Source: Entomoplasma freundtii (GTDB lineage Bacteria > Bacillota_I > Bacilli_A > Mycoplasmatales > Mycoplasmataceae). Taken from it: a stretch of 64,000 nucleotides of DNA. The DNA is taken from assembly GCF_002804205.1 (NCBI RefSeq), contig NZ_CP024962.1, positions 310,001 to 374,000 on the forward strand, given 5' to 3'. Positions within the stretch are counted from its first letter, which is position 1; each line of letters starts with the position of its first letter. Made by a program: the position numbers and the translations under genes. The notes under the pieces are model-generated. The model did not search any database and was not told the DNA's origin. It saw only the letters and a program-made list of their open reading frames with translations. Below, piece by piece: positions 1-64,000 of the stretch.

Positions 1-1
1 G

Positions 2-1738
2 AAAAGTATTTACGATATAATTGGTGCTTCCAATATTATTTCTTATACCAATTGCATGACAAGATTAAGGATTAAAGCACTTCCTAATTTTGATCCTGAA
101 AAAATTAAACAAGTACCTGGAGTTTTAGGTTTAGTAATGGGAGGGGCTGACGAATACCAAATCGTCTTAGGACCTGGCTTTGTGAATAAAGTTACTAAAG
201 AATTTGGTGAACTTATGAAAACCGCTCCCCAATTAGTAACGGCAGATGGTCAAGCGGTGACGCCTACTTTCCAAAGTGCTGCTGATATTGGTCAGTTACA
301 AAAGGCAAAATTACGTCAGAATAATGGTCATGTAAAAGGCTTCTTTTCCAAAATTTCCAAGGTCTTTACCCCACTAATTCCTGCCTTTATTGGGGCTGGA
401 TTACTTTCAGGAATTGCGGGACTGATTCTTTCAGTTAATGGTGGTGCTAATGCTAACGCCACAGTGCAATCATGAAACCACATTTTAGTAATGATGTTAA
501 ATTTATTAACCAATGTCTTCATTATTGCCGTTGGCTGACGACTTGGAAAAGAGTTTGGCGGCAACCCTGGTTTAGTCGCCTTAGTGTCAGCAATGTTTTG
601 TGGCTTTGCGGGTGTCACTGTGGCAAGCGTCTTTATCCCGGTTTATGAAGGTGATATTATCACTGGCTATAACTTTTTAGGAAAAATTATTAAAGCAAGT
701 GATATTGAACATAACTGGTTTACGGTTGGCTTTATTAATTTAGATAAAAATAAAGTGGCTTCTTTAGGAGCGCCTCATGCTGGTCTGATTGGGGCCATGA
801 TTGCGGCAGGAATAACAATTAAACTTGAAAAAACAATTCGTCAATTCATGCCTGGAGTTTTAGATACGATTATTACTCCAGTGATTGTTTTAGTTCTGAT
901 GTTAGTCTTAAATTTTGTCCTTGTTATTCCCGTGGCTGGTTACCTTTTCACTGGTATTACTTGACTATTTAATAACCTTTATACCAATCCTTTCGGAGCA
1001 GCCTTATTAGCCGGAATCTTCCTCTTTGCGCTGGCTTTGGGAGTTCATCAAGGGTTTATTCCTATTTACTTTGCCTTAATTGATAGTACTGGTGTAAATG
1101 GGCTATTTCCAATTATGGCTATGGGTGGAGTCGCCCAAGTTGGTGTTGCTTTAGGTTTATGAGTGTTAGCTGGTAAGGGTTCAATTTTGCGAAAACAAAT
1201 TTCGGGAGCTATTTTGCCTGGTTTCCTTGGAATCGGTGAACCGTTAATTTATGGAATCTCGTTGCCACGCGTTAAACCGTTTATCTTGTCATGTATTGGT
1301 GCTGCTTGTGGTGGATTTATCATGGGTGCCCTTAATACTTGAGGAGGTCTTGGGATTGGGATGAATGCCGCCACAGGACCTGGTGGTTTGGTTGCTGCCA
1401 TCACCATGACAACAATTGATGGCAATGCAGTTAAAGGAATGTTAGTTTATTTAGCGGTTGTCTTTATTGTTTACGGAATTGGGTTTGCCATTTGTATTCT
1501 GGGTTATTCGCGTTGATCTCGTAATGGGGTAGCAAAAACGAAACTTTATCTTAGTGATTGTAAAGTGTCGCTAAAAGAAGCGGAAGCTAAAAAAGCAAAA
1601 GCAAAAATTATTGGGAAAATGGTCGGTCATATTAGTTTATATATTTCCGTCGTTGGTTGATTAGTGCTTTGAACCACTAGTTATGCCCGTTTATCTATGG
1701 AAGCTAAACAAGAATTAAAAGATTATCAAGTTGTTTAG
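2..1738 (+). CDS. murP: PTS EIIBC, N-acetylmuramic acid family (5' end outside window)
   Basis: Membrane permease of the phosphotransferase system that imports and phosphorylates its sugar, most likely N-acetylmuramic acid (or MurNAc-GlcNAc). The visible reading frame opens inside the EIIB domain: a phospho-acceptor motif NCMTRLRI lies at codons 17-24, followed by the end of EIIB and then a long hydrophobic EIIC domain with about ten membrane segments and the typical GIGEPLIYG loop. The missing part is only the first few dozen residues at most. There is no EIIA domain, so a separate EIIA must supply phosphate. The substrate call rests mainly on the next gene, the MurNAc-6-P etherase murQ, 29 bases downstream behind a good ribosome site. 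The sequence alone would allow another glucose-superfamily sugar. Confidence 0.88.
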
Positions 1739-1767
1739 GAAAATAATTTAAAAAGAGAGGAAATATT

Positions 1768-2661
1768 ATGGGAAGTATTGATTTACAAAAAATAAACACC
1801 GAGGCGCAAAATGGACTGACACATCATTTAGAAACCAAAACAACTCCCGAAATTTTAACTTTAATAAATAATGAAGATCAAAAAATCGCTAAAGCCATTG
1901 CCAAAGAAATTCCGACAATTACTAAGGCAACTGATTTATGCTACGAAACCTTAAAAAACCAAGGCCGAATCTTCTATATTGGTGCTGGATCATCCGGTCG
2001 GATTGGAGTTTTAGATGCAAGTGAAATGTTGCCAACTTATGGAGTCAAAGATGCTTTCTGCGGAATAATTGCTGGTGGTGATTTAGCCTTGCGTTTACCA
2101 ATTGAGGGCGCTGAAGATGACTTTGAACAAGCCAAGGTAGATTTAAAGGCACATAATTTCCAACCAAATGATTTAGTCTTTGCAATTGGGGCTTCAGGAA
2201 GAACGCCTTATTGTTTGGGAGCTCTTGATTATGGTCACCAAATTGGTGCCAAAACCATTAGTTTGGCAATGACTAGTGAACCAGAATTTAAAGCAGTTAG
2301 TGATTTGTCAATTGCCATAATTAGTGGTCCAGAGGTGGTGACTGGTTCAACAAGAATGAAGGCTGGAACAGCTACTAAAATGGTGCTGAATATGATTTCA
2401 ACAACCACCATGATTAAAATGGGCAAAGTTTACGATAACCTCATGGTCGAAGTTCAGGCTACTAACAAAAAGTTGGAAGAACGTTGTTTCCAAATTGTCA
2501 AAAAAATCACTCAAGCTACGGATGAAATAGTAATGACTGCCCTACAAGATTCGCAAATGAATGCGAAGGTGGCTTGTCTAATGATTTTAGGAAATCATTC
2601 CGCCGAAAAAGCTCAGGAATTATTAATAATTAATCCTCTTTTAGGTGACTATTTAAACTAA
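1768..2661 (+). CDS. murQ: N-acetylmuramic acid 6-phosphate etherase
   Basis: Cytoplasmic enzyme that cleaves the D-lactyl ether of MurNAc-6-P, giving GlcNAc-6-P and D-lactate. At 297 aa it has the usual family length. A SIS sugar-isomerase fold is evident: YIGAGSSGRIGVLDASE at about residues 70-86 (E86 lies where the catalytic Glu of the E. coli enzyme sits), GASGRTPY near 141-148 and TGSTRMKAGTATK near 192-204. The start has AGAGAGG upstream. The gene follows murP and shares one base with the next gene, so the three are probably one transcript. Its product feeds nagA, located 50 kb away in this window. The identification is very firm; this is the anchor for naming the upstream permease. Confidence 0.96.
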   Translation: MGSIDLQKINTEAQNGLTHHLETKTTPEILTLINNEDQKIAKAIAKEIPTITKATDLCYETLKNQGRIFYIGAGSSGRIGVLDASEMLPTYGVKDAFCGIIAGGDLALRLPIEGAEDDFEQAKVDLKAHNFQPNDLVFAIGASGRTPYCLGALDYGHQIGAKTISLAMTSEPEFKAVSDLSIAIISGPEVVTGSTRMKAGTATKMVLNMISTTTMIKMGKVYDNLMVEVQATNKKLEERCFQIVKKITQATDEIVMTALQDSQMNAKVACLMILGNHSAEKAQELLIINPLLGDYLN

Positions 2662-3482
2662 TGAACTTATTTTGATTGATTCCTATCCTCATTCTCATTG
2701 GTTTTTTTGTCTCACTTCTCGGATCAATTTCAGGAGTAGGAGGCGGGGTTCTCTTTATCCCCCTCCTTTTACTTTTATTTCCCAATCGTGATTTTGCAGA
2801 ATTAAAATTTGTTTCCACCTTATTAGTCTTTACAACGGCTTTATTTAATGTTGGTTTTGCAGCAATCAAACGGCAAGTTTCTTGGAAACTTAGTCTTTTT
2901 ATTGTCTGCTTAAGTATTCCCTTTATTTTCCTTGGCCTTTATTTAGCGAGTTTATTGAATCCAAAATGAACGCAATTAGTGGTGTTAATTATTTTGGTAA
3001 TTGTCACTTTTCTCCTTATGTTTAAAGATTTTATTAAGCGAAAACCAAAAACTCTAAATGTCAATCATTGGTGGTATCTTAAGTTGCCAGGCGGTGAAAC
3101 CGTTAACCTTTTGGCAATTGGTTTTATTGTTTTTAGTGGATGTTTTGTAACCACTTTATCAGGTATGGGCGGTGGCCCATTGATTATGCCTCTATTAGTG
3201 TTGCTTTGTGCCTTAACTTTTAAACAAGCGGCGCCAATCTCACACTTAATGATTGCGATTGCTACAGGAATAAATTTGCTTTTCTCTTACAAGATGTTTG
3301 GTCATGGTGAGTTGAACCTAACAATTACATTGCCAATGCTCGTCGGTAGTCTTGGAGGAACAATACTGGCTTTCTTTATCAAAGATAAAATCAAAAACGA
3401 AAAAATTATTAAATGGCTTTTGATTATCTTAATTTGATGTTCAATTATTAAAATGCTAATTGATTGAATTAGTCTACTATAA
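2661..3482 (+). CDS. TauE/SafE-family membrane carrier
   Basis: Integral membrane protein of 273 aa with about eight hydrophobic helices in two similar halves. Each half carries the glycine-rich signature of the sulfite exporter/TauE-SafE family: SISGVGGGVLFIPLL near residue 23 and TLSGMGGGPLIMPLL near 172. The family exports or imports small organic anions such as sulfite, sulfoacetate or other carboxylates. The ATG overlaps the murQ stop (taATG), so translation is coupled. That placement suggests, as inference only, that it handles an anion made by the etherase pathway, for instance D-lactate. A terminator hairpin about 125 bases downstream ends the operon. Confidence 0.8.
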
Positions 3483-3827
3483 AAAACTTAAGAGACACGT
3501 TTGCACCTTAAGGGTACCCATAATTTTCCTAGTTAATCATTGCAATTGAACTTAAATTTCAAAAGTTTTATTAATAACACCAGAAGAATAATAGTCCCCC
3601 AATATTTAAAAAATCACCCCTATGGTGATTTTTTTAATGTTTTTTTAAAGTCTATTATATTATTTTTAATTAAACACTAAATTTAAGCAACAAAAAACCA
3701 AAGTCCTCTGCGGAATAAGGTTTCGTATTTTAAGTTTTAATTTTTTAACCAAAGATTTGTTTTGATAACTTAGCCATTATTATCGATAGTTTTAAAATCG
3801 AAGTGGTGAAAGAAAAAGGTCTAGAAA
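3483..3827. other. Intergenic region with terminator
   Basis: AT-rich gap between the murPQ operon and the RpiR-type regulator. It holds the terminator listed separately. The remainder should contain the promoter of the regulator, but no good -35/-10 pair is obvious. No coding potential was seen. Confidence 0.5.
3608..3635 (+). terminator. Rho-independent terminator after murP-murQ-tauE
   Basis: Perfect 11-bp stem AAAAAATCACC / GGTGATTTTTT around a 5-base loop, with a T run continuing the 3' arm. The only upstream transcript is the murP-murQ-TauE set. Confidence 0.85.
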
Positions 3828-4631
3828 ATGGATACAGTCAAAGCAATTCAAAATTTTGCTAAATTAGATAATCAAAGTAGCTTTTGTACAATTGCCAATT
3901 ACATTCTTTTAAACATTGATGATATTAAGGATATTACCATTACCAAATTGGGTGAAAAAACTCATACTTCAGCAGCTACCATTACGCGGTTTTGTAAAGC
4001 CTTAGGTTTTGATGGTTTTAAAAATTTTAAATTTTTTTTAATTTGAGAAAGAGATAGTTTTCTCAAAAATGTAAGAAATTTACCAGCTAATAGTAATTAT
4101 CAAGATTGTGGTCTTTTAGCGGCTTTACAAAAAAACATGCAAACTTATTTAACCCAGCAAGAGTCATTTAGAAAAGCAGCCCAAGTAATTAATATGTCAT
4201 CGAAAATTTACATCTATGGCATGGGTGGTAATGTCAACCTAATTCGTATTTTTCATAATTATTTAACGAGGTTGAATATCCAGGCCGTGTTTTTGGCAGA
4301 CCGCGATGATCAAATTGCCTATTCGCATTTTGTTAATGCGGAGTCCTTGAACATCATCGTTTCCTATAAATTTCGAGATAGTCGGTGAAAAAATATTTTT
4401 GAAAATATTAGAGCAAATAAAGGTCAATGTTTGGTTATTTCCAAAAAAATAAAAAATAATCCGTATTTAAAGGCTAGTGACCTCGTGCTTGATTTTGAGT
4501 TTAGCGAAGGTTTTTTATTTTATCGAGATAATGCTGAGGTATCAATGTTAACAATTATGTTACTAATTATTGAAAGTTTAATGATTCAAACTACGGCAAA
4601 AAACACTTTGAAAAAGCAAGATGTTTTCTAA
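3828..4631 (+). CDS. MurR/RpiR-family transcription regulator
   Basis: DNA-binding regulator of 267 aa. The N-terminal ~75 residues form the RpiR helix-turn-helix, with the signature TSAATITRFCKALGFDGFKNF near residues 50-70. The rest is a degenerate SIS sugar-phosphate-binding domain (IYIYGMGGNVNL near 127), the usual effector site. It lies between murPQ and an EIICB/fucosidase set, so its effector is probably a phosphosugar from one of these. MurNAc-6-P is the known effector of E. coli MurR, but which flanking operon it controls cannot be told from sequence. The ribosome site is weak (AAAAAGG). A second, more conventional RpiR gene lies at 62.8 kb. Confidence 0.85.
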
Positions 4632-4671
4632 GTTAAGGTTGAAAATTTTTTCAATTGGATAAACACTTTTT

Positions 4672-4677
4672 TATAAT
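4672..4677 (+). promoter_or_regulatory. Probable -10 box of the EIICB operon
   Basis: A perfect TATAAT 33 bases before the EIICB start, with a poor -35 (TTTCAA) 17 bases upstream. The regulator stops only about 40 bases before it, so the EIICB gene may have its own promoter besides read-through. Confidence 0.45.
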
Positions 4678-4709
4678 TCGGGATGGCATAATCGGCTCGA
4701 AAGGAAAAA

Positions 4710-6440
4710 ATGAAAAATCAACAAGAACAAAAAAATGTATCCCCTTTAAAAGTTTTTCGAGACAAATTAGGTATCTCCAATGGTCGCTTTTTCACAAGAC
4801 TCCAATTTTTGGGTAAGGCGATGCTTTTCCCCATCATTGTTTTACCACTTGCGGCAATTTTTTTACGTTTTGGCACCCTAATGACCGATACAAGTTTAAA
4901 GGGTATTACCGAAAACAATGCCATTTGGTATATTGGCAAAATTTTGACTGCTATTGGCCAACCAGCCTTTGATAACCTCCATATTATTTTTGGAATCGGC
5001 TTAGCGTTTGGTTTAGCCAATGATCATCGCGGCGAAGCGGCTTTGGCTGGAGCAATGGCCAGTTGAGTTCTAGCTTCTTTATTAACTGAAAATAGTTTTG
5101 CTTCGTTGTTTTACAATAAAGTATTGATTTATCATTCAACATCAACTGACGATCCACTAAAAGCCTTGGAAGGATATAGTCAACTTCTATATATGATTAA
5201 AAATAATCAAGCGATTTATGCCCTGAATATTGGTGTTTTAGGAGGATTGGTTGCAGGAGGTTTTACTGCTTGAAGTTATAACAAATGACATACGATAAAA
5301 ATGCCTGCTTATCTTTCATTTATTGAAGGACGTCGCTTTATCCCACTAATTAGCATTTTACTAATGGTCCCCACAAGTTTATTTTTTGCCATTATTTGGC
5401 CTTGAGTCCAATTTGCTTTGGTGAAGTTCGGTGTTGTTTTAACACAATGAGGGACTAATAATGCTGCAGCATTCGGAGTCTCATTTATTCATACATTATT
5501 CAAATCAATTTTGGTTTTATTTGGTTTGCATAACGTTTTAAACACATTTCTCTGGTTCCAATTACCATTTACGAATGTCGATGGCAGCGTTATTAATGGT
5601 GACATTCCGGCCTTTACAGCCGGAATAAAAGGATCGGGTCTTTTCCAAGTTGGTTCTTTTGCCGAAATTATGGGCGGTTACTGAGGATTATCGTTAGCAA
5701 TTATTTTCTGTGCCAAGAAGGAGAATCGTAAAGAAGTAGCTTCGTTAATGTTGCCCCTTACTTTAGCTTGCTCACTAACTGGTGTTGGTGAACCATTAAT
5801 CTTACCAATTTGGTATGCTTCACCATTAATCTATTTAGTCCAATCATTATTAAACTCAGTTTTTGGTGCTATTCCTGCAGCAATGGGAGTACGAGCTGGG
5901 TTTGCCTTTAGTGCGGGTTGAGTTGATTTTGTGTTATCAATCCCAACCTCATGAAAAATGGCTTCATCAAGTAGTATTCCGTGGTTGGCTAACCCTCTTT
6001 GACTTATCCCGAATGCGATTCTTACTAGTTTAGCTTACTTTGGTGTCTTTAGTCTCTTGATTCGTTATAAAGATTTGAAGACATTAGGTCGTGGAGAAAA
6101 TGAGTTTGACCAATTGCAAACTAGTGATAAAAACGAAAAATCGCTAGGTTATACAAAGAAGTTACCAATAACTTCACAAGATACTTTAGCAAGTAACCTC
6201 TTCCGTTTATTGAAGGAAGATAACATTGTCAAAGTTGATAATTGTGCGACGCGTTTGCGTTTAGAGTTAAAGGATAATTCGATAATTGATGATCAGGAAA
6301 TTAGTAAATTGAAAATTTATGGTTTTAAAAAAAGCGGCCCCAATTATCTCCAAATCATCATCGGTAGTGGAGTTCAAGAAGTGTCTGATGAACTAAATAG
6401 TTTGTTAAGAGAAAAAAATAAGCAAGATGTTAACCGTTAA
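4710..6440 (+). CDS. PTS EIICB, glucose/N-acetylglucosamine/maltose superfamily
   Basis: Sugar-transporting PTS permease of 576 aa, in the order EIIC then EIIB. EIIC spans roughly residues 25-450 and begins with FLGKAMLFPIIVLPLAA, with a GVGEPLILP loop; EIIB occupies the last ~90 residues with the phospho-cysteine in NCATRLRL (C512). No EIIA domain is attached, so a general EIIA-Glc elsewhere must phosphorylate it. It lies between an RpiR regulator and an alpha-fucosidase, which points to a sugar released from a glycan, but the substrate cannot be assigned. It starts after CGAAAGGAAAAA, a good ribosome site. Confidence 0.87.
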
Positions 6441-6642
6441 GATTATGGCTGGTTCCATTTGTTTATTGTTTGGACTTATACTTTTTTGAAAACACCTTAG
6501 CAATAAAAGAAAACAAAACCATACTTTTACTTTTCAAAATCCGAAAAAAATTTTCCTCTTTTTGAAACAAAATATTTTTTTAATCTTTGCCTTATTTGCT
6601 TTTTTTAGCGGCGTAATTACCCTTTTATCGCTAATTGGCTAA
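6427..6642 (+). CDS. Small two-helix membrane protein
   Basis: A 71-residue reading frame containing one TGA-encoded Trp. It overlaps the end of the EIICB gene by 14 bases and ends 40 bases before the fucosidase. Two hydrophobic helices (about residues 7-21 and 47-70) flank a short basic, Asn/Lys-rich segment. No family was recognised. Overlap with the PTS gene and conserved direction support it being real; an alternative start is the ATG 18 bases inside. Another short helix-rich frame lies beside a PTS IIC gene at about 34.7 kb. Confidence 0.5.
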
Positions 6643-6682
6643 TGGTCAAAAGATTTACTAATTAACAACTAAAAATAGAAAG

Positions 6683-7960
6683 ATGATTGAAATAATTAAA
6701 ATGAATAACAAATTTCCCAAAATCACAAGAGTGACAAATTTTCGCAACCTTGGGTTAGGATTTTTCCTCCATTTCGGCCTTTATAATAAGATTGGTAAAG
6801 GTGAATGATACCAAAATATGTACCACTTAAATAGTCATGATTATTACGAAATGTTTTCACCCTTGTCACAATTAAAACTAAACCTAGATATATCAGGGAT
6901 TGTTAGTCTTGCAAAAGAAAATAACTTTGGTTACCTAGTTTTAACAACCAAACATCACGATGGTTTTTGTTTCTTTGATAGCGAAGGATTATCAGAACAC
7001 GATATTACGGAAACAAGTACTCAAAATGATATAATTGAGGATTTTATTACTCAATGCCGGCAAGCAAAGATTCTGCCAATCCTTTATTTTTGTACTTTGG
7101 ATTGAATGTGAGATGAAAAAGGCATTCCTTTCGAAGAACAATTGACTTTAATCAATCGTGAAGTAGAAATTTTATGTAAAAAATATCCTGATTTAGGTGG
7201 CTTTTGGTTTGATGGTAACTGATCAAAAAAAGAAGCCGATTGACAAGAAGAAAAACTTTACCAATTAATTCGAAGCTATATCCCTGAAGCAATTATTGTG
7301 AATAATTCGGGGCTAACTAACGCTGGAAAAGAACAGAATAGTCACGTAGATGTTTTAACTTTTGAACAAGCTCATTTAAAGGAAATTAATTACCAAGCTT
7401 GTCAACGAGATTTAGCGGCCGAAGCTTGCCAAAGTTTTAATGATCATTGAGGTTTAGCTAATGAAGATTATAACTTCAAATCAGTAGGTGATCTCATTCT
7501 CAAGTTTGTGGAAGCTCGTAAACAAAAAGCTAACTATTTATTAAATGTTTCTTTAAATGAAAATGGCAAAATGCTACCATTACAAATTGAAACAATTAAG
7601 GTATTTGGTCAATGAGTAAAGAAATATGGGTTTATGCTTTTCGATGATTATGAAATTTTAACTATGAATAATGATGATTTTATTATTAGTACCAAAGATA
7701 ACCAACACTTCGCTTTTCTTTATGATTTACCATCGGGTGGGCATGTAAAAGTAATCCAACAAGGAGGCAAAATTCAGCCACCACGTAGTTTTAATTATCC
7801 ATTTGACAAAATTGATAAGATGCGGTTTTTAGATAATTTAGAAGAAATTAACTTTGACTATACTAAAGAAAATAAAAAGGAATTAATCATATCGCCAACA
7901 GCTTATAATTATGGTTTTAATACCAAAGTAAGGGTGTTGAAAATATCGTTGAATTCATAA
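6683..7960 (+). CDS. Alpha-L-fucosidase, glycoside hydrolase family 29
   Basis: Glycosidase of 425 aa with the GH29 hallmarks: LGFFLHFGLYNKIGKGEWY near residue 24, TTKHHDGF with the paired active-site histidines at H91-H92, and FWFDGNW with the predicted nucleophile at D177. The C-terminal ~100 residues look like the short beta domain of the family. There is no signal peptide, so the enzyme should act inside the cell on an imported, perhaps phosphorylated, fucoside. That fits its place directly after a PTS EIICB. Two ATG codons (6683 and 6701) are possible starts; neither has a strong ribosome site. No fucose isomerase or kinase is visible in this window. Confidence 0.88.
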
Positions 7961-8402
7961 TTTTAAATTTTTATTTTAATCTATTTAAATCAAAAAACTC
8001 AATTAGAAATTGGTTAAATATAATTTCTCTAGAGGTACAAAAGTGGTGAAAATTTATTACTGCTATTAAGTTACCCAAGGAGAATTTTTATTTTGTTAAA
8101 TTTAAAGTGGAAAAAAATCAAACAAACATGTCATATTCATATATTAGAAAATTATGCTTAGATTAAAATGAAAAAAACAAATAGAACCTATTGAAGATTA
8201 GATAAATATTAAACAAAAGAGTTAATATTTATTTATATTTAAGTACAAATAAATATAAATAATTATGAATAACTATTATTTCTTCTTAATAATTTTTCAA
8301 CAAATTTTGATTGAACAAACAAAAAACTTCACACATCTTTAAAGGCGAAGTTTTTAATAAAAAAAATATTATAAACTTGTGAAAGTGTCTTCTTTTATTA
8401 GA
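7961..8402. other. Convergent intergenic region
   Basis: AT-rich stretch between the fucosidase (+) and the small protein of the PHP-ABC pair (-). It contains the shared terminator at 8322-8355 and an A/T inverted repeat near 8230-8260. No credible gene was found. Confidence 0.5.
8322..8355. terminator. Bidirectional terminator hairpin
   Basis: Stem AAAAACTTC / GAAGTTTTT with a 16-base loop and A/T runs on both sides. Transcripts converge here from both strands, so it probably serves both. Confidence 0.6.
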
Positions 8403-8723
8403 TTAAATAGTTTCTATTTTTTTTATTTTAATAATGTCGTTAATTATATTATTTATCTCATTTTCAAAATAATCTTTAAAACCTTCTAAAAATTCTCTAT
8501 GCATCTCAGCGCTTCTATTTTCAGATATTCCTACTTTATTTTCGAACTTGTTAATTTCCTCAACATCTAAACTTGATAGAAAAAATAATATTTTAGAAAA
8601 AGTTTCATCAAATTCTTGATCAGTAGGATTGTCAATACTAAAAGTGTATTTATCGTTGTTTGAATTATTTGTTATAACAATTTCTTGCGGAGTAGATTCT
8701 AAAAAAAATAAATTATTCGACAT
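8403..8723 (-). CDS. Small acidic protein coupled to the PHP-ABC ATPase
   Basis: A 106-residue, acidic protein that I do not recognise. It is predicted mostly helical in the second half (repeated E/F/N/I-rich stretches) with a short beta-like N terminus. Its ATG overlaps the end of the upstream 721-aa ATPase by 11 bases, behind AAAGGAA, so the two are translationally coupled and probably act together, for example as regulator or partner subunit. It lacks membrane segments and a signal peptide. The family should be searched before any role is assigned. Confidence 0.6.
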   Translation of the reverse strand: MSNNLFFLESTPQEIVITNNSNNDKYTFSIDNPTDQEFDETFSKILFFLSSLDVEEINKFENKVGISENRSAEMHREFLEGFKDYFENEINNIINDIIKIKKIETI

Positions 8724-10878
8724 TGTAATATTCCTTTCGTAAATTTAAGGCCTTTCTTCCGCCTTCCAATATATCCAATGATTTTTGTCTCCAATCAATA
8801 TTTGCTGAAGTTTTTTCTACATCACGAAGTTGGCCAGAAAAACTATCACCAATATATGTTTTATTGTAAGGTTTAGAAATTTCTCGATAAATTATGTTTA
8901 ATGGATTAGTGTTTATTGCGATGTTAGAATTATGAGTTATCAGCAATATAATTTTATTATTTTTTTCCAATTCTTTAATTTTGTCAACTATGTAATCAAC
9001 TATCAATTTGTTATCTAAAGATTTTTCTGGCTCGTCTAGAATGTAAAATTGTTTATTTAAATCATTCAAATAATTAGACAAGGCTAAAAATTGTTCCTCA
9101 CCACTTGAGGGTTTATGATAATCACCCTTTTGGTTGACATATTCTTTAATTAAACTAACTAAATCATTTGCGTCACTAATTTCTTTTGAGTTTTCTAAAA
9201 TTACATTTGCCAATTCAATAAAAGAATTACCAAAAAATTCTCCATCTAAATCAGCAATTTTTTTTAACAAAGTTTTAGCCTTGTTCTTAGGCTTTACAAT
9301 AAACTCTTGATCTCTATTTTTTTTGCAAAGTGAAGGAGTTGATAAAAAACTTTTAACTTTAATATATATTTTTTCTTGAGACCCATCACTAGATACCACA
9401 TCACCAATAAATTTTTCGCCATTCAATTTTTCATTTTTATTCAATAATTTGTCAATTGCTTTCTTGCAATTAATTCGTCCTAATCAAATATCATATATTC
9501 CTAATTTTGATGGTTTAGTTACTGAATCTGTTTTTTTTGTTAACATCTTTTTTAAATTATTCTTTATTCCATTTATTAACTTTTTTTGGAATTTTAGGAT
9601 AAATAGCAAAATAGCTTTTTGTATAAGGACTTCTTGAACTTTTAATTTTATTAGGTTGAAATCCTTTCTTATTTCTTCGTCTAATTCATATTTAACAAGT
9701 ATGTTTTCGCAATTTTTTATAGATTGAATATCACCAATTATTTCATTAATTTCTTGTCTGCTTTGTTCTTCCAATTGGTTATTTCAAGCATGAGGCCCAT
9801 CTATAATTTCACTTATTTTTTTATATTTGTTTGTTTTTTGGGATAAAATCCATTTTTTGAAACTTTTATAATTGCTTAAAATAAGTGAGTAATTAATAGA
9901 TGATGCCATTTTAATATTCGTTATGACTTCATTTCATTCGTTTGAAATATTTAGATTATTTGTGGTTAAATTTTTGATTAGGGCTTTTTCTATTTTGTAG
10001 TAATCATCTTTGCCTTCGTAAAAATCCGGATTTATTGCAAATTTTTTTTCTAACTCTTCTTTTATTCCTCGTAAAAGGATGGTTTTGCCAGAAGCCTTTG
10101 GACCAACAATTATGTTAACTCCGGAATTCAAATTTAAATCAATTTTATATTCTCAAGCTTTACCTTGGTCTTTTGGCAAAACCGAAAGTTGATAAAGGTC
10201 TTTTTGGTTTAGTCCAAATAAAGTGTTATTTGATAAAAAATTTCGTAAGGAATTAAAATCTTTTATTTCTACCTCTGTTTCTGGCAAGTTGGTTGCATCT
10301 ATATCATCTCATCTTTGAGAATCAGATCCAACAAAGGAAGGATAATCATGATTACTTATAATAGAAGCGCTTCTTCTATTTGAAGCTTCTAAAAAATAAA
10401 CAAAAGAATCCTTTGATTTTTGTTTTATCTTATTGATATCTTTAACGGGAAAGTTTTCTCCTTTAGAACTAGAAGAGATTAATGTAATTGCTTTTCACAT
10501 TTTTATCAAATCAATAAATTTGTCCAAATCAATACAAAACTTATCAACATTTGATACATTATCATTAAGGTATTTAGAAAGCTCTTCTTTTTTACTTGGA
10601 TTAATTATGATATTGCAATTATGTGATATATTTTCAGAATCTAATACATCAATTTCAACACCAGGTAGAAAAAGAATGTGGCCTTTTGAAAATTCAACCA
10701 AATTATTAAATTGTTCCAAGTCAAAACTATTATGGTTAGTAATCGCTGATATTAGAACATTTTTTGAAAGTCTATTTTTAATAAAAATATTGTAGCTATT
10801 TTCATCATTAGGCATATCCCGAGATGATAGCTCCCCAGATTTTATTGCTTTTGTATGACAATGTAAATCTATTTTCAT
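8713..10878 (-). CDS. PHP-domain / ABC-type ATPase fusion, putative defence protein
   Basis: A 721-aa fusion. The N terminus is a PHP metal-dependent phosphoesterase domain: DLHCHT at residues 3-8, AITNHNSF near 46 and LPGVEID near 73. The rest is an SMC/RecF-like ABC ATPase: Walker A VGPKASGKT at 258-266, a helical middle section, ABC signature SSGEEQ at 591-596, Walker B FYILDEPE with D615/E616, and the switch histidine in ITHNSN at H649. PHP-ATPase fusions of this kind occur in bacterial defence islands, where the ATPase senses and the PHP domain cuts nucleic acid; that role is inference here. It is preceded by AAAGGAA and coupled to the 106-aa gene. Base composition is more AT-rich than the core genes. 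Confidence 0.8.
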
Positions 10879-11430
10879 AATTTTTCCTTTTCAATTTCGA
10901 TATTTTTATAATGTGTGATGTTAATAATTATTTTTTTACCTCCTTACTAAAACATTAACAAATTGCCACGTTTTAGTAACGAAAAAAAATAAAAAATTTC
11001 TTTTTATTTGTAGATATTTTTTCTGAACTCTTAACTCATTAATATTATTTCTATCGCGATTATTGTTACATAATATTTATTAGAAAATAAGAACAATAAA
11101 TTGATTAAAAATATCAAAAATTATTATTTTTTACTTCTCTATTTTCCTTTTATTAAAATAACCAAAATTAAGAAATTAAATTTATTGTGCTAAATCTTGT
11201 ATCTATTTAAATTTATTTTTAAATTTTGTACTATCCAATTTTGATATTTTTTTATAAAAAATATTTCTATTCTAATTTTTACTAAATTAAATTACATATC
11301 ATTAGATTTAGTATTTTTTTTAAATTGTTAATGGCTATTTTTTTATATTTCTTTTATTGCTTTTTAATAACAGGAAATTTTAATTTGACGAAAGTTAATA
11401 TTATAATTTATTGAAAAGTGAAAGGTCAAA
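10879..11430. other. AT-rich divergent promoter region
   Basis: About 550 bases separating two divergent accessory genes, with long A/T tracts and no reading frame of note. TTGACG at 11385-11390 and TATAAT at 11402-11407 lie before the plus-strand gene, but their 11-base spacing is too short for one promoter. The region resembles the spacer AT-rich DNA typical of inserted accessory blocks. Confidence 0.45.
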
Positions 11431-13359
11431 ATGATAATTTATCAAGAAAATAAAGATAATTTTTTGGAAGACATTCAAAACCGTGACATACAAGATAAGA
11501 TTGCAGATTTTTATTTGGAAAAATTAGGTAAAAGACCTTCGCCATCTGAAAAGCGTTCTTGGCAAAATTCTTTAACTGAAGTTTATTATGTTTTAAATGA
11601 CCAAAGAATTCCCAATGAATCTAGGGTCACTATTGAATACAATCTTCCGAGTACAAACCGTCGGATTGATGTGATTGTTTCGGGGACCGATAACCAAGGA
11701 AAACCAACTGCGATTTTAATAGAATTAAAACAATGAGAAAAAGCAAATTTAGTAGCTACTAAGGATGGCTTGGTAACCACTTTTCTGGGTGGCAATCCAA
11801 ATAGGGAGACAGTCCATCCTTCATATCAAGTATGGTCATATTTCCAATTTATGAAGGACTATTCTCGTCTCTATCACCAAGAAAAATTAGCTTTTATTAT
11901 TTGTGCTTATTTACATAATTATAAAAAAGCTAATAATGAGCCGTTATTAGATAAGCATTATGAATATTATACAAAAGAAGCACCAATCTTTTTCAATGGC
12001 GATAATCGACTCCTTAGTGATTATATAAGTCACACAATTAAAGGTCCTGATGAACAAGGGATTATTAATAGACTGGATCAAGAACCAAAACAGCCATCAA
12101 AATCATTGCAAAATGATATCTCAAGTTTGATTTTAGAAAATGAAGATTTTGTTCTCCTGGATTCACAAAAAATTGCCTTTGAGGAAATCAAATCTCTGAC
12201 TAAAAAGTCAAAAAATGATTCTCAAAAACGTGTCGTTATCATTGAAGGAGCTCCAGGAACTGGAAAAAGTGTAATTGCCTTCCAACTTTTAGCCTCATTT
12301 CTAAAACAATCTATGAGTGTAAGCTATATTTCTAAAAATGCTGCTTTAAGAAGTGTTTTTAGTACTAAACTAATTAATAAAAAATCAAATAAAAATGATC
12401 AAGGACAACGTCTTACGAAATCACGATTGGATAATTTAATGATGGGGTCAGGCTCTTTCTATAAAACTATGCCCAATACTTATGATGTCTTATTAGTTGA
12501 TGAAGCACACCGCTTAAATTTCAAATCAGGAATGTTTAAAAATAAAGGTGAAAACCAAATAAAAGAAATTATTGAATCAACATTAGTGAGTGTCTTTTTT
12601 GTTGATGATAAACAACAAGTAACTAGTAGTGATATTGGTTCGAAAGTGCAAATCTTAACCGATGCAAAAAGCATGAATGTTAGGCCTGAAAACATAAAAA
12701 TATTAAACTTAAACTCACAATTTCGCATGAGTGGTTCAAACAACTTTCTTGAATGGTTAGATTTTGCTCTTGGTTTAGCAAGCCTTAATGAGAGCTTAAA
12801 ACCAGATTTAACATTGGATGGTTATGATTTTAAGATTTATGATTCAATTGATGAAATGACAAATGACTTAGAAACCAAAAACAATCTCAACAATAAGACA
12901 CGTCTAGTAGCGGGTTATTGTTGAGATTGGGTTAGTAAAAAAGACCCAAATTCATATGATATTGATTTATCGCCAACATTCAAAAAACAATGAAACTTAA
13001 GTAATGATAATACTTGAGCTATTAGTGAAAATTCCTTTGAACAAGTTGGATGTATCCATACCTCCCAAGGCTTAGAGTTCGATTATGTTGGTGTTATTGT
13101 TGGACCTGATTTATACATTAAAAATGGCCTTTTGAAAACGAACCCTTTGGCACGCGCCAAAACAGATAAATCATTAAATGGCCTAATTGGTCTAATTAAG
13201 AAGGGTGATCAAGAATCATTGGATAAGGCAAAACTTATTATTTTAAACACTTATCGAGTTTTGTTTACAAGAGGCACCAAAGGTTGCTATATTTATTTCA
13301 CAGATCCAGAAGTTAAGGAATATTTTCAAAATTTATTAATTAAAAATTGTAACGAATAG
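11431..13359 (+). CDS. Nuclease-helicase, DUF2075 (Schlafen-group-3 helicase) family
   Basis: A 642-aa protein. The N-terminal ~110 residues carry a PD-(D/E)xK-like nuclease pattern (RRIDVIV ... ILIELKQW), followed by the HPSYQVWSYF motif common in this family. From about residue 240 comes a superfamily 1 helicase-like ATPase: Walker A EGAPGTGKS at 272-280, Walker B LLVDEAH near 354, NSQFRMSGS near 430, the late motif QGLEFDYVGVI near 547, and TRGTKGCYIYF at the end. Such proteins are found with restriction and phage-defence genes, but no biochemical role is established for this one. It contains five or more TGA-Trp codons, so it is well adapted to the host code. It starts after AAAGGTC. Confidence 0.8.
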
Positions 13360-13372
13360 AAAAAATCATTTC

Positions 13373-14064
13373 ATGGACAAAACACAAACAATATCAATGA
13401 TTGCCGCAATAATTTCGGCAATTTCATGTATAGGAAGTTTTTTAACAATTTACTTAAATTGTTAAAAAGTATCAAAAGACACAATTATGAATTCATAGTT
13501 AATGATCTTAATAGAGCTATATCAGAGTGTAAAAATAGAACGTTGAGCGACATACCATTAATAAATGAATTATGCTTTAACTTTAATGAATATTTAAATC
13601 AATGCAACTGTTTTGGTTACGATGTAAATGATTTAAACTCAAAAGAATCGAAATTAAAATTAGAAATTGGAAAAGTTTGAAGTGTTATAACATCATATGG
13701 AGTTATCATAGATAGAATTTCTGGCTCTTTGTTAAATGAATATAATGTTCGTTATAAGCGCACAGATTGCGAACGTATAATACCGTTACCTAATACAAGC
13801 TTTATATTCACTTTTTCTTCTTTTCATCATCAAAAAATTCTTGAAAATCCTCTAATTTCTAATTCATCAAGTGGTTTATTGGTCGTTAATAATAAAGCAA
13901 AAAAACACCTTCAAAAACTGGTTTCAACGACAAAAACATATGGAACATTTTATTTAAGAAGTTACGTTAAAGGCAAAAAAATAACCATAGACGTTCTATC
14001 TTGCAATATGTGTCTCTATAAACGAAGAACCATCTGAGATTGTAGAGATTCTTATAGTATGTAG
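13373..14064 (+). pseudogene. Membrane-anchored protein with an apparent frameshift
   Basis: Begins 13 bases after the helicase gene. One frame (from 13373) encodes a good N-terminal anchor, MDKTQTISMIAAIISAISC, then stops at 13463-13465. The overlapping frame (ATG at 13426) continues for 212 codons to TAG at 14062 as a soluble, helix-rich, cysteine-containing domain I do not recognise. The simplest reading is a single-base indel near 13430-13465, made by decay, sequencing error or phase variation. Alternatively 13426 is the true start and the anchor is accidental. A terminator follows. It could be the membrane partner of the nuclease-helicase. Confidence 0.5.
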
Positions 14065-14124
14065 AAATAACAATCCTCATTAACAATGACGTCCATTATA
14101 GCAACCTTTTATTTATTCCAAGTA

Positions 14125-14161
14125 AAAAATAGCCAATTATTTAAAATAATTGGCTATTTTT
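14125..14161. terminator. Terminator with 17-bp stem
   Basis: AAAAATAGCCAATTATT pairs perfectly with AATAATTGGCTATTTTT across a 3-base loop. It ends the nuclease-helicase transcript and separates it from the PTS operon that follows. Confidence 0.85.
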
Positions 14162-14221
14162 ATAGAGCCATTTTTATCCTTTTTATGTCTAAATAAATCA
14201 TAGGAGGTATTAACAAATATA

Positions 14222-14665
14222 ATGAATTTATTTCAAGAAGATTTAATCAATTTTCAACCAAAAACTGAAAATTGAGAAACTGCTTTAGCTACCGGAATTC
14301 AGCCCTTATTGGCAAAAAATTATGTTAGCAAAGATTATTTGAATCATCTTATTAGTGAGACAAAACGTTTTGGAGCTTACTATGTAATTGGCCCCGATTT
14401 AGCCTTAGCGCATATCCAACCAAATGAAACAACTCTCAAAACAGGAATTAGTTTACTTTATCTTGATGAGCCAACATTGTTTCCGGGTCTAAAAATGAAA
14501 CCGGTCAAGTTTTTATTCGTTTTAGTGGCTACGGACAGTGACTCCCATTTATCTTTACTCCAAGAAATGGCTTTATTATTTAGCAAAAAAGAATTTTATG
14601 ATGCTTTTTATCAACTTAAAGATACCACTGATTTATTTAACTTAGTTAACAAATTTAAGAATTAG
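14222..14665 (+). CDS. PTS EIIA, ascorbate/mannitol family
   Basis: Cytoplasmic phosphocarrier of 147 aa that takes phosphate from HPr and passes it to the EIIB encoded two genes downstream. The active-site histidine is H64 in DLALAHIQP, matching the ALPHA-type motif of the fructose/mannitol/ascorbate EIIA fold. The start follows a consensus AGGAGG at 14202-14207. It opens a compact operon of EIIA, EIIC and EIIB, the order seen in ascorbate-type PTS. It resembles UlaC, but without the ascorbate catabolic enzymes nearby the substrate stays open. Confidence 0.85.
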
Positions 14666-14681
14666 AGGGGCATAAAAAATA

Positions 14682-16439
14682 ATGATTATTTTAGCAACTT
14701 CTTTTAGTGATCTTATTATTCGTTTTTTTTCTAATTTTTTTGGTACGCCAGCTTTATTAATCGGTGTTTTTGCCTTAGCTGGCTCAATTATCCAACGTAA
14801 AAAATTTTCTGAAATTATGCTATCTACATTTAAAACTATTATCGGTTTCTTAATTATTGCTAGTGGAGCGGGCATTATTAGTGGATCTATTGGCAAGTTT
14901 GGGGCTGCGTTTGAATTATTATTTAACCGGCGAGGTTTCATCGCTAATAACGATGTTATTCCAGGCTTATTTATGAAAATTGAGCACTTACAATGATTAG
15001 CTTCGGCCGGATCATTAATTTTAATCTTTGGAATGATTTTAAATTTATTGATTGCTCGTTTTTCTAATTTAAAATATGTTTATTTAACCGGTCATTCGGC
15101 GTGGTACTTTAGTACAATGATGGCTTCGGTTTTAGCTTTAGCAGGCATTCCAAAATCACAAATGTGGTTAGTAGTTTTGATCGGTTCATTATTAACTTCA
15201 ATGTGAATGGTTATTTCACCTGCGTTATTAAATCCTTATGTCAAGGAAATTACTAAAAATGACCAATTAGCTTTAGCTCACACTGGTTCGCTCTCTTATT
15301 TAGCCGCCGGAGGAATTGGGAGTGGAATCAAGAAACTTCATCATCATTGACAAAGAGAAGTAAAAAGTACTGAAACGATTAACTTTCCCAAAGGCTTAAA
15401 TTTCTTACGAAATACGAACGTGGCGATTGCCCTAACGATGTTAGTGCTCTTTTTATTCGTTTACTTTTTAACGTGAGGAGTACGTGGTGAGAAGGCCATG
15501 ATTGATGCAGGGATCATTAACGACCGTGATTCCATCATTGTGCAGGGAATCTTACAAGCGTTCACTTTTGCGGCGGGGGTAGAGGTACTTTTAATTGGAG
15601 TCCGTATGTTTATTGCAGAAATCACCCCAGCCTTTAAGGGAATTTCTGATAAATTTATTTTTGAAGCCAAACCGGCAATGGATTGCCCAATTGTTTTTCC
15701 GTTTGCTCCTAATGCGGTAATTATGGGCTTTTTAGCCTCGGTTGTCGGTGGTTTAGTAATGTTTAGTATTAATATCGGGGTAAGTTCAGCCATTGGCCAA
15801 AAACCAGACCAAATTTTAGGTTGAGCTGTGATTGTGATCCCAAGTATTATTCCTCATTTCTTCACGGGTGCAGCCTCTGGTGTCTTTGGTAATTGTCGTG
15901 GTGGCATTTGAGGGTGTTTAATTGGTGGTTTTGTTAACGGCTTATTAATCCAAATTAGTCCATGAATTTTCTTAGGTTTAAAAATGATTCCTGAAGATAT
16001 GGCGACTAACAACCAAGTTATTTGAGGTGATATTGATTATCTTGTGGGCATTATTCCATGGTTTATCACTAAGTATCTTGGAGGCAAATGGGTACTTTTG
16101 GGATTAAGTTTTGCCACATGATTCGCTATTCCGGTAGTTAGCCAATTTGCTCACCAACAAAAAATGAAAAAAAATATCGCATATCGTGAGTTATTTTTAG
16201 CAAAACAGGCGACTCGTAAGGAATTTCAACTTCTTATTGAAACAAATAACAAAACTTACAAAGAAGCAATTAAGCAATTGAAAAACTCTCAAAGTGAGAA
16301 AAAAATTTTCCAAGAAGAAAAAGAAAAACTAACAAAATCATGAACTAATGAAAATCGAAAATTAGTTCGTGATCAAGATAAACAATTAATTGAAGTACGA
16401 CAAAGAAACATCAAACAAAAAAATAAGGAGCAAGTTTAG
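14682..16439 (+). CDS. PTS EIIC, ascorbate (UlaA/SgaT) family with C-terminal extension
   Basis: Membrane channel of 585 aa, longer than the usual ~460. About ten to twelve hydrophobic segments fill residues 1-490 and match the SgaT/UlaA fold (GVFALAGSIIQRKKFSE near the N terminus, FPFAPNAVIMGF in the second half, then GNCRGGIWG). The last ~100 residues form a charged, Lys/Glu/Gln-rich probable coiled coil facing the cytoplasm, absent from standard family members. It lies 16 bases after the EIIA gene behind GAGGGG and two bases before EIIB. Substrate: L-ascorbate or a related acid sugar by family, not shown by context. Confidence 0.85.
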
Positions 16440-16441
16440 TT

Positions 16442-16717
16442 ATGAAAAAAATTCTAGCTGTTTGTGGCCAAGGTCTTGGCTCATCATTGCTAATTGAAAT
16501 GAATCTTAAAGATGTTTTAGCAAATTTAAATCGCGATGATTTAGAAGCGGCCCATACAAATTTAAATTCTTTTGATCCAACTGATACTGATATTTTGGCA
16601 GTTGTTTGTGGTTTGGATCTCGAAGAATCAATTGATTTCGATAGGAAAATAATTTTACAAAATCTTTTCGACAAAAACGAATTGGAAACCAAATTAGAAT
16701 CCTTCTTAGCTAATTAA
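16442..16717 (+). CDS. PTS EIIB, ascorbate family
   Basis: Phosphotransfer protein of 91 aa carrying the phospho-cysteine near the N terminus: VCGQGLGSSLL with C8, the P-loop-like signature of the ascorbate/galactitol EIIB group. It stands alone rather than fused to the EIIC. It is translated directly after the EIIC gene (AAGGAG lies inside the EIIC 3' end) and closed by a terminator. Together with the two upstream genes it makes a complete permease. Confidence 0.87.
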   Translation: MKKILAVCGQGLGSSLLIEMNLKDVLANLNRDDLEAAHTNLNSFDPTDTDILAVVCGLDLEESIDFDRKIILQNLFDKNELETKLESFLAN

Positions 16718-16730
16718 AATTATAATTGCT

Positions 16731-16758
16731 AAAAAAATCTTCCACGGAAGATTTTTTT
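16731..16758 (+). terminator. Terminator of the ascorbate-type PTS operon
   Basis: 12-bp stem AAAAAAATCTTC / GAAGATTTTTTT with a 4-base loop, 13 bases after the EIIB stop. Confidence 0.88.
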
Positions 16759-16853
16759 ATTTATCGTTTTATACACTTATTGGTTATTGACTTTTAGCCA
16801 TATTGATTGGAATATATATCAATAATAAATAAATAAATAGAAATTTGATAAAC

Positions 16854-18188
16854 ATGCTTCGTGTATTTGAAACGTTTGCTGGAATTGGAGCCCAGCGTAA
16901 AGCCTTGGAGCTTTTGAAAAAAGAACATTTTTTAGATTATAAAATTGTTGCAACTAGTGAATGAGATATTGGCGCAAATTTATCCTATAATTCAATTCAT
17001 TTTAACAATCAATCTTATTATGATTCTTGTATTCCAATTGATGATATAAAAGCCTACCTAAGTCAATTCACACATTCCTTGGATTCTAAAAAACCTATTA
17101 GCTTAGAGAAATTTAACAAATTAGACGATAATACCTTGCGTCACCTTTATTCTTCATATAAAAATGCCAATAATTTAGGTAGCATTACCGAAATCGAGTT
17201 TGATTCGTTAGTTAGTTTGGATATTAATTTGATTACTTATTCTTTTCCTTGCCAAGACTTAAGTTCTGCCGGAAAAAATGGCGGTATGAAAAATGGCGAT
17301 AAAACTAGGTCCGGTCTCTTATGAGAAATTGACCGTTTATTACAAGGCTTGCAAATAGAAGGAAAGTTGCCTTCTTTTCTTTTGTTAGAAAATGTTCCAA
17401 ATATGATTAAGGCCAAACATAAAGGAGATTATTCTGATTGAATAGAACATTTACACAATCAATATGGATATAAAACACAAACTTATTGTTTGGATGCCCA
17501 AGATTATGGCAGTCCACAAAAACGCAAGCGCGTTTATGCATTAAGTGTTTTGGATAATAATTCAATAATTGATATTTGGGAACATAATACTAATCTTCCA
17601 ACAAATTTACCAAGATTATTTACTGATAATAATAATTCTTTTTGAAATATTTCTAAAAAATCAAATCTTAGTGACGTTCTACGACTAGATTATAGTATTA
17701 AAAAATATTTTAATGAAGCCATGGAAGCTAGACCACGATGGACGCTAAGTCGTGAAAAAATGCTATTAAAGAACCCCCTTCTATGCCATTACTATTCGAC
17801 TAATAATGTTGATGATGACTCATTAATAAAACGGTCAACAACATTATCAATAACAACACAAGCTAAAATACAAGAGAAGTGTAGAACTGTGACTACTAAG
17901 CAAGATCGTAACCCCAATTGTGGAGTGATTAGCTTGATCGGCACTCCATTAGAGGTACCAAAATTAGAAATAAATATGAGTAGTTCTAACTATAGATTTC
18001 TAACTCCACGCGAAACGTTTATGTTAATGGGCTTCGATGAGGAAGATTACCAAAAAGTTATTATTCATCCGATTAATAATAAAGAAAAACTTTACCGCCA
18101 AGCTGGCAATAGTATAGTTGTACCAGTCCTAAAATATCTATTTTTAAATATTAATTACTTAAATCAAAGGATACAAAACGATGACTAA
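16854..18188 (+). CDS. DNA (cytosine-5) methyltransferase
   Basis: A 444-aa C5-cytosine methyltransferase with all main motifs in order: SAM-binding FETFAGIGAQ at residues 5-14, catalytic SFPCQDLSSAG with C133, LLENVPNM (motif VI, E179), QDYGSPQKRKRVY (motif VIII) and RQAGNSIVVPV near residue 416 (motif X). The target-recognition region between motifs VIII and IX (about residues 235-385) is distinctive and its DNA target is unknown. The stop overlaps the next gene by eight bases. The pairing with a DUF262/DUF1524 protein, in place of an ordinary type II endonuclease, is unusual. No strong ribosome site is visible; the start is set by the FAGIG motif. Confidence 0.93.
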
Positions 18189-20934
18189 AATGTGAAAAAT
18201 CGGTACCAATGTCGAAACCTATTTAGTAGATGCTCGTAAAATGTTCTCTAAGTTGGGCTTAGAAAAATTTAAAATTTATAAAAATGATTATGGTAATGGC
18301 TTTATGATTCAAGCTCCAAATAAGCCATCAATATTTACCACTCTTGATAAATCAGAAAGCACCATATCCCAATTATTTACATGCCTTATTAGTTTGGGAA
18401 TAATTGAAATTGAAAATAAGCAAATATGTTTAGAAAAAAGGGATAGTTTTTTTAATTCTGACTTTCTTTATAGGTTTAACTCCGAATTAAGAAATACTAC
18501 CAATTTTGATGAAGTAATAGTTCACTATTTAGATGGTCCAGAATTTAATAAAAAATTAAGTTGATATAGAGATAATTTGCAAAAGATTAAATATGATAAT
18601 TTTGACGAAGAAGATCTTGAAACTCCTTTTACCATTTTTAATGAACAAAATTTTTTGACAACCTTCTTCATTTCGGTTTTGAATAAAATTACTCCTTTTA
18701 GCGACCGTAATCTAAAAAATTGTTTTAATTTAGACAAAAAAGACTTTGAAAAAGCTAAACAATATTATGAAAATATTTTAACGCCTTCTTTTTTTTCAAA
18801 ACGGCAAATATCTTTTCAGATTTTAAAAAGACAAGCGATTTTATTTTTATTCGAAGATGAAGACATTTATGCAAAAATAATGTCTGAAGGAACTACACCA
18901 AGGCTAAATAGAATAATCGTTAAAAAAAATGAATCGGATAAATATAAAAGACAAGTTTTTAATTTAAAAGACAAACTTAAACAAACAAAAAATCCGACGC
19001 CAAATTTAATTGTTGCTGAAATTGTTTCATTTGGCTCATTAATTGAAAATTCTATTTCGCAAAACCAATCATTTAAAGTCCCTATTTATCAACGTCATTA
19101 TAAATGGGGAAGTGAAGATATAAAAAAATTATTTAATGATATTTTAGGAATTAGTAAAAAACAAAAACAATATCACTTCATGGGTAATCTTGTTGTTAAT
19201 TGACCTAAGGACGATTTAGGAATATCGGTTAATAAAAAACCAATGAAGATTATTGATGGGCAACAACGTTTTACTAGTCTTTTAATAATTTTAAAAGCTT
19301 TATATGATGTTCTTCGTGAAAGAGATATTGAGCCAGATCCTTTTATTAATCAACTATTTGTTTTAAACGAAACACGTAATTCTAACAAGATGACCTTTAT
19401 CTTTGAACATCTAAACTATAATCATGATTTCCAAGACTATAAATTTTTGATGATTAGTAAATTCAATGAAATAGATATCAATAAATCGACAATCTATAGG
19501 AATTATCAAACGATCAAAAATGTTTTTAACGAAAATGATGGCCTATCCGATCAAGAATTGTTTGATTTTACTGAGAGTCTTTTATCAAAAATTTATTTCA
19601 CTTTAACAAAAGATACAAGTCAAGATGAATTTGCCATGTTTGAAAACATGAATACGCACAAGGTTGAATTAGATACGATTGAATTAATAAAAAATTTAAT
19701 ATTAATGTATGTTGATGATGCAACTTTATCTATCCATGAAGACAAATTAGGTGAACTATTTGATAATTTAATTCTAAAAAAATTTGAGGATAAGAAATCT
19801 ATTAATGATGGAAAAATAAATTCCTTTATTGCCACTTACGTGAAATCATACCGAAGCGTATTGGTAGATGGTGAAGATGATGTTTTACGAGAAAAAATTA
19901 TTCGAGCAAAGAATAATAAGAATGAATTATATGAAATATTCAAATTAATTTTGTTACGAGAAATTAAAATTTTATCTAATAATACTAATCGTCTTACTTT
20001 TGACACCTATGGTAAATTGATTAAAAATTTAAGTTGAAATATAGACTTATTTTTAGAAATGACAGAATCGAAACTTTTCCTAGAAACTAGTTCATTTTTA
20101 TATAACATTGGTGATATTTTATTCATGTTTGGGACTAGGAACATCTATAATGCTCTAGTAATGACTCTAATTAAGCAATATCTTGATTCAAATACTCGCA
20201 AAATAAATGATTTAAACAAACTAAGAGAGTTATTATTCGAAATCGAAAATTATGAAGTAAGATTTCAGACTGTTCTTTATCGTGGCCAATCTATGAGTGA
20301 ATCAATGGATAGGATATTAACTCAAGTAATTGATAAGGGATTAAACTTAACAAAAGAGAACTTACATGAGTGCTTTAATAATAAAAGATTAGTTTCCACT
20401 TTAACATTGCCGGTCGATAATATTTTTGAAAAATATTTAGTAATGCCAATTGAAGCAGATAAACTTGTCACTAAATTGATTTTTCGAGTTAATTACTTTT
20501 TGGATAACCATTGTTCAATGTCAATTAGGGAAAATCATAGATATTCATGCCCTATATCCCCAAGCCGTGAACACATTATGCCACAAAAATATAATGAATG
20601 AGAAAAGGACCTTCGCCTAGCTATTCCTGAACTTTCGAAGGATAGGATGAAGGCCGAACATCTTGAACATGTTGCTCTTTTAGGAAATGCATTAATTCTA
20701 AATAAAAATTTAAACTCCGAAGCCTCAAATGCTAATTGACAAAAGAAAATTCAAATTTATAAAAGGGATTCTAATGTTCTAAATATGCCGCAATACAAAG
20801 GTTATACTCTAAAAAAAGTTGATTATAAAAAAGAAATTTTGCTAGATCTAGAATCAATAAATCAATGAGACTTTGATACAATTTCCAAAAGAACCCACCA
20901 GTTAAAAGATATAATATTGGATATTTATAAATAA
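18181..20934 (+). CDS. DUF262/DUF1524 (GmrSD-like) nuclease with extra N-terminal domain
   Basis: A 917-aa protein coupled to the methyltransferase by an eight-base overlap (ATGACTAA). Residues 1 to about 280 are a lysine-rich region I do not recognise. A DUF262/ParB-like NTPase domain follows with VPIYQRHYKWGSEDIKKLF near 300 and IIDGQQRFTSLLIIL at 356-370. The C terminus is a DUF1524 HNH-type nuclease: SREHIMPQ with the His near 798, then LGNALILNKNLN near 836 and NWQKKI. Proteins with this pair of domains include modification-dependent type IV enzymes (GmrSD) and SspE, which reads phosphorothioate marks. Here it probably reads, or is licensed by, the methylation state set by its neighbour; that is inference. 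Closed by a terminator. Confidence 0.85.
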
Positions 20935-20962
20935 AAAACAAAGGTTTTAACCTTTGTTTTTT
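20933..20962. terminator. Bidirectional terminator
   Basis: AAAAAACAAAGGTT pairs with AACCTTTGTTTTTT; the 3' arm ends in T. It lies between the converging nuclease gene (+) and the four-helix protein gene (-). Confidence 0.85.
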
Positions 20963-20982
20963 ATTTATAAAGTCTATAAAGA

Positions 20983-21522
20983 TTATTTTTTGTTTTTCTT
21001 TTTAAAAGCAAAAGGTATAAAGATTATAGTTGCTGGAAGTAATGTAAAAATTATTAATCCTGCAAAATATCCACCGTTTCAATAATTAACAAAATTGGAA
21101 TTATTGTTCATGATTCCTTCTTTATAATTAGCCATCTTAATCATGAAGTTTAACTCTCCTGAAAACATTAAAATAATGGTCACCATCACAAGACCAATAA
21201 TAGTCCAAATTAACCAGAAATATAAGCGATACCTTTCTTCTAAATTAATTTTAGTGACGTTAATAAAAACCATTAGCATCAACGACATGATAATCGGAAT
21301 CCCGGAAATAGATATTGCCGTGACCATTAAGCGATAGCTAATGCCGACAAATTTTTCACCCATTTCATCATAAATCTTTGTCATACTACCAAGATCACCA
21401 AGATTTCAAATTGGCTCCCCTTTTGGTTTAAAACCAAAACCATAAACGGCAATGAATAAAAATGCTAAAACAAATAATGTAGCAATAAAAAAAGCTAAAC
21501 TACGTTTTTTAATTAATGACAT
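20983..21522 (-). CDS. Four-helix membrane protein, paralogue of the 45.1-kb gene
   Basis: A 179-aa membrane protein with four predicted helices (about residues 7-27, 62-84, 93-115 and 142-162) and a basic C-terminal tail KKKNKK. Function unknown. It resembles the product encoded at 45140-45778: both have an N-terminal helix ending in a YGFGF/LGFGF motif, a (Y)xLMV start to helix 2, GELNFM versus GEMYFM after helix 3, and a GLIIFTLLP versus GMIIFTVLP helix 4. The start has a consensus AGGAGG six bases or so upstream, so expression is probably strong. No neighbour suggests a role. Confidence 0.75.
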
Positions 21523-21915
21523 AAAGTTGTCCTCCTTATAAAGATGACCTTCTATAAAATACTTTAACTTCCTTAAATTACTAGATGATATTTTTGCTAA
21601 ATAACTTTATTTTTTAGTCTTTGATTCTTATTTGGTATTAACTAAAAATTAAAATATCTTTTGATGAGTTCCAAAGATGACTTTTCGCCTAATTATTCCT
21701 TTGAATATTTTTAGAGATTTATATAAAGTTGTTTAATTCTTAGACACTTAATTACAAGGCTGTCTTAATTAATAAATTTTTTTATTTTTTTAATTATTAT
21801 AATTTCAAAGTCATTAAGCAATAGAAAGGAACAAAAATTAAAGAAAAAAGTTAGGTTATATTTGCGTAGGAGAATATCTTTATTTATAAGATTGAATTGA
21901 TCTAAAAGGAGTCAT
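21523..21915. other. Divergent intergenic region
   Basis: About 390 AT-rich bases between the four-helix protein gene (-) and the decayed surface-protein gene (+). Ribosome sites are clear on both edges (AGGAGG on the minus strand, AAAAGGAG before 21916), but no confident promoter pair was seen. Confidence 0.4.
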
Positions 21916-23165
21916 ATGAAGCTTTTGAAAGCCTTATTAGCGACTAGTACTTTAGGAACTATTTCTCTACCAACTACCTTATCAATTATTAGTAACCAAA
22001 CTTTACATAGCCTTGATAAACATAATCTTGAACTTCTTGAATTAAGTTCCTTTGAAAATTTATTTAATAATGTTATTGCATGGTCGAAAATAATACTTTT
22101 TGAGATAAGAATAAGGTGCAATTTAGCCATTGGAAAGATGGCAGCACTCAAGATATTCAAGATATATTTTATGCCACTATTCCAGGAGTTTACGAAAAGT
22201 ATTTTGATAATCAAAAGTGTTCTTTAACTTCGCTTTATGCCAACATGATTGCTGAAAGATAAGTAAAGACTTATGAAGCAAACTTTAGAAACGCTTCAAA
22301 TAATCCTCAAGAATTTAAAAGAGCATACCGAAACGTAGTGAAGAAACTAGCAGGACTTAAAGAAACAGATTTTTCAATTGCCGAATTTAAAGGTCACCTG
22401 CTTCATGATGAAGGAGCCCCAATTGCCTTACCAAAGAAATCGGCTGAAAAAATGAAAAAGGTGTTGTTTGCAAAGGACATTAAACTAAATAATGTTTTTG
22501 TCGAAATTAATCCAGCTGTTTATAACAAAACCAACCCTGAATTGATTGAGTTATATAGCTATGCTATTAATTATTCTGTTACAGCTGACGGAGAAGTTGT
22601 GGAAGACAACCTTTCAGTTTATAAGGCTGATGACTTGTTTTCGGATAATAATTTTTTAGAACCTTATGAATTGTCTTTATCTTATCTCTCAAAGCCTAAT
22701 GGTGATATCGAGGGTGTTAATTGGGAGGCAAAACATATTGATCCAGCAAAACCATTAAGTCTTTGATCATGAAAAGGTGAAGATGGCGAAAACTATGTGC
22801 GCATAGATATTCCTGTTGATGGTAGTTGGCAAGGAAAACGTCTGCGCTTTAGTGATGGAATAAAAGATTATCAAATTAGTGCCCGCCCGAAAGATGGCAA
22901 AATTGTGGAGAGCACAGTGAAATCAGAAGTCGAATGAGTATCGCTCCCTCGTGAGATACATATCGATAAACCTTTTACGCTTCCATACCAACCCGGGAAT
23001 GTCTATTATATGCATGGAGATCTTTGAGTTGAAAAGTTCCAAGAGCCTTCGCCTTCACTAGTCTTTCTTGTAAATCTAGACTTCAAGACGAAAACCCAAG
23101 ATGGTGAGAATTACGCACACCTTTTTTATCAATACAACTTTGTTATTAACTTTGTGAGTGTTTAA
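21916..23165 (+). pseudogene. Decayed secreted/surface protein gene
   Basis: The first ~50 codons encode a signal-peptide-like start (MKLLKALLATSTLGTISLP...) without a lipobox cysteine. The coding frame then shifts near 22065-22080 into one reading MVENNTFWDKNKVQF onward, hits a TAA at 22260-22262, and resumes in the same frame for about 300 codons to the stop at 23163. The distal part is soluble and repeat-free, with TGA-Trp codons and beta-rich segments. So at least one indel and one nonsense mutation have broken it. A strong ribosome site (AAAAGGAG) remains, which suggests recent decay. No family was recognised. If the lesions are sequencing errors it would be a ~415-residue exported protein. 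Confidence 0.7.
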
Positions 23166-23205
23166 AAATATCAAAACTATGCCGGATGGCATAGTTTTGA
23201 TATTT
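23166..23205 (+). terminator. 18-bp inverted repeat, terminator-like
   Basis: AAATATCAAAACTATGCC pairs perfectly with GGCATAGTTTTGATATTT across the loop GGAT. It starts immediately after the stop of the decayed surface-protein gene, whose terminator it probably was. Confidence 0.65.
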
Positions 23206-23348
23206 AGAGTTGCAAACTCATGGAAACGTTTGGTTTGTTTAGAAAGCCCGTTGGCTTTGGTAAGAAGAATTAAAAGTAATAATTATAATGTTAAACCAAT
23301 AAAAACTAACCAAACCGCTTTTTGTAAATTCAAAATGTTTAAACTTAC

Positions 23349-23393
23349 TAAATGGAAAATTATTTTCTTAACAAGAAAATAATTTTCCATTTA
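23349..23393. repeat. 21-bp perfect inverted repeat with 3-base loop
   Basis: TAAATGGAAAATTATTTTCTT pairs perfectly with its complement across AAC. It lies just upstream of udk and downstream of the other hairpin. It may be a second terminator (its 3' arm is not followed by a clean T run) or the remnant of a mobile-element end. The tight loop means it should extrude easily. Confidence 0.6.
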
Positions 23394-23431
23394 ACTTTTG
23401 TTTAGCCTCTTTATCCAAGGTTAAAAATTTG

Positions 23432-23437
23432 TATAAT
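23432..23437 (+). promoter_or_regulatory. Probable -10 box of udk
   Basis: Perfect TATAAT 17 bases before the udk start. The best -35 candidates are poor: TTATCC with a 15-base spacer, or TTGTTT too far upstream. Confidence 0.4.
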
Positions 23438-23454
23438 TTATAAAAAGGAACCTT

Positions 23455-24093
23455 ATGACTGAAAAGAAACCTGTCTTTTTTATTATTATTGCTGGAGGAA
23501 CGGCTTCGGGAAAAAGTACTGTGGCACGTAAAATTGCCCATGATTTAAAAAATAAACCTGTAACCCATCTTTCAATGGATAACTATTATAAAAACTTTGC
23601 CGATTTGAGTTTTGCCGAACGGCAAAAAATTAACTATGATCATCCCCATAGTCTTGATATTGACTTATTAAGCAAACATTTAACGCAACTTAAAAACCGG
23701 GAATCAATTGATGTGCCTGTTTATGATTTCAAGACTCACTCACGCTCAAAAGAAACCAAAAAAGTCGAACCCGCTGATGTTGTTATTTTAGATGGTCTGT
23801 TGGCTTTACACATTAAAGAAATTCGGGATATGGCCGATTTAAAGGTCTTTATTAAGACTGAAGATGATGTTCGTTTTATCCGCCGTTTAGAACGCGATAT
23901 TTATGACCGCGGAAGATCAACAGAAAGTGTTATTGCCCAATATTTAAACACAGTTAAACCAATGCATGATGCCTTTGTAGCACCAAGTATGGATTTAGCT
24001 GATATTATTGTTCCTTATTATGAAGGTAACGATCGGGCTGTCGATTTAGTAACAACCAAAGTAAAAGCAATTATTAGAAAAAATAATAAATAA
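23455..24093 (+). CDS. udk: Uridine kinase
   Basis: Pyrimidine-salvage enzyme (212 aa) that phosphorylates uridine or cytidine with ATP or GTP. The P-loop is AGGTASGKST at residues 13-22, followed by LSMDNYYKNF, the DHPHSLDIDLL substrate segment, VPVYDFKTHSR and the RRLERDIYDRGR lid region, all at standard places. The length matches the family. The start follows AAAAGGAACC. It is expected in an organism that depends on nucleoside salvage. The KAP ATPase gene begins 21 bases after its stop, without a terminator between them. Confidence 0.96.
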   Translation: MTEKKPVFFIIIAGGTASGKSTVARKIAHDLKNKPVTHLSMDNYYKNFADLSFAERQKINYDHPHSLDIDLLSKHLTQLKNRESIDVPVYDFKTHSRSKETKKVEPADVVILDGLLALHIKEIRDMADLKVFIKTEDDVRFIRRLERDIYDRGRSTESVIAQYLNTVKPMHDAFVAPSMDLADIIVPYYEGNDRAVDLVTTKVKAIIRKNNK

Positions 24094-24114
24094 CTTTTCT
24101 TTAAAGGTAATTCT

Positions 24115-25590
24115 ATGAAATATTCAAAACTGACCCAATTATTTTCAAGCGATATAATAGGTTATTTTAACAGAGCAAAAGAAGTTGAGTTCTTTATACT
24201 TCCTAATTATAAAAATAATGTTGCTATCAATGGATGCTGAGGAAGTGGAAAAACGGTTTTTCTTGAAAATGTAGAAAAAACAGTATCAAAAAAATGTCTG
24301 GAACTTCAAAATAAAAAAACTATTACACTTTTGATAAAACTATGAAAATACGAAGTTATTGATAATAACTTTTTTTTAGTTGTTGTAAAAGATATTATTC
24401 AAAATATCCTTGATCAAGTAGTGGAGGTTGACAAGAAGCAGAAAGGGAAAATTAAAAAATGGACTAAAAAATTAGTTGATGAAATGGAAAAACTTTCGTG
24501 ATCACTGAACTTCGGTTTTTCATGTGCAAATTTAACATTGTCTAAAGGAGTGAAAAATATATTAAATATTAATGATAATTTTTCTTTTTTCAAAGGAATA
24601 ACTTCTCTTATAAATTATTTAAGGAAACTTTTTAAAAATTTTTCAGAATATAATTTCCTTATTGGTTTTGATGATTTGGACCGATGTTCTGAAGAAAATA
24701 TTTTAAAACTTTTAACAGTTCTAAAAATAATTTTCTTTGAAATAAAAGAACAAAATGTCTTTTTTGTAACAACGATAAATTCGAAACAAATAGATTGTCT
24801 AAACAAATCTACTGAAAGTTATATTCAGAAAATTTTTGATTACATATTTGATTTGGAAAATGAAATAGAATATTCTTCACAAATTGGTAAAAGAAATCCT
24901 TATGAGTCTAATTTGATAAATCATTTTAAGTATAAAAATTATAGATTTGTAGATAATTTGAATTTTAAAGAAATAAGTTCGGAAACTTCAACAAGCAAAC
25001 CCGAAATATTAGCGAATAATTTTTATTGCCTATATAAGGAACTTCTTAATAATACTAAAGTAATACTGAAAATGAATGAAGTTGAAAGAATACAAAAATG
25101 ATTAGAGGATAAAAAAAATTTTATTTATTCCCAAAATAACTTTAATAGTTTTATAAATAGCCAAGCTTTCGAAGATATTTGAACTTCCTTAAAAAATAAA
25201 ATAATCAAACCTTTTTATTTTTGCTTTATAAAAAAAGACAAATATATTTATTTGCCCTGAAGTATATTGTTTTTTGTTAATCTAAATTCTTTGGAAGAAC
25301 ATTTAGAAAAGTTAAGTTATTTGTATCCTTTTAACCCTGATGAATATCCGGAATTTAAGGACAAAATAAAAGGCAACTATTTTACAATTCCTATAATTCT
25401 CGATTATTTTGAGCAACTAAACTCAACTATTTTTTTAGATACAAGTACCCAAATTTTTATAGACAATTTGATTGACATTTTTGATGATTGTAATATTTAT
25501 AATCAAAAAAATCACGCTAGTTATACTCATTTGGCATGAACCTGAACCGAAGAAATTTTTGAAGATTTAATAAAACATAATCAAAGTTAA
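24115..25590 (+). CDS. KAP-family P-loop NTPase
   Basis: A 491-aa protein. Walker A is NGCWGSGKT at residues 39-47, where the Trp is encoded by TGA, and Walker B is the classical KAP motif FDDLDRC (D186-D190). Sensor-like residues follow in VFFVTTINSK. Most KAP NTPases carry membrane helices inserted in the P-loop domain; here only weakly hydrophobic segments are seen, so it may be peripheral. The C-terminal ~250 residues are Asn/Lys/Phe-rich and unrecognised. Some KAP proteins block phage growth, for example PifA, but this one has no known activity. It lies directly behind udk, and its composition is more AT-rich than udk, which suggests acquisition. A terminator follows. Confidence 0.8.
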
Positions 25591-25601
25591 CAATTTTATG
25601 T

Positions 25602-25641
25602 ATTTTAAAACCTGTGAAAAAAATTTCACAGGTTTTAAAAT
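25602..25641. terminator. Bidirectional terminator, 18-bp stem
   Basis: ATTTTAAAACCTGTGAAA pairs perfectly with TTTCACAGGTTTTAAAAT. It lies between the converging KAP gene and the mannosidase operon. Confidence 0.88.
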
Positions 25642-25670
25642 TTTTATTATTATTTTATGGGAAAAATACT

Positions 25671-26003
25671 TTAAATCGTTTGGTGAAGATTCAAAATCTC
25701 TTTTTTCATCTCCATATTCTCACGAGTGAAAATAACCATTAATTCTGCCTTAGTTAAATGATCTTGCGCATGAACTAATAGAATATTTGTTTCAATCCCT
25801 TTGCCTTGGGCAAAATCAAATAAAAGTTCGCTATGAGTTTTATGAGCTTCTAGTAAGACATCTTCGGCTAATTTTAGTTTGGCTTCGGCTTTGGCAAAGT
25901 CATTTTTTCTAATTAAGCCAATTGCTTCCATTGAATAACTAAATGAATCCCCAGCTTGCGAGACGATTCCAAAAGAAATTTCTTCTAATTTTTTTGCTTC
26001 CAT
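25671..26003 (-). CDS. PTS EIIA, lactose/cellobiose family
   Basis: Phosphocarrier of 110 aa, all-helical by composition, with the family active-site motif LVHAQDHLT. It is the last gene of the ten-gene minus-strand operon, two bases after the alpha-mannosidase stop. The matching EIIB is the first gene of the same operon and the two matching EIIC genes are in the middle, so together they make a complete lactose/cellobiose-type permease. The substrate is likely a beta- or alpha-linked oligosaccharide, undefined. Confidence 0.9.
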   Translation of the reverse strand: MEAKKLEEISFGIVSQAGDSFSYSMEAIGLIRKNDFAKAEAKLKLAEDVLLEAHKTHSELLFDFAQGKGIETNILLVHAQDHLTKAELMVIFTRENMEMKKEILNLHQTI

Positions 26004-26005
26004 TT

Positions 26006-28672
26006 TTACACATTTTCTACTCAGAATGTACGTACTTCATTAGCTCCAAAACTTGTTTGGGGAGCAATTTGGTTTTCCATCAAGTCCATTTCTTTAAACT
26101 CATTTGGCATTAAGAAAGCAACATTTTCAAATGTTGGGTTATACATTCTAATTACATATCCGTTTTTGTCATAGGCTTTTTTAAAGGCGCTTACGACAAT
26201 ATTTTCTGGTAAGTTTAAGTCATGACTAAATTTTTGTCCTTTTGACAAAGGTTTTTTAGCCATCACGAAGGTATCCCCTTTTCAGTGGAATGGATTAATA
26301 TCTTGTTTTTGGTAATAAACCGCAGGTGATGCTTTATCTTTTGCTATCCGAACCAAATTATCGAGTTGGTTAATCAAGACATTAAATTCGATAGAAAGCG
26401 GTTTATTGAGGTTCGCTTCTGGCGTAGCGTGAGGATAATGGTCAATACCAGAGCTACGCCCTGGACGATAAGCTAAACCACGACGACCAATTGTTGAGTA
26501 ACCACGGAATAAAGTTAACGAAATAATGTTGTCATTTAAGATTTGGTATTCGTTATTGCCCAGTGTAGTTAAAGCATAAGCTAACTCATGATCTTTTAAA
26601 TAACAAACACTTTCCATTGCTTCAATTTCGATAGGGCAATCATGTCATTTTTCGGTTTCTCAAACAGCCATTTGTTCAGTTAAATTTAGGGGTCGTTCAA
26701 TCACTCCAAATGAAGTATCACCAAATGATGTAGTGGCTTTTAACCCGGTTTTACAATTCATTTTTCACTTAATATCTTTAGCTTGGTTATCAAGATCAAG
26801 TGTAAACTTAATTGTTTTTTTATTTAAAATGATTCGTAATTTCAAATCTTGGTTAATTTCTTCTTTGGAATCTAACTCTTTAGCCACTTTAAATTTGTAG
26901 AATAAGTTTAAAGTTTGTTCCCCATTCGAAACTGCTTTTTCAGCTGTTAATTTAACAAAGGTTGAAGTAACGCCAGGATAGATTTTTGATGGTGAAAAAT
27001 CATAAGAATCACCGGCATCAAATTGACTTTCTAAAACAAAAGCATCCTCAACCAACTGGTCATTTTCTTTAATTAATAAATTAATATGACCTGTTTCTGG
27101 ATTGGCTACTAAAGCATAATCATCATTTTCAATTGTTCAATCTTCTTTGGCAACAATCAATGGTCATGGACTAGCTTGCTCTTCAATTTTAAAAACTTTA
27201 AATGATAAAGGTTCAATCATCCCAAAATCAGCATTAATGGTTGTTCAAAATTGCCCTTTTTCATCAAAGTTGTAGTCTTGACGATGGGCATTTTCATACA
27301 TCTTGAATTCTTCAATATTGATATGTTTTTGGTCTCGGACGTTAACCATTACTTCTTTATCATTATCCAGAATTTTAAATGATGGTTTTCTCGTAAAGAT
27401 AGCTATCTCATCTTCAATATTTTTTGCATAAGGTTTTAAATTAAAGACCGCTAACTCATTTTTTTGTAAGCCATGAGCTTCGGTAATGCGGCGCTTCATT
27501 AAAGTATTTAAACTTTCTAAAGCGGCAATCGCTGCATTTAACCTCTCGACAATTGTATTGTTGGTTTCATCGGTATTACAGGCTCCTGCACTATCGTGAG
27601 CTTGCGATTCTAATAATCTTTTTAAATTATATTCAATAATTTCAGCCGGATAATTGCCTCCGTACTTTTCAAACATAATCCCTAATGGTTCGGTTTCGTG
27701 ATAAATTAGATACTCAAGTTTTTTACCTAAATATTTAATGTCATAACGACTTGAAGTAATGGTTTTATGAGTTCTTGAGAATTGCCCAAAACGTAATTCT
27801 CCTTCAATATTACCTAGGCCTTGCATTTGCGTACGAGTAAATAAATCATCCATAAAGGTGTCATAGTCTGAAAGGACTCATTCATGCTCCGGATCGATTT
27901 TATTTAATTCCACCATTCATTGAGCTAAACCATCATAAATTGGTAATTGGTCACTCCCAAATGGCATTAAAATTAAGCCCCCGGTATTTTTTGACACTTC
28001 TTCTAACAAAGGTAAAACGTGTTTCGCAGCATTTTCTAAATAAATTTTGGCTTGTTCTGCCATGTCTTCCAATGTCCATTTTTCGACAAAACGTTCAAGC
28101 GACGGACCAACACCAATTCCATAACCATGTTTAAACAAGTTATAAATTGGAATTGTCGTTCCATCAATACCAGTTCATTGGTTAAAAACACCTTTTTCAA
28201 TTTGTTTTTGGTAAATACCACGTCAATGAACAAGTCCTTTAAGGTTCGCTTTTTTGAGGATTTGTGGCAAGTTAGCATTAAACCCAAATGAATCAGGAAT
28301 ATAACCAACATGCATAGTATCGCCACCCAGTTTTTCCGTTGATTTAGTTCCTACCAAAAGGTTGCGGACAATTGATTCTCCTGTAGCGTTAAACGTATCT
28401 GTTTGGGTATACCAAGGCCCTAAAACCAATTTATTGGCTTGTACCAATTCTTCAACTTTCGCTTTGTTTTCTGGGAAATAACGCAAATAGTCATCGACAA
28501 CCGAATATTGACCATCATAAATAAATTTGTCAAACTCTTGGCTATCTCTTTTGTAAATATCATAAATTTTATCAATGTTATCAATTAAAAAAATGTCAGA
28601 AACATCTTTTGTAAAGTATCATTCTTTATCCCAGTGCGTTTGCGGAATAAAGTGAATTTTTCATTTTTTCAT
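26006..28672 (-). CDS. mngB: GH38 alpha-mannosidase / mannosylglycerate hydrolase-like
   Basis: Cytoplasmic glycosidase of 888 aa. The GH38 catalytic N terminus begins PQTHWDKEWYF, with metal ligands H13 and D15, and continues to HVGYIPDSFGF with the predicted nucleophile D127. Then come the helical linker (ESQAHDSAGACN, with a metal-binding His) and a long beta domain. Size and domain order match E. coli MngB, which hydrolyses 2-O-(6-phospho-mannosyl)-D-glycerate. The start overlaps the end of the EIIABC gene by 47 bases, the same neighbour pair as E. coli mngA-mngB. The symbol reflects that pairing; a general phospho-alpha-mannosidase is an equally fair reading. No signal peptide. Confidence 0.85.
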
Positions 28673-30581
28673 TTTCTATCCTCTTATTTGGTAAATAACA
28701 AAGTGTATGGATTGCTCCTCCCACGAAAGAACCACCTAACAAAATAATCAAGTACATGGCATTTGGCACGATAAAATAATCATCCATTGAAAAGCTAAAT
28801 AATAAACTAAAGAGATTGTTCATTCCGCCAAAGAATTGGAGGTTGGTAAACCCAATTGCTGCGCCAACAACTAGTGAAGTTAAAATATGGGCTAATAAGG
28901 TTCGTCAGCCATATTTCTTCCGAAAGTAGAGAAAGCCTTCTGAAATTGAACGCATGACCGCTATCCCGGCTTCTTTGGTAGCTTCTTGTTCCGTGGTCTC
29001 AAGATATTTTCAACTCAACATACCACGGACCCAAACGGCGGCACAAGGAATAATAATTCCCATTGCTGTCGCAGTGATTGGGGTCATTCAAATTTGATGA
29101 GCATCAAAAGCAAAGGAATCATAAAAGAAGAAACCAGAGATCATCAAGCTTCACTTATTAATGAAGCCTCCTGAATCTCAAGCCATTCCTAAAATAAAGG
29201 CAAAGGCAATTATTCATCTAAATCACCAATATTCATTGACTTTAATAATACCTTTATAAAAATCGGCATTAAGAGTGGCTAAACTCGTATAGTTATAAAA
29301 AAGAAAAGTGAATAAAATTAAGGGAATCGCAAGATTAATAAGGAATTTAAAACCATAATAAAAGTTTTCGCGTACTCAAGAATGTTTTTCTTTTTTGAAG
29401 AAAAACATTCTATTGAGAGAGGAGAAACCCTTCATTAAGGAAATAACAATGATGAAGCTTCCAACCAAACCTAATAAACCATAACTACCATGGTCCTTAA
29501 CAACATAGTTATATTCAGTTAAACTTGCGGAGATAGCAAAAATAGTGAAGGTAAAAACATGGTTTTTAGGGTAAACCTTATGTACAAATAAGGCAAGCAG
29601 AAATGAGGTTGCAAGGACGCCAAGGTATTGGGCTCCATCAATAAAAGTATTAAAGAAGACATTGTTTTTTGTTGCAGGAAAACTAGTAATATAGAGTGAA
29701 ATCCCAACTAAAGCACCTAAGATAAAGTAAATATTAAAGGTACTACTTGAAGCTGAATTTAAATGTTTGAATAAATCTAACCTTAAAAAAGCAAGGTATT
29801 TATTTTCGACTCTTTGCGATTTTAATTGCTCAAACACTTGGTCGGGATTCTTCATAACATCAGTTGTCCGTACCCGCACAACATTTTTATGTTTTATATG
29901 CGTTAAATCCAAACTTTTATCAACTGCTAAAATGACCCCTTTAGCTTGCTCTAAATCTTCTGGGGTAATAATGTTTAAATCACCCTTATTGCCATGAGTT
30001 TCCACTTTGATTTGGAAATCATGATTTTGAGCATATTGCTTTAGCTGTTCTTCAACCAAATAGGTATGGGCTAAACCAAAAGTACAAGCGGAGACGGCTA
30101 AATAATAAGGTTTATTGATAACTAAGTCTTCTTTTTGGGCTCTTGGCTCAGTAGTTAACAAATTAATAATGTCAGTTTTTTTGTCCGAGTTTTTTAGTAA
30201 AGTTAACGCGCTGGGGTCCATAAGAAAGTTCGCAAGGTTACCAAGGATTTGGACATGTTCATCAGCTGTATTTTCGGGCACTAAAATACAAAATATTAAA
30301 TTCACCGGTTGATTATCTAATGATTGCCAATCCATCGCCTGTTGTAGCCGAATCATCAGAAGCCTTGTGGTCTCTAGTCCTTTAATTCGAGCATGAGGAA
30401 TTGCCACTCCATTACCAAACCCAGTTGTATCGATTGTTTCTCGCTCTATAAGACTCTCTAAAATTACTTGAGCAATTTTGGGGTCATTTTGGTTAGCGAC
30501 AAATTGAAAGATGTCTTTTTTTGAGTGAAAAATGTTTTCAAGGAAAAAAATATCTTGATCACTAATGATTTTTTTTGACAT
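28626..30581 (-). CDS. mngA: PTS EIIABC, fructose family, MngA-like
   Basis: Three-domain permease of 651 aa. EIIA spans residues 1-145 (phospho-His H63 in GVAIPHARI), EIIB about 155-250 (phospho-Cys C166 in AVSACTFGLAHTYL), then an EIIC of eight to ten membrane helices. MngA of E. coli has the same length and domain order and imports mannosylglycerate. ATG at 30593 is an alternative start, but the ATG at 30581 has GGGTGAG correctly placed upstream. The 5' end overlaps the 168-aa gene by 20 bases and the 3' end overlaps the mannosidase. Fructose is excluded only by context. Confidence 0.85.
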
Positions 30582-31068
30582 TTTCTCACCCATCTAATAT
30601 CTCGGTTTCTTTTTGTAAACGTAACGTTCCAAGATCATTATTCTTTTTTTGCAATTCCTGATTTTTAAACTGCAACCTGATAATTTCATTATTAAATTTT
30701 TTATTTCAAATTGAAGCTGAATTAGTTAATAATTTGTTCTCAATCAAATCATTAAGATAATCGTTCATTTCTAATAAATGTAAATTAAAAACATATTCTG
30801 GAGAATTAATTAATTCTAAGAGTCTATTTCTAATGTAGTCATTTAACTGGGCAATATTTGCGTTTTCGGTTTCTTGTAAGTGATTATTAGTATTTATAAT
30901 TGCTTCTAAACTAATAAAATTATCTTCATGATTATCTTCCTTGGTCTCGATTTCAACTACAGCATTACTTTTTTCATTTTTTTTGAAAAAAGTAGATAGA
31001 GTTTTAAGACCCAAGATTAAGATAATGAAACCAAATAAACTTAAAATCACAATTCAAGTTGCATTCAT
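30562..31068 (-). CDS. Membrane-anchored coiled-coil protein in the mannosidase operon
   Basis: A 168-aa protein with one N-terminal helix (residues 5-25), a polar acidic linker and two helical stretches; the C-terminal ~60 residues (NNEIIRLQFKNQELQKKNND region) look like a coiled coil. No family was recognised. It follows the second EIIC gene behind AAGGAAG and overlaps the EIIABC start. Its topology would place a cytoplasmic coiled coil at the membrane beside two permeases, but no function can be given. Confidence 0.7.
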
Positions 31069-31112
31069 TTAATCTTCCTTTTATAAAATTGCTCTTTTTA
31101 CGATGTTAATTA

Positions 31113-32744
31113 TTAAGCTTGAGCTAAAACTTCTTGCTCTTTAGTTTTGGCTGCCTTGGCTGCTAAACGTGCTTGCTTTTCTACTTCTTTTTTAAGTCTG
31201 GCTTTTTCTTCAACTTTTTCTTGGTATTTTGGTCCAATAAAGACAAATGGTAATCAAACTAAGAAAGAAATAGCTAACTGAATGACCGACACAAGAATTG
31301 ATCACCAATCAAAATCAGTAGCAAAGAGGACGTTTAAACCATAAGGCATTGTTGGTGTTCATACCACCCCAGGACGAATTCAGTGAATTAAGATTCAAAC
31401 ATGACCTAATGTATAAGTAAGAACAAATCCAAATGTATAGGGAATAAAGTAAACTGGGTTTAAAACAATTGGTACTCCAAAGTTTACCGGCTCATTAATA
31501 CCGAAAACACCCGGAACAATTGACAATTTAGCAATGTCTTTATGGACTTTTGACTTAGTAAAAATTAATAAACCTATGAGGAACCCTAGTGTTGCACCGG
31601 TGCCGCCAACATAACCTAACCCGGCCATAGGAATTGGCATTAATCCTGCTTGATCAACCCCACTGACATTAATAACATCATTTCAGTAATCAGTTCCATA
31701 GCGCCCAGTTTTTCATAGCGATCAGTAAGCAGTATTTCTTAAAACATTCGCATCCCAAATAATTGCAGTAACTGGTGTTAAAATGTTAGTTCCGTGGATT
31801 CCAAAGAACCAAAAGAAAGCGACTAAGAAGGAAATAACGATTGTCACCCCAATATTTCCACTCAACCCCATTAATGGTTTTGCTAAACCAAATTCTAAGG
31901 CAATAAATAAAGTGGCTAATTGACGTGAATAAGTAGTGGTAGTAATTACGCCATTATTATCAGTTGTAGCACTGATTTCCCCACGAATATCCACCTCTGT
32001 TGCTAAAACATTCCAAAAACTATTTAAGAATGAGAAGGAAGTTAACACAATTGCTGAAACGAAAATCGCTCCAAACGCCTTCGCCACCATTGGGGGCACC
32101 GCATCAGGCATCTTCGGCACAAGCCACTTGACATCCATTAACTTGCAATACATCCAAGTTGCGAGCATACTTGCCAATAAGGCAATTAACATCCCGTTAG
32201 TACTTAAGAAGTTAGTGGCGAAGGTCGAAACTTCGCCAGCATTGTCACCACCGACAACGACTTGGTTAACTCCATCCAAAGGTTTCATGGCAAAGAAGAC
32301 CGCTACTGACAAAGCTGCAGCAATAATTCCATCTTTCCCATACGATTTCGCTAAGAAATAACCCATTCCCACAGCGACATAAATGGCAAAACCAGCCATT
32401 ACAGCTCAAAAAACGTTTTCTAATGGTGATCCGATTAACTTATGGACTCATTCTAGTCCTTCTGAGGTTCAATCTTTATCACCCTTAGCACTTTTAATAA
32501 ATCCTGCAATCATGGAGTTTTTGTGGAAGAACACATTACTCATGATTAAAGGAATCGCTGCTCCAGTTGTTAAGGTAAATGGCAACATAAAAGCATCACG
32601 AATCGCCACTAGAAAACGATTATTACCGACACTAGAGCCAACCTTGATAATTCCATTCATTGAATTCTCTCTGAACTTCGCAAACTTTTGTTTCTTATTT
32701 TGCGTGCGCAAAGCAGTATTCAAATTCTTATCAGAATTCTTCAT
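31113..32744 (-). CDS. PTS EIIC, lactose/cellobiose family (downstream copy)
   Basis: Membrane channel of 543 aa with about ten helices and the family motifs FGIHGTN and GINEPVNFGVPIVLNP. The C terminus ends in a charged Lys/Glu/Ala-rich tail. It is the second of two tandem copies. The first ~315 residues differ from the upstream copy at only about three positions and are nearly identical in DNA, while the last ~220 residues and the flanking DNA have diverged. That pattern fits duplication followed by gene conversion. It shares the operon's single EIIA and EIIB, so both copies probably use the same phosphorylation partners and may differ in substrate range through the C-terminal half. Confidence 0.9.
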
Positions 32745-33038
32745 TAAATCTTTCTATTTATCAAATTAGGTTTTACTCAAAAAATAAAAATTAGTAGATC
32801 AATAGTTAGTTATTTTAGGAGCCATTTTTCTAATTGATAAAATATTCTTTATTGTCCTGAAGTTAATTAATAAACGTCGTCTTGGCATTAAATAACTTCA
32901 GATTATGAAACAAGGAAAAGGAGTCAAGGTACCTAAACAATGGTTTGGGTAAGCTTTTGTCTCTTTTCCTTGCTTTTGTTTAGTATTAAATATTGGTTTA
33001 TTTTTAAAAACGGTTATTAATATTAAACGTAGTTATGA
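32745..33038. other. Spacer between the two EIIC copies
   Basis: About 290 bases. An imperfect hairpin at about 32906-32985 (AAACAAGGAAAAG against CTTTTCCTTG) could attenuate transcription between the copies. No gene was found. The ~20 bases before the downstream copy resemble those before the upstream copy. Confidence 0.4.
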
Positions 33039-34682
33039 TTAAGCTTCGGTTAACACTTCTTCGCGTTTTTCTAATTCTTTTGCTTTCGCTGCTTTTTCAG
33101 CTAAACGTGCTTGTTTTTCTTCTTCTTTTTTCAGTCTAGCTTTTTCTTCGACTTTGGCTTGGTATTTTGGACCAATAAAGACAAATGGTAATCAGACTAA
33201 GAATGAAAGGGCCAACTGCACAACCGAGACGAGAATTGATCATCAATCAAAGTCGGTAGCAAATAAAATGTTTATTCCAAATGGCATCGTTGGTGTCCAT
33301 ACTACTCCAGGACGAATTCAGTGAATTAAAATTCAAACATGACCCATTGTATAAACTAGAACAAACCCAAATGTATAAGGAATAAAGTAGATTGGGTTTA
33401 AAACAATTGGGACCCCAAAGTTTACTGGTTCGTTAATTCCAAAAAGAGCTGGGACAATTGACAATTTAGCAATGTCTTTATGGACTTTTGACTTAGTGAA
33501 AATTAATAAACCAATTAAGAACCCAAGTGTTGCACCAGTTCCACCGATATAACCTAATCCGGCCATAGGAATTGGCATTAAACCAGCTTGATCAACTCCA
33601 CTCACATTAATAACATCAGTTCAGTAATCAGTTCCATAGTCACCAGTTTTTCATTTAGCTCAGTAGGCAGCATTTCTTAAGATATTTGCATCCCAAATAA
33701 TGGCAGTAACTGGTGTTAAAATGTTAGTTCCGTGGATTCCAAAGAACCAAAAGAAAGCGACTAAGAAGGAAATAACGATTGTTACCCCAACATTTCCACT
33801 CAACCCCATTAATGGTTTTGCTAAACCAAATTCTAAGGCAATAAATAAAGTGGCTAATTGACGTGAATAAGTAGTAGTAGTAATTACGCCATTATTATCA
33901 GTTGTGGCACTAATTTCCCCACGAATATCCACCTCTGTTGCTAAAACATTCCAAAAACTATTTAAGAATGAGAAGGAAGTCAACACAATTGCTGAAACGA
34001 AAATCGCTCCAAATGCCTTCGCCACCATTGGGGGCACCGCATCGGGCATCTTCGGCACGAGCCACTTGACATCCATTAACTTGCAATACATCCAAGTTGC
34101 GAGCATACTTGCCAATAAGGCAATTAACATCCCGTTAGTACTTAAGAAGTTAGTGGCGAAGGTCGAAACTTCGCCAGCATTGTCACCACCGACAACGACT
34201 TGGTTAACTCCATCCAAAGGTTTCATGGCAAAGAAGACGGCTACTGACAAAGCAGCAGCAATAATTCCATCTTTCCCATACGATTTCGCTAAGAAATAAC
34301 CCATTCCCACAGCGACATAAATGGCAAAACCAGCCATTACAGCTCAAAAAACGTTTTCTAATGGTGATCCGATTAACTTATGGACTCATTCTAGTCCTTC
34401 TGAGGTTCAATCTTTATCACCCTTAGCACTTTTAATAAACCCTGCAATCATGGAGTTTTTGTGGAAGAACACATTACTCATGATTAAAGGAATCGCTGCT
34501 CCAGTTGTTAAGGTAAATGGCAACATAAAAGCATCACGAATCGCCACTAGAAAACGATTATTACCGACACTAGAGCCAACCTTGATAATTCCATTCATTG
34601 AATTCTCTCTGAACTTCGCAAACTTTTGTTTCTTATTTTGCGTGCGCAAAGCAGTATTCAAATTCTTATCAGAATTCTTCAT
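33039..34682 (-). CDS. PTS EIIC, lactose/cellobiose family (upstream copy)
   Basis: The 547-aa first copy of the duplicated channel, in the same orientation exactly 1938 bases from its twin. Its motifs and topology are as in the twin; the differences lie in the C-terminal half (for example FGINEPVNFG is preceded by SIVPALF here, SIVPGVF there, and the tail differs). It follows the operon's EIIB, 71-aa and 218-aa genes. Having the copy proximal to the promoter suggests it is the more highly expressed one. Confidence 0.9.
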
Positions 34683-34695
34683 TAAATCTTTCTAC

Positions 34696-34836
34696 TTATC
34701 CGAATAGTTTTTGCCCAAAAATAAAAATAAATATTGCAATAATAAACAGTATTCCATAAGCAATTCCTAAACTGATAAAAAATATTTTTCATTGTTTGTT
34801 AACTGGTTTATTAAATACATATTTCATTGCTAGCAT
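34696..34836 (-). CDS. Possible very small membrane protein
   Basis: A 46-codon frame (46 aa) rich in Ile/Phe, with one strong helix near the C terminus and one TGA-Trp. It fills most of the gap between the 218-aa gene and the first EIIC copy. The frame is open further upstream, across the end of the 218-aa gene, and AGGAG lies 35 bases before this ATG, so the true start could be an upstream non-ATG codon. It recalls the 71-aa protein next to the EIICB at 6.4 kb in position and make-up only. Confidence 0.35.
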
Positions 34837-34874
34837 GCCTAATAAAATAAATCAAGGAAGAAGAACTAAGGCTC

Positions 34875-35531
34875 CTAAACAGATTGTCCAGATAAGCATT
34901 TTTGTTCTTTCTCTTTTGGTTTTTCTTGTTCTTTATTTTGGTCTTTATCTAGCATGAAATACTTCTTCAACTTATATTCAAGTTGTTTAGCTTGTTTGTC
35001 AAATTGTAGTTTAGCATCGACCATTTGCTTTGTTTCTGCATAGGTCACATACATAAAAGCCATTTCTGACAAAAAGCCTTGGCTATATTTGACAATTGTC
35101 TGCGTTTTGAAAAAATTAAGTTTGATATCAAATTTTACACTCAAGACAGCTTTGTCACCGAGGGTTGAATAATGGTAATGAGTGGGAGAAAATTTTTTAA
35201 CTTTATAGATTTTGGCTGTTTTCTTTTCAGTTAAGTATTTAACCAAAGATGAATTTTTTTCAGTTATTAAATCAACATGCTCAAAATTGGTGGCAATTAA
35301 ATCTTTAACCCCATCAGTAACTTCATCCAAATTTTTAATATCCAATTTGATTTTTTTATTAACTCATAATTGCCGTTTCATTTCGTCAGTGATTGAAGGA
35401 TAACGTTCTTTTAAAATAGCGTTATACTTTACTTCAAACGTCTTATATGGAAATGTCAAATTATCGGCAAAGTGGGGATCTGCGTTATATCTTTCTTTAA
35501 ATTGATATTTAAAAAAGTCTAATATAGCCAT
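34875..35531 (-). CDS. Unrecognised soluble protein in the PTS operon
   Basis: A 218-aa basic protein with no membrane segments. It has a mixed beta/alpha middle (AKIYKVKKFSPTHYHY, VKFDIKLNFFKTQTIVKY) and a Lys/Glu/Gln-rich end. No family was recognised. It lies 10 bases after the 71-aa gene and before the EIIC copies in what is clearly one transcript, so it is probably tied to regulation or handling of this sugar. The start has AGAAAG upstream. Confidence 0.65.
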
Positions 35532-35540
35532 CGAAACTTT

Positions 35541-35756
35541 CTAGTCTTCAAATAAAGTTATTTTTTCGGTAGTAGCGTCATTACGAACATAATCAATAAC
35601 TTTATAAAATTCTTTATCTTTTGCGAGCATTTTTTGGCAATAACTAATTGCTAAGTCAAGTTTGGGAAATTGAGCACAAGTTTTACCATCAAGTTTAACT
35701 TTTACTCCACCCATGAATAGACTACTTTCTAATAACGAGCAAGATGGTTTATTCAT
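35541..35756 (-). CDS. Small Cys-containing protein coupled to EIIB
   Basis: A 71-aa protein whose ATG overlaps the EIIB stop by eight bases, behind AGAAGG. A longer in-frame start at 35822 lies inside EIIB and is less likely. It has three cysteines and a GGVKVKLDGKTC segment; the family is unknown. The tight coupling suggests that the product works in equal amounts with EIIB. Confidence 0.6.
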   Translation of the reverse strand: MNKPSCSLLESSLFMGGVKVKLDGKTCAQFPKLDLAISYCQKMLAKDKEFYKVIDYVRNDATTEKITLFED

Positions 35757-36075
35757 AATAACCTTCTTCTCGCATATCATCAAGCATTTGTTCAACAATT
35801 TCGCCGACCTGAAGGCGTCCATATGAACGGGTATCCATTACATAGACGGGGATTTTTCCCTTAATTGCATTATCAAATTTTGGTTTTAAATAGCGAACTT
35901 GAGGGCCAATAAGAACAACGTTGTAATCATCGATGCTTTCGAGAGCATTTGTTTCGGCCAAGGCGTTCACTGTAAAAGGGTAACCTTTTTCTTGACAATA
36001 GGTTTCCATTTTTTTTACTAATGATGAGGTGGAAAAACCATAGCTACATGATAATAAAATATTTAATTTTTCCAT
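35749..36075 (-). CDS. PTS EIIB, lactose/cellobiose family
   Basis: Phosphotransfer subunit of 108 aa with the typical start ILLSCSYGFSTSSLVKKM, phospho-Cys C10, and VVLIGPQVRYLKPKF in the middle, as in CelA/ChbB-type proteins. It is the first gene of the minus-strand operon; its EIIC partners are two genes downstream and the EIIA is the last gene. A good ribosome site (AAGGAGC) precedes the ATG. Confidence 0.92.
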   Translation of the reverse strand: MEKLNILLSCSYGFSTSSLVKKMETYCQEKGYPFTVNALAETNALESIDDYNVVLIGPQVRYLKPKFDNAIKGKIPVYVMDTRSYGRLQVGEIVEQMLDDMREEGYYE

Positions 36076-38759
<2,684 letters not shown>

Positions 38760-38767
<8 letters not shown>

Positions 38768-41495
38768 GGAAAAAGCTAATAAAGCAACCTCAAGTGAAGC
38801 AAACTCTTCGCTTTTTGGGTCAGAAGAGCCTAGCATCATTACATCCCTTGTTGAAGACATTATGGGGGACCGTTTTGGCCGCTATGCTAAATATATTATT
38901 CAAGACCGGGCTCTTCCTGATGTTCGTGATGGTTTAAAACCAGTGCAGCGCCGCATTCTTTATGCTATGGATAGTTTGGGTTTGACAGCCGATAAACCAC
39001 CCAAAAAATCCGCTCGTGTAGTTGGAGAAGTCATTGGTAAATATCACCCTCATGGTGATAGTTCTGTCTACGAAGCGTTAGTCCGCATGAGTCAAAGTTG
39101 AAAACTTGGTTTGCCCTTAGTTGATATGCAAGGGAATAATGGTTCAATTGATGGTGATAGTGCGGCAGCGATGCGTTATACCGAAGTTCGTTTAGCTTCA
39201 ATCGCGAATTTGATGCTAGAGGATTTAGGTAAAGAAACAGTCAAATTTGCTCCAAATTTTGATGATAGTGAACAAGAACCGACTGTTTTACCTTCTTATT
39301 TTCCAAATATTTTGGCAAATGGAGCCGCTGGAATTGCAGCTGGATACGCTACAAATATGCCTCCCCACAATTTAGGCGAACTAATCGATGCCACCATTAA
39401 AGTTATTGATAGCCCCAAAACCCGTCTTGAGTCCATTTTAAACATTGTTCAAGGACCAGATTTTCCGACCGGTGGAGTTGTTCAAGGTCGCGATGGTATT
39501 CGTGAAGCTTTCCTAACTGGTAGAGGAAAAGTGGTATTAAATTCACGTTGACATTTTGAAAGTAATGACCTTGTGATTGATGAAATTCCTTATGAAGTAG
39601 TGAAACAAGATTTGGTGAAAAAAATTGGTGATGTTATCGATGCTAATCCCGGTCTAGGTATTGAGGATGTGCGAGATGAAACTGATCGCCAAGGTTTAAG
39701 AATTGTGATTGAATTAGATGCCAAAGCAAATGGAGAAGTAGTTCGAAAATTCCTTTTTAAAAATACCCTTCTTTCCGTAAGCTATAACTACAATAATGTT
39801 GTTATCGTTGATAAGCAACCAAAACTTTTAGGGCTTTTACCGATTTTACATGCCTACATTAATCACTATCGGGAAGTGTTAACTCGAAAGTCGGAATTTG
39901 ATTATAAAAAAGCTAAGAAACGTTTAGAAATTGTCCGTGGGCTTATCAAAATGGTAAGTGTGATTGACCATGTCATTAAAATCATTCGGCACTCGGAAAA
40001 CCGAGCTTTAGCCATTGAGAATTTAGTTCATGCCCATTTTAACTTCACGACTTTGCAAGCAACCGCGATTGTTGATATGCGTCTTCACCGGTTAACATCG
40101 ACGGATGTTGTTAAGCTAGAACTAGAAGAAAAGGCGCTCGAAGAAGAACTTAAGCATTTAAGAAGTATTTTAAAAAACCCTTTGGAAATGAATAAAGAAA
40201 TGACCAGCCGTTTACGGAAGGTCAAGCGTGATTTTCCGACTCCTCGTCGGACAACGATTCATGAGTTTGAAGAGAGCTTAGAAGTCCAAATCAAGGATAC
40301 CTTGGTCGAACGAAAATTTTCTCTTTGGGTCTCGCGTGATGGTTATCTAAAGGCGATTGATGCTTGTGTAATTGAAAAGAATGACCCCAATACCTTTGGC
40401 CGTAAACCGATGGACTTATGAATTAGTTATGGACGAGTGTCTAACCTGGATAACCTTCTCTTAGTAACTAATAAAGGAAGTTATTATTCAGTGCCACTTT
40501 ATAAAGTACCAATGAGCAAATGGAAAGATTTGGGAGTGCATCTAAATACTTTGGCAACAACTAGTGGTCCAGAAAAAATCCTTGGAGCGTTCGTAGTTGA
40601 TGATTTTGCTAAAGCAACCCAACAATTATTATTGGCCACAATGAATGGCCAAATTAAACGAACGGCCATTTCCAATTTAGAGACTAAAGTTTTTACGAAG
40701 TCATTTAAAGTAATTAAAATGGATCCTAAAGATGAATTAGTAAGCGTCGATTTAGTAACTTCAAAAACCAGAAACGTAGTAATCGGCACCAAAAATGGTT
40801 ATGGAGTGACCTATGATGTAGAGGACATTCCCATTCAAGGAACAGCAGCCAAAGGGGTGAAAGCAGCTAATTTGAAAAACGATACCATAGTTTTTGCATG
40901 CCCTTTAGATACCACTGACGAAATTATCTTTTTCACGAGTCAAAACCGAGTTAAAAAAATTACCGCCACCGCTTTACCGACAGCTATTCGTCCCAAAAAA
41001 GGGTTACGTCTCTATCCAGAACGTCCGAAAAACCCTGAAGCAATTAAATTAGGCTTTGCGTTAAAAGAATATGAACAAGTAATTCTGCTTGATGACCAAA
41101 ACCAAGTGACGATTTATAAGATGACTGAAGCAAAACTGAGCGAACTAACCAACCAACCAAAAGCCTTGGTCTTGCCCCCAATAGTTGATGGAGCTTACCA
41201 AAAACTTCAAACAAGTATTGACGGTGACCAACCAGCGCCTTCCTTGCCAATTATGGATGAACCAAAACACAAAGAAACTACTTCGGGAGTAAAAAAGACG
41301 CCAAGTAAAACTACTAAAGTTGCTAAGAGGCCGATAACTAATGCCGATGATCTTTCGTCTCTCTTGACTGATATTTCTGATGTGTTAACTAAACCAAAAA
41401 TCTCTAAGGCCACCTCCAAAACTAGTAAGAAAACTACGAAATCGCGAAATGTTGCTAAACAACTTGATTTTGATAAAGATTTAAAAGTAAAGTAA
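38760..41495 (+). CDS. parC: DNA topoisomerase IV subunit A
   Basis: Breakage-reunion subunit of 911 aa. Near the N terminus is [18 protein letters not shown], where VQRR and the later GNNGSIDGD distinguish ParC from GyrA (VHRR, GNFGSVDGD). The catalytic tyrosine is Y140 in AMRYTEVRL, and the quinolone-determining region [15 protein letters not shown] has the unmutated serine and glutamate. The beta-propeller C-terminal domain is followed by a Lys/Thr/Ser-rich, low-complexity tail of about 90 residues not found in standard family members. Translation is coupled to parE. Confidence 0.94.
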
Positions 41496-41531
41496 AATTT
41501 CTAGAAGATAGTGCAAGGAGCAACGTTTAAA

Positions 41532-42197
41532 ATGACTTCTTTTAAAAAAATTTTGGAACCTAGGTCGCAACATGATTCCCTTTTAGCGTTCTTTAAAGAA
41601 GCTAACCAACGTCTTATCTACCAATTTGTCTTTTGGACAATTACGTTTTTTGTTTCTTTAGTCGCGACCCTCTTTTTAACATTTTTGACGAATAACGATC
41701 AAACTTGGGAATTAGTACTTTTTTTGTTTTTCTTCATTTTGACAATATTTAGTTTTTTATCAATGTTATGAAAAGGTTCATTACTTCATTGGTCCTTTGA
41801 AGCAAAACGGATTTTTGGAACCCGTTACCGAACTTCGTTACACGAGGACAAACACCTCTTAAAAAGCTATGAATGAATTTTGCGTAGTTTTTTGAGTTAC
41901 CGAATTGTGGATGGAGCCTTAACTGAAACAAAAGAAATGCTAGAAGCAGTTGACAAGAAAATATTGATTGACTATAAACGAATTAATACTCCAAAAGTTG
42001 ACGTTTGACTTTATCGTTGTTTGAATTTCCTTTGACAAGTAATTTTAGCTATCCTTTCGGCCATTCCTAAAGCAATCACTTGGTGGAATTATCGTTTTGG
42101 GTGAGGAAGAAGTCGAGCAACTAAAAAAATGAAAATGGGTTTCAGAAAAATGCATAAGGAGTTTCTACACGATCTTGACAAACGTACCATTTGGTAA
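41532..42197 (+). CDS. Two-helix membrane protein, unknown
   Basis: A 221-aa protein with two strong adjacent helices near residues 30-80 and a further hydrophobic stretch (LNFLWQVILAILSAIPKAI) near 165-185, the rest charged and basic. No family was recognised. The start was set at the ATG preceded by AAGGAG at 41515-41520; an in-frame ATG 21 bases upstream would place that site inside the gene. It follows parC by 36 bases, so it is probably co-transcribed, and is closed by a terminator. Confidence 0.7.
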
Positions 42198-42223
42198 AAG
42201 GACTTCTGCAATAATTAAGCTTA

Positions 42224-42255
42224 ATAAAAGAGGGTTAACAAAAACCCTCTTTTAT
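42224..42255 (+). terminator. Terminator after parE-parC operon
   Basis: 13-bp stem ATAAAAGAGGGTT / AACCCTCTTTTAT with a 6-base loop, 26 bases after the stop of the 221-aa membrane protein gene. Confidence 0.82.
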
Positions 42256-42280
42256 GTTATAGTTAAGAAAATATTTTAAA

Positions 42281-42410
42281 CATTCGCTATATAAGTCGTT
42301 AATCGAGACGATGTTTCTACAGAGGTTTTTCCTCTTGTGCTATAGGACGAATTGCTTTTTTGGCATTTCGGACTATTAACTTTTCGGTTATAGTTTGAAA
42401 TGCTTTTTTT
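42281..42410 (+). promoter_or_regulatory. Guanine-type purine riboswitch with terminator, upstream of guaA
   Basis: The aptamer core is clear. P1 is formed by CTATA (42287-42291) and TATAG (42341-42345), followed by J1/2 TAA. P2 is GTCGT / ACGAT (42295-42312), J2/3 is the diagnostic GTTTCTAC (42313-42320), and P3 is AGAGG-TTTTT-CCTCT. The base preceding the P1 3' strand is C (42340), equivalent to the ligand-pairing C74, so guanine rather than adenine; U51 is kept, against a 2'-deoxyguanosine variant. A 17-bp terminator hairpin with T7 (42363-42410) follows, so ligand should switch guaA off. The loops L2 (8 bases) and L3 (TTTTT) lack the usual kissing GG/CC sequences. Confidence 0.85.
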
Positions 42411-42426
42411 ATAGAAAGAAGTCTAT

Positions 42427-43968
42427 ATGAACCAAACTCAGATTTTGATTCTTGATTATGGGAGTCAATATACCCAATTACTTGCTCGTCGTATTCGTGA
42501 GCAAGCCATCTATACAGAAGTTATTAGTCATGATTTGACATGAAACGAAATCCAAAGCCAATATCCTAATGTAAAAGGCTTGATTCTTAGTGGCGGACCA
42601 GCGAGTGTTTACTCATCAGAAGCTTATTTATTGGATCCGGAGATTCTTTCAAGTACTTTACCCATTTTGGGTATTTGTTATGGGTTCCAATTATTGGCTC
42701 AACTCAATGGTGGTAAAATTGAAACCGCTTCAAAACAAGAATTTGGACTAGCGAGTTTGTTTTTGACACCTAGTGAGTCGCCACTAATGAGTCAAGTGCC
42801 CCAAGTGTCTAATGTTTGAATGTCCCATGCCGATTATTTAACTATTTTGCCAACAGATTTTGAAGTTTTAGCGCATTCCCCTGAAGCCGTAGCGGCTATT
42901 GGTCATAAATCAAAACCATGATTTGGCTTACAATTTCATCCAGAAGTTACCCAAACAGAATTTGGAACCCAAGTTTTGAAAAACTTCCTTTTCAACATTG
43001 TTAAGGCCGAACCTGATTGAGCAATGAACAATTTTATTGATTACCAAAAACAAAAAATCCAAGAGCAAGTAGGCGCTGATAAAGTAATTCTTGGTCTTAG
43101 TGGTGGCGTTGATTCTTCGGTAGCTGCTTTATTAATTAACAAAGCCATTGGTTCCCAATTAGTTTGTTTATTTGTGGATACTGGTTTACTTCGTCAAAAT
43201 GAAGCCCAAGAAGTAATGCATAATTATGAACCACTCGGTTTAAATGTGCATTACATAGATGCTAAAGAGGAATTCTTTACTGCTTTAAAAGGAATTAAAG
43301 ATCCTGAGGCCAAACGTAAAATTATTGGTCGAAAATTTATTGATGTTTTCAAGCGTGAAGCTCAAAAAATTCCCAACGTAAAGTTTTTAGCTCAAGGCAC
43401 AATTTATCCCGATGTAATTGAATCAGCTGGGCTTGGAAAAACGGCTAAGGTTATTAAATCGCATCATAACGTTGGTGGTTTACCCAAGGAATTGGGTTTT
43501 ACTCTTCTAGAGCCTTTAAAGATGCTTTTTAAAGATGAAGTCCGTTTAGTTGGCAAAGAACTCGGTTTAACTGCCAATTTATTAAATCGCCACCCCTTTC
43601 CTGGACCTGGCTTAGGAATTAGGGTTTTAGAAGAGGTTACTCCAGAAAAGGTAGCAATTCTACAAGCGGCTGACGCCATTTTTCGAGAAATGTTAACTTC
43701 GGAAAATTTAATTAGTGATTCTTCACAGGCCTTTGTTGTACTTTTACCAGTGAAAAGCGTTGGCGTGATGGGAGATAACCGGACTTATGATTATGCTTGT
43801 GTTTTGCGAAGCGTAAAAACAATTGATTTTATGACTGCAGAAGCGAGTCAACTACCATGAAATTTTTTAGCCAATGTCGCGCAAAGGATAATTAATGAAG
43901 TACCAGGAATTAACCGGGTGACTTATGATTTAACATCAAAACCCCCAGGTACTATTGAATGGGAGTAA
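42427..43968 (+). CDS. guaA: GMP synthase (glutamine-hydrolysing)
   Basis: Converts XMP, glutamine and ATP to GMP; 513 aa, the normal length. The N-terminal class I amidotransferase domain has [10 protein letters not shown] and the nucleophile C84 in GICYGFQ, with the His/Glu pair in [11 protein letters not shown]. The ATP-pyrophosphatase domain has the P-loop [13 protein letters not shown]. The C-terminal dimerisation domain ends [14 protein letters not shown], as in the family. It is expressed from behind the riboswitch and terminator and sits 10 bases before guaB, so both steps from IMP to GMP are controlled together. Confidence 0.97.
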
Positions 43969-43977
43969 GGAGAAAAA

Positions 43978-45099
43978 ATGGAAAAAATTGTGATGGATGG
44001 TATCACCTTTGATGATGTTTTATTAATTCCACAAAAATCAAGTGTCTTACCTTTTGAAGTTAATCTCGAAACTAAAATAACTCCTAAAATAACTTTAAAA
44101 ATTCCCTTTATGTCAGCCGCCATGGATACAGTCACCACAAGTAAAATGGCAATTGCGATGGCTCAATTAGGTGGTGTAGGAGTGATTCATAAAAACTTTT
44201 CAATTAATGAACAAGTAGCGGAAATTAGTAAGGTTAAAAAACAAATCCCGAAAAACTTAGACACCGCCCTAATTAATTCAGAAGGTCTTTATATTGTTGG
44301 GGCAGCAGTTTCAACTGGTGATGATACCCTCACTTTACAACGAGTGGCCAGGTTAGTTGAAGCGGGCGTTGATTTTATTGTTGTTGATTCGGCGCATGGA
44401 CATTCAGAGAAAGTCATTTCGTTAGTTAAAACCCTTCGCCTTCACTTTCCAAATTTAGAAATGATCGCTGGGAACATCGCTACGGCTCAAGCTGCAGTTG
44501 ACTTAGTAACTGCGGGAGCTAATGCGGTCAAAGTGGGCATTGGGCCGGGAAGTATTTGTACCACTCGTGTTATTGCAGGGGTTGGTGTACCCCAAATTTC
44601 CGCTTTGTTAGAAGTTGGTAGATATTGTCAAGAAAACGGGATTCCTTATATTGCTGACGGAGGAATTAAATATTCAGGTGATGTCGCCAAAGCACTTGGA
44701 GCCGGCGCTAGTGCTGTCATGCTTGGCAATATGTTGGCCGGAACAATTGAAGCTCCAGGCGAATTAATTAATATTGATGGGCAAACCTACAAAACCTATG
44801 TTGGAATGGGTTCGATTGCCGCCATGAATCGCGGTTCGAGCGATCGATATTTCCAAAAAAAGGACCAAAAATTGGTCCCTGAAGGAATTGAATCAATCGT
44901 TGTCGCTAAAGGGTCGGTGGTTGATGTTATTTTTCAACTTGTCGGTGGCTTAAGGTCAGGAATGGGTTACACCGGTAATGCAACAATTGCCGATTTAAGA
45001 AATAAGGCGCAGTTTGTGCGCATTACCAATGCTGGGTTGGTAGAATCACATACCCATGATGTACGAATGTTTAAACAAGCTCCCAATTATCGGAAATAA
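43978..45099 (+). CDS. guaB: IMP dehydrogenase lacking CBS domains
   Basis: Oxidises IMP to XMP with NAD+. The TIM-barrel catalytic core is complete: TFDDVLLIP at the start, catalytic C194 in [19 protein letters not shown] and the flap [17 protein letters not shown]. Full-length bacterial enzymes (~485 aa) carry a pair of CBS domains inserted after the segment equivalent to about residue 90. Here the frame passes directly from EISKVKKQ to [17 protein letters not shown], so about 110 residues are missing and the protein has 373. Allosteric purine control by the CBS pair is therefore absent. It starts after AAGGAGAAA. Confidence 0.95.
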
Positions 45100-45123
45100 A
45101 AAACCACCGCAAGGTGGTTTTTT
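45098..45123. terminator. Bidirectional terminator after guaB
   Basis: AAAAAACCACC pairs with GGTGGTTTTTT around GCAA. It lies between guaB (+) and the converging membrane protein gene (-). Confidence 0.9.
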
Positions 45124-45139
45124 TAAGTTAAGCGTGGTG

Positions 45140-45778
45140 TTAAGCAATAATTAATGTTTCAGTTGTAGTAGTGTGGTTGTGGTTTGCACGGTGTTTTTTG
45201 TGAGTAGTTGCTTTTTTGCTTGATTTTGTTCCAGTGGTTGAAGCGTGTGATTTTTTACGTTTTGCTTCATCTTTAACGAAGAATGGCGCAATCATAAAGA
45301 ATAAAGGAAGAACAGTAAAGATAATCATTCCGACCATTGGTCCAACTTTTCAGAAATCAGAGAATTTAGCCCCAGCACCTTCTTTGTCAAGGTATTGAGT
45401 CATAAAGTACATTTCTCCGGTCAAGATCATCGCAACGCTAGCAAAAACTAAGAAGGTGATGAAGATTTGATCTCACATTCCAATTCCTCTTACTAGACGT
45501 ACTTTAGTTGGTTGGAAATAAGTAATCATGGTTCCCATCAAGATAGCAATTGTAGTTAAAGCCAAACCTGAAACCATTAACCCATAAGAAGTTTTAAGGT
45601 ATCAAGTGTCAACTCCGATGTTTGCTCCATCAACACCATTTTTAGCGTCTTCAATTTTTTTGATATCAACTAGATCGATCACTTTGCTAGTTGATTCAAA
45701 GCCAAATCCTAAGACGGCGATGATAAAGCATGCTAATGATATAAAGGCCATACTTAGGAAAACTATGTTTCTTTTCAT
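45140..45778 (-). CDS. Four-helix membrane protein with His/Thr-rich tail
   Basis: A 212-aa membrane protein with four helices (about residues 6-26, 62-84, 104-123 and 145-168) and a ~40-residue basic tail rich in Lys, Ser, Thr and His (HKKHRANHNHTTTT). It is a paralogue of the 20983-21522 product: shared features are the GFGF motif after helix 1, LMV before helix 2, GEMYFM after helix 3 and GMIIFTVLP in helix 4. A TTG 21 bases upstream is in frame, but the ATG at 45778 has AAAGGAG properly placed. Function unknown; the His cluster could bind metal, which is speculation. Confidence 0.75.
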
Positions 45779-46037
45779 CTTTTCTCCTTTCGTTGACAAC
45801 TACATTATTCATTTTTAATTATAAAAAAAATAAACGCGAAATGTGAAAAAGTGCTTTTTTTATGAAAAGTTCTAGGCGGAGTGGTGTTTTCAAGGACTTT
45901 TTAATTCAGAATTTTTAAGATACAAAATGAAAACATTTTTAATTTTTTTTGTTAAAAGTGTAAGTTCATAATTTTTCCGAAAGAGAATAACCAAAAAGGT
46001 TATTGAGTCAAGTAAAATTAACTTAAAGGAGATAATC

Positions 46038-46634
46038 ATGACAAGAGTATTAGTGATTAATGGTTCACCCTCAAAACGTGAACAATCTTATTCAGGAGCA
46101 GTTACTGATTTATTTTTAGACAAATATCATCAGTTACATCCTCACGACGAAATTATTAACTTAGATTTAAATGATTTACCATTAGCACACCAGACTTTAG
46201 ATCGTCATAATAGCAGTAGTTATTGAAAAGAAGTTTTACCATTAATTGAACAATTAAAAAAAGTTGAAAAAGTGGTTTGCGTTAGTCCAATGAATAACTT
46301 CAACGTTTCTGGCTTAATGAAAAATTATTTAGACCACGTTTTATTAGCGGATCAAACTTTTTCTTATAAATATTCTAAAAAAGGCGAAGCCATTGGTTTA
46401 TTAAAAAATCTTGTGGTCCAAATAATCACCACCCAAGGGGCGCCGCTTGGTTGGTATCCTTTTGGCAATCATACCGCTTTTTTAGAAGGAACTTGAGCGT
46501 TTATGGGGGCAAAAATTAACCACCCATCATTATTATTAGCCGGTACTAAAGTTGCTCCGTTAAAAGAACAAACCCCAGAAGTAGCAGCCCAAACTCTATT
46601 ACCAGAAATTGATAAGGCCCTCAAAACTTTTTAA
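46038..46634 (+). CDS. azoR: FMN-dependent NADH-azoreductase family flavodoxin-fold protein
   Basis: A 198-aa flavodoxin-fold oxidoreductase. It begins RVLVINGSPSKREQSYSGA, the phosphate-binding loop for FMN, with VVCVSPMNNFNVSGLMKNYLDHVL in the middle, which binds the flavin and is characteristic of the AzoR/AcpD group. It would reduce quinones or azo compounds with NADH. It is monocistronic; the start follows AAAGGAG. The next gene is 170 bases on behind a probable terminator. Other names in the family (FMN-dependent NADH-quinone reductase) are equally valid. Confidence 0.9.
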
Positions 46635-46690
46635 GCCGTGATGGCCATTTTTTCTAAGTAAATTTTTTAAGTAAAACTATTATGAAACAA

Positions 46691-46728
46691 ACAAAACAAA
46701 GGTCAGTTAACTAATGTTTTGTTTTTTT
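46691..46728 (+). terminator. Probable terminator after azoR
   Basis: AACAAAAC pairs with GTTTTGTT across an 18-base loop and is followed by a T run. It is weaker than the other terminators in the window. Confidence 0.5.
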
Positions 46729-46803
46729 AAGTTTAATTCACTGAGTTTTTAACCAATTATCATCAATAAGCAATCTCCTTTTATAGAAAAACGAGGCTTC
46801 AAG

Positions 46804-47388
46804 ATGAAAACGATTAAAACTAACCATGGTTATTATTTAAAACATCGTAGTGATAATCACCAATCATGATTGAAACATCCTTTTCTAGTTGTAGCTACTG
46901 ACGAACAAGGTTTTTTGGCAGTGGAGTTTAGTGATGCAACTGGGGAACATCCTTATAATGGTGATTTAAACGCTAATGTTTTTACCGAAACTTTACTAAA
47001 ACAAATTGTCATGGATAATGAGAAATCTAACCAGTTTGAGCAATGACAATTTCTACAAACGACTAATTTTCATGTTTTCAAAATCGAAAATGAGACCCTT
47101 TTTTATCCCTTTTTTACTAAGCAATCTACTTGTGATACTTCAAAACTTTATTATTTTAGTTTTAAGGAACGCTTGGATGTCAGTCGTGAGTACGATTTTT
47201 CGGAAACTACCTTAATTAGTACATTAACACGAAAAGTGGTTGGTAATATCCAAGCAGGTAACTTCACCATTTATCCGGGAAACTTAGAAAAATTTTTCTC
47301 TCAAAAATTAAAATCGCAAAGTCAAAAATTAATTAAACAAATTTCCCCAACCAAATTGTCCAATCTTTTTTTAAAATGACATTATTAG
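46804..47388 (+). CDS. Unrecognised soluble protein
   Basis: A 194-aa protein with no membrane helix or signal peptide, mostly beta-rich in the first half (GYYLKHRSDN, FLAVEFSDATGEHPY) and basic at the C terminus (KLKSQSQKLIKQ). The first half has the feel of a small cytosolic barrel, but I do not recognise the family. It ends WHY, with the Trp encoded by TGA, three codons later than a standard-code reading would suggest. GAGG lies 11 bases before the ATG. Neighbours give no clue. Confidence 0.65.
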
Positions 47389-47466
47389 AGTTAAGACCTT
47401 TAATTGGTTCTAGTACCAAATATAGTTGGCATATAAACAATTTTTTATGATTAAAGTGGAGGTAGT

Positions 47467-48249
47467 ATGAAATTTATTGCTAATGATTCCTCTTGAGATA
47501 TCTACGATCATGAATTATTTTTGGTAACCTTAGTTTTAGGAATCGTGACAATTGTTGTTGCTCTTTTAAGTATCGTTGTTACTTTTGTTCTCTCGTTCCG
47601 TGATCGAGGAGACCGTTATCAAACCGAGGCCAAGGCAAAAATTAACTTGTTTTTAGAAAGAACAACATTAGCTTTTAATGAATTGGGGGTTGCTATCAAA
47701 CAACACGATGAAGTAGCAATTCAACAATCTCTTAATTTACTTGATATTTTTTCCAAATTGACTTTGGATAATTTAACACCAAGTATTGCTGAATCGCAAC
47801 AAAATGTTTTACAAAGACATGCCTATAGAACGATGCTTATCAAAACGTTCAAGAGTACTTTGCCCATTGCTATAGAGCATTTCCAAACCGCTTTGATTGT
47901 TAATCGTAATTCCTTAATTGAAGCAAAAAAAGCTAATTCGCCAGACCAAGCAAAGGCCTTGGCTGAGCGCATTACAAAGATGGAAAAAATGTTGAGTTTT
48001 AAAACACAAGAAGCAAAAAGCATGAAAAAAGCTTCAAAAAAACAAATTTGAGATGAAACTTTAAAAGAACTCCAAGGCTTCCGGGTAACTTTGAATCAAG
48101 TTGTGAGTTCATTAATTGATAGTTATGGTCAAGTCCAAACGAAGGGCGGCGACAAAAATTGGCAAAACCTTGCCAATACTTATCGCCAAGCTCAAGAGAC
48201 ATATCGTGATTTTCGTGGGACGTTGGAAAGTTTATTTATTGGCTTTTAA
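47467..48249 (+). CDS. Membrane-anchored helical protein, unknown
   Basis: A 260-aa protein: short N-terminal cytosolic part, one strong helix near residues 18-45, then a long, almost entirely helical cytoplasmic domain with probable coiled coil (residues 50-250, many Gln/Ala/Lys/Glu). No family was recognised. A textbook GGAGGT ribosome site precedes the ATG, so it is probably well expressed. It is followed by a short terminator-like hairpin. It could be a structural or scaffolding membrane protein, but no direct evidence supports that. Confidence 0.7.
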
Positions 48250-48260
48250 GGTGGAAATTG

Positions 48261-48286
48261 GCTAGAGATAAGTCTAGCTTTTTTTA
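48261..48286 (+). terminator. Short terminator
   Basis: 6-bp stem GCTAGA / TCTAGC with a 6-base loop and a following T7, 11 bases after the stop. Confidence 0.6.
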
Positions 48287-48347
48287 TTTCGGTTAATGTT
48301 ATAATCTAAACAAATTAATGAAATTATTAATTTTAATGGGGGTAAAA

Positions 48348-49343
48348 ATGAATAATACAACTTACCAACGGGGACGTCCGGGCTACGGATCGACTTCGTT
48401 ATTTGGTTTAAGAGGGATGATTGTCACTTTTCAAGTTATCGGCATGGTTTTTGCTTTAGCGGGACTAGTTGCCTATATTGTCTACTTTGGAGACATTTCA
48501 AATAACATTAGTGGTGACAAAAATGTTCAGGGTCGTGCTTTAGCTGCGATGATTTTAGGTCTTTTAACTTATTTAGCTTGAAAAACTTTTTACGCTGGAA
48601 TGATTATCATCCGCTTTGTCCGCAATTCTGATGATGGTGAAATTACTGCAAATAGGTTTGTTTTATCAGCCTTGAGTCTTAATTTAGGTGGTTTATTAAC
48701 TCCCTTTATTTTAACTAGGCTTCCCAATGTTCCTGTTCGGTCGACAATCAACCCACGTTGATTTTTATCACGTTCAATGGGAATGATTGCAGTAGTTGGT
48801 GCTCCATGCTTCTTACTAGTTTTCTTCCTATCAGCTCTTAATGGTGGTGATAGTCCGTTAACCACTACTCAATTATTTGATAAAAATGCTGGTGCTTTTG
48901 GAGTGACACTAGGAGTCTTGATTTCCCAAGTAGTAATCACTTTATTTGCGGCAATTACGGTAGCCTTTTATTACCAAAAAAATTCTCACGATTTATTTAC
49001 TGGTCCTAAAAATGCCTTACGTACTTTTATGAAAATTATTGCCGTTATATGGTTGATTGTGGTAACAATTGAATTATTTATCTTGCTTTTCTTCGCCATT
49101 GTCAGAATCTTTGGCGCTCTTGCAGATGTCTTGAATACCTTGTCAGACCGCAACCGTGGTCCATTGATGCTTTTCGCAGCCGTTTTCAACTTGATGTGAA
49201 CTGTGGCTGCCATGACTTACTATATCTATACAATCAACAAAACAATTGTTGGTATATGGTCAGATGAAGGGGTTGTTTATGGTCACTTTAGTGGCTTTGC
49301 TCGTCTAGAAAAAGCAGAAAATGGTCAAACTCGTCAACGTTAA
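48348..49343 (+). CDS. Multi-pass membrane protein, unknown
   Basis: A 331-aa membrane protein with about seven hydrophobic helices. A basic N terminus (RGRPGYGS) precedes helix 1 and the C terminus ends hydrophilic (RLEKAENGQTRQR). No family signature was recognised. An in-frame ATG at 48318 exists, but GGGGGT lies directly before the ATG at 48348, so the shorter form is preferred. The gene is flanked by terminators on both sides and appears to be monocistronic. It lacks the motifs of ABC or PTS permeases. Confidence 0.72.
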
Positions 49344-49363
49344 TCACAACAAAAAATTATCTT

Positions 49364-49390
49364 AAATTTAGGTCAAATCCTAAATTTTTC
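49364..49390 (+). terminator. Terminator before recD2
   Basis: 9-bp stem AAATTTAGG / CCTAAATTT with a 6-base loop, then TTC. The recD2 ribosome site AGGAGG begins just after it. Confidence 0.6.
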
Positions 49391-49406
49391 ATTTTAGGAG
49401 GAAAAA

Positions 49407-51716
49407 ATGGGAACAATGCCACTTTCAAACGAACCTAAAAAACTTGAAGGAGAAGAAACTACTCTTAAAATTTACCGTGGTTACTTAACAAAATTTTTGA
49501 TGCAAAAAGGTTGTACTTGAGGCCTTGGATTATTCGCGAGCGAAGATAATGATAAATCGCAAATTCGAATTAAGGGTCATATTACTAATATGAAGACGCG
49601 TGTGCTTTATGAAATTCGTGGCCATATGGAAACTCATAATAAGTATGGTACTACCTTTGAAGTGGAAAGTTATGCAGTCGCTGATACTTTGACCCAAAAA
49701 GCGGCTATTAGATACCTTTCTGGAGCCACGTTCCCTGGCATCGGGCGTAAAACAGCTGAAATGATTGTTGACTATTACCAAGATGACACAATCCGCAAAA
49801 TTAAGCGTCATCCCGAAAGCCTTAGGGAGGTGCCTAATTTACCACCTCATTTAGCTGAGATTATTATTGGCCGACTAAAGCAAAGTCCTTTGGAAGATTT
49901 GCGCCAAACTTTTTTTGAGAATAACTTGAGTGTTCCTTTATTGGAAAAGATTACTGATTTAACCAATGATTCTGAAGAGATTCGTGAACTCTTTGTGAAT
50001 GATTTTTATAGTTTTGCGCGCAACAATAATTTAAAACCAATCGCGAAGATAGACGAAATCGCTCTCTTCTTTGGCGAAGACAAAAATAGTCCCAATCGAA
50101 TTGGCCATTGAGCCGAGGCTGTGGCTCTACAAACTATTTTCAATTCTGGTCATACTTATTTGGATTTGGATACTCTAAAAAAAGCACTCCAAAAGCGATT
50201 GAATATTTATGATGAAATCATAATCAGAGATGGTTTAATGTATGCTAAAAAAAACCGCTTGCTTTACTTTGAAAAAGGTAAAATTTATCCCCGCGAATCT
50301 TGAGAAGATGAAGAAACCATTTCTCAAGGGCTTGCCGATTTGCTGCAACCAACCCTTAAACTAACGGCTGTTTCCAAAACGCGTTTTAACCAAGTTTTAA
50401 AAAAGGTGGAACTGGAACTTGGCAAGATTTTAAATATAAATAATTTTCATTTTGATGATGGCCAAATTGAAGCCTTAAGAATGTTTTTAAAAGAACCAGT
50501 ATTAATCGTTTCTGGGGGACCTGGAACTGGAAAAAGTACCTTGATTTATGGTTTTATTTTACTTTATCGGTACCTATTCAATCATCCTCCTGTGGGCGTT
50601 GCTACTCCAACCGGAAGAGCCAGCGCTCGTTTAAAAGACATCGTTGAAGGTTTAAACCCGTCAACGATTCATAAGTTACTTGAGGCCAACGAAAACGGTA
50701 CTTTTGGTTTCAATGAGGATCGTCCTTTAAACTTTGAATTTATGGTTCTAGATGAAATGAGTATGGTTGATAACCATGTCTTTGCGCAGTTCTTAAAAGC
50801 CAAGGGACCTTTGAAAAAGCTCGTCTTAATTGGGGATTTTAACCAGTTACCACCAGTCAACTATGGAAATCTCTTTGCTGAATTAGCAACCAATAAAAAT
50901 TTTGCTTTTATCAAATTGAAAACTATTCATCGTCAACAAAAGGGGAATGGAATTATCGATTTAGCAAGCCATATCGAAAATGGAACCTTAGAAAGTTTAG
51001 ACTGACATAACTTAGGCAATGTGGAAACGTATTTTGACCAATCATCGCAGGATAATTACAAAACCTTACAACTTGATTACCAACTTCACTTAAACAATAT
51101 TGAGAAATTTGCTAATGCTTACCAAATTATTACTCCTTTTTATGCTGGATCCTTAGGAATTGAAAACCTGAATAATTTTATCCAGGCTAGTTTTAATCCA
51201 GCTCTAGTGGATAAGAAGACAACCAAAAGTAAAACTTATCATCGTGGTTTTTATACTTATGCCTTAAATGATAAAGTGATGTGTTTGAAAAATAATAGTG
51301 AGCAAGATTTGACTAATGGAGAAATTGGGACTATTCAAGATTTAAGTTTTTTAGACCAAAAATTACATCAAGCAAGTGTAAAGTTTGGTGATCATAAGTT
51401 AGTTAATTTAACTCCTGACCAATTTGATGATTTAGCCTTAGGGTACGCTTGTAGTGTTCATAAGACACAAGGAAGTGAATATCAACGTGTTGTCCTGATA
51501 TTAGAGTCAAGTTCACGTAATTTTTTCTTAAATCGGAAACTAATTTATACAGCGATTACTCGTGCTAAGGAGGAATTGTTAATTATTGGCGATGAAAAGG
51601 TTCTTTTGGAAGCTTGTAAGCGCGAACCAAAGCCACGTTTTAGTACTTTAGGAGTTAAAATAGAAGAGAAACTGCAAAAGAAACAACAAAGTAAAAATAA
51701 TAAGGAAGAAGAATAG
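49407..51716 (+). CDS. recD2: RecD2-type 5'-3' DNA helicase
   Basis: SF1B helicase of 769 aa acting without RecBC. The N-terminal OB-like and helix-hairpin-helix region contains ATFPGIGRKTAEMIVDYY near residue 110. The motor has Walker A SGGPGTGKS at 369-377, Walker B LDEMSMVD, GDFNQLPPVNYGNLF, KTIHRQQKG and the terminal pair VHKTQGSEYQRVVLI and YTAITRAKE. The basic tail ends in KKQQSKNNKEEE. It starts after a consensus AGGAGG. The role is in replication-fork and recombination repair. nagA follows by 11 bases, so the two are co-transcribed despite unrelated functions. Confidence 0.95.
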
Positions 51717-51727
51717 GAATTCATATA

Positions 51728-52930
51728 ATGCTTTTAAAAAACGGGAAAATTGTTTTAGAAAACGAAATTATCGAAGGTTACTTGGAAATTGAAAATAAAC
51801 GTATTAAGGCTATTAAGGCAGGAGATACGTCAAAACTAGGAATCGATTTGAAGGGAAATTGGATACTTCCTGGTTTTATCGATGTTCATGTTCATGGTGG
51901 ATATGGTGTGGATTTTGAAACTGGCGATCAAAGTCGTTTCCAAATATTTGCTGAAAATGTTGGCCAAGAAGGAATCACCAAATATTTGCAAGCCTCAGTC
52001 ACAAATAGCCTCGAAGCTAATGATCACTATTATAGTGAATTTGGTAATTTTATGACAAACCAAGAATTGACTAACAATCTCACGCAAGCTAAGTGCCTTG
52101 GAGCCCATTTGGAAGGACCTTTTATTGATCCTAGTCGCAAAGGGGCTCATGAAGAAAAGCTACTTAAAAAGCCAGATATTGCTTTATTAAAACGTTGAAA
52201 TGATTTAGCTAACCATAAAATTAAGATGGTTACTTATGCAGCTGATTTTCAAGATGGTTCGTTTACTCAATACTTGGTTAATGAAAACATTATTCCCTCA
52301 ATTGGTCATACGAATATGACTGCCAAAGACTTTGAACGTGATTGGGCTTTAGGTGCTAAACACATCACTCATCTTTTTAACGGAATGAGTGGGGTTGACC
52401 AACATCGTCCAGGCTTGGCCGTTGCTGGTTTAATTCATGATGATGTTCTAGTAGAAGTGATTGCTGATGGAATCCATTTACAACCAGAAATCTTGCGCTT
52501 GATTTACAAAATGAAGGGTCCACAAAAAATTGCTATTATTACCGATGCAATGAATGCTAAGGGTTTACCTGATGGAGATTACCTCCTTGGACAATTACCG
52601 GTTGTTAAAACGGGGATGAAGGTAGCTTTAAAAAGTAGTGGAAGTTTAGCTGGTGCTGGTGCCACTTTTGACCATAACGTCCGTACGTTTTATAATACAA
52701 TTAAAATGCCAATGACCGATTTAGTTAAGATGACTTCACTTAATGTCGCAAAAGAACTAAAAATCGATGATCAAACAGGCAGTATTGCTGAAAACAAATT
52801 AGCCGATTTAGTAATTATGGATCCTAATTTGGAAGTGCAAATGACAGTCGCTGAAGGGGGGGTGATTTATGAAAAATTGGAAAGTAACGCCAAAAACGTA
52901 TACATGAATCAAGCCATTAGTAACGGTTAG
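51728..52930 (+). CDS. nagA: N-acetylglucosamine-6-phosphate deacetylase
   Basis: Converts GlcNAc-6-P to glucosamine-6-P and acetate; 400 aa. The metal-dependent amidohydrolase barrel shows DVHVHGGYGVDFETG, AHLEGPFID, the histidines in SIGHTNMT and KHITHLFNGMSG, and the catalytic aspartate D273 in IITDAMNAKG, the same number as in E. coli NagA. This is the downstream step for GlcNAc-6-P produced by MurQ (1.8 kb) and MupG (57 kb). Gene and product are complete. It overlaps the following membrane protein gene by 62 bases. Confidence 0.96.
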
Positions 52931-53519
52931 TTCCATTTGTCTCTTAATCAACCCACTGTTTATTTTGCTAAAAGTGATTCGTCAAGATAGTTTCTTCGTG
53001 AAAACATGAAGTGCTTTATTAATTGTCAACTTAGTGCTTTATGCTATAGCAATTCTTGCTTTTCTAGTTTATTGAAGTTTAAGAATTAAGCTAATTCACC
53101 AATCACATTATAAACAAACAAAAAAAGACCGTAAACTCCTTTGAAGTAGTTTAAGTGTTTATAGTTTGGGCTTTTTAGCTGAAGGGATTTATTTACTAAG
53201 TGGTTTATTAATCAAAGATAAGTTGCCTGATGCCTATGTTAGCTTTGGTATTCTTTATGCTTTTATTATCGGAGGAGTGATTGCTGGAGCAGTTTTAGAA
53301 ACAGTTTCCCGAATCCCTGAGCAAATTTTTCTCCTTCAAGAAGAAGAAAAAGAAATTCGCAAATTAAAATTAGCAAAACGTGAAGAAATTTTACATCAAC
53401 AAACGACCGAAAAGGACATTGTTGATGCTGTAAAAAAACAACGCACTCCAGAAGCTCAAACATTTTTAAACCGCGAACCAAAACCCCAAAATGAAGATGA
53501 TTTCAATCCCTTTGCTTAA
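52869..53519 (+). CDS. Four-helix membrane protein overlapping nagA
   Basis: A 216-aa membrane protein with about four helices (near 16-36, 44-66, 92-112 and 122-142) and a charged, Glu/Lys/Gln-rich coiled-coil tail ending NPFA. The ATG at 52869 lies inside nagA, directly behind the strongest ribosome site in this stretch (AAGGGGGGTGAT), so the 62-base overlap is probably genuine. Using later starts would cut off the first helices. No family was recognised. A terminator shared with dinB follows. Confidence 0.75.
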
Positions 53520-53528
53520 ATCAAAATA

Positions 53529-53557
53529 AATAAAAACCTCCAGATGGAGGTTTTTAT
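53529..53557. terminator. Bidirectional terminator between the nagA operon and dinB
   Basis: AATAAAAACCTCCA pairs with TGGAGGTTTTTATT with almost no loop. The minus-strand dinB stop lies within its right arm, so it serves both converging transcripts. Confidence 0.85.
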
Positions 53558-54837
53558 TTACGCTTTTCCTTACGGATTTCTTGATTCAGTTTAACTTCTT
53601 GATAATCTTTCAGATACTTTCCTTCTTGAATGTCTAAGTGACTACCATAATAAACTTTTTGTGATTTTAAACGGTGGTTAATATCCCAAAGCAATTGGTT
53701 CACATTTGCTTGGATAGAAGGGCAATCATTTTCAGTCAAACTCAGTTGGTGGAAATAATTATTTTCTTGCAATTTATGAAAAGTGACGCCCAAAAGAATA
53801 ACTGGTTTTCCTTCAAGGTAAAGTTTTTCAAAGCATTCTTTGAGAGCAGCAAAGATTGTTTCTAGATTGGTTGTTGGTTGGGTTAGGCTTAATTGACGAC
53901 TTTGACGTTTTAAATGTTTGAGTTTATCAAAAACTTCTTTTTTTTCGTTAGCTCAATGGTAGCGAAGTGAGACACCAACACCTTGAGTCACCATTTGCTG
54001 ACGATTTAAGCGAATCAAGTTATTTTGCGTTAAGGTAAAAAGCAAGTCTTCCAACTCTTCAAGGTTAGTTAAAGGAATTTCTAAAGTAATTTCGTGAGAA
54101 ATTGATTTGGGTTTTTGTAAATAGGGGTTAATTAAATCACTACTTAGACCCAAGGCTTGTTTCTTAAGCACCGAGCCATTTCGACCAATGGCTGCTAAAA
54201 GGCGTTCTTCATCACACCTTACTAAATCACCAATCGTTTGAATTTTGAGTTCGTTGACTAATAACTTATGAGTAGCAAGACCAACTCCTTGCATTTTATC
54301 TAAACTAATAGGTCAAAGTTGCGTTGATAAAGTCTCAGGCCAAATTTCCGTTTGTCCATTTGGTTTATTGAGGTCCGTAGCCATTTTAGCTAAAAATTTA
54401 GTGTAACTAATCCCAATGGAACAAGTAATACCAATTTCTTTTTTGATAGATTCCCGGATTTTTTGGGCCATTCTAGCTGGGGAACCATATTTTCCTACGA
54501 TAGCTGTTACGTCTAAAAAAGCTTCATCGATGGAATTCAATTCAACTCTTTTGGTGAATTTTTTTCTAATCAAGGACCAAACTCTTTGAGAAGTATGACT
54601 ATATAAAGAAAAATGCGGTTCCACTACTACCAAATTTGGGCAAAGTGCCAAAGCTTGATAAAGAGGCATCGCAGTTTTGACGCCGAATTTACGAGCCTCG
54701 TAACTTGATGTTGTGATAATAGAACGCCTACTTTGGTGAGCAATAACTAAGGGTTGATTTTGAAAATTGGGATTCACCATTTGTTCGCAACTCGCAAAAA
54801 AGGCATCCATATCTAAATGAAAAATCACTTTTTGCAT
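53554..54837 (-). CDS. dinB: DNA polymerase IV (Y family)
   Basis: Translesion polymerase of 427 aa. The catalytic palm has LDMDAFFASCEQ at residues 8-19, the steric and finger motif SSYEARKFGVKTAMP, and SIDEAFLDVT carrying the second catalytic pair. The thumb helix-hairpin-helix (MQGVGLATHKLL) and the little-finger domain follow; the C-terminal ~90 residues are basic and lineage-specific, with no clear clamp-binding motif. It begins 12 bases after xseB in the nusB-xseA-xseB-dinB run. Confidence 0.94.
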
Positions 54838-54848
54838 ATTTAAAAAGT

Positions 54849-55058
54849 CTAAGCTTCGAAGTCTTCTAACTTATTATCGGCAAGCACTTTTTGTACTTTC
54901 ATTTGGTAGCCTTCAAGTTGCTTTTTCAGGTTGTTAATCTTTTTTAAATTTATTTCAAAAAGATCGATCGATTCTTGCAAGCCGATATCACTATTACTCA
55001 TTTTTTGAAGATCATCTTTAATTTCCTTAACAATTTCATCATAGGTTTTTGTAGTCAT
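54849..55058 (-). CDS. xseB: Exodeoxyribonuclease VII small subunit
   Basis: A 69-aa coiled-coil subunit that pairs with XseA to degrade single-stranded DNA. The signature is TYDEIVKEIKDDL followed by a leucine-patterned helix (SIDLFEINLKKINNL). A longer in-frame start (55127) lies within xseA, but the ATG at 55058 has GGAAGG ten bases upstream and gives the standard length. It follows the XseA stop by 19 bases. Confidence 0.9.
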   Translation of the reverse strand: MTTKTYDEIVKEIKDDLQKMSNSDIGLQESIDLFEINLKKINNLKKQLEGYQMKVQKVLADNKLEDFEA

Positions 55059-55077
55059 TTTCTTTATCTTCCTTCCG

Positions 55078-56298
55078 TTAATTATTTTCAGAGTTAAGAA
55101 TAATTCTCCGTACTTGCGTTTCCACAAGACCCTCTTGAGCTTTTAAGTTAATTTTATCGCCAATTTTCAAAGTCCTAATGTTCGTAATTACCATTTGGCT
55201 TTGGTTGAGCATTAAAGCATATCCTTGTTCCAAGGGGTTATAAGGATTCACAAGGTTTCATTGAAGAGTTAATTGTTCTAATTCACTGGCCTTTAGATTC
55301 AGAATAAGATCCATTTTTGTGAGATTGAGATTGTAAAGGTTGGCCAGTGTTTGTTGGCTTAAATTCAAGCCTTGATTTAAAGATTGTGACAAAAAATTGC
55401 TAGCTGTTTGTAACCATTTACTTTTAGCTGCTATTAATTCTAGAATTGTTCGACTTCATTCTTGTTTTAACCAAAGCAAGTTTTGTTGTAATTCATCACG
55501 ACTGGGTGTCACTAATTCAGCTGCTGCTGTTGGTGTCGGAGCTCGCAAGTCACTCACATAATCAATTAACGTAAAATCTGGTTCATGTCCAATCGCGGAA
55601 ATGGTGGGAATTGAAGCTTTCCGAACTGCCTCTAAAACTTCCATTTCGTTAAAGGTTCATAAATCTTCATAACTTCCACCACCACGGGCGACAATGATTA
55701 TGTCAAGTTGTGGAAGAAAAGCATTTGCTTGGGAAATTTTCTTAGCGACATCGTAGCGAGCTTGAGTTCCTTGTACTTGCACAGGAAAAAGAAAAACCTC
55801 AATTAAAGGAAATCGGCGTCCAATGGTGGCCAATAAATCATGAATGACAGCTCCAGTATCAGCGGTGACGATCCCAATTCGCCTAGGAATACTTGGAATT
55901 GGTTTTTTAAGAGATTTATCGAATCAACCTCTTGTTTCTAAATAATGATAACGTTCTTCGTATAGTTGTTGAAGTTCACCTTTGCCTTCCAAGGTAACAT
56001 CTTGAACATCAAAACCAATTGAACCACCCATGATATAGTACGTTAACCGACCAAAGCAAGTAATTTTCATTCCCTCTTTAAGTTTTCATCGGTGAATTAG
56101 TTCGGCCTTATCTTTCCAAACCATACATTTTAAACTCGCTTTTTCATCTTTAATAGAAAAGTAAACATGTCCAGAACGATTAAAGGTAAGGTTGCTAATT
56201 TCCCCTTGAACAAATAAGGTACGGAAATACTCCGGAGCTTCAATATACTCTTTGATTAACTTATTTAAAGTGCTGACTGTGAAAACTTGGTTGGCCAT
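55078..56298 (-). CDS. xseA: Exodeoxyribonuclease VII large subunit
   Basis: Catalytic subunit of 406 aa. The N-terminal OB fold begins [16 protein letters not shown] and includes [20 protein letters not shown]. The nuclease core has the hallmark [16 protein letters not shown] and [27 protein letters not shown]. The C-terminal helical arms include GYALMLNQ. The length is slightly below the ~440 typical of larger bacteria, as in other mollicutes. It lies nine bases after the nusB stop. Confidence 0.95.
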
Positions 56299-56306
56299 AA
56301 AACTCC

Positions 56307-56711
56307 TTAGATTTTATTAATTTTCTCTAAAAGGGCATTGATAAATTTTCAATGTTGATCAAGACCATAATTTTTGGCCAATTCGGTCATTTCGTTTAGT
56401 GTAACTGGTTTTGGCGTATTGGTCATTTGAATTTCAAAAGTTCCTACCAACAAAATGGCTTGGACTAAATAAGGTAAGCGCCCTCATTTTCATTCTTGAG
56501 AAAGATGCTTTTCAGCCTCTTGCTTTAGATTAGGCAATTCAGTTGCTAATTGTGTCGCTAATTGTAAAGTTTCTTCATCTAAAAAAACTTGTGTTTCATC
56601 AAGAAGATCTTGTTTAATAAAGTCTTCATTTGCTTCCATTAATAAGTAACGGTAAAATAGTTGGACCAAAATGCTGCGGCGTTTAGCCATCCCAATAGTC
56701 TTGTCTGTCAT
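56307..56711 (-). CDS. nusB: Transcription antitermination factor NusB
   Basis: Small all-helical RNA-binding protein (134 aa) acting in rRNA transcription with NusE. It has the family N terminus, KRRSILVQLFYRYLL, where most members read R..A.Q.LYQ, and the late motif PVTLNEMTELAKNYG, typical of the PVKVAINEAVELAK region. It starts after GAGGAATAAAC. It heads the nusB-xseA-xseB-dinB run and has a -10 box 39 bases upstream. Identification rests on motifs and context, and the sequence is divergent. Confidence 0.85.
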
Positions 56712-56749
56712 GTTTATTCCTCAATCTTATATCTTTATACAATCATTTT

Positions 56750-56755
56750 ATTATA
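56750..56755 (-). promoter_or_regulatory. Probable -10 box for the nusB operon
   Basis: Perfect TATAAT on the minus strand, 39 bases upstream of the nusB ATG. The -35 candidate TTGCTT is 19 bases further up. Confidence 0.5.
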
Positions 56756-56918
56756 ACAAAATTTGATATTCCAAAAGCAACCAATTTAATCCGGTTTCAA
56801 TGGTAAAGTTAACCTTTTTAGCAAATTTCCAAGGTCAAATACTCGGTTCCTTGAGCTTCTCCTTTTGGTCAAGTTAAGCCAATTACTTCTATACCATTAC
56901 CAATTGTTTTTAATTCAT

Positions 56919-58022
56919 TTATTTAGTATTCCGAAAGGAAAATCTATCTCAGCCACGCATAAGTTTTAACAAGGGGAGATCATAAGACTTTATATGACCG
57001 ATGAAATTGACGGTGTCTTTCAATTCCTTATAATTATCTTGTAAAATGATGATTAATTCTTTTTGGTAATGCTTGTTATTACTATTAACGATGCATAAAT
57101 CACCATAATTCAGACTTTGCTTAATGTGGTTTGGGGTAACTTCACCTTCCACATCAACGCGGGGGTAGGTTGACCTTACAAAATCTCCAGAAACATCGCC
57201 ACGTCAAAAGTGATTTTGGTAATTGATAATTTCTTGTTCAATCGGTAGTAAATCATCATTAAGGTGAATATCAAACTCAAATTTATCAATCGTCAATGTC
57301 CCTCCAAATTCAACAATTTCTTCATCAGACATTGCTTGGTTACCGACATAAACTGATGAGACCAAATTGGTTTTAAATAAATATTTTGCTTGAGATCTGA
57401 TTGGCAAGTTTCTAATAATTTCCAACGACACCAATTGGGGAACATCGTATTTTTGCGGTCCTTTTAAAGCTTGTAATGACCCAACAAAAGCACTTGTATG
57501 AATGCCAAGGTCCACAAATCTTTTTGATGATTCAAGAAAAGCATCTAAAGCCAAAGCACTATTTTTTAACGGATAAAAATTATGACAACCATATAAATTT
57601 TCCAATTTTGGTTTGAAATCCAAGATATTGGTAATGAAGTTGTCATTATTAGAAATATTGATCTGTAAGTCAATATTTCTATAAGATAAGTCAGCCACTA
57701 TCTTTGGTAATAACGGCGAATCAAGTCTTAAGCAATCAATGCCAAGAGTTTTGAATTTATACACTTCGTCGGTTTTAAAACCAAAGATTGGAAAGGTCTC
57801 TTCAATAACATCTAAAACGTTATAATAACCCATTTCCTTGGCCATTAAAAAGACTTCCTGATATTTTTGGATTAGTTTTTCATCTGGTACTTTTCCTAAG
57901 TGAATTAAGGAAAAGAAAATTTTCGTCATATTATTTTTTTTGCACTTTTCTAAATAAGTTTTTATTTCTTCTAAAGAAAAATGCTCAGGATAAATAGAGA
58001 TGCCTAATTCTTTTTTAAACAT
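56919..58022 (-). CDS. mupG: 6-phospho-N-acetylmuramidase, MupG/DUF871 family
   Basis: Cytosolic hydrolase of 367 aa in the DUF871 family, whose studied member MupG (GH170) splits MurNAc-6-P-GlcNAc into MurNAc-6-P and GlcNAc. It begins LGISIYPEHFSLEEIKTYL, then the TIM-barrel strands (LRLDSPLLPKIV, GCHNFYPLKNSAL), ISNNDNFITNIL and the C-terminal cyclophilin-like domain ending HIKSYDLPLLKLMRGWDRFSF. The ATG has AATGTTTAAA context with GGGGAATC upstream. It stands alone on the minus strand, divergent from an EIICB gene. Family assignment is good; activity on the muramyl disaccharide is inferred from the family. Confidence 0.82.
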
Positions 58023-58613
58023 TATAAGATTCCCCTTTTTGTGGCTCTATTAAATTGAATTCTATTTTTTACTCTAATGAAGCGACTATCAACATTATAA
58101 GCTGAATATTTTTTTACCTTAATTGGGATAACAAGAATGGTTTATCAATTAATTCATCTTAATATTCATCAAATAATAAATTATCGGCACTCCCTCACTT
58201 GTTTAATTTATTGCTGATTATCAAACTTTAATAATCACCAGGATAAAGGATAATTCCCTTATTTTTTGACATATTTTTCTTCTCCCATTTCTATAACCAT
58301 CACAATTATGTTAGTTCTCTATTCCAAGACTCATAAGTTTATTTTAAAACCATCAACCGTTTGTTTGCGAACTATATCTTTATCATTATCTAAATATTTT
58401 GTTTTGTCATCTTAATCTTTGTTTGATTTTTTTTGTAACTAACCGCCCTAGTGAATTTTTCAACAATGGAATAGATTTTACGGAATAGAAAAATTACTTT
58501 AGTATTGCCTCGATACTTTTAAATTATTTGAAAAAATTTTCACTAAATGTAAATTTAATTTATTTTTTCTCACAATAAAATCCGAACCTTATAATGAAAG
58601 CGCAGGAGGTATT
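58023..58613. other. Divergent control region between mupG and the EIICB operon
   Basis: About 590 AT-rich bases with scattered A/T repeats. TATAAT at 58590-58595 serves the plus-strand operon. A dyad for an RpiR-type regulator would be expected here but was not clearly seen. No gene was found. Confidence 0.45.
58567..58595 (+). promoter_or_regulatory. Promoter of the EIICB-peptidase operon
   Basis: TTCTCA (58567-58572) and TATAAT (58590-58595) with a 17-base spacer. The EIICB gene begins 18 bases downstream of the -10, behind AGGAGGT, which leaves a very short leader. Confidence 0.6.
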
Positions 58614-60410
58614 ATGGAAACTGACAAAGATTTACCAGAAAATAATAATTCTGACAAGAACTTATTAGTTCAAGCGTTGCCTAAGGAGAAAGTTGATTTA
58701 ACAAAGAAACCTTCTTTTTTAGAAAAATGGTTCGCCCCAATGAAAAACAAAAAACCACGGAAAGATAATAAATTCTTCGGTTTTATGCAACAACTTGGCG
58801 GTACTTTTATGTTACCGGTAGCGGTGCTCTCGATCGCCGGTGTATTTCTCGGACTTGGTTCTGGTTTACAAAGTGTTGTAACGAATGAAGTAAGTCATGT
58901 AGGTTATACAATTTTAGGATTTATTGGTACTATTGGTCAATTTTTCTTTGATCTTTTAGGCCTATCGTTTACGATTGCCATTGTAGTTGGTTTAGCAAGC
59001 AATAATGCTGGATCCGCTGCTTTTGCGGCTGTTTTATCCTATTTTGGTACTTTAGCAGGGATGAACTTCATGATTGGTGTGCTTCCGCCTCATGTCTACT
59101 CTGTCATTTTTAATTCTGCTGGAGTGGAAGCTGAAACAATCAAATTAGTTAAACCAATGTTTGGTTTTGCCAAAGTTATGGATCTCTCAATTTTAGGGGC
59201 AATTTTTAACGGAATTATTGTTTGAAAATTGCACGAATTTTTTCAATATAAGCAATTGCCGACTGCTTTTTCCTTCTTTGGTGGAAAACGTCTCACACCG
59301 TCAATTTCTTTAATTGTTTTCCCAGTTTTTGGCATGGCATTAGTTTTTATTTGACCATGAATTGCTAAAGGACTATATTGAATGGGAGTAGGTTTTACTT
59401 ATCTTGGTCATTTTGGCCCAGGCTTATTTATTTTTACTTCCCGTTTACTTTGCCCAACTGGTTTACATCATATGCTTAATGCCTTATTTTCCCAAACTGC
59501 CGTTGGGGGAAATTGAACAATCATCCAAAATGATGGAACAGAAATAATTGTGCAAGGAACACTTAAAGCAATGCAAGCCTTTTTGGGAAATGGCCAAATG
59601 ATTCCCCCAGAACTAGCCCGTTGAATGACTGGTTCTTACATTTTACCGATTTTCTTTGGTTTACCAGCTGCTGCTTTTGCTATTTATATGGCGGCAAAAA
59701 AAGATCAGCGACCTGTCATCAAAGGTGCAATTATTTCCGGGATTTTAGCAACCGCGGTTGGCGGTGTCACCGAAACGATTGAATTTCTCTTCTTATTTAT
59801 TGCGCCATGACTATATATTTTCCATGCGTTGATGGTGGGGCTTGGTTACATTGTCTTTTCACTTGCAAGAACCCAAATTGGTTTAGGTGGTGAACTACCA
59901 ACATGAATTATTTATGGTCCCATTCAAGGCTGAGCAACGCGTTGGTGAATGGCTTTAATTTGTGGCCCTATTTGATCACTAATTTACTTCAATGTTTTCT
60001 ATTTTAGTATTAAAAAATTTGATATTAAAACAATTGGTAGAACTGCCGAAATTAAAACCAATACTCTAATGAATAACTTTGTGGGTGATGCTTTAAAAGC
60101 TCCTACTGACAAAAATAAAAAACGTGCTAAAACAAAAGAAGCAAAGGTAAAGCCTGAAGAAATTATGGCTGAACAAATCTTGCTAATGGTTGGGGGATGA
60201 AACAATATTGATAAATTAACTAATTGTTTTTCTCGTTTAAGAATGACATTTAAGGAACCAATTGAATTAACCGATGAACAAGTGAAAGCAATTGGAGCTG
60301 TCGGCTTAATTAAAATTTCTGACACTAGCTATCAAATTGTTTGTGGCGCTAAAGTAGAAGGGGTACGTGACTTTATGGAACGTAAAAAGGTGTTAATTAG
60401 TAATGATTAG
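58614..60410 (+). CDS. PTS EIICB, glucose/maltose family (MalX-like)
   Basis: Permease of 598 aa. A charged N-terminal extension (~55 residues) comes first, then the EIIC domain from GFMQQLGGTFMLPVAVLSIAG to about residue 470, including GLHHMLNALF and VGGVTETIEFLF. EIIB at the C terminus has the phospho-Cys C538 in NCFSRLRM. No EIIA is attached. The operon also holds an M17 and an M24 peptidase, an RpiR regulator and a MalY-like enzyme. E. coli malX-malY pairs the same EIICB type and enzyme, so a maltose/glucose-like substrate is one reading. The divergent mupG gene makes an amino-sugar disaccharide the other. Confidence 0.87.
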
Positions 60411-61770
60411 TATTCAACCAGAAAAAAAATATCCGATTAGTTTACGGGGCTTTTGCAAAGAGGAGAGTCAGTCCATTGATTCTTGTTTTCTTGATGTTAA
60501 AGAACCTGGCAATATTACTCTATCGGATAAACATGCCACTGCTTATGTTTACTTGGGTGACAAAAACAAAGTAGATTTTGATTTAGTTTATAACCATCTA
60601 AAAAATTTTCTTGCCAAAATTAGTTACGATTTAGATATTGATATTGATAGTTTTAACCCGTTAGCTAATGATAAAGTGGTTCAAGGAGTGATTCAGGCTT
60701 GTCTTTATGGTCACCATAACTTCTATACCTTGAAAGCAAAAAAGCCTCGGGAAGTAAACTTTAATCTCATTACTAAAAACAATCAATTAGAGAATATTTT
60801 AAAAAAGAATCGTTCATTAATGGAAAGCCTTAATGCCTGTCGAGATTGATGCGATTTACCACCTAATATTTGTACCCCCAAAGGGTTTGTAGAACTGGCT
60901 TCGAAATTTTTAAGACCATCTACAAATTTGAAAATTAGTACTTTAAATCGTCATGAATGTGAACAATTAGGCATGGGTCTTTTTCTCTCTGTAGCGCAAG
61001 GAGGCATTAATGAACCGCAGTTCATGATTGTGGAATACGAAGGCAACCCCGCAAGTAATGACAAAACTGCTTTTATTGGCAAAGGCATTACTTTTGATTC
61101 TGGTGGTTATGCTCTAAAACCCTTAATTGGGCAACGAAACGAACGCTATGATATGTGTGGCGCTGCAGCTGTTATTGCTGCCATGCATGGTATTGCGAAA
61201 GAGGCACCGAAAACTAATATTGTGGCTATTGCGCCCTTAGCGGAAAATAGAATTGGTGGGGGAACAACCCTTAATTCCTCGATTGTGACATCGATGAGTG
61301 GGCGCACAGTTGAAGTTGTTTCTACCGATGCTGAAGGACGTATGGTGATGGCTGACGCGATTACTTATGCCATTAAACACCTTAAAGCAACGAAGATTGT
61401 GACAGTAGCTACATTAACTGGAGCGATGATTATGGGCCTAGGCAAATATACTACCGGAGCCATGTCAAGAGATGACAATTTTTTTCAAGAATTTTGACAA
61501 GCAGCGCAAACGGCCAACGAACGGTTTTGACGAATGCCTTTAGAACCAGAAAGTTTTAAAGCAATGACAGAAAGTAAGTATGCTGATTTAAATAACCATG
61601 TTTGAATAAAATATAATCCCCCAGGTAATGCAGCAGCTTTCTTGGATATTTTTTCGGAAGATAAACCATTTATTCATATTGATATAGCAGGGAGTGCGTA
61701 TATAGATGATCGATCAAAAGGAACAATGGTCAAAAGCATCATTGAATATGCTTGCCAAACAGGGCAATAG
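60403..61770 (+). CDS. pepA: Leucyl aminopeptidase family M17
   Basis: Cytosolic zinc/manganese aminopeptidase of 455 aa that removes N-terminal residues from peptides. Active-site segments: FIGKGITFDSGGYALKP (metal-binding Lys and Asp), MCGAAAVIAAM and STDAEGRMVMADAI (Asp, Glu and the bicarbonate-site Arg), all in order at the usual spacing. The N-terminal domain is shorter than in E. coli PepA. Its ATG overlaps the EIICB stop by eight bases, so sugar import and peptide breakdown are co-translated, which would suit import of a glycopeptide such as a muropeptide (speculative). Confidence 0.93.
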
Positions 61771-62863
61771 TAATACAAATCTTTTCAAAATTAGGCAACT
61801 AATTCTTGATAATAATATTGATGCCATTTTATTAACATCTAAACAAAACCGTTATTGAGCAACAGGTTTTTTAAATTCTTCAGGTTATCTTTATGTTGAT
61901 TTAAAAAGGGCAATTTTGTTTGTTGATGGCCGTTATAAAACTGACGTTATCAATAAGGCAAAAGATTGTGAAGTTTTTATTGTGAAAAACGTTTTTGAAG
62001 ATATTAATCAAGAAATTAATAAATTTGGGATTCAAAGTCTCGGAATTGAGTCAGAATATTTGACAAATAATTTTATTGAAATGCTTCAAGAAAAAGTTCA
62101 AGTCCCAATAATTAAACCGGTCTCAGTGAGGTCCCTGCGGATGGTTAAAACTAAACTAGAATTAGCAAAATTAGCTAAAGCTGCCGAAATTGGTGACAAA
62201 GCCTTAATCGAAGTCTTACGCAATTTTAAACTTGGCAAAACTGAGGACGAATTAGAGAACGAAATTTTTGCTTCATTTATTAAACAAAAAGCGGACAAAA
62301 TCTTCCCAAGGGTGGTTTTGGTTTCTGGAGAACGTGGTTGTCTGCCGCATGGAAAGCCAACCGATAAAGTAATTCATGAAGGCGAACTTCTTACAATTGA
62401 TTTTGGCTGTGTTTATGATGGCTATTGTTCCGATATGACGAGAACGGTAGCTATTGGCGAAGTTTCAGAAGAACTTCGGAAAATTTATCAGATTGTTAAG
62501 GAGGCTCAAGCAGCAGGGATCAGAAATGCCTATCCTGGTATAACGGGAGCGGAGTTACATAAAATTGTGTGAAATGTGATCGATGGATATGGATATGCTG
62601 ACTATTTTGTGCACCAAACTGGTCATGGGATTGGATTAGAAGTTCATGAAGCACCAAGGGTGGCTTCCTATGACAACACAATTCTCGAAGAAAACATGGT
62701 TGTCACTATCGAACCAGGAATTTACATTCCTGGAGTGGGCGGAGTGCGTATTGAAGATATGGTCCAGGTTACTAAAGATGGTGGGAAGTGCTTAACAAAA
62801 CTTAATAATGAATTAATAAATATCTTAGGAGAAGAATTAAATTTTGCAATCAACCGATATTAA
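61706..62863 (+). CDS. Xaa-Pro aminopeptidase family M24
   Basis: Metallopeptidase of 385 aa in the aminopeptidase P / prolidase group. The creatinase-like N-terminal domain (residues 1-150) precedes the pita-bread catalytic domain with ligands in [18 protein letters not shown] (two Asp), [13 protein letters not shown] (His), TIEPGIYI (Glu) and VRIEDMV (Glu). ATG at 61706 was chosen because GGGAG lies 11 bases upstream; a shorter start at 61748 is possible. It overlaps pepA by 65 bases and the next regulator by 20. Together with pepA it can degrade proline-containing peptides. Confidence 0.9.
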
Positions 62864-63629
62864 AAATCTTTTACTTAACAAAACAAATGACCCTAATAAC
62901 ACTTACCAATTAATTGCTAAAACCATCTTAGAAAATCTAAACGATATGGATAACTTAAGCATTACGGATTTGGCTTTAAAATCAAGTTCATCTACCGCCA
63001 CGATTACTAGATTTGCCCTTAGCTTAGGTTTTAGTGGTTATAAATCTTTAAAATACAACATTGTTTTATACAATAATCGTTTTGCTAAAACTATCCAACA
63101 AGCCGAAACCAAACCTCAAGACATCTTTTATGACACTTATAATCGCCTTAAATCGGAAAGTATTAATCAAATTATGTTATTGAAAAGACAAGGGGTTATT
63201 GCAACATTTGTCAAAGAGATTCAAAAAGCTTCCAAAACAACCATTATCGGTTTTTCTTTGGCAAAGGACCTAAGCATTATTTTTTCTCAAAGATTATCAC
63301 GATTAGGGTTTAATACCGAAGTTATTTCCGATCCTAATTATATTGATGGTAGTATTTCTACTTTAACCTCTGATGATTTTGTTATTTTAATTTCTTTATC
63401 AGGTCACAATAATTTGGTTTTAAGTTATTTGAAAAAAATTCAAATCTTTCACCCAAAAACAAAAGTCGCTTTTCTAAACTGCGATGAAATCACTAATTTT
63501 AGCAATGTTATTAATGTTGATTTTGTTAGTGATGAATATTTGCTTTGAGATAATTACTCAATTGCTAGTCAAACTCTTTTGCAGTTTTGAGACTATATTT
63601 ATTACGAAATTTTTAAGGAGATGAAATAA
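62844..63629 (+). CDS. MurR/RpiR-family regulator with TTG start
   Basis: A 261-aa regulator. The N-terminal RpiR helix-turn-helix has [20 protein letters not shown] near residues 50-69. A complete SIS domain follows ([31 protein letters not shown]) to bind a phosphosugar. No ATG precedes the HTH in frame; TTG at 62844 with AGGAGAAG about 12 bases upstream gives a normal N terminus, so a TTG start is preferred. It is embedded in the EIICB operon and probably represses it. It is a close structural homologue of the 3.8-kb regulator, but its SIS domain is better conserved. Confidence 0.88.
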
Positions 63630-63632
63630 ATA

Positions 63633-64000
63633 ATGAGTGATTTTAAACCCTTGGATATTGATCGGTCGCATGTTAATGACCGACATTGGAACCTCGAAAG
63701 TTTAAGTCAAACTTATAAAATTAACCCAAATAGAGAATTATTTTCTTTATGAATTGGCGACCATGATTTTCAGGTGCCTATTAAAGTACAAGAAGCTATT
63801 CAGCAACGTTTAGCGGTTCCTGTTTACGGTTATGCTTTTTTGCCACAAACATTTTATGAAGCTATCATTAAATGAAATAAAGAACAATTTAATTTAACCT
63901 ATAAAAAGGAAAATATCATCTTAAGTCATGGTACTATCGCCGCCATGATAATGACCATTAAAGCTTTTTCTAACCCCGGTGAGGCAATTTTACTTACTTC
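63633..64000 (+). CDS. MalY/PatB-type PLP-dependent enzyme (3' end outside window)
   Basis: The visible ~122 residues match the N terminus of the MalY/PatB group of fold-type I enzymes (cystathionine beta-lyase/aminotransferase). Signs are SLWIGDHDFQVPIKVQEAI, where most members read WIADMDFPVPP.V..AL, then VPVYGYAFLPQTFYEAIIKW and ILSHGTIAAMIMTIKAF. The PLP lysine lies beyond the window. AAGGAG sits 16 bases upstream. In E. coli MalY also modulates the maltose regulator; here it may be metabolic only. Confidence 0.82.

Follow-up and report, generated by a model that had tools for sequence, protein, structure and literature searches.

We identified in the genome of Entomoplasma freundtii, a small insect-associated bacterium of the Mollicutes, two overlapping genes that we read, with a probability of about 0.6, as a two-gene modification-protected restriction-modification (R-M) system, in which a GmrSD-family protein would be the restriction endonuclease of an m5C DNA methyltransferase (MTase). 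The gene pair, its domains, its conservation, the exchange of its N-terminal module (N-module) between nucleases and the simple repeats at the operons of relatives are observed directly in the genomes. R-M is the most economical reading of the pair: it accommodates co-inheritance, a translation-coupled gene order, what appears to be joint switching, the substitution of a plain HNH_2 domain for the nuclease part and the pattern of gene loss (locus L179).

The overlapping genes and their products

The pair lies in a 64,000-nucleotide stretch of DNA, which was analysed as a whole and is here called the window, on the single contig of the 838,114-bp genome (Table 1). Genes were read with genetic code table 4, the Mollicute code with UGA as tryptophan; both frames depend on this assignment, and a table 11 reading would make the pair appear broken. 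Read in this way, the MTase (444 codons) and the nuclease (917 codons) are both uninterrupted and keep every catalytic motif. A preliminary description of this DNA had proposed an eight-base gene overlap and a 917-residue protein with DUF262 and DUF1524 domains; the overlap is exactly 8 bp, the Pfam matches to both domains are significant, and all of the motif strings that it quoted are found in the translations. Inverted repeats with T-runs lie on either side, the first being the probable upstream boundary of the cassette and the second a probable operon terminator, judging by their position and sequence; a consensus scan missed both. ORFs and Pfam matches around the pair comprise PTS, MTase, membrane protein and KAP NTPase genes.

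Table 1. Features of the gene pair and its boundaries, in window coordinates
Feature	Position	Strand	Basis or remark
Inverted repeat + T-run 3' of preceding PTS gene	16731..16759	+	read from sequence
m5C DNA methyltransferase (MTase), 444 aa	16854..18188	+	ATG at 16854, stop at 18188; PF00145 4.6e-50, TIGR00675 5.2e-44
Catalytic Cys133 codon, SFPCQ, motif IV	17250..17252	+	sequence, computed position
MTase target-recognition region (TRD), ~residues 233-343	17550..17882	+	fast-evolving; no alignment with M.MpeI TRD
Stop/start overlap of MTase and nuclease genes, 8 bp, ATGACTAA	18181..18188	+	read from sequence
GmrSD-family nuclease, 917 aa, including the N-terminal module	18181..20934	+	PF03235 1.3e-26, PF07510 9.3e-12
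N-module core, ~residues 1-140, W-x-I-G-T-N ... S/T-x-x-Q-x4-L-x2-L-G-I-I	18181..18600	+	homologous to separate 180-250 aa proteins in relatives' operons
Helical low-confidence linker, N-module core to DUF262, residues 141-289	18601..19047	+	pLDDT 33-60 over most (full-length model)
DUF262 / GmrSD_N NTPase-type domain, residues 290-507	19048..19701	+	Pfam E=1.3e-26
DGQQR nucleotide-hydrolysis motif, residues 359-363	19255..19269	+	invariant among 31 aligned homologues
DUF1524 / GmrSD_C HNH nuclease domain, residues 770-909	20488..20907	+	Pfam E=9.3e-12
EHIMP nuclease motif, residues 797-801; His798 invariant in family	20569..20583	+	
Inverted repeat + T-run directly 3' of nuclease stop	20936..20965	+	read from sequence

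The MTase is the sole PF00145 methyltransferase found in a search of the genome, and besides motif IV it has FAGIG (residue 8), ENV (179), QKRKR (222) and RQAGNS (415). Its closest PDB entry is M.MpeI (4dkj/8c56, 7e-44), which matches the catalytic core and not the TRD, the alignment being confined to residues 2-236 and 376-438. A CpG specificity deduced from this match was considered and rejected, the alignment being core-only and the M.MpeI orthologues lacking a partner. A hidden GmrSD partner of CpG orphan MTases was likewise rejected after testing 20 M.MpeI-type loci.

The nuclease, the only GmrSD homologue in the genome, combines PF03235 and PF07510 with the motifs expected of the family, DGQQR in DUF262 and xHxxP in the DUF1524 HNH domain, and its VPIYQR string starts at residue 300. 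An AF2 model of the full-length protein (mean pLDDT 77) matched SspE (1.1e-11), DndI (4.9e-11) and BrxU (3.8e-5) in the PDB. These closest solved folds bear out its earlier placement as a GmrSD/SspE relative; they fix the family and not the mode of action. A Pfam scan returned no match for residues 1-285. In a separate AF2 model of residues 1-290, pLDDT is mostly 79-88 for residues 11-130, and the module has the topology helix, three strands, helix, short strand; this fold had no match at E<=0.001 in the PDB and viral libraries, and no DNA-binding fold was recognised among them.

Conservation, module exchange and repeats in relatives

GmrSD homologues were found in 33 genomes when 149 relatives were searched, and an m5C MTase adjoined the GmrSD gene in all of the first 14 wide neighbourhoods (14/14). 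After two further, wider search rounds, operons with MTase and N-module numbered 51 in the order and came from four families, related genomes being included and the events not independent. The MTase overlaps the next gene at 40 of 52 junctions and the two lie no more than 10 bp apart at 50 of 52. The preliminary description had allowed that the pair might not recur elsewhere; because it is conserved, the comparison of sequences supports a functional link between MTase and GmrSD protein. No homologous m5C MTase was found within up to 10 kb of DUF262 genes at 79 loci of other bacteria and archaea (0/79), so the pairing is not general to DUF262 genes.

The association was tested from both sides. 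In a set of loci gathered purely by similarity to the MTase, the majority of which had been held out from profile building, the N-module lies beside 13 of 15 members of the window's MTase clade and beside none of 28 others (Fisher p=2.9e-9); these 28 include 20 M.MpeI-type CpG orthologues, one of which is M.MpeI itself (99% identical, L231). Anchored on GmrSD, an adjacent m5C MTase is present at 39 of 40 genes with the module and 9 of 24 without it (p=1e-7), a less independent test in that loci of this kind had gone into the module profile. Several of these nine are second GmrSD genes beside a main operon or have an N-terminal extension with no detected module, and stand-alone GmrSDs with neither module nor MTase also occur in Mollicutes (L161, L164, L165 and others). 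At L179 the nuclease has decayed alongside an intact MTase; the loci gave no clear example of the reverse case, an intact N-module and nuclease beside a permanently dead MTase. The MTase and nuclease form a linked, co-inherited pair, as in Type II-like R-M systems.

The family signature of the N-module is W-x-(I/V)-G-T-N with a helix S/T-x-x-Q-x4-L-x2-(L/F)-G. Many relatives have a GmrSD protein without the window-type N-terminus and, in the same operon, a separate homologous gene of 180-250 aa; module and GmrSD form one protein in 25 of the 51 operons, while another 25 encode the module separately, and as a conserved module with its own gene the N-terminus is not the fusion artefact that the preliminary description had also contemplated. 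At locus L255 it is fused to HNH_2 (PF13391, 2.1e-6) in a gene that overlaps the MTase, with no GmrSD, and at L173 (the same locus as L245) to NOV_C (PF13020, 2e-8), with a module-less GmrSD gene following it. A D..ExK-like motif in this NOV_C domain suggests a PD-(D/E)XK fold. Both fusions adjoin the same MTase clade as the window's, so the constant parts are the module and the MTase, and the nuclease domain is exchangeable. When 395 genomes from the class and 392 from the phylum were searched, the N-module turned up in no order but the window's. Two other candidates were discarded: an MspI-like identity for the small protein at L029 (E=0.006), which was below the cut-off and absent in homologues, the protein being the N-module, and a second module copy in the window genome (G000 34250-34636), which has a broken frame and was not significant with the refined profile. 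Coevolution of the N-module with the MTase TRD was not detected beyond background (partial r=0.03, p=0.28); the test had low power, the distances between modules being close to saturation, and the idea of a sequence recogniser that co-evolves with the TRD is left unsupported. Because of this negative result, docking is nearly as likely a role for the module as DNA reading.

In 39 of the 51 operons a long simple repeat (A/T 15-18, (TA)n, (GA)n or G9-11) lies either in the MTase gene or in the 250 bp before it, and 39 of 54 such repeats fall in that 10% of the DNA (p=4e-27, with thresholds set after the data were seen). At three loci (L027, L028 and L188) the repeat shifts the reading frame of the MTase but the overlapping gene that follows is intact, and at two (L021 and L022) it lies between a PLD helicase and the MTase. 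MTase and nuclease are probably switched together by these repeats, to judge from where they are placed; the window operon has no long simple repeat in its MTase promoter or gene. An upstream PLD-SF2 helicase or PLD part accompanies 12 of the 51 operons, and many helicase-less relatives are intact. A candidate PLD helicase elsewhere in the window genome was rejected as a weak helicase-motif match (7.5e-5 over 99 residues).

Three module-GmrSD loci (L175, L176 and L199) lack the usual MTase and have instead an ORF overlapping the module or GmrSD gene, of 190-267 aa, with PPCESWS and a PF00145 match that is weak and falls short of the cut-off (2e-4 to 3e-3). On its sequence this ORF is identified as an unrelated m5C-MTase-like gene replacing the usual MTase. 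DCM5 of M. hominis, of 253-256 aa with a weak C5-MTase match and a 979-aa DUF1524 protein downstream (PMC10305163), is probably this second MTase form of the operon, matched by size, domain and order and not by direct sequence comparison. It was listed as solitary and possibly inactive, with its methylation motif not detected and motif I missing, and its authors suggested that, given the DUF1524 neighbour, it could belong to a defence mechanism (PMC10305163); the module, the family and the repeats are not described in that work.

Mode of action and competing readings

Under the R-M reading, the MTase would methylate cytosine in a specific site and thereby protect the host, and the nuclease would be translated by coupling through the overlap. 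The N-module would help to target the nuclease, either directly at the unmethylated site or via contact with the MTase, NTP hydrolysis by DUF262 would act as a proofreading switch, and DNA without the mark would be cut by the DUF1524 HNH domain. Relatives would use the module as a separate subunit or joined to other nuclease domains, sometimes with a PLD-SF2 helicase added upstream, and simple repeats would probably toggle the operon, MTase and nuclease together. We infer the enzymatic activities, site specificity, cleavage of unmethylated DNA, module role and switching in this scheme from the genomes. The operon seems to be arranged such that the nuclease is not made without the MTase, given the overlap and the placing of the repeats, which precede the MTase gene or lie within it. 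The preliminary description had found it paradoxical that a relative of nucleases that attack modified DNA should be paired with an enzyme that makes such DNA; if the MTase protects and the nuclease cuts unprotected DNA, this paradox is solved without licensing. Several points count against R-M: modified DNA is what the characterised relatives of GmrSD cut or sense, the two best folds (SspE and DndI) being phosphorothioate-sensing; the negative, low-powered comparison of N-module and TRD does not favour a recogniser of a shared site; the module has no recognised DNA-binding fold; and the published analysis of DCM5, probably the second MTase form, gives neither a methylation motif nor motif I (PMC10305163).

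In a variant of the R-M reading, the N-module is a docking or inhibitory subunit binding the MTase or the nuclease, with specificity coming from the MTase, in the manner of Type III systems, where Res acts through Mod. We regard this variant as possible and as overlapping the R-M reading, so that our estimates for all of the readings together do not add up to one. The fast evolution of the module, the absence of detected TRD coevolution (low power), the lack of a recognised DNA-binding fold and the position of the module nearly always directly beside the MTase are consistent with docking, but the module also pairs with the unrelated m5C-MTase-like partner, and the interface would have to re-evolve. 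The preliminary description favoured a methylation-licensed version of Ssp-type logic. In such a scheme, the host m5C mark would be sensed by the N-module or the YQR face of DUF262, NTPase activity would be raised and a nickase would attack phage DNA, with affinity for methylated sites sparing the host. SspE is licensed by phosphorothioate, with Y30/Q31 as the sensing Tyr-Gln (PMC9646914); these correspond to Y303/Q304 of the window nuclease, of which Q304 is invariant, the best folds by E-value are the phosphorothioate-sensing SspE and DndI, and BrxU shows the family able to sense m5C (PMC8565348). YQR is, however, a motif that DUF262 domains have in general, and its Tyr varies within the paired family (Met in L026); this MTase clade also adjoins fusions of the module to HNH_2 or NOV_C that lack DUF262, and we found nothing specific to licensing. 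With these DUF262-less fusions, the operon arrangement and the LlaJI precedent pointing elsewhere, we consider licensing unlikely.

Still less probable, in our judgement, is an ordinary Type IV enzyme directed against hypermodified (hydroxymethylated or glucosylated) phage DNA and tolerating simple m5C, with the MTase a mere neighbour from a decayed or separate R-M unit, as BrxU is inside BREX. GmrSD proteins commonly sit amid other R-M genes (PMC4619093), and Mollicutes have stand-alone GmrSDs with neither module nor MTase, but the tie to the MTase is limited to module-bearing GmrSDs (39/40 vs 9/24), the overlap geometry is kept over four families, and the MTase has no other identified partner in the window genome. 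We give an equally small chance to a solitary regulatory MTase beside a decaying neighbour, the pair no longer being a functional restriction unit in the window genome: the window copy is without promoter repeat and helicase, and nucleases are broken in some relatives (L179 and L025), against which stand the two intact window frames with all of their catalytic motifs and the many relatives that are intact without a helicase.

Comparison with known systems

The operon family was not described in the literature searched, mainly open papers, with REBASE, where single members may be annotated, outside its scope. The usual class for GmrSD proteins is Type IV, whose enzymes require no methyltransferase, and BrxU and GmrSD cut modified DNA without one. 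The window nuclease shares their two catalytic domains and motifs (DGQQR and an EHxxP-type motif) and matches the BrxU fold, but differs in its N-terminal module and its dedicated m5C MTase, whose conserved overlapping gene sets the pair apart from Type IV systems, which have no cognate methyltransferase. BrxU cuts m5C DNA and spares unmodified DNA (PMC8565348); the scanned ORFs around the window pair include no BREX genes (pglX, pglZ, brxC). With SspE (Ssp) and DndI, the best folds by E-value, the pair shares the combination of a host-modification gene with a DUF262-DUF1524 effector; it differs in that a single enzyme methylates a base where those systems rely on phosphorothioation, and in the extra N-module, and no SspABCD phosphorothioation genes are among the neighbouring genes.

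Among solved structures the window MTase core is closest to M.MpeI, but orthology to the Mollicute CpG MTases M.MpeI and M.SssI does not extend over the whole protein: the TRD is another one, and the clades differ in genomic context, the 20 orthologues checked having no GmrSD or module partner. Published CpG MTases are orphans, with which these partnerless M.MpeI-type orthologues agree (PMC9465063). The PLD-type genes that stand upstream in 12 of the 51 operons recall CglI / NgoAVII, which combine a PLD nuclease, a DEAD helicase and an MTase (PMC4267653), and SauUSI. The window genome, in contrast, has no close homologue of the PLD helicase and does not have the PLD nuclease and SF2 helicase genes that go with the MTase in CglI / NgoAVII, PLD and helicase are fused in its relatives, and the constant partner of the MTase is the module or GmrSD. 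SauUSI is a PLD-helicase.

LlaJI joins a McrBC-type family with MTases and a site-recognition domain and acts on the unmodified site (PMC12707154). It is a precedent for a modification-dependent family turned modification-protected. The likeness lies in the combination of a modification-dependent nuclease family with an MTase and the difference in the parts, McrB/McrC-related proteins and a B3 domain in LlaJI, GmrSD and an unclassified module in the window pair, for which the Pfam scan gives GmrSD domains alone and not a McrB/McrC-type NTPase, nuclease and B3 domain. A GmrSD clade tied to an MTase throughout an order would show this family turned modification-protected, as McrBC in LlaJI, and makes it possible to test within a single two-gene operon how a GmrSD discriminates self from non-self. 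Some mycoplasma MTases at present regarded as solitary, probably M. hominis DCM5 among them, would gain a partner, and the operon may form a phase-variable barrier to DNA transfer.

Other genes in the window

The Schlafen group 3 helicase gene, which lies 3.5 kb 5' of the MTase/GmrSD pair, and the gene for the 721-aa protein are candidate defence genes (see table). Two large tandem ORFs on the minus strand encode proteins of 543 versus 547 aa with matching internal ORFs, possibly the product of a recent gene duplication.

Features in the window and in homologous loci (L) of relatives
Feature	Location	Strand	Matches or context
721-aa protein, start MKIDLHCHT (PHP-like), AAA ATPase	window 8713-10878	-	PADLOC PDC-M49A 3.5e-21
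Schlafen group 3 helicase, 642 aa	window 11431-13359	+	PF09848 2.5e-86; AbiO/Nhi/PDC-S41 weak
KAP-family NTPase, 491 aa	window 24115-25590	+	PF07693 1.4e-10; PADLOC PifA/PDC-S20 weak
Tandem ORFs	window 31113-32744, 33039-34682	-
N-module + HNH_2 (PF13391)	L255 5226-6467		adjoins MTase of window's clade
N-module + NOV_C (PF13020)	L173 7781-8938		adjoins MTase of window's clade
PLD-SF2 helicase	L021 11127-13937		directly upstream of MTase
PLD-SF2 helicase	L022 3228-6029		directly upstream of MTase
PLD-SF2 helicase	L023, L024, L029, L031, L181, L182, L184, L195, L196		directly upstream of MTase

Variation in relatives

In two relatives, the N-module (the conserved N-terminal part of the window GmrSD protein) is fused to HNH_2 or NOV_C rather than to GmrSD. 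Where the N-module is separate, the GmrSD N-terminus is often a different domain (L028-L033, L181, L182) with an R-x4-H-like motif, which by eye appears HEPN/DUF4145-like.

Long poly-A/T or (TA)n tracts occur in MTase promoters (L021-L031, L166, L170, L186, L187, L259 and others), and (GA)n or G-runs within MTase coding sequences (L026, L027, L028, L177, L188, L192, L255). Several CpG MTases are likewise preceded by long poly-A/T or (TA)n (L236, L238, L243, L247).

PLD-SF2 helicases

Immediately 5' of the MTase, 12 of the 51 operons encode a PLD + SF2 (ResIII) helicase of ~930-1030 aa, the L025 fragment included. Those scanned had no SRA or DUF3427 matches. These helicases are similar to SauUSI or to fused parts of CglI.
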